From Streptomyces niveus (GTDB lineage Bacteria; Actinomycetota; Actinomycetes; Streptomycetales; Streptomycetaceae), in NCBI RefSeq assembly GCF_002009175.1, contig NZ_CP018047.1:5704001-5768000 (forward strand): DNA of 64,000 nt, read 5' to 3'. Shown here in pieces: positions 1-64,000 of this stretch. The notes under the pieces were generated by a model. That model saw only the letters and a program-made list of their open reading frames with translations, ran no database searches and was not told the DNA's origin. A program made the position numbers and the translations under genes. How positions within the stretch are numbered: position 1 is the first letter of the stretch; each line of letters opens with the position of its first letter.

Positions 1-270
1 CGTGATTTACGGTGCGTGCAACGTTCGTTGGACCCGCTGACCCTGCTTGTTCACGCGCCACAAATCAGCCTGAGTGTCCGAACACACCCCTCCTGCGACC
101 CCGCCCCCCTCACGCCGTCACGACACCGGTACGAGCCACCCCGCCACCCCCTCCCGCGGGTTGGAAGGGGGACGCGCAGGGGTCGTGGCCGGACACTCAG
201 GCTGATTTGTGGCGCGTGGGAAGCCTGGTTCCCCCGGGTCCAACGAGCGGTGCGCGCGCCGTAAATCACG
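1..270. repeat. Large imperfect inverted repeat (palindrome)
   Basis: Bases 1-80 and 190-270 are near-perfect reverse complements. Both ends carry CGTGATTTACGG, and the inner ends match over CACGCGCCACAAATCAGCC and on through TGAGTGTCCG. Weaker complementarity continues inward, leaving a loop of roughly 70-110 bases. No gene overlaps it. The left arm begins at the window edge, so the element may extend further. It could be an extragenic palindromic repeat, a strong cruciform or the remains of a mobile element; nothing in the sequence decides between these. Confidence 0.8.
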
Positions 271-362
271 CCGTCCGGGCATGACCCCGGAGCGGCACCC
301 GGCCCCCGACCCGCACCACCCAAGCCCGGCGCCACAGGCGCCCGTCCCGTCGCCGCGCGGGG

Positions 363-515
363 GGCATTTCAAGCCCGTCCGGCGATTGAGGACAACCGAC
401 CACCGGGGGGACCCGGCCAAACGACCCCGCACCAACCAAGCCCGGCCGGCGATTGAGGACACAACCCACCGGGCCGGCACATTTCAAGCCCGGCCGGCGA
501 TTGAGGCCAAACCCG
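363..515. repeat. Three copies of a short Streptomyces-type intergenic repeat
   Basis: The core AAGCCCGKCCGGCGATTGAG occurs at about 371-390, 439-458 and 486-505. Two copies are preceded by CATTTC, and each is followed by a CCACCGGG/ACCCGGYCAA-type tail, giving units of about 60-70 bp. They lie directly downstream of the response regulator gene that ends at 547. Similar GATTGAGG-containing repeats are common between genes in Streptomyces chromosomes (from memory). Function is unknown; 3' end formation is possible. Confidence 0.75.
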
Positions 516-546
516 GCCACCGGGCGGACCCGGTCAACGAGCCCCC

Positions 547-1221
547 TCAACCGCCAGGCGCAACCAGCCCGGACTCGTACGCGAAAATCACCGCCTGCGC
601 CCTGTCCCGCAACCCCAACTTCGCCAGCACCCGCCCGATATGCGTCTTCACCGTCTGCTCCGCGAGGATCAGATGCTCCGCGATCTCCTGGTTGGACAGA
701 CCCCGCGCGATCAGTTCGAGCACCTCCGTCTCGCGCGGCGTCAGCCCCTTCAGCCTCAGCGAGCGGTCCTTGCGCGGTGCCGGCCGCTGCTGGGCGAAGT
801 CCGCGATCAGCCGGCGCGTCACGGACGGCGCCAGCAGCGCCTCGCCCGCCGCGACCACCCGCACCGCCGAGATCAGGTCCGCCGGCGGCGCGTCCTTGAG
901 GAGGAAGCCGGACGCCCCCGCGCGCAGCGCCTCGTACACGTAGTCGTCCACGTCGAACGTGGTCAGCATCAGCACCCTCGGCCGGTGCACCACCCCCACC
1001 GGCGGCTCCAGCAGCGCGCGGGCCGCCGCGAGGCCGTCCATCTCAGGCATCCGGACGTCCATCAGGACCACGTCGGGGTGGGTGCGGCGGCTGACCTCGA
1101 TGCCCTGGCGCCCGTCCGGCGCCTCGCCGACCACGTCTATGTCGGCCTGCGCCGACAGCAGCGCGGCGAACCCCGCCCGCACCATGGCCTGGTCGTCGAC
1201 GATGATCACGCGGATGGTCAA
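547..1221 (-). CDS. NarL/FixJ-type response regulator
   Basis: A 224-residue cytoplasmic DNA-binding regulator. The receiver domain covers residues 1-120, with the acidic pair near the start (VDDQ), the phospho-acceptor Asp in VVLMDVRMPEMDG (about residue 55) and the conserved Lys in LLKDAPP. The C-terminal LuxR helix-turn-helix is at about 158-215 (LTPRETEVLELIARGLSN, then VKTHIGRVLAKLGL). Its ATG overlaps the stop of the upstream kinase gene as ATGA, so the two are translationally coupled and form a two-component system. The signal and targets cannot be told from the sequence. Confidence 0.95.
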   Translation of the reverse strand: MTIRVIIVDDQAMVRAGFAALLSAQADIDVVGEAPDGRQGIEVSRRTHPDVVLMDVRMPEMDGLAAARALLEPPVGVVHRPRVLMLTTFDVDDYVYEALRAGASGFLLKDAPPADLISAVRVVAAGEALLAPSVTRRLIADFAQQRPAPRKDRSLRLKGLTPRETEVLELIARGLSNQEIAEHLILAEQTVKTHIGRVLAKLGLRDRAQAVIFAYESGLVAPGG

Positions 1222-2585
1222 GACGGGTCCTTCGCGGTCGGATCGATGACGGCGGCATCCGGCCCGGGCCCAGACCCCGGCCCCCGCCCGGGCCCCCGCG
1301 TCAGCGGAAGCCTTGCCGCGACCCGGAACCCCCCGTCCGGCAGCGGCCCCGTGTCCAGCGTGCCGCCGGTCAACCGTACGCGTTCGCGCATACCGATCAG
1401 CCCGTGGCCGGTGCCGGAGGCCTCCAGCGGTGAAGTGCGGGCGCTCGCGGGCCCGTTGACGACCAGCACGGTCAGCCAGTCGCCGTCGGAGGTCACCGAG
1501 ACCCGCGTCGGGGCCTCGGGCGCGTGCCGTACGACGTTGGACAGGGCCTCCTGGATGATGCGGTACGCCGAGAGGTCCACGGACGGCGGGACGGGGCCCG
1601 GATCCGCCGCGAGGGACAGCTCGGCCGGCACCCCGGCCCGTACCGTCGCCTCGACGAGCTGCTGTACGCGCCCGAGCCCCGGCTGCGGCGCCCGCTCCGC
1701 CGCCGAGCCGTCGCTGCGCAGCACCGCCAGCAGCCGGCGCATCTCGGTCAGCGACTCCCGCGCCCCGGCGGCGATCGTGGAGAACTCCTCGCGCGCCGCC
1801 TCCGGCAGCCCCTCGATCCGGTACGGCGCCGAGTCGGCCTGCACCGTGATCACGGACATGTGGTGGGCGACCACGTCGTGCAACTCGCGTGCGATACGGG
1901 CCCGTTCCTCCAGCAGTGTGCGCTGCGCCCGTTCGACCTCGCTGATCGTCTCCTGCTCCACCAGCCTGCGCTGGGCGTCACCACGCTCCCGCAGGGCGGC
2001 CGTGACCAGCAGGATCACGCCGCTGAGTACGAACAGCAGGAGGTGCACGCCGTCGCTGCGTTCCTGCGAGACCAGCTCGAAGGCCAGCCCCGTCGCTCCG
2101 GTCACGAGCCAGACGGCCAGCAGCGTACGGCGCGGCTCGCGCAGGCCCAGGCAGACCATCAGCAGGAGGTAGCCGACGACCACCATCGGCGTCCACGGCC
2201 AGGAGCGGCCGTCGAGGTCGTCCGCCGTGGTCAGGAGCAGCACCGCGCCGACGACGTCCGCCGTGAAGATGATCCACCACGCCTGGAGCGGCCGGGTCAC
2301 GGCGAGCAGCAGCGGCGCGGCCTGCGCGGTGGCGAGAGCGCCCGCCCAGCCGCCTGCCAGCCCGTAGTCCTGGACGAGCACGGTCACCGTGACGGGCAGC
2401 AGCGCGGCGGCGAAGCCGAGGGCGATGACGTACGGGATGTAGCGCTGCCAGGGCTTCACGGCGCGCGCCAGCAGCGGCTCGGTGGACGCGGCCGGGGTGC
2501 GCAGGGCGCTGCCGAGCGAGCGCAGCGACTCACGGGCACGGGCGGTGCGGGGCGCCGGGGGAGGGGGTGGGTCTTCGGTACTCAT
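1218..2585 (-). CDS. Two-component sensor histidine kinase (HisKA_3 type)
   Basis: A membrane kinase of 455 residues from the ATG at 2585 (MSTEDPPPPP). A GTG at 2639 would add 18 residues but gives a poor N-terminus. After a Pro-rich cytoplasmic start come several membrane segments (about residues 50-180). The dimerisation/phospho-acceptor helix ERARIARELHDVVAHHMSV carries the histidine, and a HATPase_c domain ends with the G-box GTGHGLIGMRERV. It lacks a recognisable periplasmic sensor domain, as is usual for actinobacterial kinases that sense through the membrane segments. It is coupled to the response regulator at 547-1221. Confidence 0.94.
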   Translation of the reverse strand: MSTEDPPPPPAPRTARARESLRSLGSALRTPAASTEPLLARAVKPWQRYIPYVIALGFAAALLPVTVTVLVQDYGLAGGWAGALATAQAAPLLLAVTRPLQAWWIIFTADVVGAVLLLTTADDLDGRSWPWTPMVVVGYLLLMVCLGLREPRRTLLAVWLVTGATGLAFELVSQERSDGVHLLLFVLSGVILLVTAALRERGDAQRRLVEQETISEVERAQRTLLEERARIARELHDVVAHHMSVITVQADSAPYRIEGLPEAAREEFSTIAAGARESLTEMRRLLAVLRSDGSAAERAPQPGLGRVQQLVEATVRAGVPAELSLAADPGPVPPSVDLSAYRIIQEALSNVVRHAPEAPTRVSVTSDGDWLTVLVVNGPASARTSPLEASGTGHGLIGMRERVRLTGGTLDTGPLPDGGFRVAARLPLTRGPGRGPGSGPGPDAAVIDPTAKDPS

Positions 2586-2682
2586 GGCCGGTTCAGCGTA
2601 TGCAGCCCGCGCGCCGGCGGCGTCATACCCAGGAGCCACACCCGGCCTCGTACCCCAGTAGGGGGTCGGCCCGCTACGCGCG

Positions 2683-3573
2683 TCACAGCTCGGCGAGCAG
2701 TTCCGCCTTCTTCGCGCTGAACTCGTCGTCCGTGACCAGCCCCGCCTCGTGCAGCTCGCCCAGGTGCCGGATCCGTTCGGCGATGTCGGCCGGGTCGCGG
2801 CGTCCCGACGCCATCACCGGCACCGGGACCGGTCCGCTGTCCAGGGCGGGGGCGGGCCCCGAGGTACGTACGGCGGCCAGTACCGCCGCCGCGAACGGCA
2901 GCGACTCGTGGACCGGCCCGTAGCCGAGGCCGAAGACCACCGCAGCCGGGTCGCGGTCGGCCTGTGCGGGCTGCTCCTGGTCACCCCGGCGCAGCAGCCG
3001 CAGGTAGCCGTCGAAGACCTCGGGGGAGCGCCATTGGACCCCGCACAGCTCGGTGACCGCGAACCGCTGGTCGCCCGCCTTCCACTTCGCCGACGACGCG
3101 CCCGTCCAGAACCAGCGGAAGGACACCTTGGACCCGTCGAAGGACGCCTTGCCGTCGTACGCCTTGAAGTGCAGCGGCGCCGGGGGAGGGTCCACCAGAT
3201 AGCGGTCGGCCGGCTCCCGCTCGTCGGGCGGCGCGGTCGAGGTGATGGCGGCGCGCAGTTCGTCCGCGTAGTACTCCGCGAGCGTCTCGCGCTCGGCGGG
3301 CAGCACCAGCCGGTACGGATCGCAGGTGTCCTTGAGCTGGCCCGCCGCCGCCTCCATCAGGGGGTCGGCGCCCGGTCGGGGCACCGCGTGCAGCACCACC
3401 GTCCCGCGTCTGCCAGGGGTGAGCGTCACCGACGCCAACGCCTCGTGCGGTACGCGCCGTTCGCGCAGTGCCTGGAAGAGCTTTGGCGTGCGTATCCCCC
3501 GTTCGAAGCGGATGAGCACGGAGTCGCTCTCGAACTCCCAGGTGGCATGAATTCCGGCCAGCACATCACCCAT
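2683..3573 (-). CDS. DUF4429 and SHOCT domain protein
   Basis: About 296 residues from ATG 3573 (MGDVLAGIHATWEFESDS); an in-frame ATG at 3582 adds three residues, and neither start has a strong ribosome binding site. Two DUF4429-like modules follow each other: residues 1-130 (FERGIRTPKLFQAL, CDPYRLVLPAER) and about 140-230 (FKAYDGKASFDGSKVSFRW). The last 30 residues form a SHOCT helix pair (IRHLGELHEAGLVTDDEFS), usually an oligomerisation or membrane-protein-associated motif. No catalytic residues are evident. The family is typical of Streptomyces and its function is unknown. Confidence 0.88.
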   Translation of the reverse strand: MGDVLAGIHATWEFESDSVLIRFERGIRTPKLFQALRERRVPHEALASVTLTPGRRGTVVLHAVPRPGADPLMEAAAGQLKDTCDPYRLVLPAERETLAEYYADELRAAITSTAPPDEREPADRYLVDPPPAPLHFKAYDGKASFDGSKVSFRWFWTGASSAKWKAGDQRFAVTELCGVQWRSPEVFDGYLRLLRRGDQEQPAQADRDPAAVVFGLGYGPVHESLPFAAAVLAAVRTSGPAPALDSGPVPVPVMASGRRDPADIAERIRHLGELHEAGLVTDDEFSAKKAELLAEL

Positions 3574-3671
3574 GTGCTTCATCGTATGCGGCGAGAGACC
3601 GCACGTCGCCCCTCGGAGCCCACCCCGGCGCCCGAGTTCTACGCGCGTCAGATCACTTCCGTGCCGGAGAT

Positions 3672-4895
3672 TCAGCTCCGGCACGTGTCACCGTCGTCCG
3701 CACAACTGGTGTTCCGGTACGAACCGACCCCGATGTCCGCGAAGTTCCGCAGGCTCTCGGTGTCCGGCTCGAAATAGCCGCTGTGGCCGACCGCGCCCCG
3801 TGCGGAGAGCACCCGCGCGCCGAAGCCCGGTGTCATCGGGTCGGCGCCGTGGCCGAGCCCGACGACCTTCAGATACGGCACGCCGCGGATCCAGTCGTCC
3901 TGGTCGCGCATCGCCCACACCCGGGCGTGGGTACCGAGCTGTCCCGCCGATTCGACCCGCATGCCGGGGCTGCCCGCGACCGCCACGTCCGTGACCCGGT
4001 CGGGCAGCCGGGGGGCGGCCATGCCGCACACCACGGAGCCGTAGCTGTGGCAGATCAGTGAGACCTGTGAGTCGCCGGGCAGGGCCGTGGTGAGCGCGTT
4101 GAGCCGTACGGCGCCGTCGGAGGCCAGTCTCCCGATCGCGGCGTCCATGCCGAGACCTGAGGGCGCCGTGTAGTCGGCCCACGCGATGACGGCGGTCCTG
4201 GTACGGGGCGAGGCCGCCCGCTCCGCGTCGTACAGCGACCTGGCCATGCCGACCGGCGCGGTGAAGCGGCGCTGGGTCCGCTCGAACGTCAGGAGGTTCG
4301 TGTCGACGCCCGGGACGACCACCGACACGCGCTTCGCGCTGCCGAGATCACCGAAGACCTCGGCGGCGCGGCCGTTGCCGGTGGGATCGAAGGCGAGGAT
4401 ATGGCGGTCGCCGTTCGCCATCGACTGGAAGCGGTGCATCCGCCGGTTCGCCAGCTGCCGCCCGTCGAGGGACAGCCCGCCGTCGCGCATCCGCTCGCGC
4501 TCGGCGTCCCGCGCCTGGAGAACGGCGAGCCGGTTGGCGCGGTAGCGAAGTGTCAGGGGCGCCCCGTTGAGGTTGCCCACCACCAGGGGGTACCGGTCGG
4601 CGAGCCGGACGCGCTGCGCCGCCGTGATCGAGGCGAAGAAGGCGGCGATCACTCGGTGCGAGGAGGCGGGGTCCGGCAGGTCGAGGGCGCCGACCCGGCC
4701 CTTCTCCCACGCCGACAGGGCTCTCTCACGCGCGGTGCCGCGCTCGCCGTGCTGCTGGAGCGCCGTCCACCCGGTGGTCGCCAGCATCACGAACACCACG
4801 GCGAGTGCCAGCAGGGTGCGCCACGCGGTGAGGGACGGGGAGGAGTCTGGGGAAGTCACTGCGCCACACACTAGGAGACGTTCGGCGGCGCTCAT
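3672..4895 (-). CDS. Membrane-anchored alpha/beta hydrolase
   Basis: A hydrolase of about 407 residues from ATG 4895; a GTG at 4860 (VTSPDSSPSL) is an alternative start just ahead of the anchor. One N-terminal membrane segment (TLLALAVVFVMLATTGW) is followed by a long helical region and an alpha/beta-hydrolase core. The nucleophile elbow reads CHSYGS, with Cys in place of the first Gly of GxSxG, as in DUF1023-type hydrolases. A late HSGYF supplies a possible catalytic His. It probably acts outside the membrane on an unknown substrate. It stands alone between DUF4429 and tetR. Confidence 0.85.
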   Translation of the reverse strand: MSAAERLLVCGAVTSPDSSPSLTAWRTLLALAVVFVMLATTGWTALQQHGERGTARERALSAWEKGRVGALDLPDPASSHRVIAAFFASITAAQRVRLADRYPLVVGNLNGAPLTLRYRANRLAVLQARDAERERMRDGGLSLDGRQLANRRMHRFQSMANGDRHILAFDPTGNGRAAEVFGDLGSAKRVSVVVPGVDTNLLTFERTQRRFTAPVGMARSLYDAERAASPRTRTAVIAWADYTAPSGLGMDAAIGRLASDGAVRLNALTTALPGDSQVSLICHSYGSVVCGMAAPRLPDRVTDVAVAGSPGMRVESAGQLGTHARVWAMRDQDDWIRGVPYLKVVGLGHGADPMTPGFGARVLSARGAVGHSGYFEPDTESLRNFADIGVGSYRNTSCADDGDTCRS

Positions 4896-5082
4896 GACGA
4901 CCGTGAGACAGATCACCGGGTGAGGAGGGGTGAACTGCCGTTTGTTCACGCTCCGTCGGGGTAGCGCGCACGCACCGGAGCTTCCCTGTGTCGTATATAA
5001 CGGAACGAAAGGTACGAAACTGCTTGACGGTCGGACGTGCTGAACGCCCGCCGCGGGCACGGCCGTCACCCGCGGTGAGCTC

Positions 5083-5769
5083 TCAGCCCGCCCGCCGGCC
5101 ACCGTCCGACGGCTCTCGCGGAGCGCTCCAGTCACCCGCGAGGGTGGGCGCGAGCTGGTCCAGATACGACTCCGTCAGCTCACGCAGCCCGTCCAGACCG
5201 GTCTCCCGGCCCTGCCCCCACAGCCGCCCCGTCACCCGCAGCACCCCGGAGAACGCGGCGACGGCCACGCGCGGACGCGGATCGCTCTCCACATCGAGCC
5301 CCTGCCGCTCGGCGATCACCAGCGCGGCCCGCTCCTCCAGCTCCGTGGCGCGCCGCAGATGCGCGGCCAGCAGCGAAGGGGTGGATTCGATCATCCGGTA
5401 GGTGCGCAGATGCAGTTCGACCGGGACCAGCGCCTCGGTCGCCTCGTTGACGCTGCCCCACGAGCCCAGCACCGCGCGATGCATGGCCTCGAAAGGGGTC
5501 TCCGTCAAGGGGCGTTGACGCAGCTCCGCGAGGAAGCGCGCCTCCACCAGATCCTGGATCGTGAACGCCGCCTCCTCCTTGCTCGCGAAGTAACGGAAGA
5601 AGGTGCGCTGCGAGACGTCGACGGCCTCGGTGATCTCGTCGACGGTGGTCTCCTCGTACCCCCGCGTCGTGAACAGGTCAAGAGCCACCCGCAGCAGGGC
5701 GTAGCGCGTACGCCGTTTCTTCAGCTCCCGGAGTCCGGCCGGCTGCTGTCCGGCCCGCTGCCCGTCCAT
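5083..5769 (-). CDS. TetR family repressor of the adjacent MFS exporter
   Basis: A 228-residue DNA-binding protein. The N-terminal TetR helix-turn-helix lies at about residues 20-66 (LFTTRGYEETTVDEITEAV, then SQRTFFRYFASKE). The C-terminal ligand domain is typical of actinobacterial TetR proteins next to multidrug exporters. It is transcribed divergently from the DHA2 exporter at 5910 across a 140-bp region with repeated TGACAG/CTGTCA half-sites, so it most likely represses both genes until a drug-like ligand binds. Its upstream region contains a TTGACA -35 box on the minus strand (5880-5875). Confidence 0.93.
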   Translation of the reverse strand: MDGQRAGQQPAGLRELKKRRTRYALLRVALDLFTTRGYEETTVDEITEAVDVSQRTFFRYFASKEEAAFTIQDLVEARFLAELRQRPLTETPFEAMHRAVLGSWGSVNEATEALVPVELHLRTYRMIESTPSLLAAHLRRATELEERAALVIAERQGLDVESDPRPRVAVAAFSGVLRVTGRLWGQGRETGLDGLRELTESYLDQLAPTLAGDWSAPREPSDGGRRAG

Positions 5770-5847
5770 CGCCCGCTGGTTCTCCGTCCCGTCACTTCCG
5801 GTCCACTCCGTACGCCGACGCCCACCACAAATGAGATGTGAGCCACG

Positions 5848-5903
5848 TGACAGTTACAGACTAGTGAAAAGGTTTGTCAACTGTCAGACGCTGTCACTAG
5901 CCT
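5848..5903. promoter_or_regulatory. Divergent promoters and probable TetR operator
   Basis: TGACAGTT (5848-5855) and AACTGTCA (5879-5886) form a perfect 8-bp inverted repeat, and CTGTCA recurs at 5891-5896. CTAGTGA (5861-5867) mirrors TCACTAG (5894-5900). Rightward: TTGTCA (5874-5879), 18 bp, TAGCCT (5898-5903), placing transcription start at or next to the ATG at 5910. Leftward: TTGACA (5880-5875), then a weaker TAACTG (5856-5851). The half-sites overlap both promoters, as expected for autoregulation plus exporter repression. Confidence 0.7.
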
Positions 5904-5909
5904 CGCGAC

Positions 5910-7523
5910 ATGACTAGTCAGACGACCGTCGAATCGGCGCCGAACGACCCTCGGGAAGCTGTTCCGGGAGCCCCCAAGGGCCTGCGCGGCCACCCCTGGC
6001 TGACGCTCTTCTCCGTCGCCATCGGTGTGATGATGGTCGCGCTCGACGGCACGATCGTCGGGATCGCCAACCCGGTGATCAAGGAGGACCTGGGCGCGAC
6101 CTTCGCCCAGGTGCAGTGGATAACCAACGGCTATCTTCTCGCGCTCGCCGTGACGCTCATCACCGCGGGCAAGCTCGGTGACCGCTTCGGCCACCGCCAG
6201 ACCTTCCTCATCGGCATCGCGGGCTTCGCCGCCGCCTCCGCGATCATCGGCTTCTCCGACAGCGTGGCGTTCGTCGTCGCCTTCCGCGTGCTCCAGGGTG
6301 TCTTCGGCGCCCTGCTGATGCCCGCCGCCCTCGGACTGCTGCGCGCCACCTTCCCCGCCGAGAAGCTGAACATGGCCATCGGCATCTGGGGCATGGTCAT
6401 CGGCGCCTCCACCGCGGGCGGCCCGATCGTCGGCGGTCTGCTCGTCGAACACGTCAGCTGGCAGTCGGTGTTCTTCATCAACGTGCCCGTCGGTGTCCTC
6501 GCCCTGATCCTCGGGCTGGTGATCCTCAAGGACCACCGCGCGGCGAACGCGCCCAAGTCCTTCGACGTCGTCGGGATCCTGCTCCTCTCGACCGCGATGT
6601 TCTCCCTGATCTGGGCGATCATCAAGGCGGGCGAGTCCTGGGGCTGGACCTCGGCCGGCACCTGGGGGTTCCTGGGCGCCGCGGTCCTGTGCTTCGTCCT
6701 GTTCGCCGTCTGGGAGACGAGGGTCAAGGAACCCCTCGTACCGCTGAGCATGTTCCGGTCCGTCCCGCTCAGCGCCGGCACGATCCTCATGGTGCTCATG
6801 GCCTTCGCGTTCATGGGCGGCCTCTTCTTCGTGACGTTCTACCTCCAGGGCGTGCACGGCATGAGCCCGGTCGACAGCGGACTGCACCTGCTGCCCCTGA
6901 CCCTCATGATGATCATCGCCTCGCCCGCCGCGGGCATGCTGATCACCAAGTTCGGGCCACGGGTCCCGCTGGTCGGCGGCATGGTCGCCACGGCCACCGC
7001 CATGTTCGGCATGTCCACCCTGTCGCCCGGCTCCGGCACGCTCATGATGTCCGTCTGGTTCGCGCTCCTCGGTATGGGCCTGGCCCCGGTCATGGTCGGT
7101 GCCACCGAGGTCATCGTCGGCAACGCCCCGCTGGAGCTCTCCGGCGTCGCGGGCGGTCTCCAGCAGGCCGCGATGCAGGTCGGCGGCGCGCTCGGTACGG
7201 CGGTGCTCGGCGCCGTCATGTCCGCCAAGGTCGCCGCCGACCTGGAGGGCAACTGGCAGGACGCCGGCATCCCGCTGCCGCTGGACCCGTCCCTGGAGCA
7301 GGCCGCCGAGATCGGCGTCGCCCCGCCGGCCCTGGCCGAGGCGCCCGGAGTCACACCCGACATCTTCGCCAGGATCACCGGGGTCATGCAGGACACCTTC
7401 GTGTCCGGGATGAGCCTGGCGTTCCTGGTCGCCGGTACGGTTGCGGTGATCGCGGCGTTCGTCGCCACCCGCACCAAGCGCGGCGACAACGCGGACGCGG
7501 CCGGGGGAGGCGTCCACGTCTGA
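5910..7523 (+). CDS. DHA2-type (14-TM) MFS drug:H+ antiporter
   Basis: An inner-membrane exporter of 537 residues in the EmrB/QacA subfamily. Motif D-like LDGTIVGIANPVI is in TM1, motif A GKLGDRFGHRQTF in loop 2-3, and a proline/glycine-rich motif C region around GVFGALLMPAALG. Fourteen hydrophobic segments can be counted. A divergent TetR gene with shared operator sites supports a drug- or metabolite-export role; the substrate is unknown. There is no ribosome binding site before ATG 5910, and the -10 box TAGCCT ends 6 nt upstream, so the mRNA is probably leaderless. A strong terminator follows at 7605-7640. Confidence 0.94.
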   Translation: MTSQTTVESAPNDPREAVPGAPKGLRGHPWLTLFSVAIGVMMVALDGTIVGIANPVIKEDLGATFAQVQWITNGYLLALAVTLITAGKLGDRFGHRQTFLIGIAGFAAASAIIGFSDSVAFVVAFRVLQGVFGALLMPAALGLLRATFPAEKLNMAIGIWGMVIGASTAGGPIVGGLLVEHVSWQSVFFINVPVGVLALILGLVILKDHRAANAPKSFDVVGILLLSTAMFSLIWAIIKAGESWGWTSAGTWGFLGAAVLCFVLFAVWETRVKEPLVPLSMFRSVPLSAGTILMVLMAFAFMGGLFFVTFYLQGVHGMSPVDSGLHLLPLTLMMIIASPAAGMLITKFGPRVPLVGGMVATATAMFGMSTLSPGSGTLMMSVWFALLGMGLAPVMVGATEVIVGNAPLELSGVAGGLQQAAMQVGGALGTAVLGAVMSAKVAADLEGNWQDAGIPLPLDPSLEQAAEIGVAPPALAEAPGVTPDIFARITGVMQDTFVSGMSLAFLVAGTVAVIAAFVATRTKRGDNADAAGGGVHV

Positions 7524-7604
7524 CACGCGGCGGCGGTCCGTCCGACCGGACGGCGCCGACGCGGTGCGACGACAGTCGGTGCGTCAACAGGACGTGATTC
7601 AGCA

Positions 7605-7640
7605 CGACGGCCCCGCCCGGACATCCCGGCGGGGCCGTCG
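7605..7640 (+). terminator. Rho-independent-type hairpin after the MFS gene
   Basis: A perfect 13-bp stem pairs CGACGGCCCCGCC (7605-7617) with GGCGGGGCCGTCG (7628-7640) around a 10-base spacer. There is no long T-run, which is normal for Streptomyces. Confidence 0.8.
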
Positions 7641-7738
7641 CCTGTTCGGGTGGAGTCCGGCAAGATCCTCTTCCCGTGGAGCGGCCCGACGGGTCAGAGT
7701 GCGGACAACTGATCGGCACGACACGGGGGTTCACCATC

Positions 7739-8125
7739 ATGCGTACGACCACGCCTGCCACCATGCTCACCGCGGCCACTCTGGCCGCCGCCACGGTCCT
7801 GCTGCCGACCGCGGCCCCGGCCGCCGGCGCCGCCGCCGTACCGCGCGGCACCTGCGGACCCGGCGAACTCTGCCTGTGGGGAAAACCGGACTACCGGGGC
7901 GCCCGCCAGACCCATGAGCTGTTCCGCGTCGAGATCCAGAACTGCGTCCCCCTGCCGCCCGGCACCGACGCCCAGTCCCTGGTCAACCGGCTGGGGCGGC
8001 CCGTCACCACCTACCAGTCCGACGAGTGCGAGGAGACCGGCGAGTTCGAGACGTACCCCGGCGACGGCACCTGGATCCCCCAGTCGCCGCACCGCGTACG
8101 GGCCTTCAAGGTCTGGGAGCGCTGA
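7739..8125 (+). CDS. Secreted peptidase inhibitor family I36-like protein
   Basis: A 128-residue exported protein. Residues 1-30 form a signal peptide (MRTTTPATMLTAATLAAATV, then AAPAAGA). The mature part has the small beta/gamma-crystallin-like pattern of I36 inhibitors such as the Streptomyces metalloprotease inhibitor SMPI: CGPGELCLWGKPDYRG, a central Cys (QNCVPLP), TYQSDEC and a closing HRVRAFKVW. Four cysteines could form two disulfides. It is likely released into the medium; the protease target is unknown. It has its own upstream region and appears monocistronic. Confidence 0.85.
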   Translation: MRTTTPATMLTAATLAAATVLLPTAAPAAGAAAVPRGTCGPGELCLWGKPDYRGARQTHELFRVEIQNCVPLPPGTDAQSLVNRLGRPVTTYQSDECEETGEFETYPGDGTWIPQSPHRVRAFKVWER

Positions 8126-8179
8126 GCGGGGGTACCCGGTGTTTCAGACAGCCCACATCCACCGACACAGGGAGTGATG

Positions 8180-8455
8180 ATGACGGGCTTCGGAAACACC
8201 CGGACACGCAAGCACCCTCGTTCACGCGGCCGGATGGGGTCGCGGAACGGGACGGACCGCGTGACCATCGGGATAGTAGGTCTGGTCTTCGCCGTCGCGG
8301 GCCTGTTCGTGGCGTCGATCGTGCTCGGCCCGCTGGCCATCGTGCTCGGCTGGCTCGGCATGGGCCGGCGGTGGAGCACCGCGTACGTTCCCGCGGTGAT
8401 CGCCTTCACGCTCGGAATCGTCGACACCGTACTGGCGCTCATGTGGCTGGTCTGA
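8180..8455 (+). CDS. Small two-TM membrane protein (DUF4190-like)
   Basis: 91 residues from ATG 8180, chosen because AGGGAG (8169-8174) sits 5 nt upstream; GTG 8174 and ATG 8177 are too close to it. A basic, polar N-terminus of about 30 residues (RTRKHPRSRGR) is followed by two membrane helices (VTIGIVGLVFAVAGLFVASI and AVIAFTLGIVDTVLALMWLV) joined by a short loop with GMGRRW. The layout matches DUF4190-type proteins. Function is unknown. Confidence 0.75.
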   Translation: MTGFGNTRTRKHPRSRGRMGSRNGTDRVTIGIVGLVFAVAGLFVASIVLGPLAIVLGWLGMGRRWSTAYVPAVIAFTLGIVDTVLALMWLV

Positions 8456-8549
8456 CCGGCCACATGGGGCCCGACGACGGGACCCGCGGTTTCAGCCTGT
8501 TCAACAGGTTCAGCTCGACAAGAGGGACCAACAGGATCGGACAGCGCGA

Positions 8550-9332
8550 TCAGACCGGTGTGCGGCCGGCTGTCGTACCGTCGCTCTCCCCCGTTCGACC
8601 GGGCAGGGCGGCCCCCGACAGCCGGCCCACTTCCGCGCGCAACTCCCGCACCTCCTCCGTCAGCAGCTCGATCGCGGCCGTCTGACGCTTCTCGCCCGCG
8701 CTCTCCTGCTCGAAACGGGAGATGAACCAGGTGGCGATGTTCGCCGTGATCAGCCCGAGCAGCGCGATCCCGCTCAGCATCAGACCGATGGCCAGGAGCC
8801 GCCCGAGCCCCGTCGTCGGCGACAGATCGCCGTACCCCACCGTGGTCATCGTCGTGAACGACCACCACACCGCGTCACCCAGCGTCTTGATGTTCCCCTC
8901 GGGGGAGTCCCGTTCGACCTCCAGCACCGCCAGCGAACCGAACATCATCAGCCCGGCGACCGACCCCACCACATACGTCGTGAGCCTGATCTGACTCGCG
9001 ATCCTCGCCCGCTGCCCGACCAGCAACAGCGTCGCCACCACACGCAGCAACCGCAGCGGCGCCACCATCGGCAGCAGCACGGCGAGCAGATCCAGCGGAT
9101 GACGCCGTACGAACTCCCGGCGGGCACGGGCCAGAGCGAGCCGCACCGCGTAGTCGGCCGCGAACAGCCCCCACACCACCCACTCGACGACCGAACAAGC
9201 GCGGGTCAGGGCGCTGTGCGCGCCGGGCATGACGATGGGCAGCGCGTACGCGACACCGAACAGCAACGCGAACGCCAGCAAGGGGCGCTGCGTACGCCGC
9301 TCCCAGCGCACGCGGGCGGGTATTTCCTTCAT
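8550..9332 (-). CDS. Voltage-gated-type potassium channel
   Basis: A 260-residue membrane channel subunit expected to act as a tetramer. Six helices can be traced: S1-S4 (S4-like LRLLRVVATLLLVGQRARIA with spaced arginines), S5 (TTYVVGSVAGLMMFGSLAVL), the pore helix plus selectivity filter TTMTTVGYGDLSP at about residues 160-173, and S6 (IGLMLSGIALLGLITANIA). The cytoplasmic C-terminus is a predicted coiled coil (AAIELLTEEVRELRAEVGRL) likely to help tetramer assembly. It lacks an RCK domain. It probably conducts K+ and shapes membrane potential. Confidence 0.93.
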   Translation of the reverse strand: MKEIPARVRWERRTQRPLLAFALLFGVAYALPIVMPGAHSALTRACSVVEWVVWGLFAADYAVRLALARARREFVRRHPLDLLAVLLPMVAPLRLLRVVATLLLVGQRARIASQIRLTTYVVGSVAGLMMFGSLAVLEVERDSPEGNIKTLGDAVWWSFTTMTTVGYGDLSPTTGLGRLLAIGLMLSGIALLGLITANIATWFISRFEQESAGEKRQTAAIELLTEEVRELRAEVGRLSGAALPGRTGESDGTTAGRTPV

Positions 9333-9410
9333 GGCCCGAAAGAGTAGGGAACGCGACGACCGGCCGGAACGGCGACACCGCCTCGCTCCTCAACCGTGCC
9401 CCCAACGAGC

Positions 9411-9444
9411 GGTGGCCGGCCCCGTAACCACGGAACCGGCCACC
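9411..9444 (-). terminator. Hairpin downstream of aceE
   Basis: GGTGGCCGG (9411-9419) pairs with CCGGCCACC (9436-9444), and the loop contains a nested CCGT/ACGG stem. It lies 15 bp past the aceE stop codon. Confidence 0.7.
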
Positions 9445-9458
9445 GATCATCCATCGCC

Positions 9459-12203
9459 CTACGCGTCGCCGCCCGCGGCGCCCGGGTCCGCCGCCGCCAC
9501 GTCCAGCAACTGGTAGCGGTCCACGGCCTGCTTCAGCACCGAGCGGTCCACCTTGCCCTCCCTGGCGAGCTCCGTGAGCACCGTCAGAGCGATCGACTCC
9601 GCGTCGATGTGGAAGAACCGGCGGGCCGCGCCACGCGTGTCCGCGAAACCGAAACCGTCTGCGCCCAGCGACTGGTACGTCCCCGGCACCCAGCGCGAGA
9701 TCTGGTCCGGAACGGCACGCATCCAGTCCGACACCGCGACGAACGGGCCCTCGGCGCCGGACAGTTTGCGCGTCACGTACGGAACGCGCTGCTCCTCCTC
9801 CGGGTGGAGCAGGTTGTACCGCTCCACGTCGACGGCCTCACGCCGCAGCTCGTTCCACGACGTCGCCGACCAGACGTCCGCGCGCACGTCCCACTGCTCG
9901 GCGAGGATCCGCTGCGCCTCGACGGCCCACGGCACGGCCACACCGGACGCCATGATCTGCGCGGGGATCGAGCCGCTCTCGCCCTGCTTGAAGCGGTAGA
10001 CGCCCTTGAGGATGCCCTCGACGTCCACGTCCGCCGGCTCGGCCGGGTGCTGGATCGGCTCGTTGTAGACCGTCAGGTAGTAGAAGACGTCCGGGTCCTC
10101 GCCCGGGTGCGGCTGCCCGTACATCCGGCGCAGCCCGTCCTCCATGATGTGCGCGATCTCGTAGCCGAACGCCGGGTCGTAACTGACACAGCCCGGGTTC
10201 GTCGATGCGAGCAACTGCGAGTGCCCGTCTGCGTGCTGAAGACCCTCACCGGTCAGAGTCGTACGACCCGCGGTCGCGCCCAGAACGAAACCGCGCGCCA
10301 ACTGGTCGGCCATCTGCCAGAACTGGTCACCGGTCCGCTGGAAACCGAACATCGAGTAGAAGACGTACACCGGGATCAGCGGCTCGCCGTGCGTCGCGTA
10401 CGCCGAACCCGCCGCGATCAGCGACGCCGTACAGCCCGCCTCCGAGATGCCGTCGTGCAGCATCTGTCCCGTCGGCGACTCCTTGTACGCCAGCAGCAGC
10501 TCACGGTCGACCGACTCGTACTGCTGCCCGAGCGGGTTGTAGATCTTCGCGCTCGGGAAGAAAGCGTCCATGCCGAACGTGCGGTACTCGTCAGGCGCGA
10601 TCAGCACGAAACGCTCGCCGATCTCCTTGTCCCGCATGAGGTCCTTCAGCACCCGCACAAACGCCATCGTCGTGGCGATCGACTGCTGACCCGACCCCTT
10701 CTTCGCAGCCGCGTACGTCTTGTCGCCCGGCAGCGCCAGCGGCTTCGACCGCACCACACGGGTCGGCACATAACCGTCAAGACCCTTGCGGCGGTCGTGC
10801 ATGTACTGGATCTCTTCCGAGTCCCTGCCCGGGTGGTAGTACGGCGGCTGCCCGTCCTCCAGCTCCCGGTCCGTGATCGGCAGATGCAGCCGGTCGCGGA
10901 AGCCCTTCAGATCGGCGACGGTCAGCTTCTTCATCTGATGCGTCGCGTTCCGGCCCTCGAAGTTCGGACCCAGCGTCCAGCCCTTCACCGTCTGCGCCAG
11001 GATCACCGTCGGCTGGCCCTTGTGCGCCTTCGCCGCCGCGTACGCCGCGTACACCTTCTTGTGGTCGTGACCCCCACGGCCCAGATGCAGGATCTGCTCG
11101 TCCGACATGCCCTCGACCATCGCGCGCAGCCGCTGGTCGTCACCGAAGAAGTGCTCACGGATGTACGCGCCCGTCTCCGTCGCGTACGTCTGGAACTGAC
11201 CGTCCGGCGTCGTGTTCAGCCGGTTGACCAGCACACCGTCCCGGTCCTGCGCCAGCAGCGGGTCCCAGGACCGGTCCCAGACCAGCTTGATGACATTCCA
11301 GCCCGCACCCCGGAACTGCGACTCCAGCTCCTGGATGATCTTGCCGTTGCCGCGCACCGGACCGTCGAGCCGCTGAAGGTTGCAGTTGACGACGAACGTC
11401 AGATTGTCCAGACCCTCACGGGCCGCGATCGACAGCTGGCCCAGCGACTCCGGCTCGTCCATCTCGCCGTCGCCCAGATACGCCCACACATGCGACCGCG
11501 ACGTGTCCGCGATCCCGCGCGCCTCCATGTAACGGTTCATCCGCGCCTGGTAGATCGCGCCCAGCGGACCGAGCCCCATCGACACCGTCGGGAACTCCCA
11601 GAAGTCCGGCATCAGCCGCGGATGCGGATAGCTGGACAGCCCGTCCGGCGCCTTCGACTTCTCCTGACGGAAGGCGTCGAGCTGCGCCTCACTCAGCCGG
11701 TCGAGCAGGAAGGCGCGGGCGTAGATACCCGGGGACGCGTGCCCCTGGAAGAAGATCTGGTCGCCGCCGTCACCGGCGTCCTTGCCCCGGAAGAAGTGGT
11801 TGAAGCCCACGTCGTACAGGGAGGCGGAGGACGCGAAGGTGGCGATATGACCGCCGACACCGATCCCGGGGCGCTGCGCGCGGGAGACCATCACCGCGGC
11901 GTTCCAGCGGGTCGCGTTCAGGACCTTCCGCTCGATCTCCTCGTTGCCGGGGAAGAACGGCTCGTCCTTGGTCGCGATGGTGTTGACGTAATCGGTGCTG
12001 CGCATCTCGGGCACGGCCACGCGCTTCTCGCGCGCGCGCTCGATCAGGCGGAGCATCAGATAGCGGGCGCGCTCACGCCCCCGTTCGTCCACGGCGGCAT
12101 CGAGCGAGTCGAGCCACTCCTGGGTCTCCTCGGGATCAAAGTCCGGGACCTGGCTGGGAAGGCCGCCAATGATGATCGGGTTGCGATCGGATCCGGAAGC
12201 CAC
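9459..12203 (-). CDS. aceE: Pyruvate dehydrogenase E1 component, homodimeric
   Basis: A 914-residue thiamine-diphosphate enzyme that decarboxylates pyruvate and acetylates the lipoyl E2 of the pyruvate dehydrogenase complex, feeding acetyl-CoA to the TCA cycle. The length and single-chain form match the AceE family. The ThDP/Mg2+ motif runs from GDGEMDEP (about residue 240) to [15 protein letters not shown]. Other conserved stretches are [35 protein letters not shown] and the transketolase-central block [14 protein letters not shown]. Start is GTG 12203 with GAAGGAAAA just upstream. The E2/E3 genes are not adjacent, as is common in actinobacteria. Confidence 0.98.
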
Positions 12204-12642
12204 ACTTTTCCTTCGCTGTTCGGGTCGTGTCGCACCCCGCGTCCGGGCCGGCCGTCCGACCGGTCACGTCATCACGCTGGGCACGCCTGTGGGTCCTGCG
12301 AGTACATCTGCTGTCGGTGGAGCTTGCCTCTTCTGCCGCCAGGGAACAGGCACGGGGGAGCGGGCCGTACGGCGTATCCATCGTGTACCGCCGCGACGGA
12401 AACGTCACCTCTACCGAGGGGTAACCCTCACACTGCGACGAATTCCGGGAGATCCCGTCCCCCGCATGGTCGTCCGCCGTGTTCCGGGTGCGGCCAAATC
12501 GCAATCTTACGCCCAAGGCGACTATGCGTTTCGTTCGGCCGTTCGGACCCGATTGACGTATCGAAGCCGCGTAGGATGACAAAGAGGGAGGAAACTCCTG
12601 GCAGGCATCACGTCCAGTGTTATCGGGGTGTCAGGAGATGCG
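12204..12642. other. Intergenic region between aceE and the DUF3052 gene
   Basis: No convincing gene is visible on either strand; the open frames here have no ribosome binding site and no recognisable product. It should hold the divergent promoters for aceE and the rightward genes. TAGGAT at 12572-12577 looks like a -10 box, but the nearest TTGACG (12553-12558) is only 13 bp away, too close to be a standard partner. A short GAGGG-gtaa-CCCTC hairpin is at 12416-12429. Confidence 0.5.
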
Positions 12643-12753
12643 ATGAAGCAGCCCGGAACGTACCCGTTTCGGCGGTCTCGGCCGTCGGGTACTTGCGCGA
12701 TCCGCCCGGCCCGTGTGGACTACGGCCAGCGCCCCGCGTACGCGCGTGGCTGA
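12643..12753 (+). CDS. Possible 36-residue leader peptide ORF
   Basis: ATG 12643 has a good ribosome binding site, AGGAG at 12633-12637 with 5-nt spacing, and reads 36 codons to a TGA at 12751, ending 33 nt before the DUF3052 start. The product begins MKQPGTYPFRRSRPSG and is rich in Arg and Pro, with no homology that I recognise. It may be a translated leader influencing the downstream gene, or a chance frame. The placement and RBS are the only support. Confidence 0.35.
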   Translation: MKQPGTYPFRRSRPSGTCAIRPARVDYGQRPAYARG

Positions 12754-12786
12754 AGCATTTTCCAAAACATGATCAGGAGGCAATCC

Positions 12787-13224
12787 GTGAGCGCGACCGC
12801 GGACCACGCGGAGGAACGGACCAACGTTGCCGCGAGGCTTGGGTTCGAACCCGGACAGGTGGTCCAGGAGATCGGCTACGACGACGACGTCGAGCAGGAG
12901 CTCCGTGAGTCCATCGAGGCCGTCATCGGCCAGGAGCTCGTCGACGAGGACTACGAGGACGTGGCCGACGCCGTCGTGCTGTGGTTCCGAGACGACGACG
13001 GCGACCTGACGGACGCGCTGGTGGACGCCATCGGTCTGATCGACGAAGGCGGGGCGGTCTGGCTGCTGACGCCCAAGACCGGCCGTGACAACTACGTCGA
13101 GCCCAGCGACATCAACGAGGCCGCCCAGACCGCCGGCCTGGCGCAGACCAAGAGCATCAACGCCGGCAAGGACTGGACGGGCAGCCGGCTGGTCACGCCC
13201 AAGGCGGCGAAGTCGAAGCGCTGA
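12787..13224 (+). CDS. DUF3052 domain protein
   Basis: A 145-residue soluble acidic protein. GTG 12787 is chosen because AGGAGG lies at 12775-12780 with 6-nt spacing; an upstream ATG at 12769 has nothing comparable. The family pattern is complete: AARLGFEPGQVVQEIGYDDD, then DEDYEDVADAVVLWFRDDDGD, LIDEGGAVWLLTPKTGRDNYVEPSDI and a basic tail KAAKSKR. It is widespread in actinobacteria, and its fold resembles a small nucleotide- or regulator-binding domain, but no function is established. It lies next to aceE and a peroxiredoxin gene. Confidence 0.92.
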   Translation: MSATADHAEERTNVAARLGFEPGQVVQEIGYDDDVEQELRESIEAVIGQELVDEDYEDVADAVVLWFRDDDGDLTDALVDAIGLIDEGGAVWLLTPKTGRDNYVEPSDINEAAQTAGLAQTKSINAGKDWTGSRLVTPKAAKSKR

Positions 13225-13302
13225 GAGCGGGCGCCGCATCCGAGCGCGAAAGCCGAAGCGGCGGCCCGGCAGACCTGCCTCGCAAGCCTCCCACGCACTG
13301 AC

Positions 13303-13332
13303 GGCCCCCGTCGGCATCCGCCGCCGGGGGCC
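13303..13332 (+). terminator. Hairpin after the DUF3052 gene
   Basis: GGCCCCCG (13303-13310) pairs with CGGGGGCC (13325-13332) around a 14-base loop, 78 bp after the DUF3052 stop codon. Confidence 0.65.
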
Positions 13333-13421
13333 CTTGCGTAGGGTGGCGGGGCCGGAGGGTTCGGGGGCACGGAATTCGGCGGGGCAGGGTGATCACGAGT
13401 GGGGGACGAGGGGGCGTGACG

Positions 13422-13964
13422 ATGACCGGGACGGTGGCAGGGACGGCACGGACGACGCCGAAGGGGATTCCCGTCGGCAGTCAGGCGCCCGACTTCGCCC
13501 TGAAGGACAACCACGGGCGGACCGTACGGCTCTCCGAACTGCGCGGGGGCGCGGAGGGGGACGGCAACGGGGGCTTCGAAGGGGACGGCGACGGCAGGAA
13601 CGTGGTGCTGGTCTTCTACCCGTTCGCCTTCACCGGCGTGTGCACCGGCGAGCTCCACGCACTGCGCGACGAACTGCCCGCCTTCGTCAACGACGACACC
13701 CAGCTGCTCGCCGTCTCCACCGACTCCATCCACACCCTGCGGATCTTCGCCGAGCAGGAAGGCCTCGAGTACCCGCTGCTGTCGGACTTCTGGCCGCACG
13801 GGGAGACCTCACGGGCGTACGGGATCTTCGACGAGGAGAAGGGCTGCGCGCTGCGCGGCACCTTCGTCATCGACAAGCGGGGCGTGGTGCGCTGGTCGGT
13901 CGTCAACGGACTGCCGGACGCCCGCGATCTCGACGAGTACGTCAAGGCACTCGCTGCTCTGTGA
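13422..13964 (+). CDS. Peroxiredoxin, AhpE/BCP-like
   Basis: About 180 residues; a thiol peroxidase reducing H2O2 and organic hydroperoxides. ATG 13422 has AGGGGG (13409-13414) 7 nt upstream; GTG 13416 is too close. The thioredoxin-fold peroxiredoxin shows [22 protein letters not shown], the active-site block [14 protein letters not shown] with the peroxidatic Cys after Thr-Gly-Val, and a later Cys (EEKGCALRG) that could resolve it. Odd: a Gly/Asp-rich insert of about 16 residues ([16 protein letters not shown]) sits between LSELRG and NVVLVFYPF, where relatives have a short turn. Confidence 0.92.
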
Positions 13965-14181
13965 CGACAACTCGCCACTCGCGGTGACGGTCTCTCGCGA
14001 AAAGCCTTGTGGGAACGGGGTTGTACCACGTAAACCGCACAAGGGGCGGGAACCGGTCACTAGGATCCACTCGTTGATCCGATGCCAATTGCACCAGGGG
14101 GCGCGTGCGACGCGGCGACGGCTGCCGAAGTGGCCGGGGCCGAGACCGCCCGCCCCTGTGAAACTCATCAAGGGAGGACTC

Positions 14182-14757
14182 GTGGGAGTCAGCCTCAGCA
14201 AGGGCGGCAACGTCTCGCTGACCAAGGCCGCGCCCAACCTGACCGCGGTCACCGTGGGTCTGGGCTGGGACGTCCGCACGACCACCGGAAACGACTTCGA
14301 CCTCGACGCCAGCGCCCTGCTGACGAACGCCGAGGGCAAGGTCACGGGCGACGGAAACTTCGTCTTCTTCAACAACCTCAAGAGCCCCGACGGCTCCGTC
14401 GAGCACACCGGCGACAACACCACCGGTGAGGGCGAGGGTGACGACGAGGCGATCAAGGTCAACCTCGCCACCGTCCCCGCGGACATCGACAAGATCGTGT
14501 TCCCGGTCTCGATCTACGAGGCCGAGGCCCGCCAGCAGTCCTTCGGCCAGGTGCGCAACGCGTTCATCCGCGTCGTCAACCAGGCGGACAACAACGAACT
14601 GGCGCGGTACGACCTGACGGAGGACGCGTCGACGGAGACCGCCATGGTCTTCGGAGAGCTTTACCGAAATGGCGCCGAGTGGAAGTTCCGCGCCATCGGA
14701 CAGGGGTATGCCTCTGGCCTGCGTGGCATCGCGCAGGACTTCGGCGTCAACGTCTGA
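14182..14757 (+). CDS. terD: TerD family tellurium/stress-resistance protein (copy 1)
   Basis: 191 residues from GTG 14182, with AGGGAGG at 14171-14177. It has one complete TerD domain: [20 protein letters not shown] at the N-terminus, the Ca2+-binding [10 protein letters not shown], the [16 protein letters not shown] turn, [16 protein letters not shown], and the C-terminal [20 protein letters not shown] followed by [17 protein letters not shown]. TerD proteins are cytoplasmic Ca2+-binding proteins of the Ter stress response. It is about 75-80% identical to the next gene by eye, a tandem duplication. A strong hairpin follows, so the two copies are separately terminated. Confidence 0.95.
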
Positions 14758-14774
14758 GCCGCTGGTCCGACCGC

Positions 14775-14804
14775 CCGGCGCCGCACATACGAGTGCGGCG
14801 CCGG
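14775..14804 (+). terminator. Perfect 12-bp hairpin after terD copy 1
   Basis: CCGGCGCCGCAC (14775-14786) pairs fully with GTGCGGCGCCGG (14793-14804) around ATACGA, 17 bp past the stop codon. Confidence 0.8.
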
Positions 14805-14834
14805 ACGCGCCTCACCGTGCGGGGTCCCGTCGGC

Positions 14835-14942
14835 ACCACGTAAGGGCACCGCGTACACGCACCAGGGGCAAGCACCAGTACGCGCACCGCGAGGACCACG
14901 TACACGCAGTACCAGTACCGCGTACACGCACCACGAGTACGG
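14835..14942. repeat. Degenerate CGTACACGCACCA-type tandem repeat
   Basis: About 108 bp between the two terD copies is built from variants of ACCGCGTACACGCACCA and ACCAGTACGCGCACCG. At least five imperfect units of about 17-20 bp can be traced. It is non-coding and lies upstream of terD copy 2, so it may carry regulator sites or be neutral slippage DNA. Confidence 0.6.
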
Positions 14943-14995
14943 CGTCAGGCGCGCCGTGCCCGGCATCACGTCACCTCGGGGAGGACTTCACCATC

Positions 14996-15571
14996 ATGGG
15001 CGTCACACTCGCCAAGGGGGGCAATGTCTCCCTCTCCAAGGCCGCACCGAACCTCACCCAGGTGTTGATCGGTCTCGGCTGGGACGCGCGCTCCACCACC
15101 GGAGCGCCGTTCGACCTCGACGCCAGCGCTCTGCTCTGCCAGTCAGGGCGGGTGCTCGGCGACGAATGGTTCATTTTCTACAACAATCTCACCAGTCCCG
15201 ACGGCTCCGTCGAGCACACGGGTGACAATCTGACCGGTGAGGGCGACGGCGACGACGAGTCCCTGCTGGTCAACCTTCCCGCCGTTCCCGCGAACGTCGA
15301 CAAGATCATCTTCCCGGTGTCCATCCATGACGCCGACGCCCGAGGCCAGACCTTCGGTCAGGTGAGCAACGCGTTCATCCGCGTCGTCAACCAGGCGGAC
15401 GGCCAGGAGTTGGCCCGGTACGACCTCACCGAGGACGCGTCGACGGAGACCGCGATGATCTTCGGCGAGCTCTACCGCTACGGGGGCGAATGGAAGTTCC
15501 GAGCTGTGGGACAGGGGTACGCGTCGGGCCTGCGGGGCATCGCTCTAGACTTCGGGGTCAACGTTTCGTAA
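14996..15571 (+). CDS. terD: TerD family protein (copy 2)
   Basis: 191 residues, ATG 14996 with GGGGAGG at 14978-14984. It has the same domain layout as copy 1: [87 protein letters not shown]. The Asp residues of the two Ca2+ sites are kept. It differs from copy 1 mainly at 45-60 and 120-135. It is followed after 50 bp by the TerC-like membrane protein gene without an obvious terminator, so the two may be cotranscribed. Confidence 0.95.
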
Positions 15572-15621
15572 AGCAGTACTCGCGCGGGGGAAAACCCGTT
15601 AGACACCAGATGGGGTAGCCA

Positions 15622-16755
15622 GTGATCCTGAAAACCTTCGGCTGGTCGTTCGCCATCACGGCGGCCGGCCTTGCCTTCGCGGCCTGGCAGTGGGGGTGGG
15701 AGGCGTTCGGGATCGTACTGATCCTGTCGATCCTTGAGATCTCCCTGTCGTTCGACAACGCCGTTGTCAATGCCGGGATCTTGAAGAAGATGAATGCCTT
15801 CTGGCAGAAGATCTTCCTCACCATCGGCATCCTGATCGCCGTGTTCGGAATGCGGCTGGTCTTCCCCGTCGCCATCGTGGCGATCAGCGCCAAGGTCGGT
15901 CCCATCGAGGCCGTCCAGTTGGCGCTGGACAAGCCCGAACAGTACGAGGCACTGGTTACGGACGCGCACCCGGCGATCGCCGCGTTCGGTGGCATGTTCC
16001 TGTTGATGATCTTCCTGGACTTCATCTTCGACGAGCGTGACCACAAGTGGCTCGGCTGGCTGGAGCGCCCGCTGTCCAAGCTCGGCAAGGTCGACATGCT
16101 GTCGGTCTGCGTCGCGCTGATCGTCCTGCTCATCACGGCCATGACGTTCGCCACCAACGCGCACACCAGCTCCGGATACGCGGACAAGTCCGCCACCGTA
16201 CTGCTGTCCGGTGTCGCCGGTCTGATCACCTACCTCGCCGTCAACGGGCTCTCCAGCTTCTTCGAGAACAAACTCGAAGAGGAAGAGGAGCGCGAACACG
16301 AGGAGGAGGAGAAGGCCAAGGCCGAAGGCAAGCAGGTCTCGGCCGTCGGCCTCGCGGGCAAGGCCGCGTTCTTCCTCTTCCTCTACCTCGAAGTCCTGGA
16401 CGCCTCCTTCTCCTTCGACGGAGTCATCGGCGCCTTCGCCATCACGAACCACATCTTCTGGATGGCACTCGGCCTCGGTATCGGCGCGATGTACGTCAGG
16501 TCGCTCACCGTCTACCTCGTCCGCCAGGGCACCCTCGACGACTACGTCTACCTGGAGCACGGCGCCCACTACGCGATCGGCGCGCTCGCCGCGATCCTGC
16601 TCATCACCATCGAGCACGAGATCAGCGAGATCATCACCGGCCTCGTCGGTGTCCTGCTGATCGGCGCTTCCTTCTGGTCATCGGTGGTCCGCAACAAGCG
16701 AGTTGCGGCTGAAGGTGGCGAGGATTCGGAAGACAAGACAACAGTCCACGTCTGA
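15622..16755 (+). CDS. TerC-like integral membrane protein (DUF475)
   Basis: A 377-residue polytopic membrane protein of the DUF475/TerC superfamily, starting at GTG 15622. About nine hydrophobic helices are visible. The two signature acidic membrane motifs LSILEISLSFDNAVVNA (about residue 35) and LYLEVLDASFSFDGVIGAFA (about 255) are both intact; these E/D-rich repeats are thought to bind metal ions. A highly charged cytoplasmic loop (EEEEEREHEEEEKAKAEGK) separates the halves. TerC proteins associate with TerD-type proteins and are linked to metal homeostasis, including Mn2+ efflux or metalation of exported proteins. Confidence 0.92.
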   Translation: MILKTFGWSFAITAAGLAFAAWQWGWEAFGIVLILSILEISLSFDNAVVNAGILKKMNAFWQKIFLTIGILIAVFGMRLVFPVAIVAISAKVGPIEAVQLALDKPEQYEALVTDAHPAIAAFGGMFLLMIFLDFIFDERDHKWLGWLERPLSKLGKVDMLSVCVALIVLLITAMTFATNAHTSSGYADKSATVLLSGVAGLITYLAVNGLSSFFENKLEEEEEREHEEEEKAKAEGKQVSAVGLAGKAAFFLFLYLEVLDASFSFDGVIGAFAITNHIFWMALGLGIGAMYVRSLTVYLVRQGTLDDYVYLEHGAHYAIGALAAILLITIEHEISEIITGLVGVLLIGASFWSSVVRNKRVAAEGGEDSEDKTTVHV

Positions 16756-16801
16756 GTCCCCCTCCGGGGTGTGACCAGGCGGTGATAGCGGGAACGCTCT
16801 G

Positions 16802-16842
16802 AGCGGGGCGACCTGAGGCGGAAGCCTTCCGGTCGCCCCGCT
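16802..16842 (+). terminator. Perfect 12-bp hairpin after the DUF475 gene
   Basis: AGCGGGGCGACC (16802-16813) pairs with GGTCGCCCCGCT (16831-16842) and is followed by GTT, 46 bp past the stop codon. Confidence 0.82.
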
Positions 16843-16920
16843 GTTCACGTTCTGTGCGGCGTCCCGTGGGGCGTCCTGCATGGCGTCCGACGAGTGGGAA
16901 ATGGTGGGGGTGGGTCGGGG

Positions 16921-17658
16921 ATGGCCTTCTGGGACAATCTGTGGCGAGGTAAGGCCGCGCAATTCGATTCGGGCAGCGCCTCGACGAACTCGATCGAGCT
17001 GACCAAGCGCAATCCGGCGGTCTCACTCACCAAGCAGGGCGCCGCCACCGGGAACCTACGGGTCAACCTGTCGTGGCGGATGCGCACTTCGGACATCGAG
17101 GGCCGGTCGAGGCAGGGCGGCGGACTGCTGCGCCACCCCTTCAAACTCTTCAAGCCCGACGTCGTACAGGCCCACACCCTGGGCGTGGTCAACGTCGACC
17201 TCGACATCGGGTGCATGTACGAACTGGCCGACGGCACCAAGGGCGTGGTGCAGCCACTGGGCGGATTCTTCGGCAGCCTGAACGAGCCGCCGTACATCAA
17301 ACTCAGCGGCGACGACCGCTTCGGCGCCCCCTCCGGCGAGACGATATTCATCAACCTCGACCACCGGGAAGAGATCAAACGACTGCTCGTCTTCGTCTAC
17401 ATCTACGACCGCACCCCCGCCTTCGACCGTACGCACGCCAACGTCACGCTCTACCCGAGCAACGGACCGCGAGTCGAGATCGAACTGGACGAGCGCGCCC
17501 CGCAGGCCCGGTCCTGCGCGGTGTTCTCGATGGAGACGGTCAAGGGCGACCTGGTGGTGCGACGCGAGGTCAAGTTCGTCTACGGCTTCCAGGCGGAACT
17601 CGACCGGTTGTACGGGTGGGGACTCCAGTGGGGACGGGGCTACAAGACGAAGACGTGA
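16921..17658 (+). CDS. TerA/TerD-like stress protein
   Basis: 245 residues from ATG 16921, preceded by a GGGGG-rich stretch; a GTG at 16894 would add a Gly-rich extension. It begins MAFWDNLWRG and then IELTKRNPAVSLTKQG, the TerD-like strand motif. The middle has VNVDLDIGCMYELADGTKG in place of DLDASAL, then GDDRFGAPSGETIFINLDH and LLVFVYIYDRTPAFDRTHA. This arrangement matches TerA-type members of the TerD superfamily, which act with TerD and TerC. The C-terminus EVKFVYGFQAELDRLYGWGLQWGRG is characteristic of the subgroup. It has its own transcription unit ahead of a convergent TerD gene. Confidence 0.87.
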   Translation: MAFWDNLWRGKAAQFDSGSASTNSIELTKRNPAVSLTKQGAATGNLRVNLSWRMRTSDIEGRSRQGGGLLRHPFKLFKPDVVQAHTLGVVNVDLDIGCMYELADGTKGVVQPLGGFFGSLNEPPYIKLSGDDRFGAPSGETIFINLDHREEIKRLLVFVYIYDRTPAFDRTHANVTLYPSNGPRVEIELDERAPQARSCAVFSMETVKGDLVVRREVKFVYGFQAELDRLYGWGLQWGRGYKTKT

Positions 17659-17690
17659 GGGAGCGGGGGAGTCGTGGCCGGGGTCGGGGT

Positions 17691-17728
17691 CGGGCGGCGC
17701 CGGCCCGGTCCTTGAGGCGGGCCGCCCG
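17691..17728. terminator. Hairpin between convergent Ter genes
   Basis: CGGGCGGC (17691-17698) pairs with GCCGCCCG (17721-17728), and further GC-rich complementarity extends both ways. It lies between the stop codons at 17658 (plus) and 17747 (minus), so it could serve both genes. Confidence 0.5.
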
Positions 17729-17746
17729 GCGCCGGGCCTCTGACGG

Positions 17747-18688
17747 TTACGGACGTACGAACTGCGGTCCCATCGGCGGCAGCCGGAAGTTCGGGTCCGG
17801 CGCGGGAGCGGCCGCGGCGGCCGGCTGCGGGTAGCCGTAAGCCGGCGCCCCCTGCGGTGCCGGTGGCGCCACCGGCGGCTGAGGACCCGGCCCCGGAGCG
17901 GGCGCGTGCGGGTAACCGTAAGCGGGCTGCGCGGACGCCGGCTGCGGATACCCGTAGGCCGGCGGGGAGGCGGGCTGCGGAAACCCGTAGCCGGACTGCC
18001 CCTGCGGCTGGGCCGGGAAGGACGGCTGCTGCGCGGGAGGCGAAGGCGGTGCCTGAGGCCCGCCTTGCACCGGCGCCGGACCGCCGGGAAGCTGGGCGGT
18101 CACGCCCTCCGCGCCCGGCGTCCCCCCGGCCCCTTCCGTCTCGTCGACCAGGATGCCGAAGGCCGTCGCCAGCCCGATCAGCCCGGTCGGATACCCCTGC
18201 CCCACAGCCCGGAACTTCCAGCCGCTCCCGCGCCGGTAGAGCTCACCGCAGATGACCGCGGTCTCCTCGCCGGTCTCCGGGCGTACGTCGAAGACCGCCA
18301 GCGGGTCGCCGTCGGCCTGGCCCGCGTCGTACAGCAGGATCCGCAGGTCGTGCACGTACTGGAAACTCGCCCCGTCCGACGACGCCGCGAGGACCACCTG
18401 GTCGACGCTCGGGTCGAGGGCGGCGAGATCCGCCTCGACGGTGTCGGTGAGCCCCTCGGGCACCTGTTTCTTCGGCAGTCGCCTGACCACACCCGACGGA
18501 TGACGCGGCTGGTTGTAGAAGACGAAGTCCTCGTCGGAGCGCACGCGCCCCTCGGGCCCCAGCAGCAACGCTGACGCGTCCACGTCAGGAACCCCCGGCC
18601 CCGGCGTCCAGCGCAGCACGGCCCTTACGGCCATGGCATCGAGGGGAACGTTCGAGCCCTTCACCATCGCGTGCGTCATGCCGGTCAT
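17747..18688 (-). CDS. TerD-domain protein with a Pro/Gln/Tyr-rich tail
   Basis: About 313 residues from ATG 18688, with GGAAGG 4 nt upstream. The N-terminal TerD domain (residues 1-185) shows [48 protein letters not shown] and [20 protein letters not shown]. The remaining 125 residues are low complexity with several [12 protein letters not shown] repeats and many Pro, Gln and Ala. Such tails occur in several actinobacterial TerD proteins and may mediate condensation or partner binding. The tail carries no recognisable enzyme domain. It is the only Ter gene here on the minus strand. Confidence 0.92.
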
Positions 18689-18878
18689 CCTGCCTTCCCG
18701 CAGGCCGCGCGGACAACGTGGGGGCATGGTGGATAGCGAGGAGACCGCGGCGAGACAGGGGCGAGAAGTGGACGAGTTACCTGAAATTCATGCACGCGTG
18801 GAACTCTTGACTCCCGTCCATACGTACTATTACCGGCCACATATCAACGCGACGACCGTGGCAGTACGGGGGATGTAA

Positions 18879-20042
18879 ATGCGTCACTTCGGGCACATTC
18901 CGCCCACTGCCCGGCAAGGGTTGTTCCACCAGGAGCCCGGCGAGTTCACCGCCGCCTCTCCTGCCCGCATGCTGTCGGCAGCCCTCGGAGCCACCCTCTA
19001 CAGCCCCGCCACCAGGTCCCGGCTGGCGGACGACGTGGTCAAGCTGGCCGGCCGGGGTGTCGTCTCGATGGTGCTGTGCCTGGAGGACTCCATCGACGAC
19101 TCCGAGGTCTCATGGGCCGAGGAGAACCTCATCGAGCAGTTCACCGACCTCGACCGGCGCGGCGCGGAGGTGCCGCTGCTGTTCGTACGTGTCCGTGAAC
19201 CCGACCAGATACCCGACCTCGTACGCAGGCTCGGCCCCGCCACTCACATGCTGTCCGGATTCGTACTCCCCAAATTCACCGAGGAGCGCGGAGTCCCCTT
19301 CCTCGAAGCGCTGATTTCAGCCGAACATGAGAGCGGGCAGCGGCTCTTCGCCATGCCCGTACTCGAATCGCCCGAACTGCTCCATCTGGAGACCCGGGCC
19401 GACACCCTCACCGGCATCGCCCGCACCGTCGACAAATACCGGGAGCGGGTGCTGGCCCTACGGCTCGGCGTCACGGACTTCTGCTCCGCGTACGGGCTCC
19501 GCCGCTCACCCGATATGACCGCGTACGACGTACGCATCGTCGCCGCCGTCATCGCGGACGTCGTGAACGTCCTCGGCCGCGCCGACGGCACCGGCTTCAC
19601 CATCACCGGCCCCGTGTGGGAGTACTTCCGGCTCCATGAGCGGATGTTCAAACCGCAGCTACGCCGCAGCCCCTTCCTCGAAGGGCGGGCCGAGGAACTG
19701 CGCACCGCGCTCATCGAGCACGACCTCGACGGACTCCTCCGCGAGATCCAGCTCGACCAGACCAACGGGCTCATGGGTAAGACTTGTATTCACCCCTCGC
19801 ACGTCATGCCCGTGCACGCGCTGTCGGTCGTCAGTCACGAGGAGTTCAGCGACGCCAGGGACATCCTGCGGCCGGAGCGGGGCGGGGGAGGCGTACTGCG
19901 TTCCTCGTACACGAACAAGATGAACGAGGTGAAGCCCCACCGCGCCTGGGCAGAACGCACCATGCAGCGTGCCGAGGTCTTCGGCGTCGCCAAGGAGGAC
20001 ATCGGCTTCGTGGAACTGCTGGCCGCCGGGCTGGTGGAGTGA
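18879..20042 (+). CDS. HpcH/HpaI aldolase / citrate lyase-type C-C lyase of the Ter module
   Basis: A 387-residue TIM-barrel lyase, ATG 18879 with GGGGGA 6 nt upstream. Family features are LYSPATRSRLADDVVKLAG at the substrate phosphate end, the acidic metal site CLEDSIDDSEV, FVLPKFTEERG and the late metal/substrate loop TNGLMGKTCIHPSHV. Predicted reaction: cleavage or formation of a C-C bond in a CoA- or phosphate-linked acid. It is coupled by a GTGA overlap to the phosphoribosyltransferase-StiP gene, and this gene set is the biosynthetic arm proposed for Ter systems (Anantharaman, Iyer and Aravind), possibly making a nucleoside-like metabolite. Confidence 0.9.
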   Translation: MRHFGHIPPTARQGLFHQEPGEFTAASPARMLSAALGATLYSPATRSRLADDVVKLAGRGVVSMVLCLEDSIDDSEVSWAEENLIEQFTDLDRRGAEVPLLFVRVREPDQIPDLVRRLGPATHMLSGFVLPKFTEERGVPFLEALISAEHESGQRLFAMPVLESPELLHLETRADTLTGIARTVDKYRERVLALRLGVTDFCSAYGLRRSPDMTAYDVRIVAAVIADVVNVLGRADGTGFTITGPVWEYFRLHERMFKPQLRRSPFLEGRAEELRTALIEHDLDGLLREIQLDQTNGLMGKTCIHPSHVMPVHALSVVSHEEFSDARDILRPERGGGGVLRSSYTNKMNEVKPHRAWAERTMQRAEVFGVAKEDIGFVELLAAGLVE

Positions 20043-22672
20043 ACGACACGGGCAGCGGGAGCGGGACCGAGACCAGAACCGAGAAGGCAGAGGAGAGCAT
20101 CGACGTGGTGTGGTCGGGGTCATGGGTCGCCGAACGGCTGGGCATAGAGCTCGTCGGCGGGGACGAACTGCGCGAGCTGCTGGGCCTGGCCCTGCGCCGC
20201 AACCCCAAGCGTGCCCACCTCCTGGTCTCGAACGTCCTCGGCAAACACGTCCCGCAGCGGCCCTCCGTCGTCCACGGCGCCGGCGTCGCCCTCGGCGAAC
20301 GCGTACGGGACCTGCTCGGTGACGCCGTCGAACAGGCAGTGATCCTCGGTTACGCGGAGACCGCGACCGGACTCGGCCACTCGGTGGCCGACGGTGTCGC
20401 ACGTGCCCCGTACCTGCACTCCACCCGGCGGCCCGTGCCCGGTGTCGCCACGGCGGGCGGCTTCGAGGAGTCCCACTCGCACGCCACGTCGCATCTGCTG
20501 CTGCCCGAGAACCCGGAGCTGCTGGCGGGTGACGGCCCGCTGGTCCTTGTGGACGACGAGTTCTCCACGGGGAACACGGTCCTCAACACCATCCGCGACC
20601 TGCACGCCCGCTATCCGCGGCGCTGGTACGTGATCGTGGCCCTCGTCGACATGCGCACGCCCGCCGACCAGGGCCGGCTCGCGGAATTCGCTCAGGACAT
20701 CGGCGCCCGCGTCGACCTGGTGGCGATGGCCTCGGGCACGGTCACCCTCCCGGAAGGCGTCCTGGCCCGTGGCCAGGCACTGGTTGCGGAGCACGACGCC
20801 GATTCGCTGACGGGCAGGGGCAGGGGCAGGGGCAGGGGCACAGGCACGGGGGTGGGGGCCCCCTCCCCCTCCCCCCAACCCCCACCCCTCCCCACCCCCG
20901 CACCCACCTCCCGTCCCGAGACGGCAGACGGCGACGTCGTGCGTGTGTCGCTCGGCTGGCCCGCAGGGCTGCCCGACGGCGGGCGTCACGGCTTCACGCC
21001 CGCCCACCGTGCGCGTCTGGAGGCCGCCGCGCCCGGCATGGCCGCCGCGATCGCCAAGGAGCTCGGAGACGCCCGACGTGTCCTCGTCCTCGGCTTCGAG
21101 GAGCTGATGTACGCGCCGCTGCGCCTCGCTCTGGAGCTGGAGCGGTCCGTCAGCGACATCGAGGTCCGCTACTCGACCACGACCCGCTCGCCCGTCCTCG
21201 CCGTGGACGACCCCGGCTATGCGATACGCAGCCGTCTCGTCTTCCCCGCCCATGACACCGCCGCCTTCCCGGCCGGCGACGGCACCGGCGACCGATACGC
21301 CTACAACGTCGCCGGCGGCGGCTTCGACGCCGTCGTCACGGTCGTCGACTCCCTGGCGGACTCCCCGGAGCTGCACGCCCCCGGCGGTCTGCTCGCACAA
21401 CTCGCCGCTCATGTCCCGCGTGTCGTGCTCGCGGTCGTCCCCTCCTACCTCCCCGCTCCTTCGCTTGTCACCGACCGGCAGGAACCCTCCATGCTGCCCG
21501 CCCCCCTCCGTGGCCCCGCCTTCTCCTCGTACGCCGCCGACGACGTCGGCTGGCTCCTCCAGGACCTGTCCGATGTGAAACTGGAAGCCCCGACGGAAGA
21601 GCGCGAAGAAGCGATCCAGAGCGGCGGCGCCCACTACGCGGAATCACTGCCCGTCGAGTACCAGCCCAGCTCCCAGTACCAGGAACTCTTCCGGTCCGCC
21701 CTCGGTACCTCCGCCGCCCGCATCGCCCGTGCTGTCGGCACCGTCACCGAGACCGTCCTGGCCGAGCACCCGCAGCGCTACGGCGACCCCACCTCGCGGG
21801 AAGCCACGCAGGCACTGCCGGTCCTGGTCTCACTCGCCCGAGCCGGCACGCCTGTCGGCGTTCTGATGCGCCGCTGGGCCCAACACCGGCACGGCCTCGA
21901 TCTGCCGCACTACGCCATCTCGATCGTGCGCGGCCGTGGCATCGACACCAACGCCATCCGCTGGCTCGCGGCCCACCACAACCCCGCCGACATCGTCTTC
22001 GTCGACGGCTGGACCGGCAAGGGCGCCATCACCCGCGAACTCGCCGACGCACTGAGCGAGTTCGACGACTTCCACCCCGAGATCGCGGTACTCGCCGACC
22101 CCGGCGGCTGCGTACGGACCTACGGCACCCGTGAGGACTTCCTCATCCCTTCCGCCTGCCTCAACTCCACCGTCTCCGGCCTCATCTCCCGCACCGTCCT
22201 GCGCGCCGACCTTGTCGGACCCGACGACTTCCACGGGGCGAAGCACTACCGCGAACTTGCCGACGCCGATGTGTCCGGCTACTTCCTGGACACCGTCGCC
22301 GCCCGATTCGACGACGTCACGGACGCGGTGGACACCGAGGTCAAGGAACTCCTCTCCACCGACCGCGCACCCACCTGGGAAGGCTGGGCCGCCGTCGAGC
22401 GGATCAGCGAGGAGTACGGCATCCACGACGTCAACCTCGTCAAGCCCGGCGTCGGAGAGGCCACCCGCGTCCTCCTGCGCCGCGTCCCCTGGAAGATCCT
22501 CGCCAAACGCGATGCGGGAACCGACCTCGACCATGTCCGACTGCTCGCCGAGCAGCGCGGCGTACCCGTGGAAGAAGTCGACGGACTTCCCTACACCTGC
22601 GTCGGCTTGATCCACCCCCGCTACACCAGAGGCGCCACAGGCGCGGACGGCACGGCGGTGGCCACCTCGTGA
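20039..22672 (+). CDS. Phosphoribosyltransferase-TRSP / StiP fusion protein
   Basis: 877 residues from GTG 20039, overlapping the lyase stop codon (GTGA). The N-terminal part (1-260) is a type I phosphoribosyltransferase with the PRPP loop LVLVDDEFSTGNTVLNTI at about 170. A low-complexity Gly-Arg then Pro-Ser linker (about 260-300) follows, then a TRSP-type region with HGFTPAHRARLEAA. From about residue 500 comes a StiP domain: GGAHYAESLPVEYQPSSQYQELF, VSLARAGTPVGVLMRRW, a second PRPP-loop-like VFVDGWTGKGAIT, RTYGTREDFLIPSACLNSTVSG. In other bacteria these are often separate proteins. The StiP name cysteine protease is doubtful; its fold is PRTase-like. It is coupled to the HAD gene. Confidence 0.88.
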   Translation: MNDTGSGSGTETRTEKAEESIDVVWSGSWVAERLGIELVGGDELRELLGLALRRNPKRAHLLVSNVLGKHVPQRPSVVHGAGVALGERVRDLLGDAVEQAVILGYAETATGLGHSVADGVARAPYLHSTRRPVPGVATAGGFEESHSHATSHLLLPENPELLAGDGPLVLVDDEFSTGNTVLNTIRDLHARYPRRWYVIVALVDMRTPADQGRLAEFAQDIGARVDLVAMASGTVTLPEGVLARGQALVAEHDADSLTGRGRGRGRGTGTGVGAPSPSPQPPPLPTPAPTSRPETADGDVVRVSLGWPAGLPDGGRHGFTPAHRARLEAAAPGMAAAIAKELGDARRVLVLGFEELMYAPLRLALELERSVSDIEVRYSTTTRSPVLAVDDPGYAIRSRLVFPAHDTAAFPAGDGTGDRYAYNVAGGGFDAVVTVVDSLADSPELHAPGGLLAQLAAHVPRVVLAVVPSYLPAPSLVTDRQEPSMLPAPLRGPAFSSYAADDVGWLLQDLSDVKLEAPTEEREEAIQSGGAHYAESLPVEYQPSSQYQELFRSALGTSAARIARAVGTVTETVLAEHPQRYGDPTSREATQALPVLVSLARAGTPVGVLMRRWAQHRHGLDLPHYAISIVRGRGIDTNAIRWLAAHHNPADIVFVDGWTGKGAITRELADALSEFDDFHPEIAVLADPGGCVRTYGTREDFLIPSACLNSTVSGLISRTVLRADLVGPDDFHGAKHYRELADADVSGYFLDTVAARFDDVTDAVDTEVKELLSTDRAPTWEGWAAVERISEEYGIHDVNLVKPGVGEATRVLLRRVPWKILAKRDAGTDLDHVRLLAEQRGVPVEEVDGLPYTCVGLIHPRYTRGATGADGTAVATS
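20814..20840 (+). repeat. In-frame hexanucleotide repeat (CAGGGG-type)
   Basis: At least four GGGCAG/CAGGGG units encode Gly-Arg repeats in the linker of the PRTase-StiP fusion. Because the unit is 6 bp, copy number changes would alter linker length without a frameshift. Confidence 0.7.
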
Positions 22673-23502
22673 ACGCGACCACCCCCTCGGCCGTCCTGGT
22701 CGCCAGCGACCTCGACCGCACGCTCATCTATTCGGCCGCCGCGCTCCAGCTCGCCGTGCCGGACACCAAGGCCCCCCGCCTGCTCTGTGTCGAGCTCTAC
22801 GAGCGCCGCCCCCTGTCCTATATGACGGAGACCGCCGCCGGGCTCCTCGAAGAACTCGCCCACGACGCGGTCTTCGTACCCACCACGACACGCACCCGCG
22901 AGCAGTACTCCCGTATCCATCTGCCGGGCCCCGCCGCTCGGTTCGCGATCTGCGCCAACGGTGGCCATCTGCTTGTCGACGGTGAGTCCGACCCCACCTG
23001 GCACGCCCAGGTGAAGGACCGCCTCGCCGCGAGCTGCGCCCCTCTGAAGGAAGTCAGGGAACACCTTCTCTCCGCGGCCGACCCCGCCTGGCTGCTCAAG
23101 GAGCGGATCGCCGAGGACCTTTTCGCGTATCTCGTGGTCGACCGCGCACGGCTGCCCGAGGGCTGGGTGAAGGAACTCTCCGAGTGGGCCGACGGCCGCG
23201 GCTGGACGGTCTCCCTCCAGGGCCGGAAGATCTACGCCGTACCCCGCCCGCTGACCAAGAGCGCCGCCGTGCGCGAAGTGGCGCGGCGCACCGGTACCGA
23301 AGTGACTCTCGCCGCCGGGGATTCGCTCCTCGACGCCGACCTGCTCCTGGCCGCCGACCGTGGCTGGCGCCCCGGCCACGGTGAACTGGCCGACACCGGT
23401 TGGAGCGCCCCACACGTGGAGACACTGACCGAGACCGGAGTGATCGCCGGGGAGGAGATCCTGCGGCGGATCAGTCTTGCCGCTGCTCCTTCCGGGACTT
23501 GA
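22669..23502 (+). CDS. HAD superfamily phosphatase of the Ter module
   Basis: 277 residues starting at GTG 22669, overlapping the preceding stop codon. HAD motif I is SDLDRTLIY (nucleophile Asp about residue 15). Motif II is in the VFVPTTTRTREQY stretch, motif III is a Lys in LTKSAAVREV, and motif IV is LAAGDSLLDADLLLAAD, close to the Cof/sucrose-phosphatase subtype with a C2 cap between. It likely removes phosphate from the product of the upstream lyase and phosphoribosyltransferase. Its last 32 bp overlap the convergent DedA gene. Confidence 0.9.
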   Translation: MNATTPSAVLVASDLDRTLIYSAAALQLAVPDTKAPRLLCVELYERRPLSYMTETAAGLLEELAHDAVFVPTTTRTREQYSRIHLPGPAARFAICANGGHLLVDGESDPTWHAQVKDRLAASCAPLKEVREHLLSAADPAWLLKERIAEDLFAYLVVDRARLPEGWVKELSEWADGRGWTVSLQGRKIYAVPRPLTKSAAVREVARRTGTEVTLAAGDSLLDADLLLAADRGWRPGHGELADTGWSAPHVETLTETGVIAGEEILRRISLAAAPSGT

Positions 23503-24097
23503 CCACCCGCTTGACCACCCAGGCCAGGAGCACGAGCAGGGCGACACCCAGTACGACCTTCGAATACGTCGAGACATAGCCGCTCACCTCCTTCCAGTTC
23601 TCACCCAGCGCATAGCCGGCCATGATGAACGCGGTGTTCCATATCGCGCTCCCGAGCGTGGTCAGGCAGAGGAAGACGGGCAGCGGCATTCTCTCGACGC
23701 CCGCGGGCACGGAGATCAGACTGCGGAAGACGGGAATCATCCGGCCGAAGAAGACAGCCTTCATGCCGTGCCGGTTGAACCAGTCCTCGGACTTCTCTAT
23801 GTCCTTAGCCTTCACCAGCGGCACTTTGGCGGCGAGAGCGATCATCCGCTCCCGCCCGAGCCACGCACCCAACCCGTACAGGGCGAGCGCGCCCACGACC
23901 GAGCCCGCGGTCGTCCACAGTAGGGCCGCGATCAGATTCATCTTGCCGGTGCTGGCCGCGAAGCCCGCGAGCGGCAGGATCACCTCGCTGGGCAGGGGAG
24001 GGAACAGATTCTCCAGGGCAATGGCTATGCCCGCGCCCGGCGCTCCGAGCGTGTCCATCAACGTGTTGACCCATTGCTCCGGGCTGGTTCCGATCAT
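23471..24097 (-). CDS. DedA family membrane protein
   Basis: 208 residues from ATG 24097. DedA (SNARE-associated/VTT) features are ENLFPPLPSEVILPLAGFAA near the N-terminus with the membrane-re-entrant Glu and Pro, a central WTTAGSVVGALALYGLGAWLG, the basic FFGRMIPVFRSLISVPAGVERM motif with essential Arg residues, and two further membrane helices. DedA proteins flip undecaprenyl phosphate or other lipids and support membrane energetics. A TAGCGT box lies 7 nt before the ATG, suggesting a leaderless message. The 3' end overlaps the HAD gene. Confidence 0.92.
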   Translation of the reverse strand: MIGTSPEQWVNTLMDTLGAPGAGIAIALENLFPPLPSEVILPLAGFAASTGKMNLIAALLWTTAGSVVGALALYGLGAWLGRERMIALAAKVPLVKAKDIEKSEDWFNRHGMKAVFFGRMIPVFRSLISVPAGVERMPLPVFLCLTTLGSAIWNTAFIMAGYALGENWKEVSGYVSTYSKVVLGVALLVLLAWVVKRVVKSRKEQRQD

Positions 24098-24192
24098 GAC
24101 TCCCACGCTAGATGCCTGCTCAGGCAAGCACATTGAGGCGAACCGTACGGATTACTGAGGTTTCCCGCAGTGTGCGGTCACATGCCTCCCGC

Positions 24193-24198
24193 TAGCGT
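24193..24198 (+). promoter_or_regulatory. -10 box of a probable leaderless kinase transcript
   Basis: TAGCGT ends 8 nt before GTG 24207 and no Shine-Dalgarno sequence precedes that start codon. A clear -35 box is not visible. Confidence 0.45.
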
Positions 24199-24206
24199 TG
24201 TCGATC

Positions 24207-25346
24207 GTGAACACAGCGGTGCGTCGAGGGGCGCGACTCGGAACAGGACTCGCCATAGGCGGCTCCACAGCGGTGGTCGAGCTGGCTTTCTCGCTGCTCG
24301 CGGGTACAGCTCTGCTTCTCGTGCGCGCATGGCCGCGCGGGCGCCGCGCGGTCATGCGGCCGGTGACGGCCGGTGCGCGGAGACTGGTCGACCTGGAGCG
24401 ACACCGGCTGCGCACGATGCTGGGCGAGCGAGTGTCCGCCAGCTATGAGCCGACCAAGGCCCTCTGGTATCTCGCGACGCGCTGGGCGCTCGGGTTGTTC
24501 GGCGTGGTCGTGCTGTTGGCCGCGGTGGTCGGCGTCGGCTACGGCACTCTCTTCGTCTACGCCTGGGCGATAACGGATCTCAAGAATCCGGACGAGCTCG
24601 CGCTCGGCACCTTCGGCGGTCTGTTCCTGCTCTTTCTCACCTCGCTGGCATTCTTCGAAATCGCGGCTCTCGAAGGGAAATTGGCCAGGTATTTCCTCGG
24701 CCCCAGCCAACAGGCCGAGTTGGAGCGCCGTATAGAACAGCTCGCGGTCAGCCGGGCGGGTGTCGTGGACCTGGTGCATGACGAGCGCCGTCGTATCGAG
24801 CGGGATCTGCACGACGGAGTGCAGCAGGGGCTTGTGGCTCTCGGGATGCTTCTGGGCCGGGCCCGCCGCAGCAGCGACGCGCGACACGCGGACGAGCTGC
24901 TGAGGCAGGCCCACGAACAGGCCGGTCACGTTCTGAACGAACTGCGTGAGGTGGCCTGGCGCGTCTATCCGACGGTGCTGGACGAGGCGGGCTTCCGAGC
25001 GGCGCTGGAGACGGTCGCCGAACGGTCTTCCGTGCCGGTGAAGCTGCGCTGCCGGCTCGCGAGTGAACCACCGAAAGCGGCCGCGACCGTCGCCTACTTC
25101 GTCGTCTCCGAAAGCGTCACCAACGCGGTCAAGCACTCAGGCGCGACGAGTATCGACGTGAGAGTGGACGAGGACACCCGCACGCTGCGAATACGGGTGA
25201 CGGACGACGGCAAAGGCGGCGCCGACTCCTCGGGAAGCGGTCTGTTCGGGCTCGCCCGTCGTGTCGAGGCCCTAGACGGGATCCTGAGGGTCGACAGTCC
25301 GCCCGGCGGCCCCACCACCATCACCGCGGAGATTCCATGCGAGTAG
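24207..25346 (+). CDS. Sensor histidine kinase (HisKA_3 type)
   Basis: 379 residues from GTG 24207 (VNTAVRRGARLG). There are two or three N-terminal membrane segments (AVVELAFSLLAGTALLLVRA and LFGVVVLLAAVVGVGYGTLF, then LALGTFGGLFLLFLTSLAFF). The phospho-acceptor helix is ERRRIERDLHDGVQQGLVAL with the His at about 196, then the ATPase domain with N-box FVVSESVTNAVKHSG and G-boxes VTDDGKGG and GSGLFGLARRVEALDG. The last 10 bp overlap the response regulator gene, so they are coupled. The signal is unknown. Confidence 0.94.
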   Translation: MNTAVRRGARLGTGLAIGGSTAVVELAFSLLAGTALLLVRAWPRGRRAVMRPVTAGARRLVDLERHRLRTMLGERVSASYEPTKALWYLATRWALGLFGVVVLLAAVVGVGYGTLFVYAWAITDLKNPDELALGTFGGLFLLFLTSLAFFEIAALEGKLARYFLGPSQQAELERRIEQLAVSRAGVVDLVHDERRRIERDLHDGVQQGLVALGMLLGRARRSSDARHADELLRQAHEQAGHVLNELREVAWRVYPTVLDEAGFRAALETVAERSSVPVKLRCRLASEPPKAAATVAYFVVSESVTNAVKHSGATSIDVRVDEDTRTLRIRVTDDGKGGADSSGSGLFGLARRVEALDGILRVDSPPGGPTTITAEIPCE

Positions 25347-25981
25347 TCCTGGCCGAGGATTCCACGTTGCTGAGGGAGGGCCTGGTGCGGCTGCTCGCCG
25401 AGGAAGGGCACGAGGTGGTGGACGCGGTCGCCGACGCGGACACGTTGCTCGCCGTCGTCGCCCATGACCAGCCGGATGTGGTGGTGGCGGACGTGCGGAT
25501 GCCGCCCTCACACACCGACGAGGGGCTGCGGGCCGCGCTGGAGATCCGTAAACGCTGGCCCGCGGTGGGGGTGCTGGTCCTCTCCCAGTATGTGGAGAAG
25601 CGCTACGCGACGGAGTTGCTGACCGGCGATTCGGAAGGCGTCGGCTATCTCCTGAAGGACCGGGTGGTCCAAGTGGACGAGTTCCTCGACGCGTTGGAGC
25701 GGGTGGCGGCGGGCCGGGCGGCATTCGACCCGGAGGTCGTCCGGCAGTTGCTTGCCCGCTCCAACCGTACGGATCCCCTGTCACGGCTCACCGAGCGGGA
25801 GCGGGAAGTGCTTGCCGAGATGGCCCAGGGGCACACCAACACGGCGATTGGGCGGCGACTGCACATCTCGGTGAGTGCCGTCGAGAAGCACTGCAACGCG
25901 ATCTTCGAGAAGCTGGAGATCAGCGGGACGGGTGGCTACAGCCGCCGGGTTCTTGCCGTGCTGCGCTATCTGAACACCTAG
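25337..25981 (+). CDS. LuxR/NarL-type response regulator
   Basis: 214 residues. The receiver domain starts RVVLAEDSTLLREGL; the phospho-acceptor Asp is in DVVVADVRMPPS (about residue 52), and the conserved Lys in LLKDRVVQ. The DNA-binding domain is at 145-205 (LTEREREVLAEMAQGHTNTA, then VSAVEKHCNAIFEKLEI). ATG 25337 lies inside the end of the kinase gene, fixing it as the cognate partner. A hairpin terminator follows immediately. Confidence 0.95.
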   Translation: MRVVLAEDSTLLREGLVRLLAEEGHEVVDAVADADTLLAVVAHDQPDVVVADVRMPPSHTDEGLRAALEIRKRWPAVGVLVLSQYVEKRYATELLTGDSEGVGYLLKDRVVQVDEFLDALERVAAGRAAFDPEVVRQLLARSNRTDPLSRLTEREREVLAEMAQGHTNTAIGRRLHISVSAVEKHCNAIFEKLEISGTGGYSRRVLAVLRYLNT

Positions 25982-25984
25982 CGT

Positions 25985-26001
25985 CCCCCGGCCAACGGGG
26001 G
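25985..26001. terminator. Short GC hairpin between convergent genes
   Basis: CCCCCG (25985-25990) pairs with CGGGGG (25996-26001) around GCCAA, between the response regulator stop codon at 25981 and the minus-strand zinc-ribbon gene ending at 26024. Confidence 0.6.
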
Positions 26002-26023
26002 CCGACCGCTCCGTCGGCTCGTC

Positions 26024-26245
26024 CTAGGAGCAGCAGCCACCACCGCAGCAGCCGCCTCCACCGCCCGCCGAGGGGGCCGGGGCGGGGGAGCCCTTCGCCG
26101 AGCCGCCCACGGCGACGGTGGACAGCAGCTTCACGGTGTCCTGGTGCCCGGCGGGGCAGGTCGCCGAGGCCGACGACTCCGCCATGGGACGGCTGAGTTC
26201 GAAGGTCGTGTCGCAGGGGCGGCAGCGGTACTCGTAGCGAGGCAT
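26024..26245 (-). CDS. FmdB-type zinc ribbon protein
   Basis: 73 residues. MPRYEYRCRPCDTTFELSRPM contains the first Cys-x2-Cys knuckle. The second knuckle is CPAGH, giving a CPxC/CxxH-type site in place of the usual second Cys pair. The C-terminus is a Gly/Cys tract (GGGGGCCGGGCCS) typical of streptomycete FmdB proteins and could bind additional metal. Regulatory or ribosome-associated roles have been suggested for the family; none is proven. Confidence 0.9.
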   Translation of the reverse strand: MPRYEYRCRPCDTTFELSRPMAESSASATCPAGHQDTVKLLSTVAVGGSAKGSPAPAPSAGGGGGCCGGGCCS

Positions 26246-26254
26246 GGGGTCAGG

Positions 26255-26872
26255 CTATCCGGCCGACCGGTGCGCGCCCTGCCGGTGGGAGGTGACAGCA
26301 CGGTGCGCGTGGACCGCACGCTGACCGGCGGCGGTCCGGGTGCGCTGCTCTTCCTCCACCTGGGTCGGGTGACGGGCCCGCCAGTACGGATTGTCGTGCG
26401 GCAGACCGCCGCTGACTCTCCCGTACATGCCGAAGAACATGAGCAACAGGCCCACCACGAAGCTGAACAACACGTTCTGGATGCGGAAGGCGAGGGGGTT
26501 GAACGAACTGTCGAGCAGCGCGAGATTGACGAAGCCGCTCAGGATGAAGAGCACACCGAGGATCATGTTCAGCGTCGACGCGAAGTTCTTGCCGATCAGC
26601 ATGCCGACGAAGAGCAGGGCGCCGACGCAGATGGACAGGACGCTCAGCGCGCCGTTGGTGTTCAGACCGGCGGTGGTGTGGCTGCCGGTGCCGAAGACAC
26701 CGATCTGGTCGATCAGCCCGAGGATGCCGAACACGAGCAGCACCAGACCGATCAGTCCCGCACCGACGCGGTACACCCGGCTCAGACGGTGGTCGACGGG
26801 CAGATGCTCGTCCAGCATGACCCCCTGCCGGTGTCGCCGTGCGGGGTGGGAACGGGTTTCTGAACCGGACAT
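26255..26872 (-). CDS. DUF4383 membrane protein
   Basis: 205 residues, ATG 26872 with GAAGGGGG 7 nt upstream. Four membrane helices span residues 38-150 (VGAGLIGLVLLVFGILGLID, ALSVLSICVGALLFVGMLIG, TLNMILGVLFILSGFVNLAL, IQNVLFSFVVGLLLMFFGMY), with the conserved HTTAGLNTNGALS and NFASTLNMILG. The tail is basic and polar with many His and Arg. It ends 10 bp before the FmdB start, so the two are likely cotranscribed. Function is unknown. Confidence 0.87.
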   Translation of the reverse strand: MSGSETRSHPARRHRQGVMLDEHLPVDHRLSRVYRVGAGLIGLVLLVFGILGLIDQIGVFGTGSHTTAGLNTNGALSVLSICVGALLFVGMLIGKNFASTLNMILGVLFILSGFVNLALLDSSFNPLAFRIQNVLFSFVVGLLLMFFGMYGRVSGGLPHDNPYWRARHPTQVEEEQRTRTAAGQRAVHAHRAVTSHRQGAHRSAG

Positions 26873-26981
26873 GAGCGGCCCCCTTCAGCCGGTGCGTACC
26901 TGTGCGCTGCGTACGTACCTCAAGGATCCGTCCGGCACGACGGGGGGACAAATCGGACGTGATGGGGGTGCCGGGAGCCGG

Positions 26982-28346
26982 TCAGGCCCCCGCGCCCCGC
27001 TCGTCGCGGATCTCGCCGACCACGCGGGTCACCGTGTTGCGCACCGCTTCGGTCTCCGTCAGGAAGTGCCACCAGTCGGGATGCCGGCCCTCCAGCCCGG
27101 CCACGGCGCGATCCAGCCGAGCCACGGCGTCGTCCAGCGGGCGCGCGTGCCGGGGCTCCGGCGTGTTGCGGCCCGCCATGGCCAGCCGCTGGGCGTCCCG
27201 CACGGCGAACCGTGTCCGGTCGATCTCCTGCTGCGGGTCCTTCGAGACGGCATTGAGCCGCTGAAGCCGGTCCCCGGCGGCCGACACGGCCTCGTCGGTG
27301 GAGTTCAGCAGCGCGCGGACCGTGCTGAGCAGAGCCGTCGCGTCCGGCCAGCGCTGCTCGTCGCGTGCCTTGGCGGCCTCCTTCAGCTTCTCCTCCGCCT
27401 GGTGCACGGAATCCGCCGCCTGACCGGCCACCGGCTGGAGGTCCTGCCAGCAGGCGGCGCTGAAGCGGCGCCGCAGCTCGCTCAGGACGGGCTCCACGGT
27501 GCCGGCGCGCGTGGTCAGAGCCTGTGCGCGCGTACGCAGCGAGACCAGCCGCCGGTCGATCTCGGCCGCGCGCTCGGGCAGCCGCTCGGCCTCGGCCCGT
27601 ACGGCCTCGGCGTCCCGCAGCACCCGGTCGGCGCGCTGAATCGTCTCGGCCACGCCGTGCTGGCCCGCGCCCTGATTGAGCTTGGTCAGCTCCGGGCCGA
27701 GCGTCGCGAGCCGCGCCGCGAGGTCGTCGGCCCGCAGTCCGGTGCCGCGCACCGCGTCCAGGGCGTTGCTCGCCGCGAGCAGCGTCTGCCGGGCCCGCTC
27801 CACGGCGGGCGCCAGCCGTGCGAGCTGCGTCTCCGCCTTGTCCAGCAGCGGGCCGAGTCCGCGCTCGAAGCGGTCGAGCTCACCCTTGACGCGGACAAGC
27901 TCGTCCTTGGCCCTGGTCAGCTCCGTACGGGCCGTGGAGGCGACGGAGGGCTCCAGATCGTCCCGGTCGAGATCGTGGGCGTCCACGGCGTTGATGTAGC
28001 CGCTGCTGGCCTCGTCGATCCGCCGCCCCAGGGCGGCGAACTCGTCCACGACCCGCCGCGCGCCCGGCGAGCTGTCCACGGCGGTGATCGTCTCTATCGA
28101 GATGCGCAGATCGCGCTGCGCGGTGTCCAGCTCGTAGAAAGCGGCGGCGGCGGCGTCCTTGGCGGCCTGCGCGTCGGCCCGCTGATTCTCCCCGCGCCCG
28201 CCGAACCATCGCCGCGTGCCCCCGCCGGCGAAGGCTCCCGGCAGGGTCGCGGCAATCAACGGCACCGGCAGCAGCATCAGGATGACGACATCACGGACGC
28301 CACCCGCCCTCGCTCGTGCGTGCGGCTGCGCGTGTGTCGCCGTCAC
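26982..28346 (-). CDS. Membrane-anchored coiled-coil protein
   Basis: 454 residues. One N-terminal hydrophobic segment (VVILMLLPVPLIAATLPGAF) acts as anchor or uncleaved signal. The rest, about 400 residues, is almost all heptad-like helix rich in Ala, Arg, Glu and Leu (RTELTRAKDELVRVKGELDR, AEIDRRLVSLRTRAQALTTR, HQAEEKLKEAAKARDEQ), with few Gly or Pro until the end. It is predicted to form a long extracytoplasmic rod. I recognise it only as a conserved actinobacterial hypothetical. It is 72 bp from the DUF4097 lipoprotein gene on the same strand and could form an envelope unit with it. Confidence 0.8.
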   Translation of the reverse strand: MTATHAQPHARARAGGVRDVVILMLLPVPLIAATLPGAFAGGGTRRWFGGRGENQRADAQAAKDAAAAAFYELDTAQRDLRISIETITAVDSSPGARRVVDEFAALGRRIDEASSGYINAVDAHDLDRDDLEPSVASTARTELTRAKDELVRVKGELDRFERGLGPLLDKAETQLARLAPAVERARQTLLAASNALDAVRGTGLRADDLAARLATLGPELTKLNQGAGQHGVAETIQRADRVLRDAEAVRAEAERLPERAAEIDRRLVSLRTRAQALTTRAGTVEPVLSELRRRFSAACWQDLQPVAGQAADSVHQAEEKLKEAAKARDEQRWPDATALLSTVRALLNSTDEAVSAAGDRLQRLNAVSKDPQQEIDRTRFAVRDAQRLAMAGRNTPEPRHARPLDDAVARLDRAVAGLEGRHPDWWHFLTETEAVRNTVTRVVGEIRDERGAGA

Positions 28347-28418
28347 ATCCCTCTCCCGTGCCGATTACGCCCTGCCCAGTTCATTCTCCCACCAGGAAGG
28401 GACGAACACACGGGTCGG

Positions 28419-29213
28419 TTAGTTCGCGCTTCGGACTGTGACTTTGCCGTTGTCGCTGTGGGCCTTCACCACGTGGGCGCTGTCGTCGTCCGTGGGCACG
28501 TCCACATCGACGCTCCCGTTGTCGCTCTTGGCGGTCACCGCGTAGCTGGTGCCGGACTTCGGCAGGTCGATCGTGACGGACCCGTTGTCGCTGAAGGTGT
28601 CCACCTTGTCGGGTACGGAGGTGAGCCTCAGCCGCACGGCTCCGTTGTCGGACCGGGCGTGCACCGACTTGGACGAGACGCCCTCGGTCGTCACCTTGCC
28701 GTTGTCGCTGAACAGATCGAGCGTGCCGCTGGAGTTGCGTACGTCGACGGAGCCGTTGTCGGAGCGGAGGTTCAAGGCGGTGTCGAAGCCGTCGGCGCTC
28801 ACCCTGCCGTTGTCGTTCACCACCTTCACCGCAGTCCCGCGCGGGACCTTCACACGGTGCCGCGACTCGCAGTTGTTCACCAGGGCCTTGCACTTCACCT
28901 CGAGGGTGAGGGTGTCGTCCTCCAGCTTCCAGACGGGATCGGGCCCCGACCCGAGCAGGACCCAGCCGTCGACCTGACGCGTCACCTCGACGTCCTCCAC
29001 ATCGGCCGGCACCAGATCGATCGAGGAGTTCGCCGACGAGATGGTCAGCGTCTTCCCACTGAAGGCGAACGACCGCTTCTCGGTCGGCGCCTCGTCGGCA
29101 TCGGCGCTCCCGCACCCACTGACGGCGACCACGGCGAGCACGGCGCCTCCGGCGGCGACAAGAGTGCGAGCGCGACGGCTGCGGCGGGTGTGCTGCGTGC
29201 GGCGTGTGTCCAC
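28419..29213 (-). CDS. DUF4097 beta-helix lipoprotein
   Basis: 264 residues from GTG 29213; upstream extensions lack a start context. The signal peptide ends in a lipobox (VVAVSGCGS), so the mature protein is lipid-anchored outside the membrane. The body is a right-handed beta-repeat: SDNGSVDV-like units recur seven or eight times (NDNGRVSA, SDNGSVDV, SDNGKVTT, SDNGAVRL, SDNGSVTI, SDNGSVDV, SDNGKVTV) at about 20-residue spacing, the DUF4097 (YvlB-like) pattern. Two Cys pairs before the repeats could form disulfides. Related proteins respond to envelope stress; the ligand is unknown. Confidence 0.9.
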   Translation of the reverse strand: MDTRRTQHTRRSRRARTLVAAGGAVLAVVAVSGCGSADADEAPTEKRSFAFSGKTLTISSANSSIDLVPADVEDVEVTRQVDGWVLLGSGPDPVWKLEDDTLTLEVKCKALVNNCESRHRVKVPRGTAVKVVNDNGRVSADGFDTALNLRSDNGSVDVRNSSGTLDLFSDNGKVTTEGVSSKSVHARSDNGAVRLRLTSVPDKVDTFSDNGSVTIDLPKSGTSYAVTAKSDNGSVDVDVPTDDDSAHVVKAHSDNGKVTVRSAN

Positions 29214-29415
29214 GGTGATCGGTCCCCCAGGCTGGTCCTGCTGATGTGCCCTCAGCGTACGAATCCCGGCACCCCCGAACGATCCGGTCGGCCACCGTCT
29301 CCGTGGTGGGGGTATCCCCCCGTCACCACCCCGCCCGCGCCGAACCGGCCGCCCGGCCTGCGAAGGGCGTTTGTGAGCGCGGGGCGTACGCCATGTACCC
29401 TGATGCCTCATCCAC

Positions 29416-29490
29416 GGGTGCGTAGCTCAGGGGTAGAGCGTTGCTCTTACAAAGCAAATGTCGGCGGTTCGAAACCGTCCGCGCCCACCA
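29416..29490 (+). tRNA. tRNA-Val (anticodon TAC)
   Basis: 75 nt with encoded CCA. The acceptor stem GGGTGCG pairs with CGCGCCC (one T-G pair). The D-arm is TAGCTCAGGGGTAGAGC, the anticodon stem TTGCT/AGCAA encloses loop CTTACAA, giving anticodon TAC for GUA valine codons, and the T-loop is GGTTCGAAACC. A strong terminator follows at 29516. Confidence 0.97.
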
Positions 29491-29515
29491 GTGGTAAACG
29501 CAGGTGAGACCTTTA

Positions 29516-29549
29516 ACGGCCTCTCGTCCAGTCAAGGACGAGGGGCCGT
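29516..29549 (+). terminator. Rho-independent terminator after tRNA-Val
   Basis: ACGGCCTCTCGTCC (29516-29529) pairs with GGACGAGGGGCCGT (29536-29549) around a 6-base loop and is followed by TTTCTCG. Confidence 0.92.
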
Positions 29550-29768
29550 TTCTCGTGGCCGGTCCGATGGGAGTCCACATCTCCGCGGTGCCCGCCCGGC
29601 GGCTTCCCCCGTCTGCCGGATGGTGGGATGGCGGGGAAATGGGTTGAGTTGGGGTGAAGTGCCGTGTTGTGTGGAGTGATCCGCAGGGGTGGTTGACCAC
29701 CGGCCCCGGTGTGCGGCGGGACAGTGGCGGCGCGGGGCGTCGTTGGGTGACACGGGGGAGTACCACGC

Positions 29769-31199
29769 GTGCAGACAGACGTCATGCCGTCCGTCGGGGT
29801 TGCCGTTCCGCGTGCCGGGGCGGGCGGGGTGGGGCGGTGGGGGCTCGGTGGGGTGTGTCTGGGGTTTGTGGGCGTCGCCGCGGTGCTCGTTCCGATCGGG
29901 TTGCCGCTCGGGTGGGACGAGATCGTCTACGCCAGCAGGTTCGGTCCGTACGGGCCCGCCGTGCCGTTCAGCGCGCCGCGGACGCGCGGGGTGCCGTTGC
30001 TGCTCGTGCCCGTCGCGTCGTGGAGCGATTCGGTGGTGCTTCTGCGGCTCTGGATGGCGGCGCTCGCGGGTGGCGCGCTCTATCTGGGGTTCCGGCCGTG
30101 GCTGGGGGTGCTGCGGCGGCCCGCGGGCGTATGGGTGGCCGCGGGGCTGTACGGGAGCCTGTGGTTCGCCCTGTTCTACGCCAACTCCGCCATGCCCAAC
30201 CACTACACGGCGATGGGCGCGGCCGCCGCCACCGGCTGTTTTCTGCGCCAGGACGCGGGTCGTGGCGCGTACGCGGGGATCGTCGCAGGGCTGGCCGTCG
30301 TCACGCTGATGCGGCCCAACGACGGTGCGGCCGTGGCCCTTCCACTGCTCGTCGCGGCCCTCGTGGTGCCCGCGTGGCGCGGGCGGGGGCGGCTCGTGGC
30401 CGTGGTGGCGGGCGTCGGGGCGGGCGCGCTGCCGTGGGTCGTGGAGGCGTGGCTGCGGTTCGGCGGTGTGGCGCGGCGGCTCTCCGAGGCGAGCGACACC
30501 CAGGGCGGTATGCGGCCCGTCCTCTCACTGAAGGCCCATCTCACCGCCCTGGACGGCCCGTTGCTGTGCCGTCCCTGTACGGGCGACACCGTCGCCTCCG
30601 GGGTCGTCGAATGGTGGCTGCTGCTCCCGCTGCTGGTCGCGCTAGGGCTGTGGACCGCGCGCCGTGCCGGGCCCGCGCGGGCGCCGATGTGGCTCGCGGC
30701 GGCCGTCGCGGCGTCGGTCTCGGTGCCGTACCTCTTCCTCGTCCCCTACGCGGCGCCCCGTTTCCTCCTGCCCGGTTACGCGCTGCTGGTGCTGCCCGGC
30801 GCCGTCGGACTGCTCGCCGTCGCCGGCCGGGCGCGTGGCTCGCGTCCGCTCGCGGTCGGGCTCGCCGTCGTACTGCTGGGGCACGCCACCGTACAGATCA
30901 CGCAGGTACGGACCCACGTGGGCGTCCAGGAACGGGCGCGGGGCGACTGGCAGCGGATCAGCGCCGTACTCCGTGAGGAGGGTGTGCGGCCGCCGTGTCT
31001 GCTCAAGGGCAACAGCTCGGCGATCCCCGTCGCGTACACGGCGGGCTGCGCGTCGGCCGGTATGGACGATCCGGCGCCCGCGACGGCGGTGATCCTGCGC
31101 CGCGCGGACCCGCCGCGCTGGGCACGGGACTGGCCTCGGCGCCCGGTGCCCGACACGTACAACCCGGGCTGGTCCGTCGCGGTGCGCCCGGAGAGCTAG
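29769..31199 (+). CDS. Polytopic GT-C-like membrane glycosyltransferase
   Basis: 476 residues from GTG 29769, with GGGGGAG 10 nt upstream. About ten to eleven membrane helices. The first extracytoplasmic loop contains GWDEIVYASRFGPYGP, an acidic DE pair after TM1 like the catalytic motif of GT-C mannosyl/arabinosyltransferases, and LMRPNDGAAV lies after TM5. A soluble C-terminal part of about 100 residues follows. It probably transfers a polyprenyl-linked sugar at the outer membrane face. Substrate is unknown. Its TAG stop codon overlaps the stop of the convergent next gene in the shared CTAG (31196-31199). Confidence 0.75.
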   Translation: MQTDVMPSVGVAVPRAGAGGVGRWGLGGVCLGFVGVAAVLVPIGLPLGWDEIVYASRFGPYGPAVPFSAPRTRGVPLLLVPVASWSDSVVLLRLWMAALAGGALYLGFRPWLGVLRRPAGVWVAAGLYGSLWFALFYANSAMPNHYTAMGAAAATGCFLRQDAGRGAYAGIVAGLAVVTLMRPNDGAAVALPLLVAALVVPAWRGRGRLVAVVAGVGAGALPWVVEAWLRFGGVARRLSEASDTQGGMRPVLSLKAHLTALDGPLLCRPCTGDTVASGVVEWWLLLPLLVALGLWTARRAGPARAPMWLAAAVAASVSVPYLFLVPYAAPRFLLPGYALLVLPGAVGLLAVAGRARGSRPLAVGLAVVLLGHATVQITQVRTHVGVQERARGDWQRISAVLREEGVRPPCLLKGNSSAIPVAYTAGCASAGMDDPAPATAVILRRADPPRWARDWPRRPVPDTYNPGWSVAVRPES

Positions 31200-32044
31200 A
31201 GCGTCTCTCGCGGGCCGGACCTGTACTGCGGTGTGTCCAGCGCCGTCGTGAGGATCCGTTCGCGCAGGCGGGGCATGTCCTGCGACACGAGGTCGGGGAC
31301 CACGTCGTCCCAGCGGGCGGCCACCGTGTCCAGTGTGCGGGTGAAGTGGCGGCGCAGGGTGCGCGCCGAGAGTCGGAGTGCCACGGCTGTCAATGGGCGC
31401 AGCAGGGGGCGGCCGTGTGCGGTCAGTGAGACGCGGATCGCCCAGCGGCTGTCCGGCAGTTGACCGGGCGTCGCGCGCACGGTCGCCCGGCCCAGACGGT
31501 GGTCGAGCCGTGCTTCGAGCGGCGCGGGCGGGGAGGGCGGGGCCAGCTGCCGTACGGCCGGTTCCTTGCCGGAACCGGGCCCCGGCCGGTCCTTGGCCGC
31601 CGCGTCCCACCAGTCGTCCAGCCGGATGTGCGCCGTGCCGGTGGCGCGCGTCAGTGAGGCCCACCGGTTCGTCCCGCTCGTCCCGCTCGCACTCATTGAG
31701 CCGCGCAGTCCGGCCTCCCGGGGGCGCTCGACGTCCTTCAGTATCCCTTCGATCTCGGCCCTCACCGAGCCGTCGCTGACGTGCTGGGCGACGCGCACCG
31801 CCGAACGCCGGTCCCACTCCTCCACCCGCACACAGGCGTCGTCGTCCACCTCGTACACCGCGCCCACGCGCAGGTGGTCGCCCCGCACCAGACGGAGGTC
31901 CGGCACCTCGCGGCCGTCCGCGAGAAAGAGCCGTCCGTCGTCGGTACGGGTCTCGGCCACCAGGTCGAACAGCGTGACGACCGCCTGCTCGAACCACCGA
32001 CGTGGAACCGATTCGACGGGCACGGTGTATTGGAGATGGACCAT
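31196..32044 (-). CDS. Conserved hypothetical protein (282 aa)
   Basis: From ATG 32044 (MVHLQYTVPVESVPRRWFEQ); longer frames upstream have no supporting start. It is soluble and alpha/beta in character. Features: an N-terminal domain to about residue 85 (LFDLVAETRTDDGRLFLADG, DLRLVRGDHLRVGAVYEVDD), a middle helix-loop region, and a C-terminal domain rich in Arg (RWAIRVSLTAHGRPLLRPLT, LSARTLRRHFTRTLDTVAAR). The HLRVGAVYEVDD stretch recalls SRPBCC/polyketide-cyclase-like proteins, but I cannot assign a family. It is transcribed divergently from the HxlR gene at 32178. Confidence 0.75.
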   Translation of the reverse strand: MVHLQYTVPVESVPRRWFEQAVVTLFDLVAETRTDDGRLFLADGREVPDLRLVRGDHLRVGAVYEVDDDACVRVEEWDRRSAVRVAQHVSDGSVRAEIEGILKDVERPREAGLRGSMSASGTSGTNRWASLTRATGTAHIRLDDWWDAAAKDRPGPGSGKEPAVRQLAPPSPPAPLEARLDHRLGRATVRATPGQLPDSRWAIRVSLTAHGRPLLRPLTAVALRLSARTLRRHFTRTLDTVAARWDDVVPDLVSQDMPRLRERILTTALDTPQYRSGPRETL

Positions 32045-32164
32045 GTCGGCAGCATGGACGGTCCGGGGCCCGTCCGTCAGGCCCGGGATCGGCCACGTTG
32101 TGCGGGCGATGGTTGCCGGGGCCCGGCAGGTCGCGCGGCCGGACTCCGGTGCCCGCCGGACTCC

Positions 32165-32170
32165 TACACT
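32165..32170 (+). promoter_or_regulatory. -10 box of a probable leaderless hxlR transcript
   Basis: TACACT ends 7 nt before ATG 32178, and no ribosome binding site is present; the -35 region is not clear. Confidence 0.45.
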
Positions 32171-32177
32171 CGGGTGC

Positions 32178-32672
32178 ATGCGGTGGAACGAGATCGGTGA
32201 GGTCGACTGCTCGGTCGCGCGGGCGCTGTCGGTGGTGGGGGACCGCTGGACGCTGCTCGTGCTGCGTGACGCGTTCCTCGGCGTGAGGCGGTTCGAGGAC
32301 TTCCGGGCGAACACGGGCGCGTCACGGCCCCTGCTCACCGAGCGGCTGACCACGCTCGTGGAGCACGGGGTGCTGCGGCGGGTGCGGTATCAGGAGCGGC
32401 CCGAGCGGTACGAGTACCGGCTCACGGAGAAGGGCGTCGGCCTGTACCCCGTGATCATCTCGCTCCTCGCCTGGGGCGATCGGTGGATGGCGGGCGACGA
32501 CGGTCCGCCCGTACGGCTGCGCCACGAGCCGTGCGGACACACGATGACGCCCGAGCTGGCCTGCCCCGACTGCGGGGAGAGGATCGACCCGCGAGACGTA
32601 CGGCCGACGCTGCGGCCCGAGCCAGGAGCCGATCCTCGCGAGACCTCACCGGCGGGGCACGTCAACTCCTAG
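32178..32672 (+). CDS. HxlR family regulator with C-terminal Cys cluster
   Basis: 164 residues from ATG 32178. The winged-helix HxlR domain (MRWNEIGEVDCSVARALSVV, RWTLLVLRDAFLGVRRFEDF, LTERLTTLVEHGVLRRVRY) covers residues 1-100. Cys11 is the position often used for redox or electrophile sensing in this family. A second part holds CGHTMTPELACPDCGERI, a probable zinc site. The stop codon TAG lies in the CTAG at the left end of a MITE-like element, so the original C-terminus may have been altered by the insertion. The target is probably the divergent hypothetical gene or itself. Confidence 0.9.
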   Translation: MRWNEIGEVDCSVARALSVVGDRWTLLVLRDAFLGVRRFEDFRANTGASRPLLTERLTTLVEHGVLRRVRYQERPERYEYRLTEKGVGLYPVIISLLAWGDRWMAGDDGPPVRLRHEPCGHTMTPELACPDCGERIDPRDVRPTLRPEPGADPRETSPAGHVNS

Positions 32673-32876
32673 GGCGTGTAGCAAGGTAGCGCCGTCCGCC
32701 CGCAGGGCGGGGCCCGCGGCGTCCGGTGCGGTGCGTCGCAAGGCGGAGGATCGGTGTTGTGGATGGACCAGCCGTACTCGACCGAATCCGACAACGCGGG
32801 GGGCACGTCCCGTGCCCCCTCGGGGGCTACGGGGGAGAGGTGCCGTGCCAGGCGAGACTTTGCGGACACCCCCTAG
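32669..32876. mobile_element. MITE-like element, copy A
   Basis: A 208-bp non-coding element bounded by CTAG at both ends. The right terminal repeat reads ACTTTGCGGACACCCCCTAG, the inverse of the ideal left end CTAGGGSGTGTCCGCAAAGT; the actual left end is degenerate (CTAGGGCGTGTAGCAAGGT). Its interior matches copy B (46829-47015) in reverse orientation over long stretches, including GGCGGAGGATCGG and GATGGACCAGCCGTACTCG, but has an extra block of about 40 bp with its own GGGGGCAC/GTGCCCCC hairpin. It supplies the TAG stop of the HxlR gene. There is no transposase inside, so it must be mobilised in trans. CTAG resembles the YTAR target of IS5-type elements. Confidence 0.78.
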
Positions 32877-32891
32877 GGGTGTCCTGTCAAT

Positions 32892-33356
32892 CTAGGGCGT
32901 GGGGTGGTCTTCGGGGCGCAGGATCATGCAGGTCGTCGTCGCGTGGGCGATCAGTTTGCCGCGTTCGTCCGTGACCCGGCCCTCCGCCGTCGCCGTCCGC
33001 CTGCCCACGTGGATCGTCGTGCCCTCGGCGGTGAGGCGTCCCGCGTCCACGGCGACGGTGCGGATGTAGTTCACCTTCAGCTCCAGCGTCGTGAAACCGA
33101 CGCCCGCCGGCAGAGTCGTGTGCACCGCGCAGCCCAGCGCGGAGTCGAGCAGCGTCGCCGCGATGCCGCCGTGCACCGAGCCCAGCGGGTTGGCGAAGTC
33201 GGGCCTGGTGCTCAGCGACAGGACGACACGGCCCTCGTCCAGCTCGTCGAAGGTCATGCCGAGGAGCCGTCCGACGGAGGGGCGGTCGGTGGGCTGCCCG
33301 GCCGCCCAGCGCAGCAGTTCCAGGCCGGACATCGTGGTGAGGTCGACAGTCGTCAT
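32892..33356 (-). CDS. PaaI-family hotdog thioesterase
   Basis: 154 residues. The single hotdog domain shows GRLLGMTFDELDEGRVVLSL, the catalytic/substrate loop FANPLGSVHGGIAATLLDSA with HGG and the acidic Asp on the hotdog helix, then LELKVNYIRTV and GRRTATAEGRV. It hydrolyses an acyl- or aryl-CoA, substrate unknown. A TAACTT box lies 7 nt before the ATG with no ribosome binding site, suggesting a leaderless message. Its stop codon TAG (32894-32892) lies in a CTAGGGCGTGG next to the MITE, resembling another element end. Confidence 0.92.
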   Translation of the reverse strand: MTTVDLTTMSGLELLRWAAGQPTDRPSVGRLLGMTFDELDEGRVVLSLSTRPDFANPLGSVHGGIAATLLDSALGCAVHTTLPAGVGFTTLELKVNYIRTVAVDAGRLTAEGTTIHVGRRTATAEGRVTDERGKLIAHATTTCMILRPEDHPTP

Positions 33357-33363
33357 GCGGCAG

Positions 33364-33414
33364 AAGTTATCAGTTCTGATTCTGAACCCACCACGGGCGG
33401 CGATCGGTCACAAT
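33364..33414. promoter_or_regulatory. Divergent -10 boxes for two probable leaderless genes
   Basis: Minus-strand TAACTT (33369-33364) lies 7 nt before ATG 33356, and plus-strand CACAAT (33409-33414) lies 6 nt before ATG 33421. The intergenic space is only 64 bp and contains TCAGTTCTGATTCTGAA, a possible regulator site shared by both. Confidence 0.45.
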
Positions 33415-33420
33415 TGAGGT

Positions 33421-33642
33421 ATGTGCCGCAGCATCAAGACTCTCCGTCCGCCCGTCATCCCCGAAGAGGCCACCGAGGAGGAGATCAGGGCCGCCGCCCT
33501 CCAGTACGTGCGCAAGGTCTCCGGCTTCCGTGCGCCCGCCGCCCACAACCGTGAGGTGTTCGACCGGGCCGTCGAGGAGATCACCGCGTCCACGATGCGC
33601 CTGCTCGACGGCATCGAGGTGCGGGGCGCGGCCCGGACCTGA
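33421..33642 (+). CDS. DUF2277 protein
   Basis: 73 residues covering the whole family: MCRSIKTLRPPVIPEEATEE, EIRAAALQYVRKVSGFRAPA, HNREVFDRAVEEITASTMRL. The Cys2 and the N-terminal MCRSIKTL are invariant in the family. It is small, helical and soluble. Function is unknown; related genes often neighbour DNA-repair or metabolic genes. A leaderless start is likely. Confidence 0.92.
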   Translation: MCRSIKTLRPPVIPEEATEEEIRAAALQYVRKVSGFRAPAAHNREVFDRAVEEITASTMRLLDGIEVRGAART

Positions 33643-33673
33643 GAAGAACGAGGACCCGCGGGTGGCCGGGGCC

Positions 33674-34381
33674 TCAGACCGCCGGTGACGGGGAAGGCGT
33701 CGGTGCCTGAGCGGGCGCCGGTGCGTTCTCCCGCGCCGCGTCGCGTCGGCGTGACGGGCGGCGGACGATGTACGCGGCCACCGCGCCCGCCGCGAACAGC
33801 GCCAGCACGGACACTGCCGCGCCGAACCAGCTCGCGCCCAGCCACTGGCCGCCGAAGTAGCCGAGGCCCACGCTGTACCCGGTCCATGCCACGGCCGCCA
33901 GCGCCGACCAGGGCAGGAACTCCTTCACCTTGCGGTGCGCGGCGCCCGCGCTGAGGGAGACGACCGAGCGGCCCGCCGGTACGAAGCGGGCGATCACGAC
34001 GAGGATCCCGCCGCCGGTGAGGGAGGCGCCGAGGCGCTCCTGCGCGGTGGTCAGCTTCCGTGAGCGGGCGATCGCGCGGGCGAGCCGGTCCCCCCCGCGC
34101 CAGGCGAGGCGGTACGCGACGAAGTCACCGATCACGGAGGCGACGGCCGCGCACACCATCAGTACGAGCAGCGAAGGCACCTCCTGCGGCACATGGGCCA
34201 CATGCGACACCTTGCCGGCCGCGTCGGCGACCGCCGAGGTCCCCGCTGCCGCCGCCGTGGCGGTCGTGATCACCAGCACGCCGCTGGGCAGGACGGGCAG
34301 GAACACGTCCAGAAGCACGGAGAGCGCCACCACGGCGTAGATCCATGGGCTGCCGGTCAGCGCGCCCAGACTCTCCAGCAC
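33674..34381 (-). CDS. DedA family membrane protein
   Basis: 235 residues from GTG 34381, chosen for GGGGAA 7 nt upstream; longer frames run into non-conserved sequence. Features: VLLDVFLPVLPSGVLVITTA (P-S-G in place of P-S-E at the re-entrant turn), VASVIGDFVAYRLAWRGGDR, and the basic VVIARFVPAGRSVVSLSAGA motif with the key Arg. C-terminal helix then a Pro/Ala/Arg tail. It should transport a lipid carrier or related molecule. It is distinct from the DedA at 23471, which has the standard Glu, so the two may differ in mechanism. Confidence 0.88.
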   Translation of the reverse strand: MLESLGALTGSPWIYAVVALSVLLDVFLPVLPSGVLVITTATAAAAGTSAVADAAGKVSHVAHVPQEVPSLLVLMVCAAVASVIGDFVAYRLAWRGGDRLARAIARSRKLTTAQERLGASLTGGGILVVIARFVPAGRSVVSLSAGAAHRKVKEFLPWSALAAVAWTGYSVGLGYFGGQWLGASWFGAAVSVLALFAAGAVAAYIVRRPSRRRDAARENAPAPAQAPTPSPSPAV

Positions 34382-34504
34382 TGTTACATTCCCCGTTTCC
34401 GTAACGAAGCCGAAATCCCCCGGCCTCGTACCCCCGTGACCGCCGGCCCCCTCGCGCGAGGCGAACTCGGGGGCGGCTGTCAGCCATACAGCGTACGCCT
34501 GTGT

Positions 34505-34515
34505 GGTGGACCACC
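34505..34515. promoter_or_regulatory. GGTGG-A-CCACC palindrome upstream of dedA
   Basis: An 11-bp perfect palindrome with a related half-site GTCCACC about 20 bp further right (34535-34542). It sits 124 bp upstream of GTG 34381 in a 324-bp gene-free stretch (34382-34705) that otherwise holds only the DoxX terminator. It may be an operator. Confidence 0.35.
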
Positions 34516-34612
34516 TTCCCACGGGGCGGGTGTTGTCCACCTCCTGTTTACTCAATGGCCGAGATCCGGGAATGGCCGAATGTGAGTGTGTGCCGAGTCT
34601 TGCCCACGCACG

Positions 34613-34648
34613 GGCGCCCGGACCCCGTCGAAACGGGATCCGGGCGCC
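34613..34648 (-). terminator. Strong 16-bp hairpin after the DoxX gene
   Basis: GGCGCCCGGACCCCGT (34613-34628) pairs with ACGGGATCCGGGCGCC (34633-34648), with one mismatch, around a CGAA tetraloop, 58 bp beyond the DoxX stop codon. Confidence 0.82.
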
Positions 34649-34705
34649 GTGTGCCGCTCGGTCGGCCGATCCGGCCGTCCGTCCGGTCGTCCGTCCGAGT
34701 GTCGG

Positions 34706-35143
34706 TCAGACGGTCACCGCCGTGCGTTGATCCCGGCGCTCCGGCTCGCGTGTGCCGCGCGCGCCGATGAGCCGGTCCAGCGAGAGTGCGCCGGGACCGT
34801 TGAAGACGATCAGCAGGAAGGCCCAGCAGAAGATCGCCGAGGCTTCGCCGCCGTTCTCCATGGGGAACAGCCCGTCGGGCTGGTGGACGTTGAAGTACGC
34901 GTAGGCCATGGAACCCGAGGCCACGAACGCGGCGACCCTTGTTCCGAGGCCCAGGAGGACCAGGCTGCCTCCTACGAGCTGGATGACCGCCGCGTACCAG
35001 CCGGGCCAGGCGCCGGCTTGAAGGGTTTCCTTGCCGAGGACGCCGAAGAGTGACGCGGCGCCGTGGCAGGCGAAGAGCAGTCCGATCACCATTCGGAAGA
35101 GTCCGAGGGCGTACGGCTGCGCATGGTTGAGACGTGTGTACAT
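34706..35143 (-). CDS. DoxX family membrane protein
   Basis: 145 residues with four membrane helices: LFRMVIGLLFACHGAASLFG, AAVIQLVGGSLVLLGLGTRV, AAFVASGSMAYAYFNVHQPD and ASAIFCWAFLLIVFNGPGAL. The DoxX signature GLLFACHGAASLFGVLG and LSLDRLIG are present. DoxX proteins in actinobacteria form part of a membrane complex with SodA and a thiol partner under oxidative stress, and others are quinone-linked. ATG 35143 has GAAGGAG 11 nt upstream. A promoter is visible at 35192-35221. Confidence 0.9.
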   Translation of the reverse strand: MYTRLNHAQPYALGLFRMVIGLLFACHGAASLFGVLGKETLQAGAWPGWYAAVIQLVGGSLVLLGLGTRVAAFVASGSMAYAYFNVHQPDGLFPMENGGEASAIFCWAFLLIVFNGPGALSLDRLIGARGTREPERRDQRTAVTV

Positions 35144-35191
35144 GGGGGGGTGGGGCTCCTTCGGTTCGGGACGTAACCGACGAGAGCCTTC

Positions 35192-35221
35192 ACGTTAGGC
35201 AGCCCTAAGGAATGCTTGCAA
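35192..35221 (-). promoter_or_regulatory. Promoter of the DoxX gene
   Basis: On the minus strand, TTGCAA (35221-35216), 18-bp spacer, TAACGT (35197-35192), predicting a start near 35185 and a leader of about 42 nt. Confidence 0.55.
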
Positions 35222-35467
35222 GTTCAACATCCTGTCGACGGGCTTTTCTCGGCCTCCGGCCTGTTCTCCGGAGTGAATCCGGTCCGCACCTCTGACCTGC
35301 CACTTCCGATCGACTTGTCGCGACTGCGACGGAGATCCCATTCGGGAGGGCATGGGTCGACCAATGGCCGGTACGGAGGAACCGGGCATAGCCGGGCGGA
35401 GAACGCCAAAAAGCCGTCAACCGGGGCGAGTTGGCGGCTTCAAGGGGGTCAGGAGGTCACCGGGGCG
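35222..35467. other. Gene-free stretch between doxX and phoD-like genes
   Basis: With the DoxX promoter region this makes a 324-bp stretch without a gene. Frames across it have no ribosome binding site or recognisable product. The only structure seen is the terminator hairpin at 35411-35440. Confidence 0.5.
35411..35440 (-). terminator. Terminator of the PhoD-like gene
   Basis: AAGCCGTCAA (35411-35420) pairs with TTGGCGGCTT (35431-35440) with one G-U pair and a 10-base loop. On the minus strand the stem is followed by TTTGGCG. It lies 28 bp past the stop codon at 35468. Confidence 0.7.
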
Positions 35468-37222
<1,755 letters not shown>

Positions 37223-37320
37223 GGTGCCTCCTCCGTCGCCCCGTACGGTACGGAACGACGGAGGGGGCCGACCAGGTTCCGGTCTGTGATGTCGAGCGCT
37301 GTCGGCTCTGTCGTCCTCGC

Positions 37321-37986
37321 TCAGCAGCCGTTCAGGACGCTCTGGAGCTTGGCCTTCTCCGCCGAGTCGACGCTCAGGTTGTAGTGGTGCTTCACGTCCA
37401 CCCACATGCGGGCGTACATGCAGTGGTACGCGGCGCGCGGCGGCATCCACTCCGCCGGGTCACGGTCGCTCTTGGACTGGTTGACGTTGTCCGTGACCGC
37501 GATCAGCTGCGGCTGGCTGAGGTCGTTGGCGAAGGTCTGGCGCTGGGCGGTGGACCAGCCGCTGGCGCCGGAGGTCCACGCCTCGGCGAGCGGCACCATG
37601 TGGTCGATGTCCACGTCACTGGCGGCGGTCCAGGTGGCGCCGTCGTACTCGGAGTACCAACTGCCGCTCGTCGCCGCACAGCTGGAGTTCGTCACGACGT
37701 TCGAACCGTCCCGCTTGAGCACGGTCTCGCGGGTGTCGCAGGCGCCCGACTGGGTGACCCAGTGCGGGAACAGGTCGCGGCTGTAGCCGCTGGTCGAGCC
37801 CTCGGCGCGCACGGTCAGCTGACCGAGGTAGGTACGCGCGGTGGAGGCGGCGATGGGAGTGGGCGGGGACGCCTGGGCGGGGGACGGGGCGACGAGCAGC
37901 GCCGTGGCCGACATGAAGGCAACGGAGGCTGCCATGACGGCTATTCGGCGGGCGGGACGGGCTTGACGCGCGTAGATACCTGACAT
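37321..37986 (-). CDS. Secreted HNH nuclease (DUF1524/GmrSD C-terminal type)
   Basis: 221 residues, ATG 37986 with GGGAG 5 nt upstream. A signal peptide (ARRIAVMAASVAFMSATALL, then APSPAQA) directs export. The His-Me finger nuclease core is DVDIDHMVPLAEAWTSGA (catalytic His after Asp-Ile-Asp), NDLSQPQLIAVTDNVNQSKS and RDPAEWMPP, the DUF1524 pattern. Several Cys (ACDTRETV, NSSCAAT, YHCMY, LNGC) suggest disulfides. Streptomyces secretes such nucleases during development or nutrient scavenging. Single gene. Confidence 0.93.
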   Translation of the reverse strand: MSGIYARQARPARRIAVMAASVAFMSATALLVAPSPAQASPPTPIAASTARTYLGQLTVRAEGSTSGYSRDLFPHWVTQSGACDTRETVLKRDGSNVVTNSSCAATSGSWYSEYDGATWTAASDVDIDHMVPLAEAWTSGASGWSTAQRQTFANDLSQPQLIAVTDNVNQSKSDRDPAEWMPPRAAYHCMYARMWVDVKHHYNLSVDSAEKAKLQSVLNGC

Positions 37987-38140
37987 GCGAACTCCCTTGT
38001 CGTGGGGGGAAAGCTGACCGTTCGGAAACCGTGTGGTGGGGTCGGGGCCCGAAGGCCATGGTGGTGGCGCCGGATTGCCGCGAGGTGGGCGCCAGGTAAC
38101 AGGGTGACGACATGGGCACGTCACATCAAGAGCTTTGGGG

Positions 38141-38163
38141 CCTCCGACCTCAGACTTCGGAGG
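38141..38163 (+). promoter_or_regulatory. Hairpin upstream of the UPF0014 gene
   Basis: CCTCCGA (38141-38147) pairs with TCGGAGG (38157-38163), 77 bp before ATG 38240, in the 253-bp divergent region between the nuclease and permease genes. Role unknown. Confidence 0.3.
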
Positions 38164-38239
38164 TGTCAATGCCCCGCGAGTGGGAGTTATCTGACGGAGA
38201 GGCAAAAATGTCCGCCATGGATCAGGGTCGGTTGGGCAC

Positions 38240-38980
38240 ATGCTGCTGAGAGTCGATGTCACGTTCGGGGTCGTCCTGGCCGTCCTGCTCGTCGCCGCGG
38301 CCGGTACCGCGGCGCTCGCTCATCTCGGGCGGGCGCGTGAGATCGCGACGGCGGGGGTGCGCGCGGCGCTCCAACTCGGCGCGGTCTCCCTGGTGATCGG
38401 GTGGGTCGTCGGGTCCGTACCGGCGCTGCTGGTCTTCGTGGTGCTCATGTACGCGGTGGCGGTACGCACCGCCGGACGCCGCATCACGCAGAACGGGACG
38501 TGGTGGTGGGCCGCGGTGCCCATCGGGGCGGGGGTGGCGCCGGTGGTGGTCGCGCTGCTCCTCACCGGGCTCCTGCCGGTCAAGGGCATCGCCCTGATCC
38601 CCGTCACCGGCATCCTCATCGGCGGCGCTCTCACGGCGACGGTGCTCGGCGGGCGGCGCGCGCTGGACGAACTCGGCACGCGCCGGGGCGAGGTGGAGGC
38701 CGGGTACGCGATCGGTCTGCCCGAGCGGGACGCCCGGCTGGAGGTGGCACGGCCGGCCGCGGCCGACGCGCTGCTGCCGGGGCTCGACCAGACGCGGACG
38801 GTGGGGCTCGTCACGCTGCCGGGTGCCTTCGTCGGCATGCTGCTCGGGGGTGCGTCGCCGTTGCACGCGGGGGCGGTTCAACTCTTCGTACTGGTCGGGC
38901 TGATGGCCGTGCAGGCGGTGGCGGTGAGCGTGGTGCTGGAGCTGGTGGCCCGGGGGCGGGTGCACCGGGAGGAGACCTAG
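38240..38980 (+). CDS. UPF0014/FetB-type ABC transporter permease
   Basis: 246 residues, seven membrane helices. Family motifs: GVRAALQLGAVSLVIGWVVG, VLMYAVAVRTAGRR, VTGILIGGALTATVLGGRRALDEL, GLPERDARLEVARPAAADAL, then the highly conserved QTRTVGLVTLPGAFVGMLLG and GGASPLHAGAVQLFVLVGLM. The E. coli relative FetB works with the ATPase FetA in iron export; plant STAR2/ALS3 proteins act in Al tolerance. No ATPase gene is adjacent here, so its partner is encoded elsewhere. The start has only a weak ribosome binding site. Confidence 0.92.
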   Translation: MLLRVDVTFGVVLAVLLVAAAGTAALAHLGRAREIATAGVRAALQLGAVSLVIGWVVGSVPALLVFVVLMYAVAVRTAGRRITQNGTWWWAAVPIGAGVAPVVVALLLTGLLPVKGIALIPVTGILIGGALTATVLGGRRALDELGTRRGEVEAGYAIGLPERDARLEVARPAAADALLPGLDQTRTVGLVTLPGAFVGMLLGGASPLHAGAVQLFVLVGLMAVQAVAVSVVLELVARGRVHREET

Positions 38981-39007
38981 GGGTGAGCCCTGGAGAGCCG
39001 GGGCCCC

Positions 39008-39051
39008 GGAGCGCCGGACGGGCGTGACACAGCCGGCCCGCCCGGCGCCCC
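39008..39051. terminator. Hairpin between convergent permease and HAD genes
   Basis: GGAGCGCCGGACGGG (39008-39022) pairs with CCCGCCCGGCGCCCC (39037-39051) with two mismatches; it can serve both genes. Confidence 0.6.
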
Positions 39052-39058
39052 ACGGGAC

Positions 39059-39739
39059 CTAGCCGCCGACGTGGATCCGGATCGTGCCGTCCGGGAGCGA
39101 TGTCACCGTGACGTCCGTGAGGTCCTCGGTGTGGGCCGTCGGGGACAGGGCAGCCGCCCGCGGGCCCACTCCCAGCACCCGCATCCCCGCCGCGAACGCC
39201 GCCGTGATGCCCGCGTCGGAGTCCTCCAGGGCCAGGCAGTCCGCCGGGTCGACGCCCAGCTCCGCGGCGGCCTTCAGGAAGCCCTCCGGGTCCGGCTTGC
39301 TCGCGGAGACGTGTTCGGCCGTCACGCGCGTCGAGGGGATCGGCAGGCCGGACGCGGTCAGGCGTGCCGTGGCGAGGGCTTCGTCCGCCGAGGTCACCAG
39401 GGCGTGCGGGAGTGCCGCGATCGCCGCCATGAACGCGGGCGCGCCCGTGATGGGGACCACCCCGTCCAGGTCCGCGGTCTCCTGCGCGAGCATCACGCGG
39501 TTGTCGGCGAGGTTCTGCTCCATCGGCCGGTCCGGCAGCAGCACCGCCATCGTCAGATAGCCCTGGCGGCCGTGGACGACCTTCAGCGCCTCCTCCGGGT
39601 CCAGACCGTGCTCGATCGCCCAGCGGCGCCAGCAGCGTTCGACGACGGCGTCGGAGTTGACGAGGGTCCCGTCCATGTCGAGCAGTAGCGCGCGGGCGGT
39701 CAGGACGGATGTCGTCGCGGTCGGGGCGTTGGCCGGCAT
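39059..39739 (-). CDS. HAD-IA sugar-phosphatase-like hydrolase
   Basis: 226 residues. Motif I LLLDMDGTLVNSDA with nucleophile and acid Asp, an alpha-helical cap (residues 35-90), motif II ALVTSADEALA, motif III Lys in SASKPDPEGFLKAA, motif IV LALEDSDAGITAA. The closest functional type is the phosphoglucomutase/2-deoxyglucose-6-phosphatase group (KPDPEGFLKAA), so a small sugar phosphate is a likely substrate. Its upstream region (39816-39838) is unusually AT-rich with a CTTTGT/ACAAAG hairpin. Confidence 0.92.
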   Translation of the reverse strand: MPANAPTATTSVLTARALLLDMDGTLVNSDAVVERCWRRWAIEHGLDPEEALKVVHGRQGYLTMAVLLPDRPMEQNLADNRVMLAQETADLDGVVPITGAPAFMAAIAALPHALVTSADEALATARLTASGLPIPSTRVTAEHVSASKPDPEGFLKAAAELGVDPADCLALEDSDAGITAAFAAGMRVLGVGPRAAALSPTAHTEDLTDVTVTSLPDGTIRIHVGG

Positions 39740-39886
39740 CGGCGGACTCCAAGCAGGGGGAGAGAACAGACAAGAGCGGCTCCCGCCCGCCGGTCAGGGA
39801 CACGGACGGGAACCGCTTTGTTTAATGAATATACAAAGTGGGCGAGGGATCACGCCACCCCGGCCCCCTCCGCGCGGTCGGCGCTG

Positions 39887-40900
39887 TCAGTCCCGCCAGC
39901 CCTCTCCCCGGCCCGGTCCGCCGCCGCCGGGGCCGTTTCCACCCGATCCGCCACCCGGTCCACCGCCGGGCCCGCCCCCGCCCTGCTCCCGGCCCTGCCC
40001 GCTGGTCTCCGCCTCCAGCGCGCGGCGGGTGTTGGGGCCGTACACACCGCTGGGGTCGCCCTCGATGCTCTTGTACGACTGGTAGATACGGACCGCCGCC
40101 TCCACGCGGTCGCTGTACCGGCCGTCGTACCCGTCGTTGTACAGCCAGATCTCCGACAGCCTCCGCTGAAGCTCCTCGACCTCCGGCCCGCTGTCGCCGA
40201 GCCGCAGGCCCGGCCCCGCCTCCTCGGTCGTCGCCGCGGCCTCCGGTGCCGGTGCCTTCGTCGGGGTCCGGCTCGGCGCGGGGGGCTCCGCGGCCGGCGA
40301 CGGCGGCCCGCTCGTGGCCGTGTTCGACGCGGACGCACTCGCGGACGCGCTCGCCGAGGCCGAGTCCGACTTCGTGGCGGACACCGACGGATCCGGCTCC
40401 ACGCTCGCCGTCGACAGCCCCGAATTCAGATCGGAGGTCGCCTCGTTCCCGCCGTCGTCACCGGTGAACAGACCCCCGGCGAACGACGCCGTGCCGATCA
40501 CCGCCACGGCCGCCGCCGTCAGCGCCACCATCGCGAACGTCCTGCGCCCGCCCATGCGCTCCGGATCGGCCGCCGGGCGCGGCCCCGTCGTCCGCAGCCC
40601 CGGCAGCGACAGTTGCATCGTCTCGGTGGGATCGCTGCCCTCCGACCGGTCGCCGCCGTGCGGCGGCGGAGGCGGCGGGATGGACGGTGCCGCGTCGCGC
40701 GGCGGCGGTGGTGACGGCGGCGGCGGGATGGACGGTACGGCGCCGTTCGGGTCCTCCAGCGTCACGTACGGGCGTATCCGCAGTGGGTCGAAGCCCTCCG
40801 CCGCCGCTGTCGCCGCCCGCTCCGGGCAGTCGCAGCCGGCGCCCGATCGGCCGTACGCGTCCGGCGGCGTACCGCATTCGGGACAGTGCTGTCCGGTCAA
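39887..40900 (-). CDS. Membrane protein with zinc-ribbon N-terminus and peptidoglycan-binding domain
   Basis: 337 residues. Cytoplasmic N-terminus: CPECG and CDC (residues 6-27), probably a zinc ribbon; Pro-rich IPPPPSPPPP repeats at 55-80; one membrane helix (FAMVALTAAAVAVIGTASFA, about 120-140). Outside: a Ser-Ala tract (SASASASASAS), a Pro/Thr linker, a PG_binding_1 domain at about 230-300 (LRLGDSGPEVEELQRRLSEI, YDGRYSDRVEAAVRIYQ, GVYGPNTRRALE) and a Gly-rich tail. It should link the membrane to peptidoglycan. This arrangement is found in Streptomyces; function is unknown. Confidence 0.88.
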   Translation of the reverse strand: MTGQHCPECGTPPDAYGRSGAGCDCPERAATAAAEGFDPLRIRPYVTLEDPNGAVPSIPPPPSPPPPRDAAPSIPPPPPPHGGDRSEGSDPTETMQLSLPGLRTTGPRPAADPERMGGRRTFAMVALTAAAVAVIGTASFAGGLFTGDDGGNEATSDLNSGLSTASVEPDPSVSATKSDSASASASASASASNTATSGPPSPAAEPPAPSRTPTKAPAPEAAATTEEAGPGLRLGDSGPEVEELQRRLSEIWLYNDGYDGRYSDRVEAAVRIYQSYKSIEGDPSGVYGPNTRRALEAETSGQGREQGGGGPGGGPGGGSGGNGPGGGGPGRGEGWRD

Positions 40901-41100
40901 CGTGGGTCCCCTCCCTTGGGCTGTCAGCGATTATGCAGCCCGCCCCAACGCGGCCGTCCGCCACGTCCGCCGTCCGCCCCGATGTCGCCGGGCGCCGCGT
41001 CGGCCGGCCGACGTCCGTGACCGCGTTCGGCAGGACATAACAGGCCATACACGGGCAGAGCAATAAGGATGGGTGCAGGCGTAGACCCGAGGAGATGTCG

Positions 41101-43146
41101 ATGGCTCAGGAAGTGAGCACCCCGCCCACGAGTCCCGCACCGGGCGAGGGCAGGAGCCGGCGGACCGTCTTCGTGTCGATCGGTGCTCTGCTGCTCGGCC
41201 TCCTGCTCGCCGCCCTCGACCAGACCATCGTCTCCACCGCGCTGCCCACCATCGCCAGCGACCTCGGCGGCCTCGACCATCTGTCCTGGGTCGTCACCGC
41301 GTATCTGCTCGCCTCGACCGCCGCCACCCCGCTGTGGGGCAAGCTCGGCGACCAGTACGGCCGCAAACGGCTATTCCAGACGGCGATCGTCATCTTCCTC
41401 ATCGGCTCGGCCCTCTGCGGAATCTCCCAGAGCATGGCCGAGCTCATCATCTTCCGCGCCCTCCAGGGACTCGGCGGCGGCGGGCTCATCGTGCTGTCGA
41501 TGGCGATCGTCGGCGACATCGTCTCGCCGCGCGAACGAGGCAAGTACCAGGGCCTGTTCGGCGCCGTCTTCGGCGCCACGAGCGTCCTCGGTCCGCTGCT
41601 CGGCGGGCTGTTCACCCAGCATCTGAGCTGGCGCTGGGTCTTCTACATCAACCTGCCCATCGGTGTCGTCGCCCTGGCCGTCATCGCCACCGTCCTGCAC
41701 ATCCCGGTGCGCGCCACCAAGCACACCATCGACTACCTCGGCACCTTCCTCATCGCCTCCGTCGCCACCTGCCTGGTCCTCGTCGCCTCGCTCGGCGGCA
41801 CCACGTGGGCCTGGGGCTCAGCCCAGATCATCGGCCTCGCCGTCCTCGCCGTGATCCTGCTGGTCCTCTTCATCCGGGTGGAGCGGCGGGCCGCGGAGCC
41901 CGTACTGCCCCTCGGGCTCTTCCGTATCAGGACCTTCGCGCTGGTCTGCGTCATCAGCTTCGTCGTCGGTTTCGCCATGTTCGGCGCCATGACCTATCTG
42001 CCGACGTTCCTCCAGATCGTGCAGGGTGTGTCACCCACCCTGTCCGGTGTGCACATGCTGCCGATGGTGTTCGGGCTGCTGATCACCTCCACCGTGTCGG
42101 GCCAGATCGTCAGCCGTACCGGCCGCTGGAAGGTCTTCCCCATCCTCGGCACGGGCATCATCGCGATCGGACTGCTCCTGCTCCACCAGCTCGAAGTGAG
42201 CAGCGGCACGTGGGAGATGAGCGCGTACTTCTTCGTCTTCGGCGCCGGTCTCGGACTCGTCATGCAGGTGCTCGTGCTGGTCGCGCAGAACTCCGTCCGT
42301 TACGAGGACCTGGGCGTCGCCACCTCCGGCGCGACCTTCTTCCGCTCCATCGGCGCCTCGTTCGGTGTCGCCATCTTCGGCACCATCTTCACCAACCTGC
42401 TCAGGAACAAACTCACCGACTCGCTCGCCGGACAGCGGCTCCCGCCCGGCACGAGCCCCGGGAACCTCGCCGCCGACCCCCGGTCCGTCGGCCGGCTGCC
42501 GCCCGCGCTGCGGTCCGGGGTGCTCGACGCGTACTCGTCGTCGATCACCAGCGTCTTCCTGTACGCCGTGCCCGTCGTCCTGGTGGCCTTCGTCGTCGCC
42601 TGGTTCCTCAAGGAGGACAAGCTGCGCGGCTCGGTCACGGCTCCCGAGGTCAGCGAGACCCTGGCCAGCAACCCGGTCGAGCGCTCCTCGCGCGACGAGT
42701 GTGCCCGCATGCTCTCCGTGCTCGGCACCCGTGAAGGACGCCGGCGGATCTACGAGACGATCACCGAGAAGTCCGGGTACGACCTGCATCCGGCGGCCAG
42801 TTGGCTGCTGCTGCGCATCAAACGGCACGGGGTGGTCGACCCGGCGCGCCTCGCCGACACCACCCCCGTACCGCTCATGGTCGTCAACGACGCGTCCCGG
42901 CAGATCGAGGAACGCGGCCTGGCGCGCCGCGACGGCGTGGGGCTGGTCCTCACCCAGCACGGCGTGGAGGTGGCGGAGGTGCTGGCGCGGGCGCGGGAGC
43001 AGTCGCTGGCGGAGATGCTGGGCGACTGGTGGGGGCCGGAGCGGCCGACCGATCTGACCGAGCTGGTACGGGAGTTGAGCGCCGAGTTGTGCGGATCGGA
43101 CGCCGAGCGGCCGAACGGGGAGCCGCGCGGCGATCACGCGGTGTGA
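41101..43146 (+). CDS. MFS drug exporter (14 TM) fused to a MarR-like winged helix
   Basis: 681 residues from ATG 41101; GAGGAG (41089-41094) gives 6-nt spacing, whereas ATG 41095 abuts it. The DHA2 exporter occupies residues 1-510: [19 protein letters not shown], motif [32 protein letters not shown] soluble C-terminal part of about 160 residues follows, with [53 protein letters not shown] and [19 protein letters not shown], reading as a winged helix of MarR type. The transporter may thus carry its own regulator or sensor domain. Substrate is unknown. Confidence 0.92.
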
Positions 43147-43372
43147 ATCGCGGGGGGTGGGGTGGACGCGGGGGACGGGGGCGACGCGGCGGACGCGTGG
43201 ACGCGGTGGACGCGGGAGGCGCGGTGCGTGCGGGGCGTCCCCGGCTCGTGGTCATCCGCCCGGCCGGGACCCGTGCTGTTTGGACGGCCGATTCCGGGCA
43301 ACCCGATTCATCGAGGCGCCCGTTCACCAGATACCGGTTCACCGGACACGAGTCGAATCCAGGAAGGCCACC

Positions 43373-43987
43373 ATGTCCACTGTCCTGATCGTCGTCGCGC
43401 TGATCGTGGTGATCGCCGTCGCTGTCGCCGCCGTCCTGTACGGGACCGGCAAGGGTGGCGGACGCGCCGGGCTCAAGCGGCGGTTCGGCCCCGAGTACGA
43501 ACGCGCCGTCAACCGGCACCACGGTGATGCCAAGGCCGCCGAGAACGAGCTGACCGAGCGGGTCAGGCGCCACGGCGACCTGAGCCCGCGCCCCCTGCCC
43601 GCCGAAGCGCGCGACCAGTACGTGGCCCACTGGGCCGGTCTCCAGGAGCGTTTCGTCGACTCGCCGCGACAGGCCGTCGTCGAGGCCGACAAGCTGATCG
43701 CCCGGCTGGCCTCCGACCGAGGTTTCCCGGACGCGGGCGAGCACTCCCAGCACATCGACGCCCTCTCCGTGCACCACGCGCACCAGGTGGAGGGTTACCG
43801 CCGGGTGCACCACGCGGCCTCCGAGGCCGGCCACGACGCGAGCACCGAGGAACTGCGCGAGGCGATGGTCCAGGCGCGTCAGCTCTTCGAGCGGCTGGTC
43901 CTGGACTCCAAGGAGGACAGCCCCCGGCACCGTCCCGGCATCCCCGGACGCAGTGCCGCACTGAGGCCCAAAGGAAGTGGCGTGTGA
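43373..43987 (+). CDS. Membrane-anchored helical protein, paralogue of the next gene's domain
   Basis: 204 residues, ATG 43373 with AGGAAGG at 43361-43367. N-terminal helix (STVLIVVALIVVIAVAVAAV) anchors a soluble, charged, helical domain: YERAVNRHHGDAKAAENELT, then YVAHWAGLQERFVDSPRQAV, VEADKLIARLASDRGFPD and ASTEELREAMVQARQLFERL. The block LQERFVDSPRQAV...ELREAMVQARQLFERL resembles that in the next protein. The stop codon overlaps the next start (TGATG). No known family name is certain to me; function unknown. Confidence 0.82.
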   Translation: MSTVLIVVALIVVIAVAVAAVLYGTGKGGGRAGLKRRFGPEYERAVNRHHGDAKAAENELTERVRRHGDLSPRPLPAEARDQYVAHWAGLQERFVDSPRQAVVEADKLIARLASDRGFPDAGEHSQHIDALSVHHAHQVEGYRRVHHAASEAGHDASTEELREAMVQARQLFERLVLDSKEDSPRHRPGIPGRSAALRPKGSGV

Positions 43988-44757
43988 TGACGTACGACCC
44001 GTACGAGGCCAAGGAAACGAAGGACACCAAGCACACCAAGGACGCGCGGGACGCCGGCGCCACCCGTAACGGCGGTGACGACCGGCAGGAGCACGACAAG
44101 GACCGCAGGACGACGGCGGACAAGGTGGAACGGGCGCTCAGGAGCGAGCGCGGAAGCAAGCCCGCGACGCCGGTCGTGCCGCTGTCCGAGTCCGACCCGG
44201 CCGCCGCCGGGGTCGGCCGCGACACCGGGAGCCGGCCCGCGAGGCCCACGACACCGCCGCCCGTCCCGCCGCCGGTGACGCCGTCTGCCGCACCTCCCGC
44301 GACGCCTCCCAAGGCGGCGCCCGCGACGGCGGCGCGGCCGGAGAAGGATCCGTTCGCGGTTCCGGTGCAGGACCCGGTGCATGAGATGGAGGCGCGGGAC
44401 ACCAGGACGGACAGCACGCCCGCGCGTGAGACGGCGCCCGGCCGTACGCCGGAGTCCGCCCCCGCGCAGACGCCGCGCCTGATCCCCCAGGACGAGTGCG
44501 ACAAGCTGAACCTGCGCCTCCAGGAAGCGCTGTCCACGTTCATCGACGGGCCCAGGCGCTCGGTCGAGGAAGCGGCGGACGTACTGGAGGAGACGGCCAA
44601 GCGCCTTACGACGGCCCTCGCCGAACGGCCCCGCCATCTGCGCGACAGCTGGGACGCGGGCGGCGGCAAGAACGGTGCGTCGACGGCCGACACCGAGGAT
44701 CTGCGGCTCGCGCTGCGGAGCTATCGCGAGGTCACGGAGCGGCTGCTCCGGATCTGA
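43987..44757 (+). CDS. Soluble partner of the preceding membrane protein
   Basis: 256 residues from ATG 43987 with AAGGAAG about 12 nt upstream. The first 170 residues are disordered and charged, then Pro/Ala-rich (TPPPVPPPVTPSAAPPATPP). The C-terminal 85 residues carry a helical domain: DECDKLNLRLQEALSTFIDG, PRRSVEEAADVLEETAKRLT, DLRLALRSYREVTERLLRI. This parallels the preceding protein, with FVDSPRQAVVEAD corresponding to FIDGPRRSVEEAA. The two are coupled, so they probably form a hetero-complex at the membrane. A strong terminator follows. Confidence 0.82.
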   Translation: MTYDPYEAKETKDTKHTKDARDAGATRNGGDDRQEHDKDRRTTADKVERALRSERGSKPATPVVPLSESDPAAAGVGRDTGSRPARPTTPPPVPPPVTPSAAPPATPPKAAPATAARPEKDPFAVPVQDPVHEMEARDTRTDSTPARETAPGRTPESAPAQTPRLIPQDECDKLNLRLQEALSTFIDGPRRSVEEAADVLEETAKRLTTALAERPRHLRDSWDAGGGKNGASTADTEDLRLALRSYREVTERLLRI

Positions 44758-44797
44758 GAAGCCGAGGAAGCCGTGTTGGGACACGGCCGACCTCGAT

Positions 44798-44828
44798 CGC
44801 CGGACGGGCCATTGCGGCCTGTCCGGCG
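44798..44828 (+). terminator. 13-bp hairpin after the paralogous pair
   Basis: CGCCGGACGGGCC (44798-44810) pairs with GGCCTGTCCGGCG (44816-44828), one G-U pair, loop ATTGC, followed by GTTTCTTCTGTT. Confidence 0.88.
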
Positions 44829-44871
44829 GTTTCTTCTGTTCAACGGTCTTCTTGTCGGCCCTGGTTGGCGA

Positions 44872-45240
44872 TCAGGACCGCAGTACGACGCAGAAGGGGT
44901 GCCCGGCCGGATCGGTGAAGACCCGCCATCTGTCGTGGGGTTGGTGATCCGGTTTGGCCGCGCCCAACTCCAGCAGCCGGGCCTCGGCCTCGTCCAGGTC
45001 GTCCACCGCGAAGTCGAAGTGGAACTGCTGGGGGACGCTCTGATCGGGCCAGCGCGGAGCCCGGTAGTTCTCGACTCGCTGGAAGCCGATGGCGAGTCCG
45101 TCGTCCGAGGTGAGAGCGGCGAAGTCGGCGTCCGACCCCGGATGCGGTTCGAAGCCGGTCGCCCGCCGGTAGAACGCGGCCAGAGCCTCCGGGTCCGGGC
45201 AGTCGAGTGTGATCGCGCGCAACTTCATCCGCAGGGTCAC
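44872..45240 (-). CDS. VOC (glyoxalase/bleomycin-resistance fold) protein
   Basis: 122 residues; GTG 45240 has GGAGG about 5 nt upstream, though ATG 45228 (MKLRAITLDCPDP) is the family-like start. Two betaalphabeta-betabeta modules: ITLDCPDPEALAAFYRRATG and FHFDFAVDDLDEAEARLLEL, ending FTDPAGHPFCVVLRS. The metal-ligand positions (His in FHFDF, Glu replaced) are partly kept. It is likely an antibiotic-resistance or dioxygenase-like relative; ligand unknown. Divergent from the serpin gene. Confidence 0.9.
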   Translation of the reverse strand: MTLRMKLRAITLDCPDPEALAAFYRRATGFEPHPGSDADFAALTSDDGLAIGFQRVENYRAPRWPDQSVPQQFHFDFAVDDLDEAEARLLELGAAKPDHQPHDRWRVFTDPAGHPFCVVLRS

Positions 45241-45380
45241 GGCGCCTCCGGCCGGTCGGTGGGACTTCTACGGTGAACACCCTAGAGACCCTGGAGAGCC
45301 GCCGACCGGGCACCCGGACCGGCCGCCCGCGGTGCGGCAGGGCGGGAGCCGGACTCAGACCGGCGGGGTGGTGCCCGTCG

Positions 45381-45386
45381 TAGGGT
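45381..45386 (+). promoter_or_regulatory. -10 box of a probable leaderless serpin transcript
   Basis: TAGGGT ends 6 nt before ATG 45393, and there is no Shine-Dalgarno sequence. Confidence 0.5.
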
Positions 45387-45392
45387 CGGCGC

Positions 45393-46523
45393 ATGGGACA
45401 GGCGACAGGACTGACGACACATGCCGGGGCGATGCGGGCGCTCGCCGAGCGATGGCTGCGGGTGCGCGGCGAAGGCGAACAGCACGGAGTGGACGGCGAC
45501 TTCGTCTGTTCGCCCGCCGGGCTCTGGCTGGCGCTCGGCGCGGTGACCGCGGGGGCGCGGGGGGAGACCGCCGGGGAACTGGAGTCGCTGCTGGGGCTCG
45601 ACGGGGCGGATACCGCGGCAGGAGGTGTCGCCGGGGCCGTGACCGACAGCGCCCGCGCGCTCGCCGGGACCGGGCAACTGGGCGTGGCCACCCGGGTATG
45701 GAGCCGTACGCCGGTCTACCGCGCGTACCGCGAAGCGCTCCCCGACATCGGCTTCGGGCACATGGACCCGGCCGAGATCGACGCGTGGGTACGGGAGGCG
45801 ACCGGCGGGCTCATCGAGAAACTGCCGGTGGAGATCGACCGGAACTCGCTGCTCGCCCTGGTCAACGTCCTTGCCCTGAAGGCGCGTTGGGCCAAACCCT
45901 TCGAGGGGAGAGCCACCTCCGACCGGCCCTTCACGGACGCGACCGGATCGGTGAGCCTTGTGCCGACCATGCACCAGCACCTCGGTGCGCGCTCCGGATG
46001 GACGGTGGACGGCACGCAGGTGGTCGAACTGTGCTGCGAGGGCGGCGAGTCCGCCGTACGCGTGCGGTTCGTGCTGGGGGAGGAGGGCGCGAGGGCGGCG
46101 GACGTACTCGCCGCCGGGTGGGCGCCGGAGGAGCGCCGCGCCCCGATCGACACCGAGATCATCGCTGTCGCGCTGCCGCGGCTCGAACTCCGTACGACGA
46201 TGGAGATCACGCCCCAACTGGCGGCGCTCGGCGTGCGGTACGCGACGAGCGACCAAGCGGATTTCTCCGCGCTGTCGCCGGAACCGCTCAAGATCGAGAA
46301 GGTCGTCCAGGAAGCGGTGGTGAAGGTCGCCGAACTGGGCGTCGAGGCGGCGGCGGTGACGGTGATCGTGATGCGGGCGGCGGGGATGGCCCGGCCGCGA
46401 CGCGTGGTGCCGATCGCCTTCGACCGGCCGTTCGGCGTGGTGGTCCTGGACGGCACGGGCGAGGTCCCCCTGTTCACGGCCTGGCAGGCGAGTGCGCCTC
46501 GCGGGCCGGTGGTCGAGGAGTAG
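45393..46523 (+). CDS. Serpin family protein
   Basis: 376 residues, cytoplasmic (no signal peptide). Serpin landmarks: FVCSPAGLWLALGAVTAGAR, VNVLALKARWAKPFEGRATS, a central IDTEIIAVALPRLELRTTM, LKIEKVVQEAVVKVAELGVE as the hinge preceding the reactive loop, and FDRPFGVVVLDGTGEVPLFT. The hinge EAAAVTVIVM is close to the consensus of inhibitory serpins (small residues), with the scissile region near RAAGMARPRR. It probably traps an intracellular serine protease. Bacterial serpins are patchily distributed. The downstream region has decayed. Confidence 0.85.
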   Translation: MGQATGLTTHAGAMRALAERWLRVRGEGEQHGVDGDFVCSPAGLWLALGAVTAGARGETAGELESLLGLDGADTAAGGVAGAVTDSARALAGTGQLGVATRVWSRTPVYRAYREALPDIGFGHMDPAEIDAWVREATGGLIEKLPVEIDRNSLLALVNVLALKARWAKPFEGRATSDRPFTDATGSVSLVPTMHQHLGARSGWTVDGTQVVELCCEGGESAVRVRFVLGEEGARAADVLAAGWAPEERRAPIDTEIIAVALPRLELRTTMEITPQLAALGVRYATSDQADFSALSPEPLKIEKVVQEAVVKVAELGVEAAAVTVIVMRAAGMARPRRVVPIAFDRPFGVVVLDGTGEVPLFTAWQASAPRGPVVEE

Positions 46524-46551
46524 CGCGGGGCGGGGCGCCCGCCCCGGTCGC

Positions 46552-46828
46552 GGGCGCTTCCTGTCCGTCTTTGTTCACGCGGAAGGCGCGCCGACAGGCG
46601 GCGGGCGTGGTGCGCAGGGCCTCGTGGAAGCGCCGGCGCAGGTTGACGGGCCGAGGAGAGACCGACCCGGTGCGCGACGGTCTCCACCGGCAGGTCCGTC
46701 TCCTCCAACAGCGCCCGCGTGGCGGCAGATCCGCACCCCGTGCGCGGTGCTCAAGCATGGTCTCCGCGTACGAGTCGGCGGGCTCGGTGTCCGGGATCGC
46801 GCTCGGCCGGATGCCGACGGGCCCAGCC
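46552..46828 (-). pseudogene. Decayed AraC/GlxA-type regulator
   Basis: On the minus strand the end of an AraC helix-turn-helix is split over frames: LEETDLPVETVAHRVGLSSAR (about 46708-46645) continues as NLRRRFHEALRTTPAACRRA and FRVNKDGQ in another frame (about 46645-46560). A shorter upstream piece (YAETMLEHRARGADLP) sits in yet another context with the central part of the domain missing. There are at least two frame changes and an internal deletion. The 5' end abuts the MITE-like copy B, which may have caused the loss. Confidence 0.72.
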
Positions 46829-47015
46829 CTAGGGCGTGTCCGCAAAGTCGCGCCTGGCCCGTGACGTCTGGCACGGCACCTCGCCGCGTTGTCGGAGTCG
46901 GCCGAGTACGGCTGGTCCATCCACAACGCCGATCCTCCGCCTCGCGATGCACCGCACCAGACGCCGCGGGCCCCGCCCTGCGGGCGGACGGCGCTACTTT
47001 GCGGACACCCCCTAG
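46829..47015. mobile_element. MITE-like element, copy B
   Basis: 187 bp bounded by CTAG. Left end CTAGGGCGTGTCCGCAAAGT and right end ACTTTGCGGACACCCCCTAG are 20-bp terminal inverted repeats differing at one position. The interior is the reverse complement of copy A over most of its length, lacking the 40-bp block of A and having instead a GACGTCTGGCACGG-type stretch. No coding capacity. It sits directly upstream (minus strand) of the AraC remnant and 134 bp past the HxlR gene end. Confidence 0.82.
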
Positions 47016-47148
47016 CGTCGGCTTCCCCGGCGGGCTGCTGGTGTCGGCGGAGCCTGCCTGGTGGGCCGCGTGGGGCTGTTCGCGACCCCGGCGATCCGCA
47101 CGCGGCGGCGCGGCGCGGAGACCCGCCTCCGCGGCCGCCCAACCGCTG

Positions 47149-47535
47149 CTATCGCCGTGCGGTCGTGGTCGTGGTCGCGGTGGTGTCGACGGAGACCTTC
47201 TCGGCGCCGATCTGCCGCATGCGTTCGGTGCCCCAGGCGCCCAGCGAGGACAGCGCGGCATTGAGCGAGACGCCCTGCTCCGTCAGGGAGTACTCGACCT
47301 TCGGCGGCACCTCCCGGTACACCTCGCGGTGCACCAGTCCGTCTTCTTCCATCTCCCGCAGATGCTGGATCAGCATCTTCTCGCTGACGCCCGGCAGACC
47401 GCGCCGAAGCTCGCCGAACCTGCGTACGCCGTAGTGGTGCAACTCCCAGAGGATCAGGGACTTCCACTTGCCGCTGACCACGTCCATCGCCGCGTCGATG
47501 CCGCAGAAGTAGGGACCACGTCGTGCCGCTGTCAC
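47149..47535 (-). CDS. HxlR family regulator
   Basis: 128 residues from GTG 47535, with GGGAGG and AAGG upstream. Winged helix: GIDAAMDVVSGKWKSLILWE, VRRFGELRRGLPGVSEKMLI, QHLREMEEDGLVHREVYREV, PKVEYSLTEQG. One Cys (YFCGID, residue 11) occupies the known redox/electrophile-sensing position. The last residues are a Thr-run tail (TTATTTTTARR). It is divergent from the imine reductase gene with operator-like repeats between, so it likely controls that gene. Confidence 0.93.
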   Translation of the reverse strand: MTAARRGPYFCGIDAAMDVVSGKWKSLILWELHHYGVRRFGELRRGLPGVSEKMLIQHLREMEEDGLVHREVYREVPPKVEYSLTEQGVSLNAALSSLGAWGTERMRQIGAEKVSVDTTATTTTTARR

Positions 47536-47551
47536 CCTTCGCCTCCCAAGA

Positions 47552-47593
47552 CGTACTTACCACGAAGTGAGTACCCGACCAATTAGTCCGTAC
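47552..47593. promoter_or_regulatory. Probable HxlR operator
   Basis: GTACTTAC (47552-47559) and GTGAGTAC (47566-47573) form an inverted repeat with one mismatch around CACGAA. A second site AGT-CCGT-ACT follows at 47585-47594. Such TACT/AGTA dyads are typical HxlR targets and lie between the regulator and the reductase genes. Confidence 0.6.
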
Positions 47594-47658
47594 TGGTCAA
47601 CTCTACCGACCGTGGCGATGATCGAACCCGGGGGAAGAACACGAGGGAGAGAGCCGAA

Positions 47659-48534
47659 ATGACAACTGACGACCGCGTCCGGGTGAGTGTTCTCGGGCTG
47701 GGGGAGATGGGCGCCGCCCTCGCGGGCGCCCTGGTGAGGTCCGGGTACGCGACGACGGTCTGGAACCGTTCCGCGGGGAAGGCGGACGACATCGTCGCGC
47801 AGGGCGCGGAGGAGGCCGGCACGGCCGGCGAGGCGGTCCGGTCGAGCCGGGTGGTGATCGCTTGCCTGCTGGACCACGAGTCGGTCCATGAGGTGTTCGA
47901 TCCGCTATCCGGCGAGCTGGCCGGACGAGCCCTGATCAACGTGACCACGACATCACCGGCACAGTCACGGGAGTTGGCCGCCTGGGCCGAGCGTGCCGGG
48001 GTCGCGTATCTGGACGGCGGCATCATGGCCGTACCGCCCATGATCGGCAGGCCCGAGTCCTCGATCCTCTACAGCGGTTCGGCCGATGTCTTCCACGAGT
48101 ACAAGCCGCTGCTCGATGTGTGGGGAAGCAGCACCTACTTCGGCGAGGACGCGGGGCTGGCGTCCCTGTACGACCTGGCGCTGCTCGCGGGCATGTACGT
48201 GATGTTCGCCGGATTCATGCACGGGGCCGCCATGGTCGCCCCGGCCGGCGTGACGGCGGGCGAGTTCGCCACGAGGGCCGCACCCTGGCTGACGGCCATG
48301 ACCGGCGCCCTGGAAGGGCTCGCCGCGGTCGTCGACGGCGGGGACTACACCGTCGACGGGCAGCAGAGCCTCGAGTTCTCCAGCCTTGACGACATCCTGG
48401 CCGCCAGTTCCGAGCAGGGCGTCAGTACCGAGGCCGTCGCCATGGTCCAGCGGCTCATCCACCGCCAGATCGACGCGGGTCACGGCGAGGAGGGCTTCGC
48501 CCGGATCATCGAGAGCATCAGGCAGCCGGGATGA
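47659..48534 (+). CDS. Imine reductase-like NADPH-dependent oxidoreductase
   Basis: 291 residues. The N-terminal Rossmann domain has VSVLGLGEMGAALAGALVRS followed by TTVWNRSAGKAD, the NADPH-preferring imine reductase signature (WNRS). A long interdomain helix leads to the C-terminal helical dimerisation domain with YLDGGIMAVPPMIGRPESSI, GEDAGLASLYDLALLAGMY (Asp in the catalytic position) and HGAAMVAPAGVTAGEF. These fit imine reductases, which reduce cyclic imines, rather than hydroxyisobutyrate dehydrogenases (no Lys at the catalytic site). The native substrate is unknown. GAGGGAGAGAG precedes the ATG. Confidence 0.9.
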   Translation: MTTDDRVRVSVLGLGEMGAALAGALVRSGYATTVWNRSAGKADDIVAQGAEEAGTAGEAVRSSRVVIACLLDHESVHEVFDPLSGELAGRALINVTTTSPAQSRELAAWAERAGVAYLDGGIMAVPPMIGRPESSILYSGSADVFHEYKPLLDVWGSSTYFGEDAGLASLYDLALLAGMYVMFAGFMHGAAMVAPAGVTAGEFATRAAPWLTAMTGALEGLAAVVDGGDYTVDGQQSLEFSSLDDILAASSEQGVSTEAVAMVQRLIHRQIDAGHGEEGFARIIESIRQPG

Positions 48535-48556
48535 GGTTCGTCCGGCGGGCGGGAGG

Positions 48557-49723
48557 TCAGGGGCGTACGCCGCCCGCCCGGCGCCGTACCCGCAGCACCG
48601 CCGAACCCACCACCAGCAGCGTCAGCACCACGAACACCCCGCCGACCGTCGCCAGCCACGCCGTGACGCCCGCGAACATGCGCAGTTCGTAGTTGTAGTA
48701 CACACGGCGGTACGGCGTGTCCGATGCCGTAGCCCGCAACTCGTGGTCGGCGTCGATGCGTTCGGGGCGCGGGAAGTACTGGTCGATCGCCGTGAGGAAC
48801 ATCCCTCCCGCGCCCGTCAGTTCACCCAGCGCCGATGAGTCCCCGGCCGAGACCCGGCCCGCGAAACGTATCTCCGGCTCGTCCCCGCCTATCGACCCGC
48901 GCGGTTCCATCCGGTGGTCGGCCAGCACGTACAGGCCCAGCGACTGGGGCTGGTCCGCCAGCCGGGACAGGCGCATCGGGTAGATCAGCCGGTCGCTCTC
49001 GAAGGTCAGCCGCAGCGGGTCGAGCGTCCCGCGCAGGGTCGCGCCGTCCTCCTCCGGGGCCAGCCGCACCGCGACGTACTCCCACTCCTGGTCCACGTAC
49101 GGCTGGAGCCCCGTCGCGAGATCGGCCGGGAGTTCGAAGCCGTTCGTCTCCAGCCAGTCCCGCAGCGCGCCGGGGTCCGTCGCCGTCAGGCGTGCCACGT
49201 CGAAGTCCCCGAGGCGTTCACGGCCGACGACTCCCACCGGGGGCGCCGCGTCGCCCGGCAGCGGCGCGCCGGCCGACAGGCCGTCACCGTCCGGGGCGAA
49301 CGGCCAGTCGTCGCCGCGCGGCCAGAAGTAGTGGCGGGTACGACGCTCGGGCTCCGTGAGGGCGTCGAGTTCGCCGAAGAGATCCGGATCGCCCAGTTCC
49401 ACCTCCGCGCGGCTGGGCACCGGCATGATCCACGCGGCCTCCGGCGCGTTCCCGTTCACCGTGAAACGCATCACGATCTGCTCCGTGGCGCCGTCCCAAC
49501 GGACCACCGACGTCTCCCTGTCGACCCCCATCGTGGACTGACGGCCCGGCACCATCGCGCCGCAGCCGCACGCGTACGCCGGTGCGATCAGCGACCCGAG
49601 CTGTGCCAGCAGCAGCGCGCACACCACCAGAAGCGCCCGTTGAGCCCTCCGTCCGATCCGTCCGCCTCGCGTGCGCCGTACGCCCCGCGTCCCCCGTACG
49701 CCCCGCATCCCCCGTACCCCCAA
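48557..49723 (-). CDS. DUF2330 membrane protein
   Basis: 388 residues as drawn from 49723; a later start after the RG-repeat is possible because the first 20 residues (GVRGMRGVRGTRGVRRTRGG) come from an 18-bp tandem DNA repeat. Then a signal/anchor helix (ALLVVCALLLAQLGSLIAPA) and the DUF2330 ectodomain: YACGCGAMVPG, then RFTVNGNAPEAAWIMPVPS and FESDRLIYPMRLSRLADQPQ. A C-terminal membrane helix (TVGGVFVVLTLLVVGSAVLR) and basic tail anchor it. Two nearby Cys (CGCG) could bind metal. Function unknown. Confidence 0.9.
   Translation of the reverse strand: MGVRGMRGVRGTRGVRRTRGGRIGRRAQRALLVVCALLLAQLGSLIAPAYACGCGAMVPGRQSTMGVDRETSVVRWDGATEQIVMRFTVNGNAPEAAWIMPVPSRAEVELGDPDLFGELDALTEPERRTRHYFWPRGDDWPFAPDGDGLSAGAPLPGDAAPPVGVVGRERLGDFDVARLTATDPGALRDWLETNGFELPADLATGLQPYVDQEWEYVAVRLAPEEDGATLRGTLDPLRLTFESDRLIYPMRLSRLADQPQSLGLYVLADHRMEPRGSIGGDEPEIRFAGRVSAGDSSALGELTGAGGMFLTAIDQYFPRPERIDADHELRATASDTPYRRVYYNYELRMFAGVTAWLATVGGVFVVLTLLVVGSAVLRVRRRAGGVRP
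49677..49721. repeat. 18-bp tandem repeat, 2.5 copies
   Basis: CGTACGCCCCGCRTCCCC at 49677-49694 and 49695-49712, then a partial third unit to 49721. It lies at the N-terminal coding end of the DUF2330 gene and encodes the Arg-Gly repeats. Confidence 0.85.
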
Positions 49724-49982
49724 GCCGCGGTCGCGCGCGGTCCGTCCGGCACGTCAACCCAACGCCACAGACGGCATCGGCCGCCGGTACGGTTCCTGCC
49801 CCCGCTCCCGAGGGGCACGGCGCCCCGGTCGGCCGACTGTGGTGTCATCGGTGCTTTCATCGGCATTTGGACAAAACAGGGATGACACTCAGGCGAAGAG
49901 GGGGTTGCCTGAGTCTCCACAGTGGGGGAATGCGAGGCTCATGACCCAGGGTCGAGGGTTGGAAACGGAGGGTCGGCGCGGC

Positions 49983-52094
49983 GTGGCGAATGCGGAGCAG
50001 GGTGTGCGGGGCAGCACGGTGGCAGGCAGCGGATACGGGGTCGCACGCGCGGTGCTCTGGGCCCTCGCGGCCGGTCTCGCGGTACGGCAGGCGGTGGCCG
50101 TCCTGCGGCTGCCCCCCGGCGAGCGGCTGCTCGATCTGGAGACGTGGATCGGGGAGAACGGCGTACTGCATGTGTCTGGATCGCTCTACGAGAGCGGGAA
50201 GTTCACCGGCACCCCCTTCGCCGGGCTCGTACTCAAACCACTGGGCCGCGCCGCCGAACACGCACTCGGGGTCGCCTGGACACTCGGCACCCTGCTGCTC
50301 GTCGTCGCACTCGGCCTCGTCGCCGCGCGCGCCGTACCGGGCCCCGTCTCACGCCGTACGGGACTTCTCGCCGCGCCCGTCGCGATCAGCCTGCTCATGC
50401 TGTCCCTGCCGGTCCGCAACAGCTTCCACCTCGGCCAGACCAGCATCATCCCGGTGCTTCTCGTCCTGGTCGGATTCTTCGTCGCACGCGGCGACCGGGG
50501 CGAACCGGGGCCAGGCATCCTCATCGGTCTCGGCGCCGCCCTCCAGCCCGCCGTACTGCTGTTCGCCCCGCTGCTCTGGCTGACCGGCCGCAGACGCCAG
50601 GCCGTCACCACGGTCGGCACGTTCGCGGCGTGCACCGCGCTCGCCTGGGTGGTGCTGCCGAGCGACACATGGACGTACGCGACCCGCCACCTCGCGGGCG
50701 CGGGACTCGGCGAGAGCCCGGACAGCCTCGCCAACCAGTCCCTGCACGGCGCGCTGTTGCGGATCGGCCTCGAAGGGCCCCTGGAGATCGCGCTGTTCGT
50801 CGTGCTGGCCGCGGCCGTCTGCTTCGTCGGGCTGCGCCGCGCGGCGCGCTACGCCCTGGACGGACAGCTGCTGCTGGCCGTCGCGATCACCGGCTGTGTG
50901 GCCGTCGCCGTGTCACCCAACGCGTGGCAGCACCAGTTGCTGTGGCTGCTGCTCGCGCTCGTCGGGCGGGTCGGCACCCGGGCCGCGGACCGGCCCGTGT
51001 GGCCGGCGGTCGTGGTGATAGTCATGACGCTGCCCGGCAAGATGATGCTGCCGAACATGACGCTCCTGCACCCGGTGCGGGACAACGTGCTGCTGATCGC
51101 GGCCCTGGCCGCCGCCTGCGCCGTACCCTTCCAGACCCGTACGTCGCCGTACTTCGCGCGGCCGATCGCGACCGAGTACGCGAAGCCCGTCGCCGCGCGC
51201 TGGAGACGGGTCCCGCTCGCGCCGTTCTGGCGGCGGCTGGTCACCCGGCCGAACCTGCTGCTCGAACTGCTCGCCATCCGCGTCGGCTACTCCGTCTACT
51301 CGCACATCCGGGCCGCCGCCACCGGCGGACGCGAGGCCGCCGAGTCGCACGCCCACCAGGTCATCGCCATAGAGGAAGCTCTCGGCATCGACATCGAGCG
51401 CTGGGTCAACCACGCGGTGGTGAAGGCGAGTTGGGCGGAAGGGTTCTTCAACTTTTACTACACCTCGTTCCACTTCGTCGTGCCGCTGGCCATCCTCGCC
51501 GTGCTGTACGTACGGCGGCCCGCCGACTACCGCTGGGCGCGCGCCTCCCTCGCCTTCGCCACACTGCTCGCGCTGCTCGGCTTCTGGCTCTACCCGCTGG
51601 CACCGCCGCGGCTGATGCCGGGCCTGGACTACATCGACACGGTGCACGGTCCGCAGGACCTCGCGAACCCGGACTACGGTCCGATGACCACCATCACCAA
51701 CCAGTACGCGGCGATGCCCTCGCTCCACTTCGGCTGGTCGCTGTGGTGCGGGATCGTGATCGTGCTGCTGGCGCCGAAGATGTGGATGAAGTTCCTGGGG
51801 CTGCTCCATCCGCTCTTCACCGTCTGCGCGATCGTCGCCACGGCCAACCACTGGGTGCTGGACGCGGTCGGCGGCGCGGTCGTCGTGGGCGCGGGCTTCA
51901 CCCTCACCTACGTCCTGTCGGGGCCGCGCAGGCTCCAGCGGGTGGTACGGCCGACGTTGAAGCCGGGGCCCGTGGAAGTGCCGGGGGCCGTCACGGGGCT
52001 GAAGGCGACGGACGGGGGGAGCCCGGAGAGCCCGGAGGACGGTGCGGCCGGGCCGGGGGAGCGGGACGCGGCCACGAAGTCGGCGGCCCGATAA
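49983..52094 (+). CDS. Bifunctional GT87-like glycosyltransferase / PAP2 phosphatase
   Basis: About 703 residues from GTG 49983, with GGAGGG 10 nt upstream; ATG 49941 is an in-frame alternative. The N-terminal half (to about 430) has around ten helices of GT87/GT-C type, with VRNSFHLGQTSIIPVLLVLV and VSPNAWQHQLLWLLL. The C-terminal part is a PAP2 phosphatase of the inositolphosphotransferase type: NFYYTSFHFVVPLA, LAPPRLMPGLDYIDT, YAAMPSLHFGWSLW and ATANHWVLDAVGGA provide the His/Asp catalytic set. It likely adds a sugar from a polyprenyl phosphate donor and processes the carrier or a lipid. Acidic, disordered tail. Confidence 0.9.
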   Translation: MANAEQGVRGSTVAGSGYGVARAVLWALAAGLAVRQAVAVLRLPPGERLLDLETWIGENGVLHVSGSLYESGKFTGTPFAGLVLKPLGRAAEHALGVAWTLGTLLLVVALGLVAARAVPGPVSRRTGLLAAPVAISLLMLSLPVRNSFHLGQTSIIPVLLVLVGFFVARGDRGEPGPGILIGLGAALQPAVLLFAPLLWLTGRRRQAVTTVGTFAACTALAWVVLPSDTWTYATRHLAGAGLGESPDSLANQSLHGALLRIGLEGPLEIALFVVLAAAVCFVGLRRAARYALDGQLLLAVAITGCVAVAVSPNAWQHQLLWLLLALVGRVGTRAADRPVWPAVVVIVMTLPGKMMLPNMTLLHPVRDNVLLIAALAAACAVPFQTRTSPYFARPIATEYAKPVAARWRRVPLAPFWRRLVTRPNLLLELLAIRVGYSVYSHIRAAATGGREAAESHAHQVIAIEEALGIDIERWVNHAVVKASWAEGFFNFYYTSFHFVVPLAILAVLYVRRPADYRWARASLAFATLLALLGFWLYPLAPPRLMPGLDYIDTVHGPQDLANPDYGPMTTITNQYAAMPSLHFGWSLWCGIVIVLLAPKMWMKFLGLLHPLFTVCAIVATANHWVLDAVGGAVVVGAGFTLTYVLSGPRRLQRVVRPTLKPGPVEVPGAVTGLKATDGGSPESPEDGAAGPGERDAATKSAAR

Positions 52095-52099
52095 TTCAC

Positions 52100-52127
52100 T
52101 TGATCGCTCGGCGTGGGCTTCTATCGT
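52100..52127 (+). promoter_or_regulatory. Promoter of the GNAT gene (leaderless)
   Basis: TTGATC (52100-52105), 16 bp, TATCGT (52122-52127), then 6 nt to ATG 52134, so transcription should start at the start codon. Confidence 0.65.
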
Positions 52128-52133
52128 TCTCGG

Positions 52134-52619
52134 ATGACAACCGCGCTCCGGCTGGAGCAGATCACTCCCGAGAACCTCGACGCCGCGCTCGGCGTCAAGG
52201 TCCGCCCCGACCAGGAGCACTTGGTCGCCTCCGTCGTGAAGTCCCTCGCCGAGGCGTACGTCCACCCGGGCGTCGCCTGGCCCCGGCTCATCCTCGACGG
52301 TGACCGGACCGTCGGCTTCCTGATGGCCTTCTTCGACATCGACTTCGCGGGGGACGGGACGGGCAAGGACATCCGCTCGGGCCTGTGGCGCCTCAACATC
52401 GCGGCCGGTGAACAGGGGCGTGGCTACGGCCGCTTCGCGGTCGGCGCCGTGGCCGCCGAGATCCGCCGGCGCGGCGGCACCCGGCTGACCGTCACGTGGG
52501 AGCCGGGCGACGACGGGCCCGAACTCTTCTATCTGGGGCTCGGGTTCCGGGCGACGGGGGAGACGAGCGGGGACCAGACGGTGGGGGTGCTGGAGTTGGA
52601 GCCGGGTGACGCCGTGTGA
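52134..52619 (+). CDS. GNAT family N-acetyltransferase
   Basis: 161 residues. GNAT fold: VRPDQEHLVASVVKSLAEAY, PRLILDGDRTVGFLMAFFDI, then the acetyl-CoA loop RLNIAAGEQGRGYGRFAVGAVAAEIRR split over the Q-G-R-G-Y-G pyrophosphate motif, and YLGLGFRATGETSGDQ. The best-known relatives are spermidine N-acetyltransferase-like proteins, but the substrate is unknown. The upstream promoter implies a leaderless mRNA. Confidence 0.9.
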   Translation: MTTALRLEQITPENLDAALGVKVRPDQEHLVASVVKSLAEAYVHPGVAWPRLILDGDRTVGFLMAFFDIDFAGDGTGKDIRSGLWRLNIAAGEQGRGYGRFAVGAVAAEIRRRGGTRLTVTWEPGDDGPELFYLGLGFRATGETSGDQTVGVLELEPGDAV

Positions 52620-52648
52620 CGCCCGACGTCTGATGTCTGGCGCCCGGC

Positions 52649-53485
52649 TCAGCGCGGGGGCCCGGCCGCTTCGTCGAAGGTGACCTCCGCGTCGAAGGCG
52701 GCCCGCCGGGTCGCCCTGCGCAGCGCCTTCAGGACCGTGCCGCCGATCGTCAGCGTCAGTACGACGGTGAGTACGGCCCGCCCCAGGTCCCAGCCGAAGG
52801 ACGTCGCCGCGCAGTACGCGAGGAAGCGCACCAGATTCTCGTGGACCGGGTCGCCCGGCTGGAACGAGATCCCTGAGGAGAGCCCGCCGATGTAGGTCCA
52901 GCCCTGGAGATTCATGATCGTGCCGTACGCGAAGGCGGCGAGGGCCCCGTACACGGCGAGCATCAGCGACTCCCCGCGTCCGCGCAGCCGGTCCGGGCCC
53001 GGCAGCAGCCCCGCGCCCATCGTGAACCAGCCCATCGACAGCATCTGGAACGGCATCCACGGTCCGACGCCGCCGGTCAGCAGGGCTGAGGCGAACATCG
53101 TCACCGCCCCGAGCACGAAACCGAAGCCGGGGCCCAGCACCCGGCCGCTCAGCACCATCAGGAAGAACATCGGCTCCAGACCGGCTGTCCCCGCCCCGAG
53201 CGGACGCAGCGCGGCCCCGACGGCGGCGAGTACGCCCAGCATGGCGACCGCCTTGGCGTCCAGGCCGGAGTCGGCGATGGTCGCGACGACGACGGCGACC
53301 AGGAGCGGGAGCAGCACGGCGAAGAGCCAGGGCGCGTCCTGGGAGTGGGCGAGCCCGGAGGCGGAGTCGGCGAGCAGCGGCCACCCGAACGCGATCACGC
53401 CGACCGCGCTGACGATCACGAGCGCGACGACGGCACGGGGCCCGAGCCGCACGGCACGCGCCTGGGGGGTGGGTGCCGTGCTCAT
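52649..53485 (-). CDS. ECF transporter S component, likely cobalamin-specific (CbrT-like)
   Basis: 278 residues, about six to seven membrane helices (VVALVIVSAVGVIAFGWPLL, LFAVLLPLLVAVVVATIADS, MLGVLAAVGAALRPLGAGTA). PMFFLMVLSGRVLGPGFGFV, then LTGGVGPWMPFQMLSMGWFT and LAAFAYGTIMNLQGWTYIGG are characteristic of the S-component class that binds the vitamin. ATG 53485 overlaps the ATPase stop codon (ATGA). It closes a cobalamin-riboswitch operon, so cobalamin or an analogue is the predicted substrate. Confidence 0.88.
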   Translation of the reverse strand: MSTAPTPQARAVRLGPRAVVALVIVSAVGVIAFGWPLLADSASGLAHSQDAPWLFAVLLPLLVAVVVATIADSGLDAKAVAMLGVLAAVGAALRPLGAGTAGLEPMFFLMVLSGRVLGPGFGFVLGAVTMFASALLTGGVGPWMPFQMLSMGWFTMGAGLLPGPDRLRGRGESLMLAVYGALAAFAYGTIMNLQGWTYIGGLSSGISFQPGDPVHENLVRFLAYCAATSFGWDLGRAVLTVVLTLTIGGTVLKALRRATRRAAFDAEVTFDEAAGPPR

Positions 53486-55656
53486 GCGGGATCCTCGCGG
53501 GGGCGGGGCGCGCGGGTGGTGCGGGGTGAGCCGGGGGTGGGGGTCGTGCCGGTCCGGCCGCGCACGTCCGCCGGGCCGGACCCGCCGGCCGTACCGGCCG
53601 CGCCGGTTGTGCGGGTTGTGTCCGCCGAGCCGGGCCCGCCAGTCCCGCTGGGTGTCTCCGTCGTGCGGGTCGTCCCCGTTACGTCGGGTGCATCCTCCGG
53701 GCCGGCCGCGTCGGGCGCGTCCGTCGTATCGGCCGGACCGGTCCCGGTCGTGCGGGTCGTACCCGCTTTGCCGGGCGCGTCAGGTGGTGCCGTCGTGCCG
53801 GGCGTACCCGCCGAGCGGGTCGTGCCGGTCCGGCCGGGGGCATCCTCCGGGCCGGTCGCACCCGGCGTCCCCGTCGCACCAGGTGCAGCCTCCGCGCCGG
53901 TCGTGTCCGTCGTGCCGGGCCCACCGGGGACCTCTTCCGTACCCGTCGAGTCGCCCGCGTCCGGTGTCAGTGCCCGGCGTACCTGAGAGACCGTCAGCCA
54001 CTCCTGTGGTGCCATGATCTTCGCGACCTGGGGTGCGAACGCCGGGGAGGAGACGACCACTTGGGCGGTCGGGCCGTCGGCGACGATTTCGCCGTCGGCC
54101 AGGATCACGACCCGGCGGGCGAGTTCGGCGGCCAGTTCCACATCGTGGGTGGCCAGTACGATCGCGTGGCCCTGGGCCGCGAGCCCGCGCAGGACGTCCA
54201 CGAGGCGGGCCTTCGCCGCGTAGTCCAGGCCGCGCGTCGGCTCGTCCAGGAGCAGCAGCGGGGGCCGGCCCGTCAGCACGATCGCCAGCGCCAGCGTCAG
54301 CCGCTGCCCCTCCGACAGGTCTCGCGGATGCGTCGCGTCGGGTACGTGCGGCAGCAGTTCGTCGACCAGTGCGCGGCAACTGCCGGGCGGCGCGCCCGCG
54401 TCGGCGTCCGCCGCCGCGCACTCGGCGGCGACCGTGTCCGCGTACAGCAGGTCGCGCGGCTCCTGCGGGACGAGCCCGACCTGGCGGATCAGCTCGCGCG
54501 GATGCGTACGGTGCGGGGCGCGCCCGCCGACCGTGACCGAGCCGGACGAGGGCTCGACCATGCCGACGAGGGTGGCGAGTAGCGTGGACTTGCCCGCGCC
54601 GTTGCGGCCCATGAGCGCGACGGTCTCGCCGGGGGCGACGGTGAGGTCGACACCGCGCAGCGCCTCGATCCGGCCGCGCCGTACGGCGAGCCGGCCGACA
54701 GTTGCGATCTCGGTGCCCTGGCTCTCCGGTTCCGGGGTTCGGCGGTGCAGCAGGCGGCCGAGCGCGGTACGTGGGGTGGCGGGCCGGCCGGCCGGTGCCA
54801 CGGGAGGCGGCGTCGCGTCGCCGACGGACGGGGGCGCCGTCGCGGCGAGTCGGTCGCGCAGGCCGGCCGCCCGTCGGCGGGCGTCGCGTACGGACAGCGG
54901 CAGCGGGTCCCAGCCGGCGAGCCGGCCGAGCGTCACCACCGGCGGACAGACGGGGGAGACGGCCATGATCCGCTCCGGCTCGCCCACGACCGGCGCCTCG
55001 CCGGGGCCGGGAAGAAGGATGACCTGGTCCGCGTACTGCACGACCCGCTCCAGCCGGTGCTCGGCCATCAGTACGGTCGTCCCGAGGTCGTGCACCAGCC
55101 GTTGCAGCACGGCCAGCACCTCCTCGGCCGCCGCCGGGTCGAGCGCGGACGTCGGCTCGTCCAGGACCAGCACCTTGGGGTGCGGCGTGAGCACCGAACC
55201 GATCGCGACGCGCTGCCGCTGACCGCCGGAGAGCGTGGCGATCGGGCGGTCGCGCAGCTCGGCCAGGCCGAGCAGATCCAGGGTCTCCTCGACGCGGCGC
55301 CGCATCACGCCGGGAGCCAGGCCCAACGACTCCATCCCGTAGGCCAGTTCGTCCTCGACCGTGTCGGTGACGAAGTGGGCGAGCGGGTCCTGGCCCACCG
55401 TGCCGACGAGATCGGCGAGTTCGCGCGGCTTGTGGGTACGGGTGTCGCGGCCGTCGACGGTCACCCGGCCGCGGAGCCGGCCGCCCGTGAAGTGCGGCAC
55501 GAGCCCGGAAACCGCGCCGAGCAGGGTGGACTTGCCGACCCCCGAGGGGCCTACCAGCAGCACCAACTCGCCCTCGGGGACCGTGAGATCGACTCCCCGG
55601 AGGGCGGGGGCCGGTGCGTCGGCGTAGGTCACCGAGACCTGCTCGAACCGGATCAC
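53482..55656 (-). CDS. Fused ECF transporter ATPase (two ABC domains) with low-complexity tail
   Basis: 724 residues, GTG 55656 overlapping the EcfT stop codon (GTGA). First ABC domain: Walker A GPSGVGKST, signature LSGGQRQRVAIG, Walker B VLVLDEPTSALD, switch AEHRL. A linker with basic and Pro-rich sequence, then the second domain: GRNGAGKST, signature LSEGQRLTLAL, LLLLDEPTRGLD, ATHDVE. Both are intact, so it corresponds to EcfA1 and EcfA2 in one chain. After residue 565 comes about 160 residues of Thr/Pro/Gly/Asp repeats (GTTRTTG-like) with no known domain. It couples ATP hydrolysis to uptake. Confidence 0.94.
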   Translation of the reverse strand: MIRFEQVSVTYADAPAPALRGVDLTVPEGELVLLVGPSGVGKSTLLGAVSGLVPHFTGGRLRGRVTVDGRDTRTHKPRELADLVGTVGQDPLAHFVTDTVEDELAYGMESLGLAPGVMRRRVEETLDLLGLAELRDRPIATLSGGQRQRVAIGSVLTPHPKVLVLDEPTSALDPAAAEEVLAVLQRLVHDLGTTVLMAEHRLERVVQYADQVILLPGPGEAPVVGEPERIMAVSPVCPPVVTLGRLAGWDPLPLSVRDARRRAAGLRDRLAATAPPSVGDATPPPVAPAGRPATPRTALGRLLHRRTPEPESQGTEIATVGRLAVRRGRIEALRGVDLTVAPGETVALMGRNGAGKSTLLATLVGMVEPSSGSVTVGGRAPHRTHPRELIRQVGLVPQEPRDLLYADTVAAECAAADADAGAPPGSCRALVDELLPHVPDATHPRDLSEGQRLTLALAIVLTGRPPLLLLDEPTRGLDYAAKARLVDVLRGLAAQGHAIVLATHDVELAAELARRVVILADGEIVADGPTAQVVVSSPAFAPQVAKIMAPQEWLTVSQVRRALTPDAGDSTGTEEVPGGPGTTDTTGAEAAPGATGTPGATGPEDAPGRTGTTRSAGTPGTTAPPDAPGKAGTTRTTGTGPADTTDAPDAAGPEDAPDVTGTTRTTETPSGTGGPGSADTTRTTGAAGTAGGSGPADVRGRTGTTPTPGSPRTTRAPRPREDPA

Positions 55657-57137
55657 CGGGTCTTCTCCTCGGACGTGGTGGTGGGAGTGGCGGGCAGGGG
55701 CGCGACGAAGGCCGGGAGCAGGCCGAGCAGGATGCCGGCGGCGGGCCAGAGCGGCAGACCGGGTGCCACGAGCGGTACGACGCCGGGGTGCAGGCCCGCC
55801 GGGTCGTACGCGCTCGCCCGGATCATCAGCGCGGCGACGGCCGCGCCCGACCCTGCGACCAGCCAGGCCCGGGCGCCCCACAGGTCGGGGCGGTAGCGCG
55901 TACGGACCGAACGGCGCCCGCCGAGCCGCAGACCGCCGAGCGCGGCGACGAGCCCGATGATCAGGAGGGGCAGACCGTACCCGGCGCCCTCGGCGGCGAG
56001 GAGCCCGTACGAGCCCGCGCAGACGCCGAGCAGACCGCCGAGGGTGAGCGCGGTGGTGGTGCGGCGGACGGTGGGGGGTACGGCGGCCGTCCGGCCGTAG
56101 CCGCGCGCGTCCATCGACGCGGCGACGGCGACGGACCGCTCCAACGCGCCCTCCAGGACCGGCAGTCCGATCTGGAGGATCGCCTTCACCCCGCCGGTCG
56201 GCCGGCCGCGCAGCCGGCGGGCGGTGCGCAGGCGAAGGACGTCGGCGACCATGTTCGGCGCGAAGGTCATGGCGACGACGACGGCGACACCGGCCTCGTA
56301 CAGCGCGCCCGGCAGGGACTTGAGCAGTCTGGCCGGATTGGCGAGCGCGTTCGCGGCGCCCACGCAGATGAGGAGCGTGGCGAGCTTGGCGCCGTCGTAC
56401 AGCGCGAACACCAGCTGCTCGGCCGTCACCCGTCCCCCGATCCGGACGCCCTTCGCCCAGTCGGGCAGGGGCACTTCGGGCAGGGTCACGATCAGATGCG
56501 AGCCGGGGATCGGCGAGCCGAGGAAGGCGGAGAAGACGAGCCGGACGACGATGACGGCGAGCCCGAGCTTGACGAAGGCCCCGTACGAGCGGGCCCACGG
56601 AGCGTCGGTCCGCCGGGCGGCGACGACGTACCCGGCCACTCCGACGAGGAGCCCGAGCAGCAGCGGGTTGGTGGTCCGCGAGGCGGCGACGGCCAGCCCG
56701 AGAGCCCACAGCCACCACGCCCCGGCGTGCAGGGCGTTGCTACGGGTGGCTTGAGGCGCGCGGAGACTGCGGCGGGTGCGCGTTGGCGCGTTGGCGTTGC
56801 CCTCCGGGGGAGGGGGCGGTGCGCTGTCGGGGGCCGCGCGACGGGTGCCAGGATCGGTGTTCGTGCGCCCGGGGGCGCCGACCGGCTGGGCGGGGGCGCT
56901 GCGGTCCGCCTCGGGGCTCGCCTGCGTGTCGTGGTTCCGGTTCGCCTCACGGGGGCGCGGGGCATGGCCCGCACCCGCGTTCGTATCCGCCCGGCGCCCG
57001 TCCGCCGGGTCAGCCGCGGCGACGGCGGGCCTGCCAGACCGCAGCCGTGGCCAGGGTGAGCACGGCCGCGGCTCCCGCGACGATGCCGAGCGACGGGGTG
57101 CCGCCCGCCTCGTCCTCGTCGCCCCTGGTGAGACCAC
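55653..57137 (-). CDS. ECF transporter T component (EcfT) without a good start codon
   Basis: The recognisable protein runs from about 56745 (ALHAGAWWLWALGLAVAASR) to 55653: four to six helices, LARSYGAFVKLGLAVIVVRL-type segments, the ALYDGAKLATLLICVGAANA coupling helices, VAVVVAMTFAPNMVAD, RLRTARRLRGRPTGG and AVAASMDARGYGR, matching the two Ala-Arg coupling motifs of EcfT. There is no in-frame ATG, GTG or TTG between there and the upstream gene's stop codon at 57010. The nearest, GTG 57137, lies 127 nt inside the SCO2322 gene. The start given is that GTG; a rare start or an uncorrected frameshift (ATG 56965 is in another frame) is equally possible. Confidence 0.8.
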   Translation of the reverse strand: MVSPGATRTRRAAPRRSASSREPRPCSPWPRLRSGRPAVAAADPADGRRADTNAGAGHAPRPREANRNHDTQASPEADRSAPAQPVGAPGRTNTDPGTRRAAPDSAPPPPPEGNANAPTRTRRSLRAPQATRSNALHAGAWWLWALGLAVAASRTTNPLLLGLLVGVAGYVVAARRTDAPWARSYGAFVKLGLAVIVVRLVFSAFLGSPIPGSHLIVTLPEVPLPDWAKGVRIGGRVTAEQLVFALYDGAKLATLLICVGAANALANPARLLKSLPGALYEAGVAVVVAMTFAPNMVADVLRLRTARRLRGRPTGGVKAILQIGLPVLEGALERSVAVAASMDARGYGRTAAVPPTVRRTTTALTLGGLLGVCAGSYGLLAAEGAGYGLPLLIIGLVAALGGLRLGGRRSVRTRYRPDLWGARAWLVAGSGAAVAALMIRASAYDPAGLHPGVVPLVAPGLPLWPAAGILLGLLPAFVAPLPATPTTTSEEKTR

Positions 57138-57735
57138 CCGTGGCGGGCGAGACGCTAGGGGCCGGGGACGCGGCCCTGTCGTCGGAGATCTGTTCGCCGC
57201 AGCCCGACTTCGGGTAGCCGGTGATCGCGCAGAGCAGCGCGGCACTGTTGTAGCGCAGCGGCTTCGCCACCGCCGCGAGGGCGTCCGCGCTCGTCGCGTC
57301 GGCGTCGACCCGCGCGCACTCCGCCAGCGGCGCCGGCGGCGTCTCGCCGTCCGGGGCGTCCGCCTCCGTGCCCGGGTCGACGACCACCGCGATCCGCTTG
57401 GCGCCGCTCTTCGCGGGCGTCGACCCGCAGACGGCCGCGAAGTCCGGTGTCTCGCGGGGCTTCGCCGCGTCCTGGCTGTCCGCGCTGACCGCGAAGCGGA
57501 AACCGTTGACCGCCCCGTCGGCGGGGCGCGCGAGGGCCGGTCCCTGTGTGGCGTACGTCCACTCCGCGCCGTCGCTTTCCCAGAACGACCAGTAGCGGTA
57601 GCCCGCCGCGTGGGCCGTCCCCGTGCCCGGCACCGTCAGCGCGCCGGTGAACGCGAGCAGGACCGCGACGAGCGGGACGACCCGCCGGGCCCGAATCCGG
57701 GGCCGTATCCGGGCGCGTACAGGCGCCCGCCTCAT
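57010..57735 (-). CDS. SCO2322 family membrane-anchored extracellular protein
   Basis: 241 residues; ATG 57735 overlaps the toroid gene stop codon (ATGA). Signal peptide (RVVPLVAVLLAFTGALTVPG, then TAHA), ectodomain beginning AGYRYWSFWESDGAEWTYAT with DGAVNGFRFAVSADSQDAAK, a Cys pair region (FAAVCGST, ECARVD, LLCAITGYPKSGCGEQ), a disordered stretch and a C-terminal helix (SLGIVAGAAAVLTLATAAVW) with RRRRG, so it is tethered outside. The YWSFWES...DGAVNGFRF pattern recalls the DUF4430/beta domain of transcobalamin (YWxFYVNG...DGDVIEW). Cobalamin binding is inferred. Confidence 0.85.
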   Translation of the reverse strand: MRRAPVRARIRPRIRARRVVPLVAVLLAFTGALTVPGTGTAHAAGYRYWSFWESDGAEWTYATQGPALARPADGAVNGFRFAVSADSQDAAKPRETPDFAAVCGSTPAKSGAKRIAVVVDPGTEADAPDGETPPAPLAECARVDADATSADALAAVAKPLRYNSAALLCAITGYPKSGCGEQISDDRAASPAPSVSPATGGLTRGDEDEAGGTPSLGIVAGAAAVLTLATAAVWQARRRRG

Positions 57736-59045
57736 GCCCGGCGCCGCTTCGCGCGCACCACGAACACCGCGCAGATGACGAGCGCGGCGAACGCCCCGAT
57801 GCCCATCGTCCACAGGTTCCCGGACATGCTGTGCTTCTCCGCCTTCTGCTCCGCCAGCACCTTCTGCTGCTCGGCGGTCGTCAACGGCTTGGGCCCGATC
57901 CACTTGGGCGCCGGTCCCGTCGCGTTCAGGGCCTTCACCAGGTCGGTGCCGCCGAACTTGCGCGGGTCGGTGCTCGTCGTGTGCGCGGCGAAGATCAACT
58001 GGGCGTAGGCGGCGGGGCCGTTCTCCTTCGCCCACGCGGCCGAGTTCTTCTCCAGCCACTTCATCGGGGCCGCCGCCTGCTTGCCGTACCCGGCGGTCGT
58101 CAGCGCGACAACGGCGTCCGCCGTGTTGCCGTGGTCGGGCAGCGGCGCCGAGTCGGCGGCGCCCGGCATGGGCGGCTGGTCCAGGTGACCGGTCTTGGCG
58201 AGCGCCTTCACCAGATACGACGCGCCGTTGCGCGCCGCGCGCTCCGGCGTGAGCGGGTGCAGGTCCTGGCAGACGGGCCCGGGGCCGGGCTCGACGCCCG
58301 TCGTGACCATCCGCTTCCCGATCCCGCCGAGCAGACCGGCGGCCGTGGCGTCGGCGTTGGGGAGCAGTTTGCCGGACTTGTCCGGCTGGTACGCGAACGC
58401 GCCGCCGCCCTCCTTCGCGTCACAGGGGATCGCGAAGGTGCTCAGCGCCTGGTACGGCGACCGGCCCTCCGTCGACAGCCGTGTGCCCACCGGGGCGCCG
58501 CCGGCGGCCAGTGCTCCTATCGCCAGGCCGGTGGAGTTGGCGTCGCTGGGCGCGCCCGCGCTGTAACCCCAGCCGCCGTCCTTGTTCTGCACGGAGGTGA
58601 GCCAGCTGATGCCGTTGTTCATGGCGTCCGGGTGGGTGGTGAGCGCGGCCAGTATCTGTACGGCGGCGGCCGTGGAGTTGGTGTCGACGACGGTCGTCGC
58701 GTCGCACGGCTTCGTGGTGTCGGGGCGGTACGCCGGAAAGGCGCCGCTGTCGCACTGCTGGCCGAGGAGCCAGGCGACGGCGGAGTCGGCGGGCATGACG
58801 TTCACGGCGCGCTGCGCCAGCATGGCGAGCGACTGCCGCCAGACGCCGTCGTAGGTCGGGTCCGTCGTGCCGTACATCCCGGCGGGCAGCGCGGCCGGCG
58901 GACCGGCGGGGGCCCCCTCGTCGGCCGGAGAAGCCGGAGAAGCCGGGGTGGCCAGGGCGGTGGAGGGGACGGCGGTCACGCACAGGGCAGCGGCCGCGGC
59001 GAGCGCTGCTGCGCCGCGCGCCACGTGGCGGCGAACGGTGGTCAT
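57732..59045 (-). CDS. Secreted alpha/alpha-toroid protein (prenyltransferase/terpene-cyclase-like), B12-regulated
   Basis: 437 residues, first gene of the riboswitch operon; ATG 59045, GGAGAGG about 15 nt upstream. Signal peptide (RHVARGAAALAAAAALCVTA), then repeated toroid helices with DTNSTAAAVQILAAL, QNKDGGWGYSAGAPSDANSTGLAIGAL, NADATAAGLLGGIG, GNTADAVVAL. A C-terminal membrane helix (MGIGAFAALVICAVFVVRAK) anchors it facing outward. The fold family includes squalene cyclases and also the cobalamin-binding alpha domain of intrinsic factor/transcobalamin. It lacks the Asp-rich catalytic motif DxDD. Given its regulation and operon, a cobalamin-binding role is more likely than cyclisation. 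Confidence 0.9.
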   Translation of the reverse strand: MTTVRRHVARGAAALAAAAALCVTAVPSTALATPASPASPADEGAPAGPPAALPAGMYGTTDPTYDGVWRQSLAMLAQRAVNVMPADSAVAWLLGQQCDSGAFPAYRPDTTKPCDATTVVDTNSTAAAVQILAALTTHPDAMNNGISWLTSVQNKDGGWGYSAGAPSDANSTGLAIGALAAGGAPVGTRLSTEGRSPYQALSTFAIPCDAKEGGGAFAYQPDKSGKLLPNADATAAGLLGGIGKRMVTTGVEPGPGPVCQDLHPLTPERAARNGASYLVKALAKTGHLDQPPMPGAADSAPLPDHGNTADAVVALTTAGYGKQAAAPMKWLEKNSAAWAKENGPAAYAQLIFAAHTTSTDPRKFGGTDLVKALNATGPAPKWIGPKPLTTAEQQKVLAEQKAEKHSMSGNLWTMGIGAFAALVICAVFVVRAKRRRA

Positions 59046-59165
59046 GGCGGGTGCGGCCTCTCCTGCGTGAATGCGTGAACGCGGGAACCGGGCAGGCACA
59101 CTGAGGCACCAGGCTCGGCTCCGTATGCCTCGACGGTGCCGGCCACCGGGGGTTTCCGGTGGCGC

Positions 59166-59281
59166 GAGCCGGTCACGTCCGCGTCCGGGGTGTTCCGACT
59201 CACCGCCGGTCGGGGCGGCTCACGGTTGCGGGTCAGTGCCGGATTCGCACCGGCTTCCCCCCGTACGGGCATGATGACGAC
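59166..59281 (-). promoter_or_regulatory. Cobalamin riboswitch
   Basis: On the minus strand, GGGGAAGCCGGTGCGAATCC then GGCACTGACCCGCAACCGTG (59260-59221) match the B12-box core GGGAAxxxGGTGxxAATCC/CxGxCCCGCxACxGT. Further along GGTGAGTCGGAACACC (about 59192-59177) matches the closing GxxAGTCxGxAxACC. It ends 121 nt before ATG 59045. A CCACCGG/CCGGTGG hairpin (59143-59162) follows and may be part of the expression platform. Binding of cobalamin should switch off the operon. Confidence 0.93.
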
Positions 59282-59435
59282 GCGCTCACTCTACCGGCCC
59301 CTTTTCGGCCGCCCCGGACGCCGCCGCCTGGGCCGCCACCGCAAGGGACCGCCGGAGCGGCGGAGGCCACGCACAGGCCAGCGGCTGCGGCGAGCGCTGC
59401 CGCGCCGCGCGCCACGTGGCGGCGAACGGTGGTCA
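59233..59435 (-). pseudogene. Truncated duplicate of the toroid gene 5' end
   Basis: ATG 59435 opens TTVRRHVARGAAALAAAA, the same signal peptide start as the gene at 59045, then diverges (GLCVASAAPAVPCGGGPGGG) and runs 67 codons into the riboswitch, ending at 59233. The rest of the protein is gone. It looks like the scar of a lost tandem paralogue. It is unlikely to be functional as a protein. Confidence 0.7.
59288..59293 (-). promoter_or_regulatory. -10 box of the riboswitch operon
   Basis: TAGAGT on the minus strand places transcription start near 59281, just ahead of the riboswitch. No clear -35 box is seen. Confidence 0.5.
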
Positions 59436-59458
59436 TGGCGGGTGCGGCCTCTCCTGCG
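59368..59458. repeat. 91-bp direct duplicate of 58977-59067
   Basis: The two segments differ at about 3 of 91 positions and cover the ribosome binding region (GGAGAGGCCGCACCCGCC), ATG and the first 20 codons. They are 391 bp apart, flanking the riboswitch. Confidence 0.9.
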
Positions 59459-59820
59459 CTGTCGCCGCCGGTCCCGCGGCCCCACGGGACCGCCGGGCCG
59501 CGCGCCCGCCGGGCCGGACCCGTCCCCGATCGCCGGACCGATCCGCACCGGACCGGGACCGACCCGTACCGCACCCGTCCCGCGATCGAGACCGCCCGCT
59601 GCCTGACGGCTCGTCACCGATCGTGTCCACCCGTCGACTCCGGCCGCCCCGCACGCACCCGCCGTGGTGCGAATCACCCGGGGCCGCCCGTCTGCGGGGC
59701 GCTACCTGCCGGTAGATTCGAGGCTCCCTGTGTCCTCCCGTCCCCCGGGCGGGAACTTGTTCCGGATTGACGCGAGCGGTTACGCTCCGCCGAAAGTGAA
59801 GTGAGAAGTGAGGGCCGAGA
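59459..59820. other. Gene-free region upstream of the glycosyltransferase gene
   Basis: No gene is supported. A promoter candidate TTGTTC (59757-59762), 18 bp, TACGCT (59781-59786) precedes GTG 59821 by 35 nt; a second TTGACG (59767-59772) is too close to that -10 box. Confidence 0.4.
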
Positions 59821-61140
59821 GTGACCGCTGAGGCCGTAGAGGCGGGGACCCCCGCAGGGCCCGCAGGCACCTCCGAGGCGGCGGACCGGCCGCTGCGGAT
59901 CGCGCTCCTCACCTACAAGGGCAACCCCTACTGCGGCGGCCAGGGCGTCTACGTACGGCACCTCTCACGCGAGCTGGCCCGTCTCGGGCACAGCGTCGAG
60001 GTCATCGGCGCCCAGCCCTACCCCGTCCTCGACGACGGCGTCCCGCTCACCGAACTCGGCAGTCTCGACCTCTACCGGCAGCCCGACCCGTTCCGGACGC
60101 CGAAGCGCGGCGAGTACCGCGACTGGATCGACGCACTCGAAGTCGCCACCATGTGGACCGGCGGCTTCCCCGAACCGCTGACCTTCTCGCTGCGCGCCCG
60201 CCGTCATCTGGCCGCCCGCCGGGGCGAGTTCGACGTCGTCCACGACAACCAGACCCTCGGCTACGGGCTCCTCGGCGATCTCGGCGCCCCCCTCGTCACC
60301 ACCATCCACCACCCCATCACCGTCGACCGGCGGCTGGAGATCGACGCCGCGGACGGACGGCGCGCCCGCGCCTCCGTACGGCGCTGGTACGGCTTCACCC
60401 GCATGCAGAAGCGCGTCGCGCGCCGGCTGCCCGCCGTCGTCACCGTCTCCGGCAGCTCGAAGCAGGAGATCACCGACCACCTCGGCGTACGGCCCGACCG
60501 CATCGATGTCGTGCCGATCGGCGCCGACACGCGCCTGTTCTCACCGGACCCCGCCGTACCCGAGATCCCGGGCCGGATCGTCACCACCTCCAGCGCCGAC
60601 GTGCCGCTGAAGGGGCTCATACATCTGGTCGAGGCGCTGGCCAAGCTCCGTACGTCGACCCCGTCCGCGCATCTCGTCGTCGTCGGCAAGCGCGCCGAGG
60701 ACGGGCCCGTCCACCTGGCCATCGAGCGGTACGGGCTCGGCGACGCCGTCCAGTTCGTCAAGGGCATCTCCGACGCCGAACTGGTCGACCTCGTGCGCGG
60801 CGCGCAGATCGCCTGCGTGCCCTCCCTGTACGAGGGGTTCTCACTGCCCGCCGCCGAGGCCATGGCCACCGGCACCCCGCTGGTCGCCACCACCGGGGGC
60901 GCGATCCCCGAGGTCGCGGGGGCCGACGGCGAGAGCTGTCTGGCCGTGCCGCCCGGTGACGCCGACGCCCTGGCCGCCGCGCTCGGCAGACTCCTCGGCG
61001 ACCGGGAGCTGCGCGAGCGGCTCGGCGCGGCGGGGCGCGAGCGGGTGCTGCGCCGGTTCACCTGGGCGCGCGCCGCCGAGGGCACCGTCGAGCTGTACCG
61101 CGCGGCCGTCGCCGCCCACGCGAGGGCGGCCCGCCGATGA
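59821..61140 (+). CDS. GT4 family glycosyltransferase
   Basis: 439 residues, GTG 59821. GT-B fold: the N-terminal acceptor domain opens RIALLTYKGNPYCGGQGVYV with the glycine loop, HDNQTLGYGLLGDLGAPLVT and TIHHPITVDRR. The C-terminal nucleotide-sugar domain has VVPIGADTRLFSPD, VPSLYEGFSLPAAEAMATGT (E-x7-E motif) and LVATTGGAIPEVAG. It is a retaining transferase of the PimA/MshA class. The methyltransferase follows 138 bp on and the toroid protein is coupled to that, so the three probably act in one pathway; product unknown. Confidence 0.94.
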   Translation: MTAEAVEAGTPAGPAGTSEAADRPLRIALLTYKGNPYCGGQGVYVRHLSRELARLGHSVEVIGAQPYPVLDDGVPLTELGSLDLYRQPDPFRTPKRGEYRDWIDALEVATMWTGGFPEPLTFSLRARRHLAARRGEFDVVHDNQTLGYGLLGDLGAPLVTTIHHPITVDRRLEIDAADGRRARASVRRWYGFTRMQKRVARRLPAVVTVSGSSKQEITDHLGVRPDRIDVVPIGADTRLFSPDPAVPEIPGRIVTTSSADVPLKGLIHLVEALAKLRTSTPSAHLVVVGKRAEDGPVHLAIERYGLGDAVQFVKGISDAELVDLVRGAQIACVPSLYEGFSLPAAEAMATGTPLVATTGGAIPEVAGADGESCLAVPPGDADALAAALGRLLGDRELRERLGAAGRERVLRRFTWARAAEGTVELYRAAVAAHARAARR

Positions 61141-61278
61141 GGGCCTTCGCCCCGCGCCGGTCCTGTCTCCGTCCCTCGGCCCTCTGACCGACGCTCCGGC
61201 CGACCTCCGCCCCCGCCCCCTCGATCCCTCTGTCTCGCCAACTCGCCCTCCCCATCCCGACCGCGAAAGCAGGAACTC

Positions 61279-62013
61279 GTGCTGACCGTGGACTTCTCCC
61301 GTTTCCCGCTCGCCGCCGGCGACCGGGTGCTCGATCTGGGGTGCGGCGCGGGCCGGCACGCCTTCGAGTGCTACCGGCGCGGCGCCCAGGTCGTGGCCCT
61401 CGACCGGAACGCTGCGGAGATCCGCGAGGTCGCCACCTGGTTCGCCGCGATGAAGGAGGCAGGTGAGGCGCCACCCGGCGCCACCGCCACCGCGATGGAG
61501 GGCGACGCGCTGAACCTCCCCTTCCCCGACGAGTCCTTCGACGTCGTGATCATCTCCGAGGTCATGGAGCACATCCCCGACGACAAGGGCGTACTCGCCG
61601 AGATGGTCCGCGTCCTGCGGCCCGGCGGCCGGATCGCCGTGACCGTGCCCCGTTACGGCCCCGAGAAGGTCTGCTGGACCCTCTCCGACGCTTACCACGA
61701 GGTCGAGGGCGGCCATATCCGGATCTACAAGGCCGACGAACTCCTCGGCCGGATACGGGAGGCCGGTCTCCGGCCGTACGGCACCCACCACGCGCACGCC
61801 CTGCACTCGCCGTACTGGTGGCTCAAGTGCGCCTTCGGCGTGGACAACGACCGGGCGCTGCCCGTCCGCGCGTACCACAAGCTCCTCGTCTGGGACATCA
61901 TGAAGAAGCCTTTCGCGACGCGCTTCGCCGAGCAACTGCTCAACCCGGTCGTCGGCAAGAGTTTCGTCGCCTACGCCACCAAGCCGCACCTGCCGACGGC
62001 GGAGGGCAAGTGA
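61279..62013 (+). CDS. Class I SAM-dependent methyltransferase
   Basis: 244 residues, GTG 61279 with AGGA upstream. Motif I VLDLGCGAGRHAFECYRRGA, motif post-I VVALDRNAAEIREV, motif IV FDVVIISEVMEHIPDD and motif VI MVRVLRPGGRIAVTVP are complete. It resembles UbiE/Coq5-like and sugar O-methyltransferases. TGA overlaps the next GTG (GTGA). The target could be a polyketide, quinone or glycan in the GT4-linked pathway. Confidence 0.93.
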   Translation: MLTVDFSRFPLAAGDRVLDLGCGAGRHAFECYRRGAQVVALDRNAAEIREVATWFAAMKEAGEAPPGATATAMEGDALNLPFPDESFDVVIISEVMEHIPDDKGVLAEMVRVLRPGGRIAVTVPRYGPEKVCWTLSDAYHEVEGGHIRIYKADELLGRIREAGLRPYGTHHAHALHSPYWWLKCAFGVDNDRALPVRAYHKLLVWDIMKKPFATRFAEQLLNPVVGKSFVAYATKPHLPTAEGK

Positions 62014-63104
62014 CCTTGCCCGGTCGCGGCCCCGACCGCACCGAACACCTCGTCCTGCCCGGTGTCCTGACGGCCGATCAGGCCGACGAGACCGTCGCGG
62101 GGATCCTCGCCGTCCAGCGCCCCGACGGCGCCATCCCCTGGTTCCGCGGCCACCACCTCGACCCGTGGGACCACACCGAGGCCGCCATGGCGCTCGACGC
62201 GTCCGGTGAACACGAGGCCGCGGCCCGCGCGTACGCGTGGCTGGCCCGGCACCAGAACGAGGACGGGTCCTGGTACGCCGCCTACGACGACGGCGAGGCC
62301 ACCCGGCCCACCGATCTCAGCCGCGAGACCAACTTCTGCGCCTATCCCGCGGTCGGCGTCTGGCACCACTACCTGGCCACCGGCGACGAGGTCTTCCTCG
62401 ACCGGATGTGGCCCGTCGTGCGCTCCGCGATCGGGTTCGTCCTGGAACTCCAGCAGCCCGGCGGGCAGATCGGCTGGAAGCGCGAGGCCGACGGCACGCC
62501 CGTCGACGACGCCCTGCTGACCGGCAGTTCGTCCGTGCACCAAGCGCTGCGCTGCGCGCTCGCGATCGCCGAGGAACGTGAGGAGCCGCAGCCCGACTGG
62601 GAGTTGGCCGCCGGTTCACTCGCGCACGCGATCCGGGAGCACCCCGAGCGCTTCCTCGACAAGAGCCGCTACTCGATGGACTGGTACTACCCGGTCCTCG
62701 GCGGGGCGATGACCGGAGCGCAGGCGAAAGCGCGGATCGAGGAGGGCTGGGACCGCTTCGTCGTCCCGGAACTCGGGGTGCGCTGTGTACTGCCCAACCC
62801 GTGGGTGACGGGCGGCGAGAGCTGCGAACTCGCCCTGGCGCTCTGGGTGGTGGGCGAGTCGGACCGGGCGCTGGACGTACTCCAGTCCATCGGGCATCTG
62901 CGCGCGGACGGCGGAATGTACTGGACGGGCTATGTCTTCGAGGGTGAGAAGGCCGTCTGGCCCGAGGAGTTGACGAGCTGGACGGCAGCCTCACTGCTGC
63001 TGGCCGTGGCCGCTCTCGGGGGGGACGAGGCGACCACGGCGGTCTTCAGCGGTGAGAGGCTGCCGTCCGGACTCGAGCCGGACTGCTGCGAACGGGTCGG
63101 CTGA
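62010..63104 (+). CDS. Cytoplasmic alpha/alpha-toroid (prenyltransferase-like) protein
   Basis: 364 residues, GTG 62010. No signal peptide. It has repeated helix pairs with QRPDGAIPWFRGHHLDPWDH, YAWLARHQNEDGSWYAAYDD, GQIGWKREADGTPVDDALLT, LRADGGMYWTGYVFEGEKAV. The DG-x-W/Y turns are those of terpene cyclase/glucoamylase-like (alpha/alpha)6 barrels; a catalytic DxDD is not present. It may act on a glycan or lipid made by the GT4 and methyltransferase partners. This is the second toroid protein near the riboswitch, but it is unrelated in sequence beyond fold. Confidence 0.82.
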   Translation: MTLPGRGPDRTEHLVLPGVLTADQADETVAGILAVQRPDGAIPWFRGHHLDPWDHTEAAMALDASGEHEAAARAYAWLARHQNEDGSWYAAYDDGEATRPTDLSRETNFCAYPAVGVWHHYLATGDEVFLDRMWPVVRSAIGFVLELQQPGGQIGWKREADGTPVDDALLTGSSSVHQALRCALAIAEEREEPQPDWELAAGSLAHAIREHPERFLDKSRYSMDWYYPVLGGAMTGAQAKARIEEGWDRFVVPELGVRCVLPNPWVTGGESCELALALWVVGESDRALDVLQSIGHLRADGGMYWTGYVFEGEKAVWPEELTSWTAASLLLAVAALGGDEATTAVFSGERLPSGLEPDCCERVG

Positions 63105-63139
63105 GGGTCGGTCGGCTGAGGGCGGCCGCCGACCGGCCG

Positions 63140-63433
63140 TCAGACCCGACGGATCCGGCCGGCCAGCCCGTGGCCGATGAACAGGTACACCACGGCCGCG
63201 AGACCGTAGCCGCACACCACTCGCGCCCATGCCTCGTCGAAGGTGAACAGGTCGTAGGACCAGCCGGCGAGCCAGCGTGCCGCGTCCTGGACGAAGTTCA
63301 CCAGGTCGTTGGCGCGGTTGGCGTCCAGCAGGTACATCAAGATCCAGAGGCCCAAGATGAAGGCCATGACATCCGCGATCACTATGAGGATCGTGGCTGC
63401 TGCGCTACTTCCACTGCGTTGACGTGTGGCCAT
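63140..63433 (-). CDS. Small membrane protein (97 aa)
   Basis: Two membrane helices (ATILIVIADVMAFILGLWIL and VVCGYGLAAVVYLFIGHGLA) flank an amphipathic extracytoplasmic loop (NDLVNFVQDAARWLAGWSYD). Basic ends. It is typical of conserved actinobacterial proteins of unknown function. ATG 63433 has no marked ribosome binding site. Confidence 0.75.
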   Translation of the reverse strand: MATRQRSGSSAAATILIVIADVMAFILGLWILMYLLDANRANDLVNFVQDAARWLAGWSYDLFTFDEAWARVVCGYGLAAVVYLFIGHGLAGRIRRV

Positions 63434-63502
63434 GACGTCCGTGTTGCCGCTCCGGGACGGCCGAAACCCCCCACCTGGCCGACACGTCGTGTCCGGTGAA
63501 CG

Positions 63503-63539
63503 CCGAAGGCCCCCGCCCGGGGAGGGCGGGGGCCTTCGG
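63503..63539 (-). terminator. Perfect 16-bp hairpin after the 3' partial gene
   Basis: CCGAAGGCCCCCGCCC (63503-63518) pairs with GGGCGGGGGCCTTCGG (63524-63539), 19 bp past the stop codon of the minus-strand gene ending at 63558. Confidence 0.88.
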
Positions 63540-63557
63540 ATGTGTGGTGCTCGGCGC

Positions 63558-64000
63558 TCAGCCGCGCTGGATGCCGGTCGTGTCCTGGAGCAGACCGCGA
63601 CGGCCGTCCTGCGTCTGGGCGATCAGGCCGGGACCGCGCTGCTCGACGGCCAAGTACCAGGTACCCGGAGCGAGTTCGGCGATCGGGGACGGCGAGCCGT
63701 CCTCGCCGTACAGGGGACGGGCCACCGGCACGGCGAACCAGAACGGCTCGAAGTTGCCGCCGGACGAGCCGTCCTGCTTCGGACCCGGCGCCCCCGGCTG
63801 TCCGCCCTGCGAGGGCTGACCCGGACCCGGCTGGCCCGGCTGGGCACCGCCGTACGCCGGCTGGGGCTGACCCGGCTGGCCACCGTAGGGCTGCTGCTGG
63901 GCGCCCGGGTAGCCGTAACCCTGGCCGGGGTGGCCCGGCTGGCCGTACGGCGAGGCGACCTGCGGCTTCGGGGCGCCGACGAGCGGCGCCTTGAGGGCGG
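63558..64000 (-). CDS. Pro/Gly/Gln-rich protein, 3' part (5' end outside window)
   Basis: The C-terminal 147 residues are visible, ending QDTTGIQRG. About 80 residues are repeats such as YGYPGAQQQPYGGQPGQPQPAYG, then a conserved globular end: SSGGNFEPFWFAVPVARPLYG, SPSPIAELAPGTWYLAVEQR, GPGLIAQTQDGRRGLLQD. The end domain is familiar from Streptomyces hypothetical proteins; function is unknown. A strong terminator follows. Confidence 0.8.
   Translation of the reverse strand, partial: ALKAPLVGAPKPQVASPYGQPGHPGQGYGYPGAQQQPYGGQPGQPQPAYGGAQPGQPGPGQPSQGGQPGAPGPKQDGSSGGNFEPFWFAVPVARPLYGEDGSPSPIAELAPGTWYLAVEQRGPGLIAQTQDGRRGLLQDTTGIQRG

Follow-up and report, generated by a model that had tools for sequence, protein, structure and literature searches.

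A riboswitch-led Streptomyces operon encoding two circularly permuted surface proteins and an ECF importer: a probable split transcobalamin-like uptake system

The window (the whole stretch of Streptomyces niveus DNA that was analysed, 64,000 nucleotides) contained, on the reverse (-) strand, a cobalamin riboswitch followed by five genes in the order SCO2321-family toroid, SCO2322-family protein, EcfT, double ATPase, and EcfS; all coordinates below refer to that strand. The riboswitch core, at 59188..59260, belonged to RF00174, whose covariance model scored it at 37.6 bits (gathering score, 31.5; E value within the window, 5.9e-6), and a Streptomyces-specific model, R1, whose training set included the window sequence, placed the element at 59175-59266. 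A previous sequence-only reading of this DNA had proposed a B12 riboswitch at 59166-59281 ahead of five coupled genes. That arrangement was confirmed, although the riboswitch had been drawn a little too wide and the coupling was incomplete: start and stop codons overlapped between genes 1 and 2 (ATGA), 3 and 4 (GTGA), and 4 and 5 (ATGA), but genes 2 and 3 were not so joined.

The first two genes encoded predicted surface proteins: gene 1 (57732..59045), a secreted, C-terminally membrane-anchored alpha/alpha toroid of 437 aa (NF053823, SCO2321_fam, 2.1e-149), and gene 2 (57010..57735), a secreted, C-terminally anchored beta-grasp protein of 241 aa (NF040672, SCO2322_fam, 5.6e-67). Both had a hydrophobic stretch at each terminus, the C-terminal one being followed by RRR. 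The remaining genes encoded the transporter. Gene 3 (55653..57137), an EcfT-like permease whose start is not fixed (in-frame GTG codons at 57245, 57137, and 56639), matched CbiQ (PF02361) at 17.9 bits, under the cut-off of 25, and a solved EcfT weakly (E 0.031); its relatives occupied the same operon position in 63 Streptomyces loci. Gene 4 (53482..55656), with a GTG start and a low-complexity C-terminal tail, encoded a double ABC ATPase (EcfA-EcfA') with two ABC_tran domains and a cbiO match (TIGR01166) of 262.8 bits over a cut-off of 211.8. Gene 5 (52649..53485) encoded the substrate component, EcfS, with 32.1 bits for PF12822 (ECF_trnsprt) over a cut-off of 30.7; family profile searches listed no CbiM family for it, and a single-sequence search at E up to 10 gave no match to CbrT or any solved S component. 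Of the components of an ECF transporter, the two ABC ATPases (in one chain) and the S component (above the PF12822 cut-off) were identified, and gene 3 is a putative EcfT.

Among the best 80 of at least 496 confirmed relatives, the toroid and beta proteins occurred together in 80/80 Streptomyces loci, and a riboswitch was found in 78/78 of those whose contig extends that far; the window and 22 of these 80 loci formed the training set of R1 and so match it by construction. In the 23-sequence riboswitch alignment, 97.4% of cells were paired and 5 pairs had changed on both sides, as counted on the same alignment that gave the structure, and partners slid by -1 likewise gave 5 double-sided changes. 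Another comparison of riboswitches with relatives drew on 53 rows from a longer match table made with stricter filters, and half of the counted matches lay below the gathering score. Eight relatives were missed there: G242 and G002 had a riboswitch match on a different contig; G022 and G225 had no riboswitch match in this comparison; in G107, G193, and G023 the riboswitch was later detected by our own model; and for the second match of G204 the sole reason was that the closest riboswitch lay on its other side, another being present upstream on the same strand (680554-680726). An earlier paper, as cited in PMC4991794, placed B12 riboswitches ahead of eight additional genes or gene clusters of S. 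coelicolor, one of which may be the present operon.

Gene 2 had the beta-grasp fold of the transcobalamin type (SLBB, DUF4430) with its halves in reversed order. Half A (residues 46-103, YRYWSFW...NGFRF...VC; 57427..57600) corresponded to the C-terminal half of a transcobalamin-type beta domain, and half B (residues 113-179, KRIAVVVDPG...LLCAITGYPKSGC; 57199..57399) to its N-terminal half. The canonical order of such a domain is strand, strand, helix, hairpin, and last strands. The AlphaFold model of residues 45-184 (pLDDT 90.7, pTM 0.86) instead placed E2-10, E15-17, and E31-40 in the first part and E68-76, E93-100, H105-112, and E124-127 in the second, and the model of a homologue with the opposite half order showed the reverse arrangement of these elements. 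Having the fold in reversed order, gene 2 is therefore a homologous permutant of SLBB/DUF4430 and no plain member. The model of the gene 2 beta domain itself gave no structural match, so the link to transcobalamin runs through the homologue, which folded as the beta domain of intrinsic factor and transcobalamin and matched that lobe in the cobalamin carriers of animals. The earlier suggestion that YWSFW...DGAVNGFRF marks a transcobalamin-type beta domain was thereby borne out. The window prediction used 63 of the best 80 of at least 496 confirmed relatives, picked for diversity, and the homologue prediction left out 4 of 34 rows (P0271, P0274, P0275, and P0276) because they had the A-B order. 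Gene 2 matched no Pfam family, including PF14478 (DUF4430), in a local copy of Pfam that did not contain PF28005, the precomputed Pfam label carried by SCO2322-type matches; PF14478 was found in 0/26 canonical relatives and elsewhere in 3/44 genomes. Within the class, 103 of the 296 genomes sampled had a match above the NF040672 cut-off.

By its sequence, gene 1 appears to be an alpha/alpha toroid like the alpha domain of transcobalamin, as had been proposed, but the squalene-hopene cyclases, its closest solved relatives, are nearer to it than transcobalamin: the protein matched PF13243 (SQHop_cyclase_C) with 27.3 bits at a cut-off of 26.1, the family profile matched squalene-hopene cyclase at 9.4e-25, and PF01122 (Cobalamin_bind) was not listed at E up to 1. 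Among relatives, PF01122 appeared under its cut-off in L038 (7.9e-4) and L072 (0.0058), and with E up to 0.01 allowed it matched 1 of the 14 canonical toroids.

Both surface proteins are circularly permuted relative to distant relatives, with sequence evidence for both and structural evidence for the beta lobe. In gene 1, segment M (residues 57-258; 58272..58877), which follows segment T in distant relatives, precedes segment T (residues 268-379; 57909..58244), which is N-terminal there. The best T profile match lay N-terminal of M in 21/21 distant toroids (E 2e-13 to 9e-3); 7 of the 28 distant open reading frames with segment M had no T segment. The two permutations occurred in the same loci in 9/9 of those having both toroid segments, among 20 sampled loci that had not been preselected for toroid order. 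These 20 loci were hand-picked from matches above the NF040672 cut-off and thus favour the A-B order by construction, so that for the beta domain the informative counts are those outside them, together with the split B-A matches of NF040672. An artefact of toroid repeats, strand exchange, or misread gene ends could in principle mimic a swap of halves, given the repeat-based architecture of the toroid fold and the weak second T matches that lay elsewhere in the same protein (strongest, 5e-3 and 1.6e-2). Such an origin is very improbable, however: the second matches listed for the distant toroids were weaker by at least four orders of magnitude, the beta domain was cut at about profile position 87/88 in 19/20 proteins, the order of the halves was readable within single open frames, and the NF040672 match itself split into swapped pieces in G134, G284, G306, G325, G340, and G410. 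Slippage of toroid repeats as the source of the swap was ruled out, because best and second matches were orders of magnitude apart and the beta domain showed the same kind of swap.

We favour, with good confidence, the reading that this operon serves cobalamin (corrinoid) uptake, with an ECF importer fed by a bacterial transcobalamin that is split in two and circularly permuted in both parts. The competing possibility that both surface proteins bind corrinoids and only SCO2322 belongs to the import machine, the toroid being otherwise employed (e.g., in cell-wall attachment or the capture of another ligand), seems less likely but has a real claim. A toroid-family match was absent in 10 of the 20 sampled genomes with SCO2322, an eleventh having weak toroid matches alone, and in five of the toroid-less loci (L177, L179, L180, L181, and L186) the riboswitch lay immediately ahead of the beta gene; the beta protein is therefore the core and, in these genomes, might by itself be the receptor of the ECF channel or its gate. 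A side role for the toroid accords poorly with three relatives, each preceded by a cobalamin riboswitch match, that carry it fused to the beta domain on one polypeptide arranged as in the animal carriers, with the presence of both genes in all 80 of the best-matching Streptomyces loci described above, and with the joint permutation. One single-chain relative is the 942-aa protein of L040. Alternatively, the substrate that the transporter imports and the surface proteins bind could be cobalt or a different precursor of B12, in keeping with the CbiQ/CbiO-type subunits and with an S. lividans cbiM operon for cobalt transport that also lies behind a cobalamin riboswitch (PMC8079986), but we judge this improbable, given the match between the beta homologue and the animal cobalamin carriers' beta lobe and given that gene 5 is a PF12822 protein with no CbiM family listed.

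In the favoured corrinoid uptake system, low adenosylcobalamin would, as expected from the riboswitch class, permit expression of the five genes. The SCO2321 toroid and the SCO2322 beta-grasp protein would sit on the outer face of the membrane, held by their C-terminal anchors, and would form a transcobalamin-like carrier whose lobes are separate proteins, each permuted relative to deeper relatives. They would close around cobalamin in transcobalamin fashion and pass it to EcfS, from which EcfT and the double ATPase would bring it into the cell. The earlier proposal of two carrier halves as two membrane-tethered proteins gains support from the fold of the beta homologue and from the three fused relatives. 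Several observations weigh against the favoured reading. The genome also encoded late steps of B12 synthesis and another ABC importer under riboswitch control, so the need for the five-gene system is not obvious. In 4 of the 20 sampled loci no ECF set lay close to SCO2322 on the piece: L189, L192, and L195 had none, and L190 had a weak ATPase match. To these come the lack of a sequence match between EcfS and solved S components, the closeness of the toroid to cyclases, the sampled genomes that lack a toroid-family match, the absence of a structural match for the window's own beta model, and the absence of DUF4430 matches in the canonical relatives.

A quick-method tree of ATPases from 26 permuted and 28 canonical operons, labelled by locus group, required 4 state changes, of which the starred branches force just one, and one 16-row clade was entirely canonical; the tree is compatible with one origin of the permuted form as well as with several. 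More tentatively, and at somewhat short of even confidence, we suggest that transcobalamin was remade in actinomycetes into a receptor of two membrane-tethered pieces, both lobes having been permuted, perhaps so that the new chain ends allow anchoring while the cobalamin sandwich closes above EcfS. Two interacting proteins would then have been permuted as a pair in nature. Other actinobacteria would still have unpermuted and single-chain relatives, and some genomes of the window's genus unpermuted ones next to the permuted pair.

Parts of this picture have precedents. Bacterial secreted toroid and SLBB proteins in operons with CbiO/CbiQ were proposed as B12 scavengers in 2007 (Burroughs et al., PMC1796856); that transcobalamin-like clade was described from low-GC Gram-positives, planctomycetes, and euryarchaea, whereas the present system is from Streptomyces, and the terms riboswitch, Streptomyces, and permut were absent from its main text. 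The ECF-CbrT complex of Lactobacillus delbrueckii imports cobalamin and cobinamide through an S component that itself binds the substrate (PMC5997447), unlike the S component here, which had no sequence match to solved ones. The acI ECF modules behind cobalamin/AdoCbl riboswitches, putative cobalamin transporters of bacteria without a B12 pathway, share the riboswitch and ECF module, but no surface proteins are mentioned in the excerpt (PMC5301498). BtuG of Bacteroides is a surface B12 catcher for an importer, the role proposed here, but is a lipoprotein acting with BtuB (PMC6143338), and the UFD of E1 enzymes is likewise a circularly permuted beta-grasp, although ubiquitin-related and with its N-terminal strand shifted to the C-terminus (PMC1949818). 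In contrast to transcobalamin, intrinsic factor, and haptocorrin, the present system comprises two separate membrane-anchored proteins, both permuted, adjoining an ECF importer and a riboswitch, and its toroid has no listed PF01122 match. Bacterial toroid and beta scavengers are thus known from the 2007 prediction, and the permutations and the riboswitch link are added here; our literature search found no paper on the SCO2321/SCO2322 pair or its permutation. The sequence-only reading had missed the double permutation, the 2007 precedent, the closeness of the toroid to cyclases, and the absence of a toroid-family match in half of the sampled genomes with SCO2322.

The analysis raises the question of why extracellular partners should accompany an ECF importer, given that substrate binding is the job of its S component. 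For SCO2321 and SCO2322, two families with names but no explanation, it proposes a function open to test, and it brings Actinobacteria into the bacterial background of the B12 carriers of animals. It also reveals an unusual natural experiment, in which both lobes of a presumed ligand sandwich have been permuted and the canonical forms survive in relatives.

A cobalamin riboswitch at 59188-59260 on the reverse strand (37.6 bits against a gathering score of 31.5) preceded five genes on the same strand, encoding, in order, a SCO2321-family toroid protein, a SCO2322-family protein, an EcfT-like permease, a double ABC ATPase, and a PF12822 S component, which bore out the riboswitch-headed operon proposed in the sequence-only reading. 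The description of its genes as coupled held for gene pairs 1/2, 3/4, and 4/5, where stop and start codons overlapped; no overlap was recorded for pair 2/3. Both surface proteins had a hydrophobic stretch at the N-terminal and C-terminal ends, with RRR after the latter, matching the expectation for secreted, membrane-anchored proteins. Upstream of the riboswitch, 59361-59458 was a 98-bp near-copy (93/98 identical) of 58970-59067 on the reverse strand, containing the ribosome-binding site and signal-peptide start of gene 1, so the riboswitch is flanked by a truncated gene 1 start on one side and the real one on the other; no similar duplication was detected at the script's score at any other Streptomyces locus (up to 80 loci with enough upstream sequence). 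The ATPase carried a low-complexity, Gly/Thr/Pro-rich C-terminal tail of about 135 to 160 residues (53482-53960, reverse strand). Matches of 72 Streptomyces relatives to this protein stopped at residue 563 (median; maximum, 589), and the median number of residues left over was 3.

Within Streptomyces, the operon was conserved. When genome records were scanned with an SCO2322 alignment, at least 496 relatives were confirmed; the best 80 of them were retained, and all of these had titles naming Streptomyces except one, [Kitasatospora] papulosa. Toroid and SCO2322 proteins were both encoded on all 80 pieces, and the full five-gene set was present in 63, always in identical order. The other 17 loci, lacking one or more of the genes, included 16 on shorter pieces and one on a full-length piece; in this last locus, L112 of Streptomyces sp. 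A108, matches to EcfT, ATPase, and EcfS were all missing from the 18.6-kb piece. A Streptomyces-specific covariance model (97.4% of pair cells in its training alignment paired; five pairs with both sides changed) found one riboswitch in 78 of these 80 loci, lying 1.3 to 2 kb upstream of the SCO2322 match on the same strand; a contig end cut off the other two.

The SCO2322-family beta protein is a transcobalamin-type domain in permuted form. Cutting the Streptomyces alignment gave half A (residues 46-103) and half B (residues 113-179), each of which was searched against 2,189 open reading frames from distant loci. Both halves were significant in two distant proteins, in the order B-A: at locus L036 (B at 91-154, E = 3.0e-6; A at 165-218, E = 1.7e-10) and at locus L037 (B at 68-128, E = 4.2e-5; A at 136-188, E = 9.0e-10). 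In other distant proteins, mostly half A alone was detected. Among 34 database homologues of the L036 protein, 25 had the canonical order B-A, 4 had the A-B order of the window's protein, and 5 gave no order call. In the reverse search, a profile of 26 canonical domains was run on the 20 sampled proteins that exceeded the NF040672 cut-off; in 19 of them hmm 88-144 matched ahead of hmm 13-87 (E = 2e-2 to 6e-5 for the second piece), and the 20th matched as a single piece, placing the cut at nearly one constant point. The SCO2322_fam model NF040672 itself broke into B-A-ordered pieces in two genomes of the phylum sample (G134 and G284) and four of the class sample (G306, G325, G340, and G410). 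The beta-domain likeness noted from sequence thus stood, through a homologue with a predicted transcobalamin beta fold, with the chain order swapped relative to the canonical one. Among the SCO2322-type homologues listed, both canonical and permuted ones had the precomputed label PF28005.1, implying that a newer Pfam model already covers both orders.

By profile matches, the toroid protein is likewise permuted. With the Streptomyces profile split into M (57-258) and T (268-379), 28 distant ORFs matched M and 22 matched T; the 21 with both (two from one locus) all had T ahead of M (T, E = 2e-13 to 9e-3), and the remaining T match, at L073, lacked M (E = 0.5). Near SCO2322, both segments were found in 9 of 20 class loci, always with M first, and the canonical toroid profile matched these nine as hmm ~130-330 ahead of ~22-132. 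Genome G504, of the window's genus, encoded a permuted toroid and, elsewhere, toroid segments in the opposite order (NF053823 hmm 273-351 ahead of 48-249). The toroid match at G350:C37:39588-40634 was interrupted by one TAG stop, which may be a sequencing error or may mean that the gene is decaying or that the match consists of two segments.

At three loci, L040 (942 aa), L044 (758 aa), and L072 (815 aa), one chain contained a toroid followed by one or two canonical beta domains, the domain order of animal B12 carriers, together with three CWB2 cell-wall-binding domains. A riboswitch match stood at the start of each one-chain gene (G247, 31.0 bits, just below the gathering score; G162, 37.1; G258, 40.7). 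Toroids at L050 and L066 carried SLH domains. In G171, of the window's genus, a second set (L075) was present in addition to the permuted operon; its B-A beta protein (iterated profile), T-M toroid in a 689-aa ORF, DUF4430 protein, and riboswitch matches of 91.6 and 26.9 bits all lay inside 8 kb. The other two DUF4430 (PF14478) matches, G107:C8:26603 and G040:C203:4034 (L069), were at most 0.7 kb from same-strand cobalamin riboswitch matches (27.1 and 69.2 bits).

In wider samples, NF040672 matched 44 of 296 genomes of the phylum (10 above the cut-off, including the window's) and 125 of 296 of the class (103 above). The weaker phylum matches were mostly to the YWSFW half alone. A same-strand cobalamin riboswitch match lay less than 3.3 kb upstream of 38 of 46 NF040672 matches (19 exceeding the gathering score, the other 19 falling short of it), and the Streptomyces-specific model added three more Streptomyces loci. 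Relatives of the EcfT, ATPase, EcfS, and toroid proteins were encoded at many distant loci. The toroid is optional: 10 of 20 class genomes with SCO2322 gave no toroid-family match, and an eleventh, G401, had weak matches only. In five of these toroid-poor loci (L177, L179, L180, L181, and L186), the riboswitch directly preceded the beta gene. Across the 20 class loci, a cobalamin-class riboswitch at the gathering score preceded the first surface gene in 12 and was elsewhere on the piece in L185; EcfT, ATPase, and EcfS all matched on the piece in 16, none matched in L189, L192, and L195, and L190 had a weak ATPase match only.

The SLBB superfamily was defined by Burroughs and colleagues in 2007, in a paper whose relevant passages describe operons in which bacterial toroid-SLBB fusions accompany CbiO and CbiQ, and propose B12 scavenging and transfer to animals (PMC1796856); its main text lacks the terms riboswitch, Streptomyces, and permut. 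E1 UFD domains are described as circularly permuted beta-grasp domains (PMC1949818), and acI bacteria without a B12 pathway as having ECF modules behind cobalamin riboswitches (PMC5301498). Our literature search found no work on SCO2321/SCO2322 function or permutation.

In the 7.99-Mb, single-contig host genome, the other cobalamin-class riboswitches preceded metE, the ribonucleotide reductase alpha gene, cbiB and cobQ, and a binding-protein gene (BtuF/F420-0-like, scoring under the curated cut-offs) accompanied by a FecCD-type permease; the host therefore carries genes for late steps of B12 synthesis as well as another importer under riboswitch control. The toroid and beta lobes probably cooperate in binding cobalamin and would then pass it to EcfS, and the operon would provide a second B12 route, perhaps one of higher affinity or corrinoid specificity.
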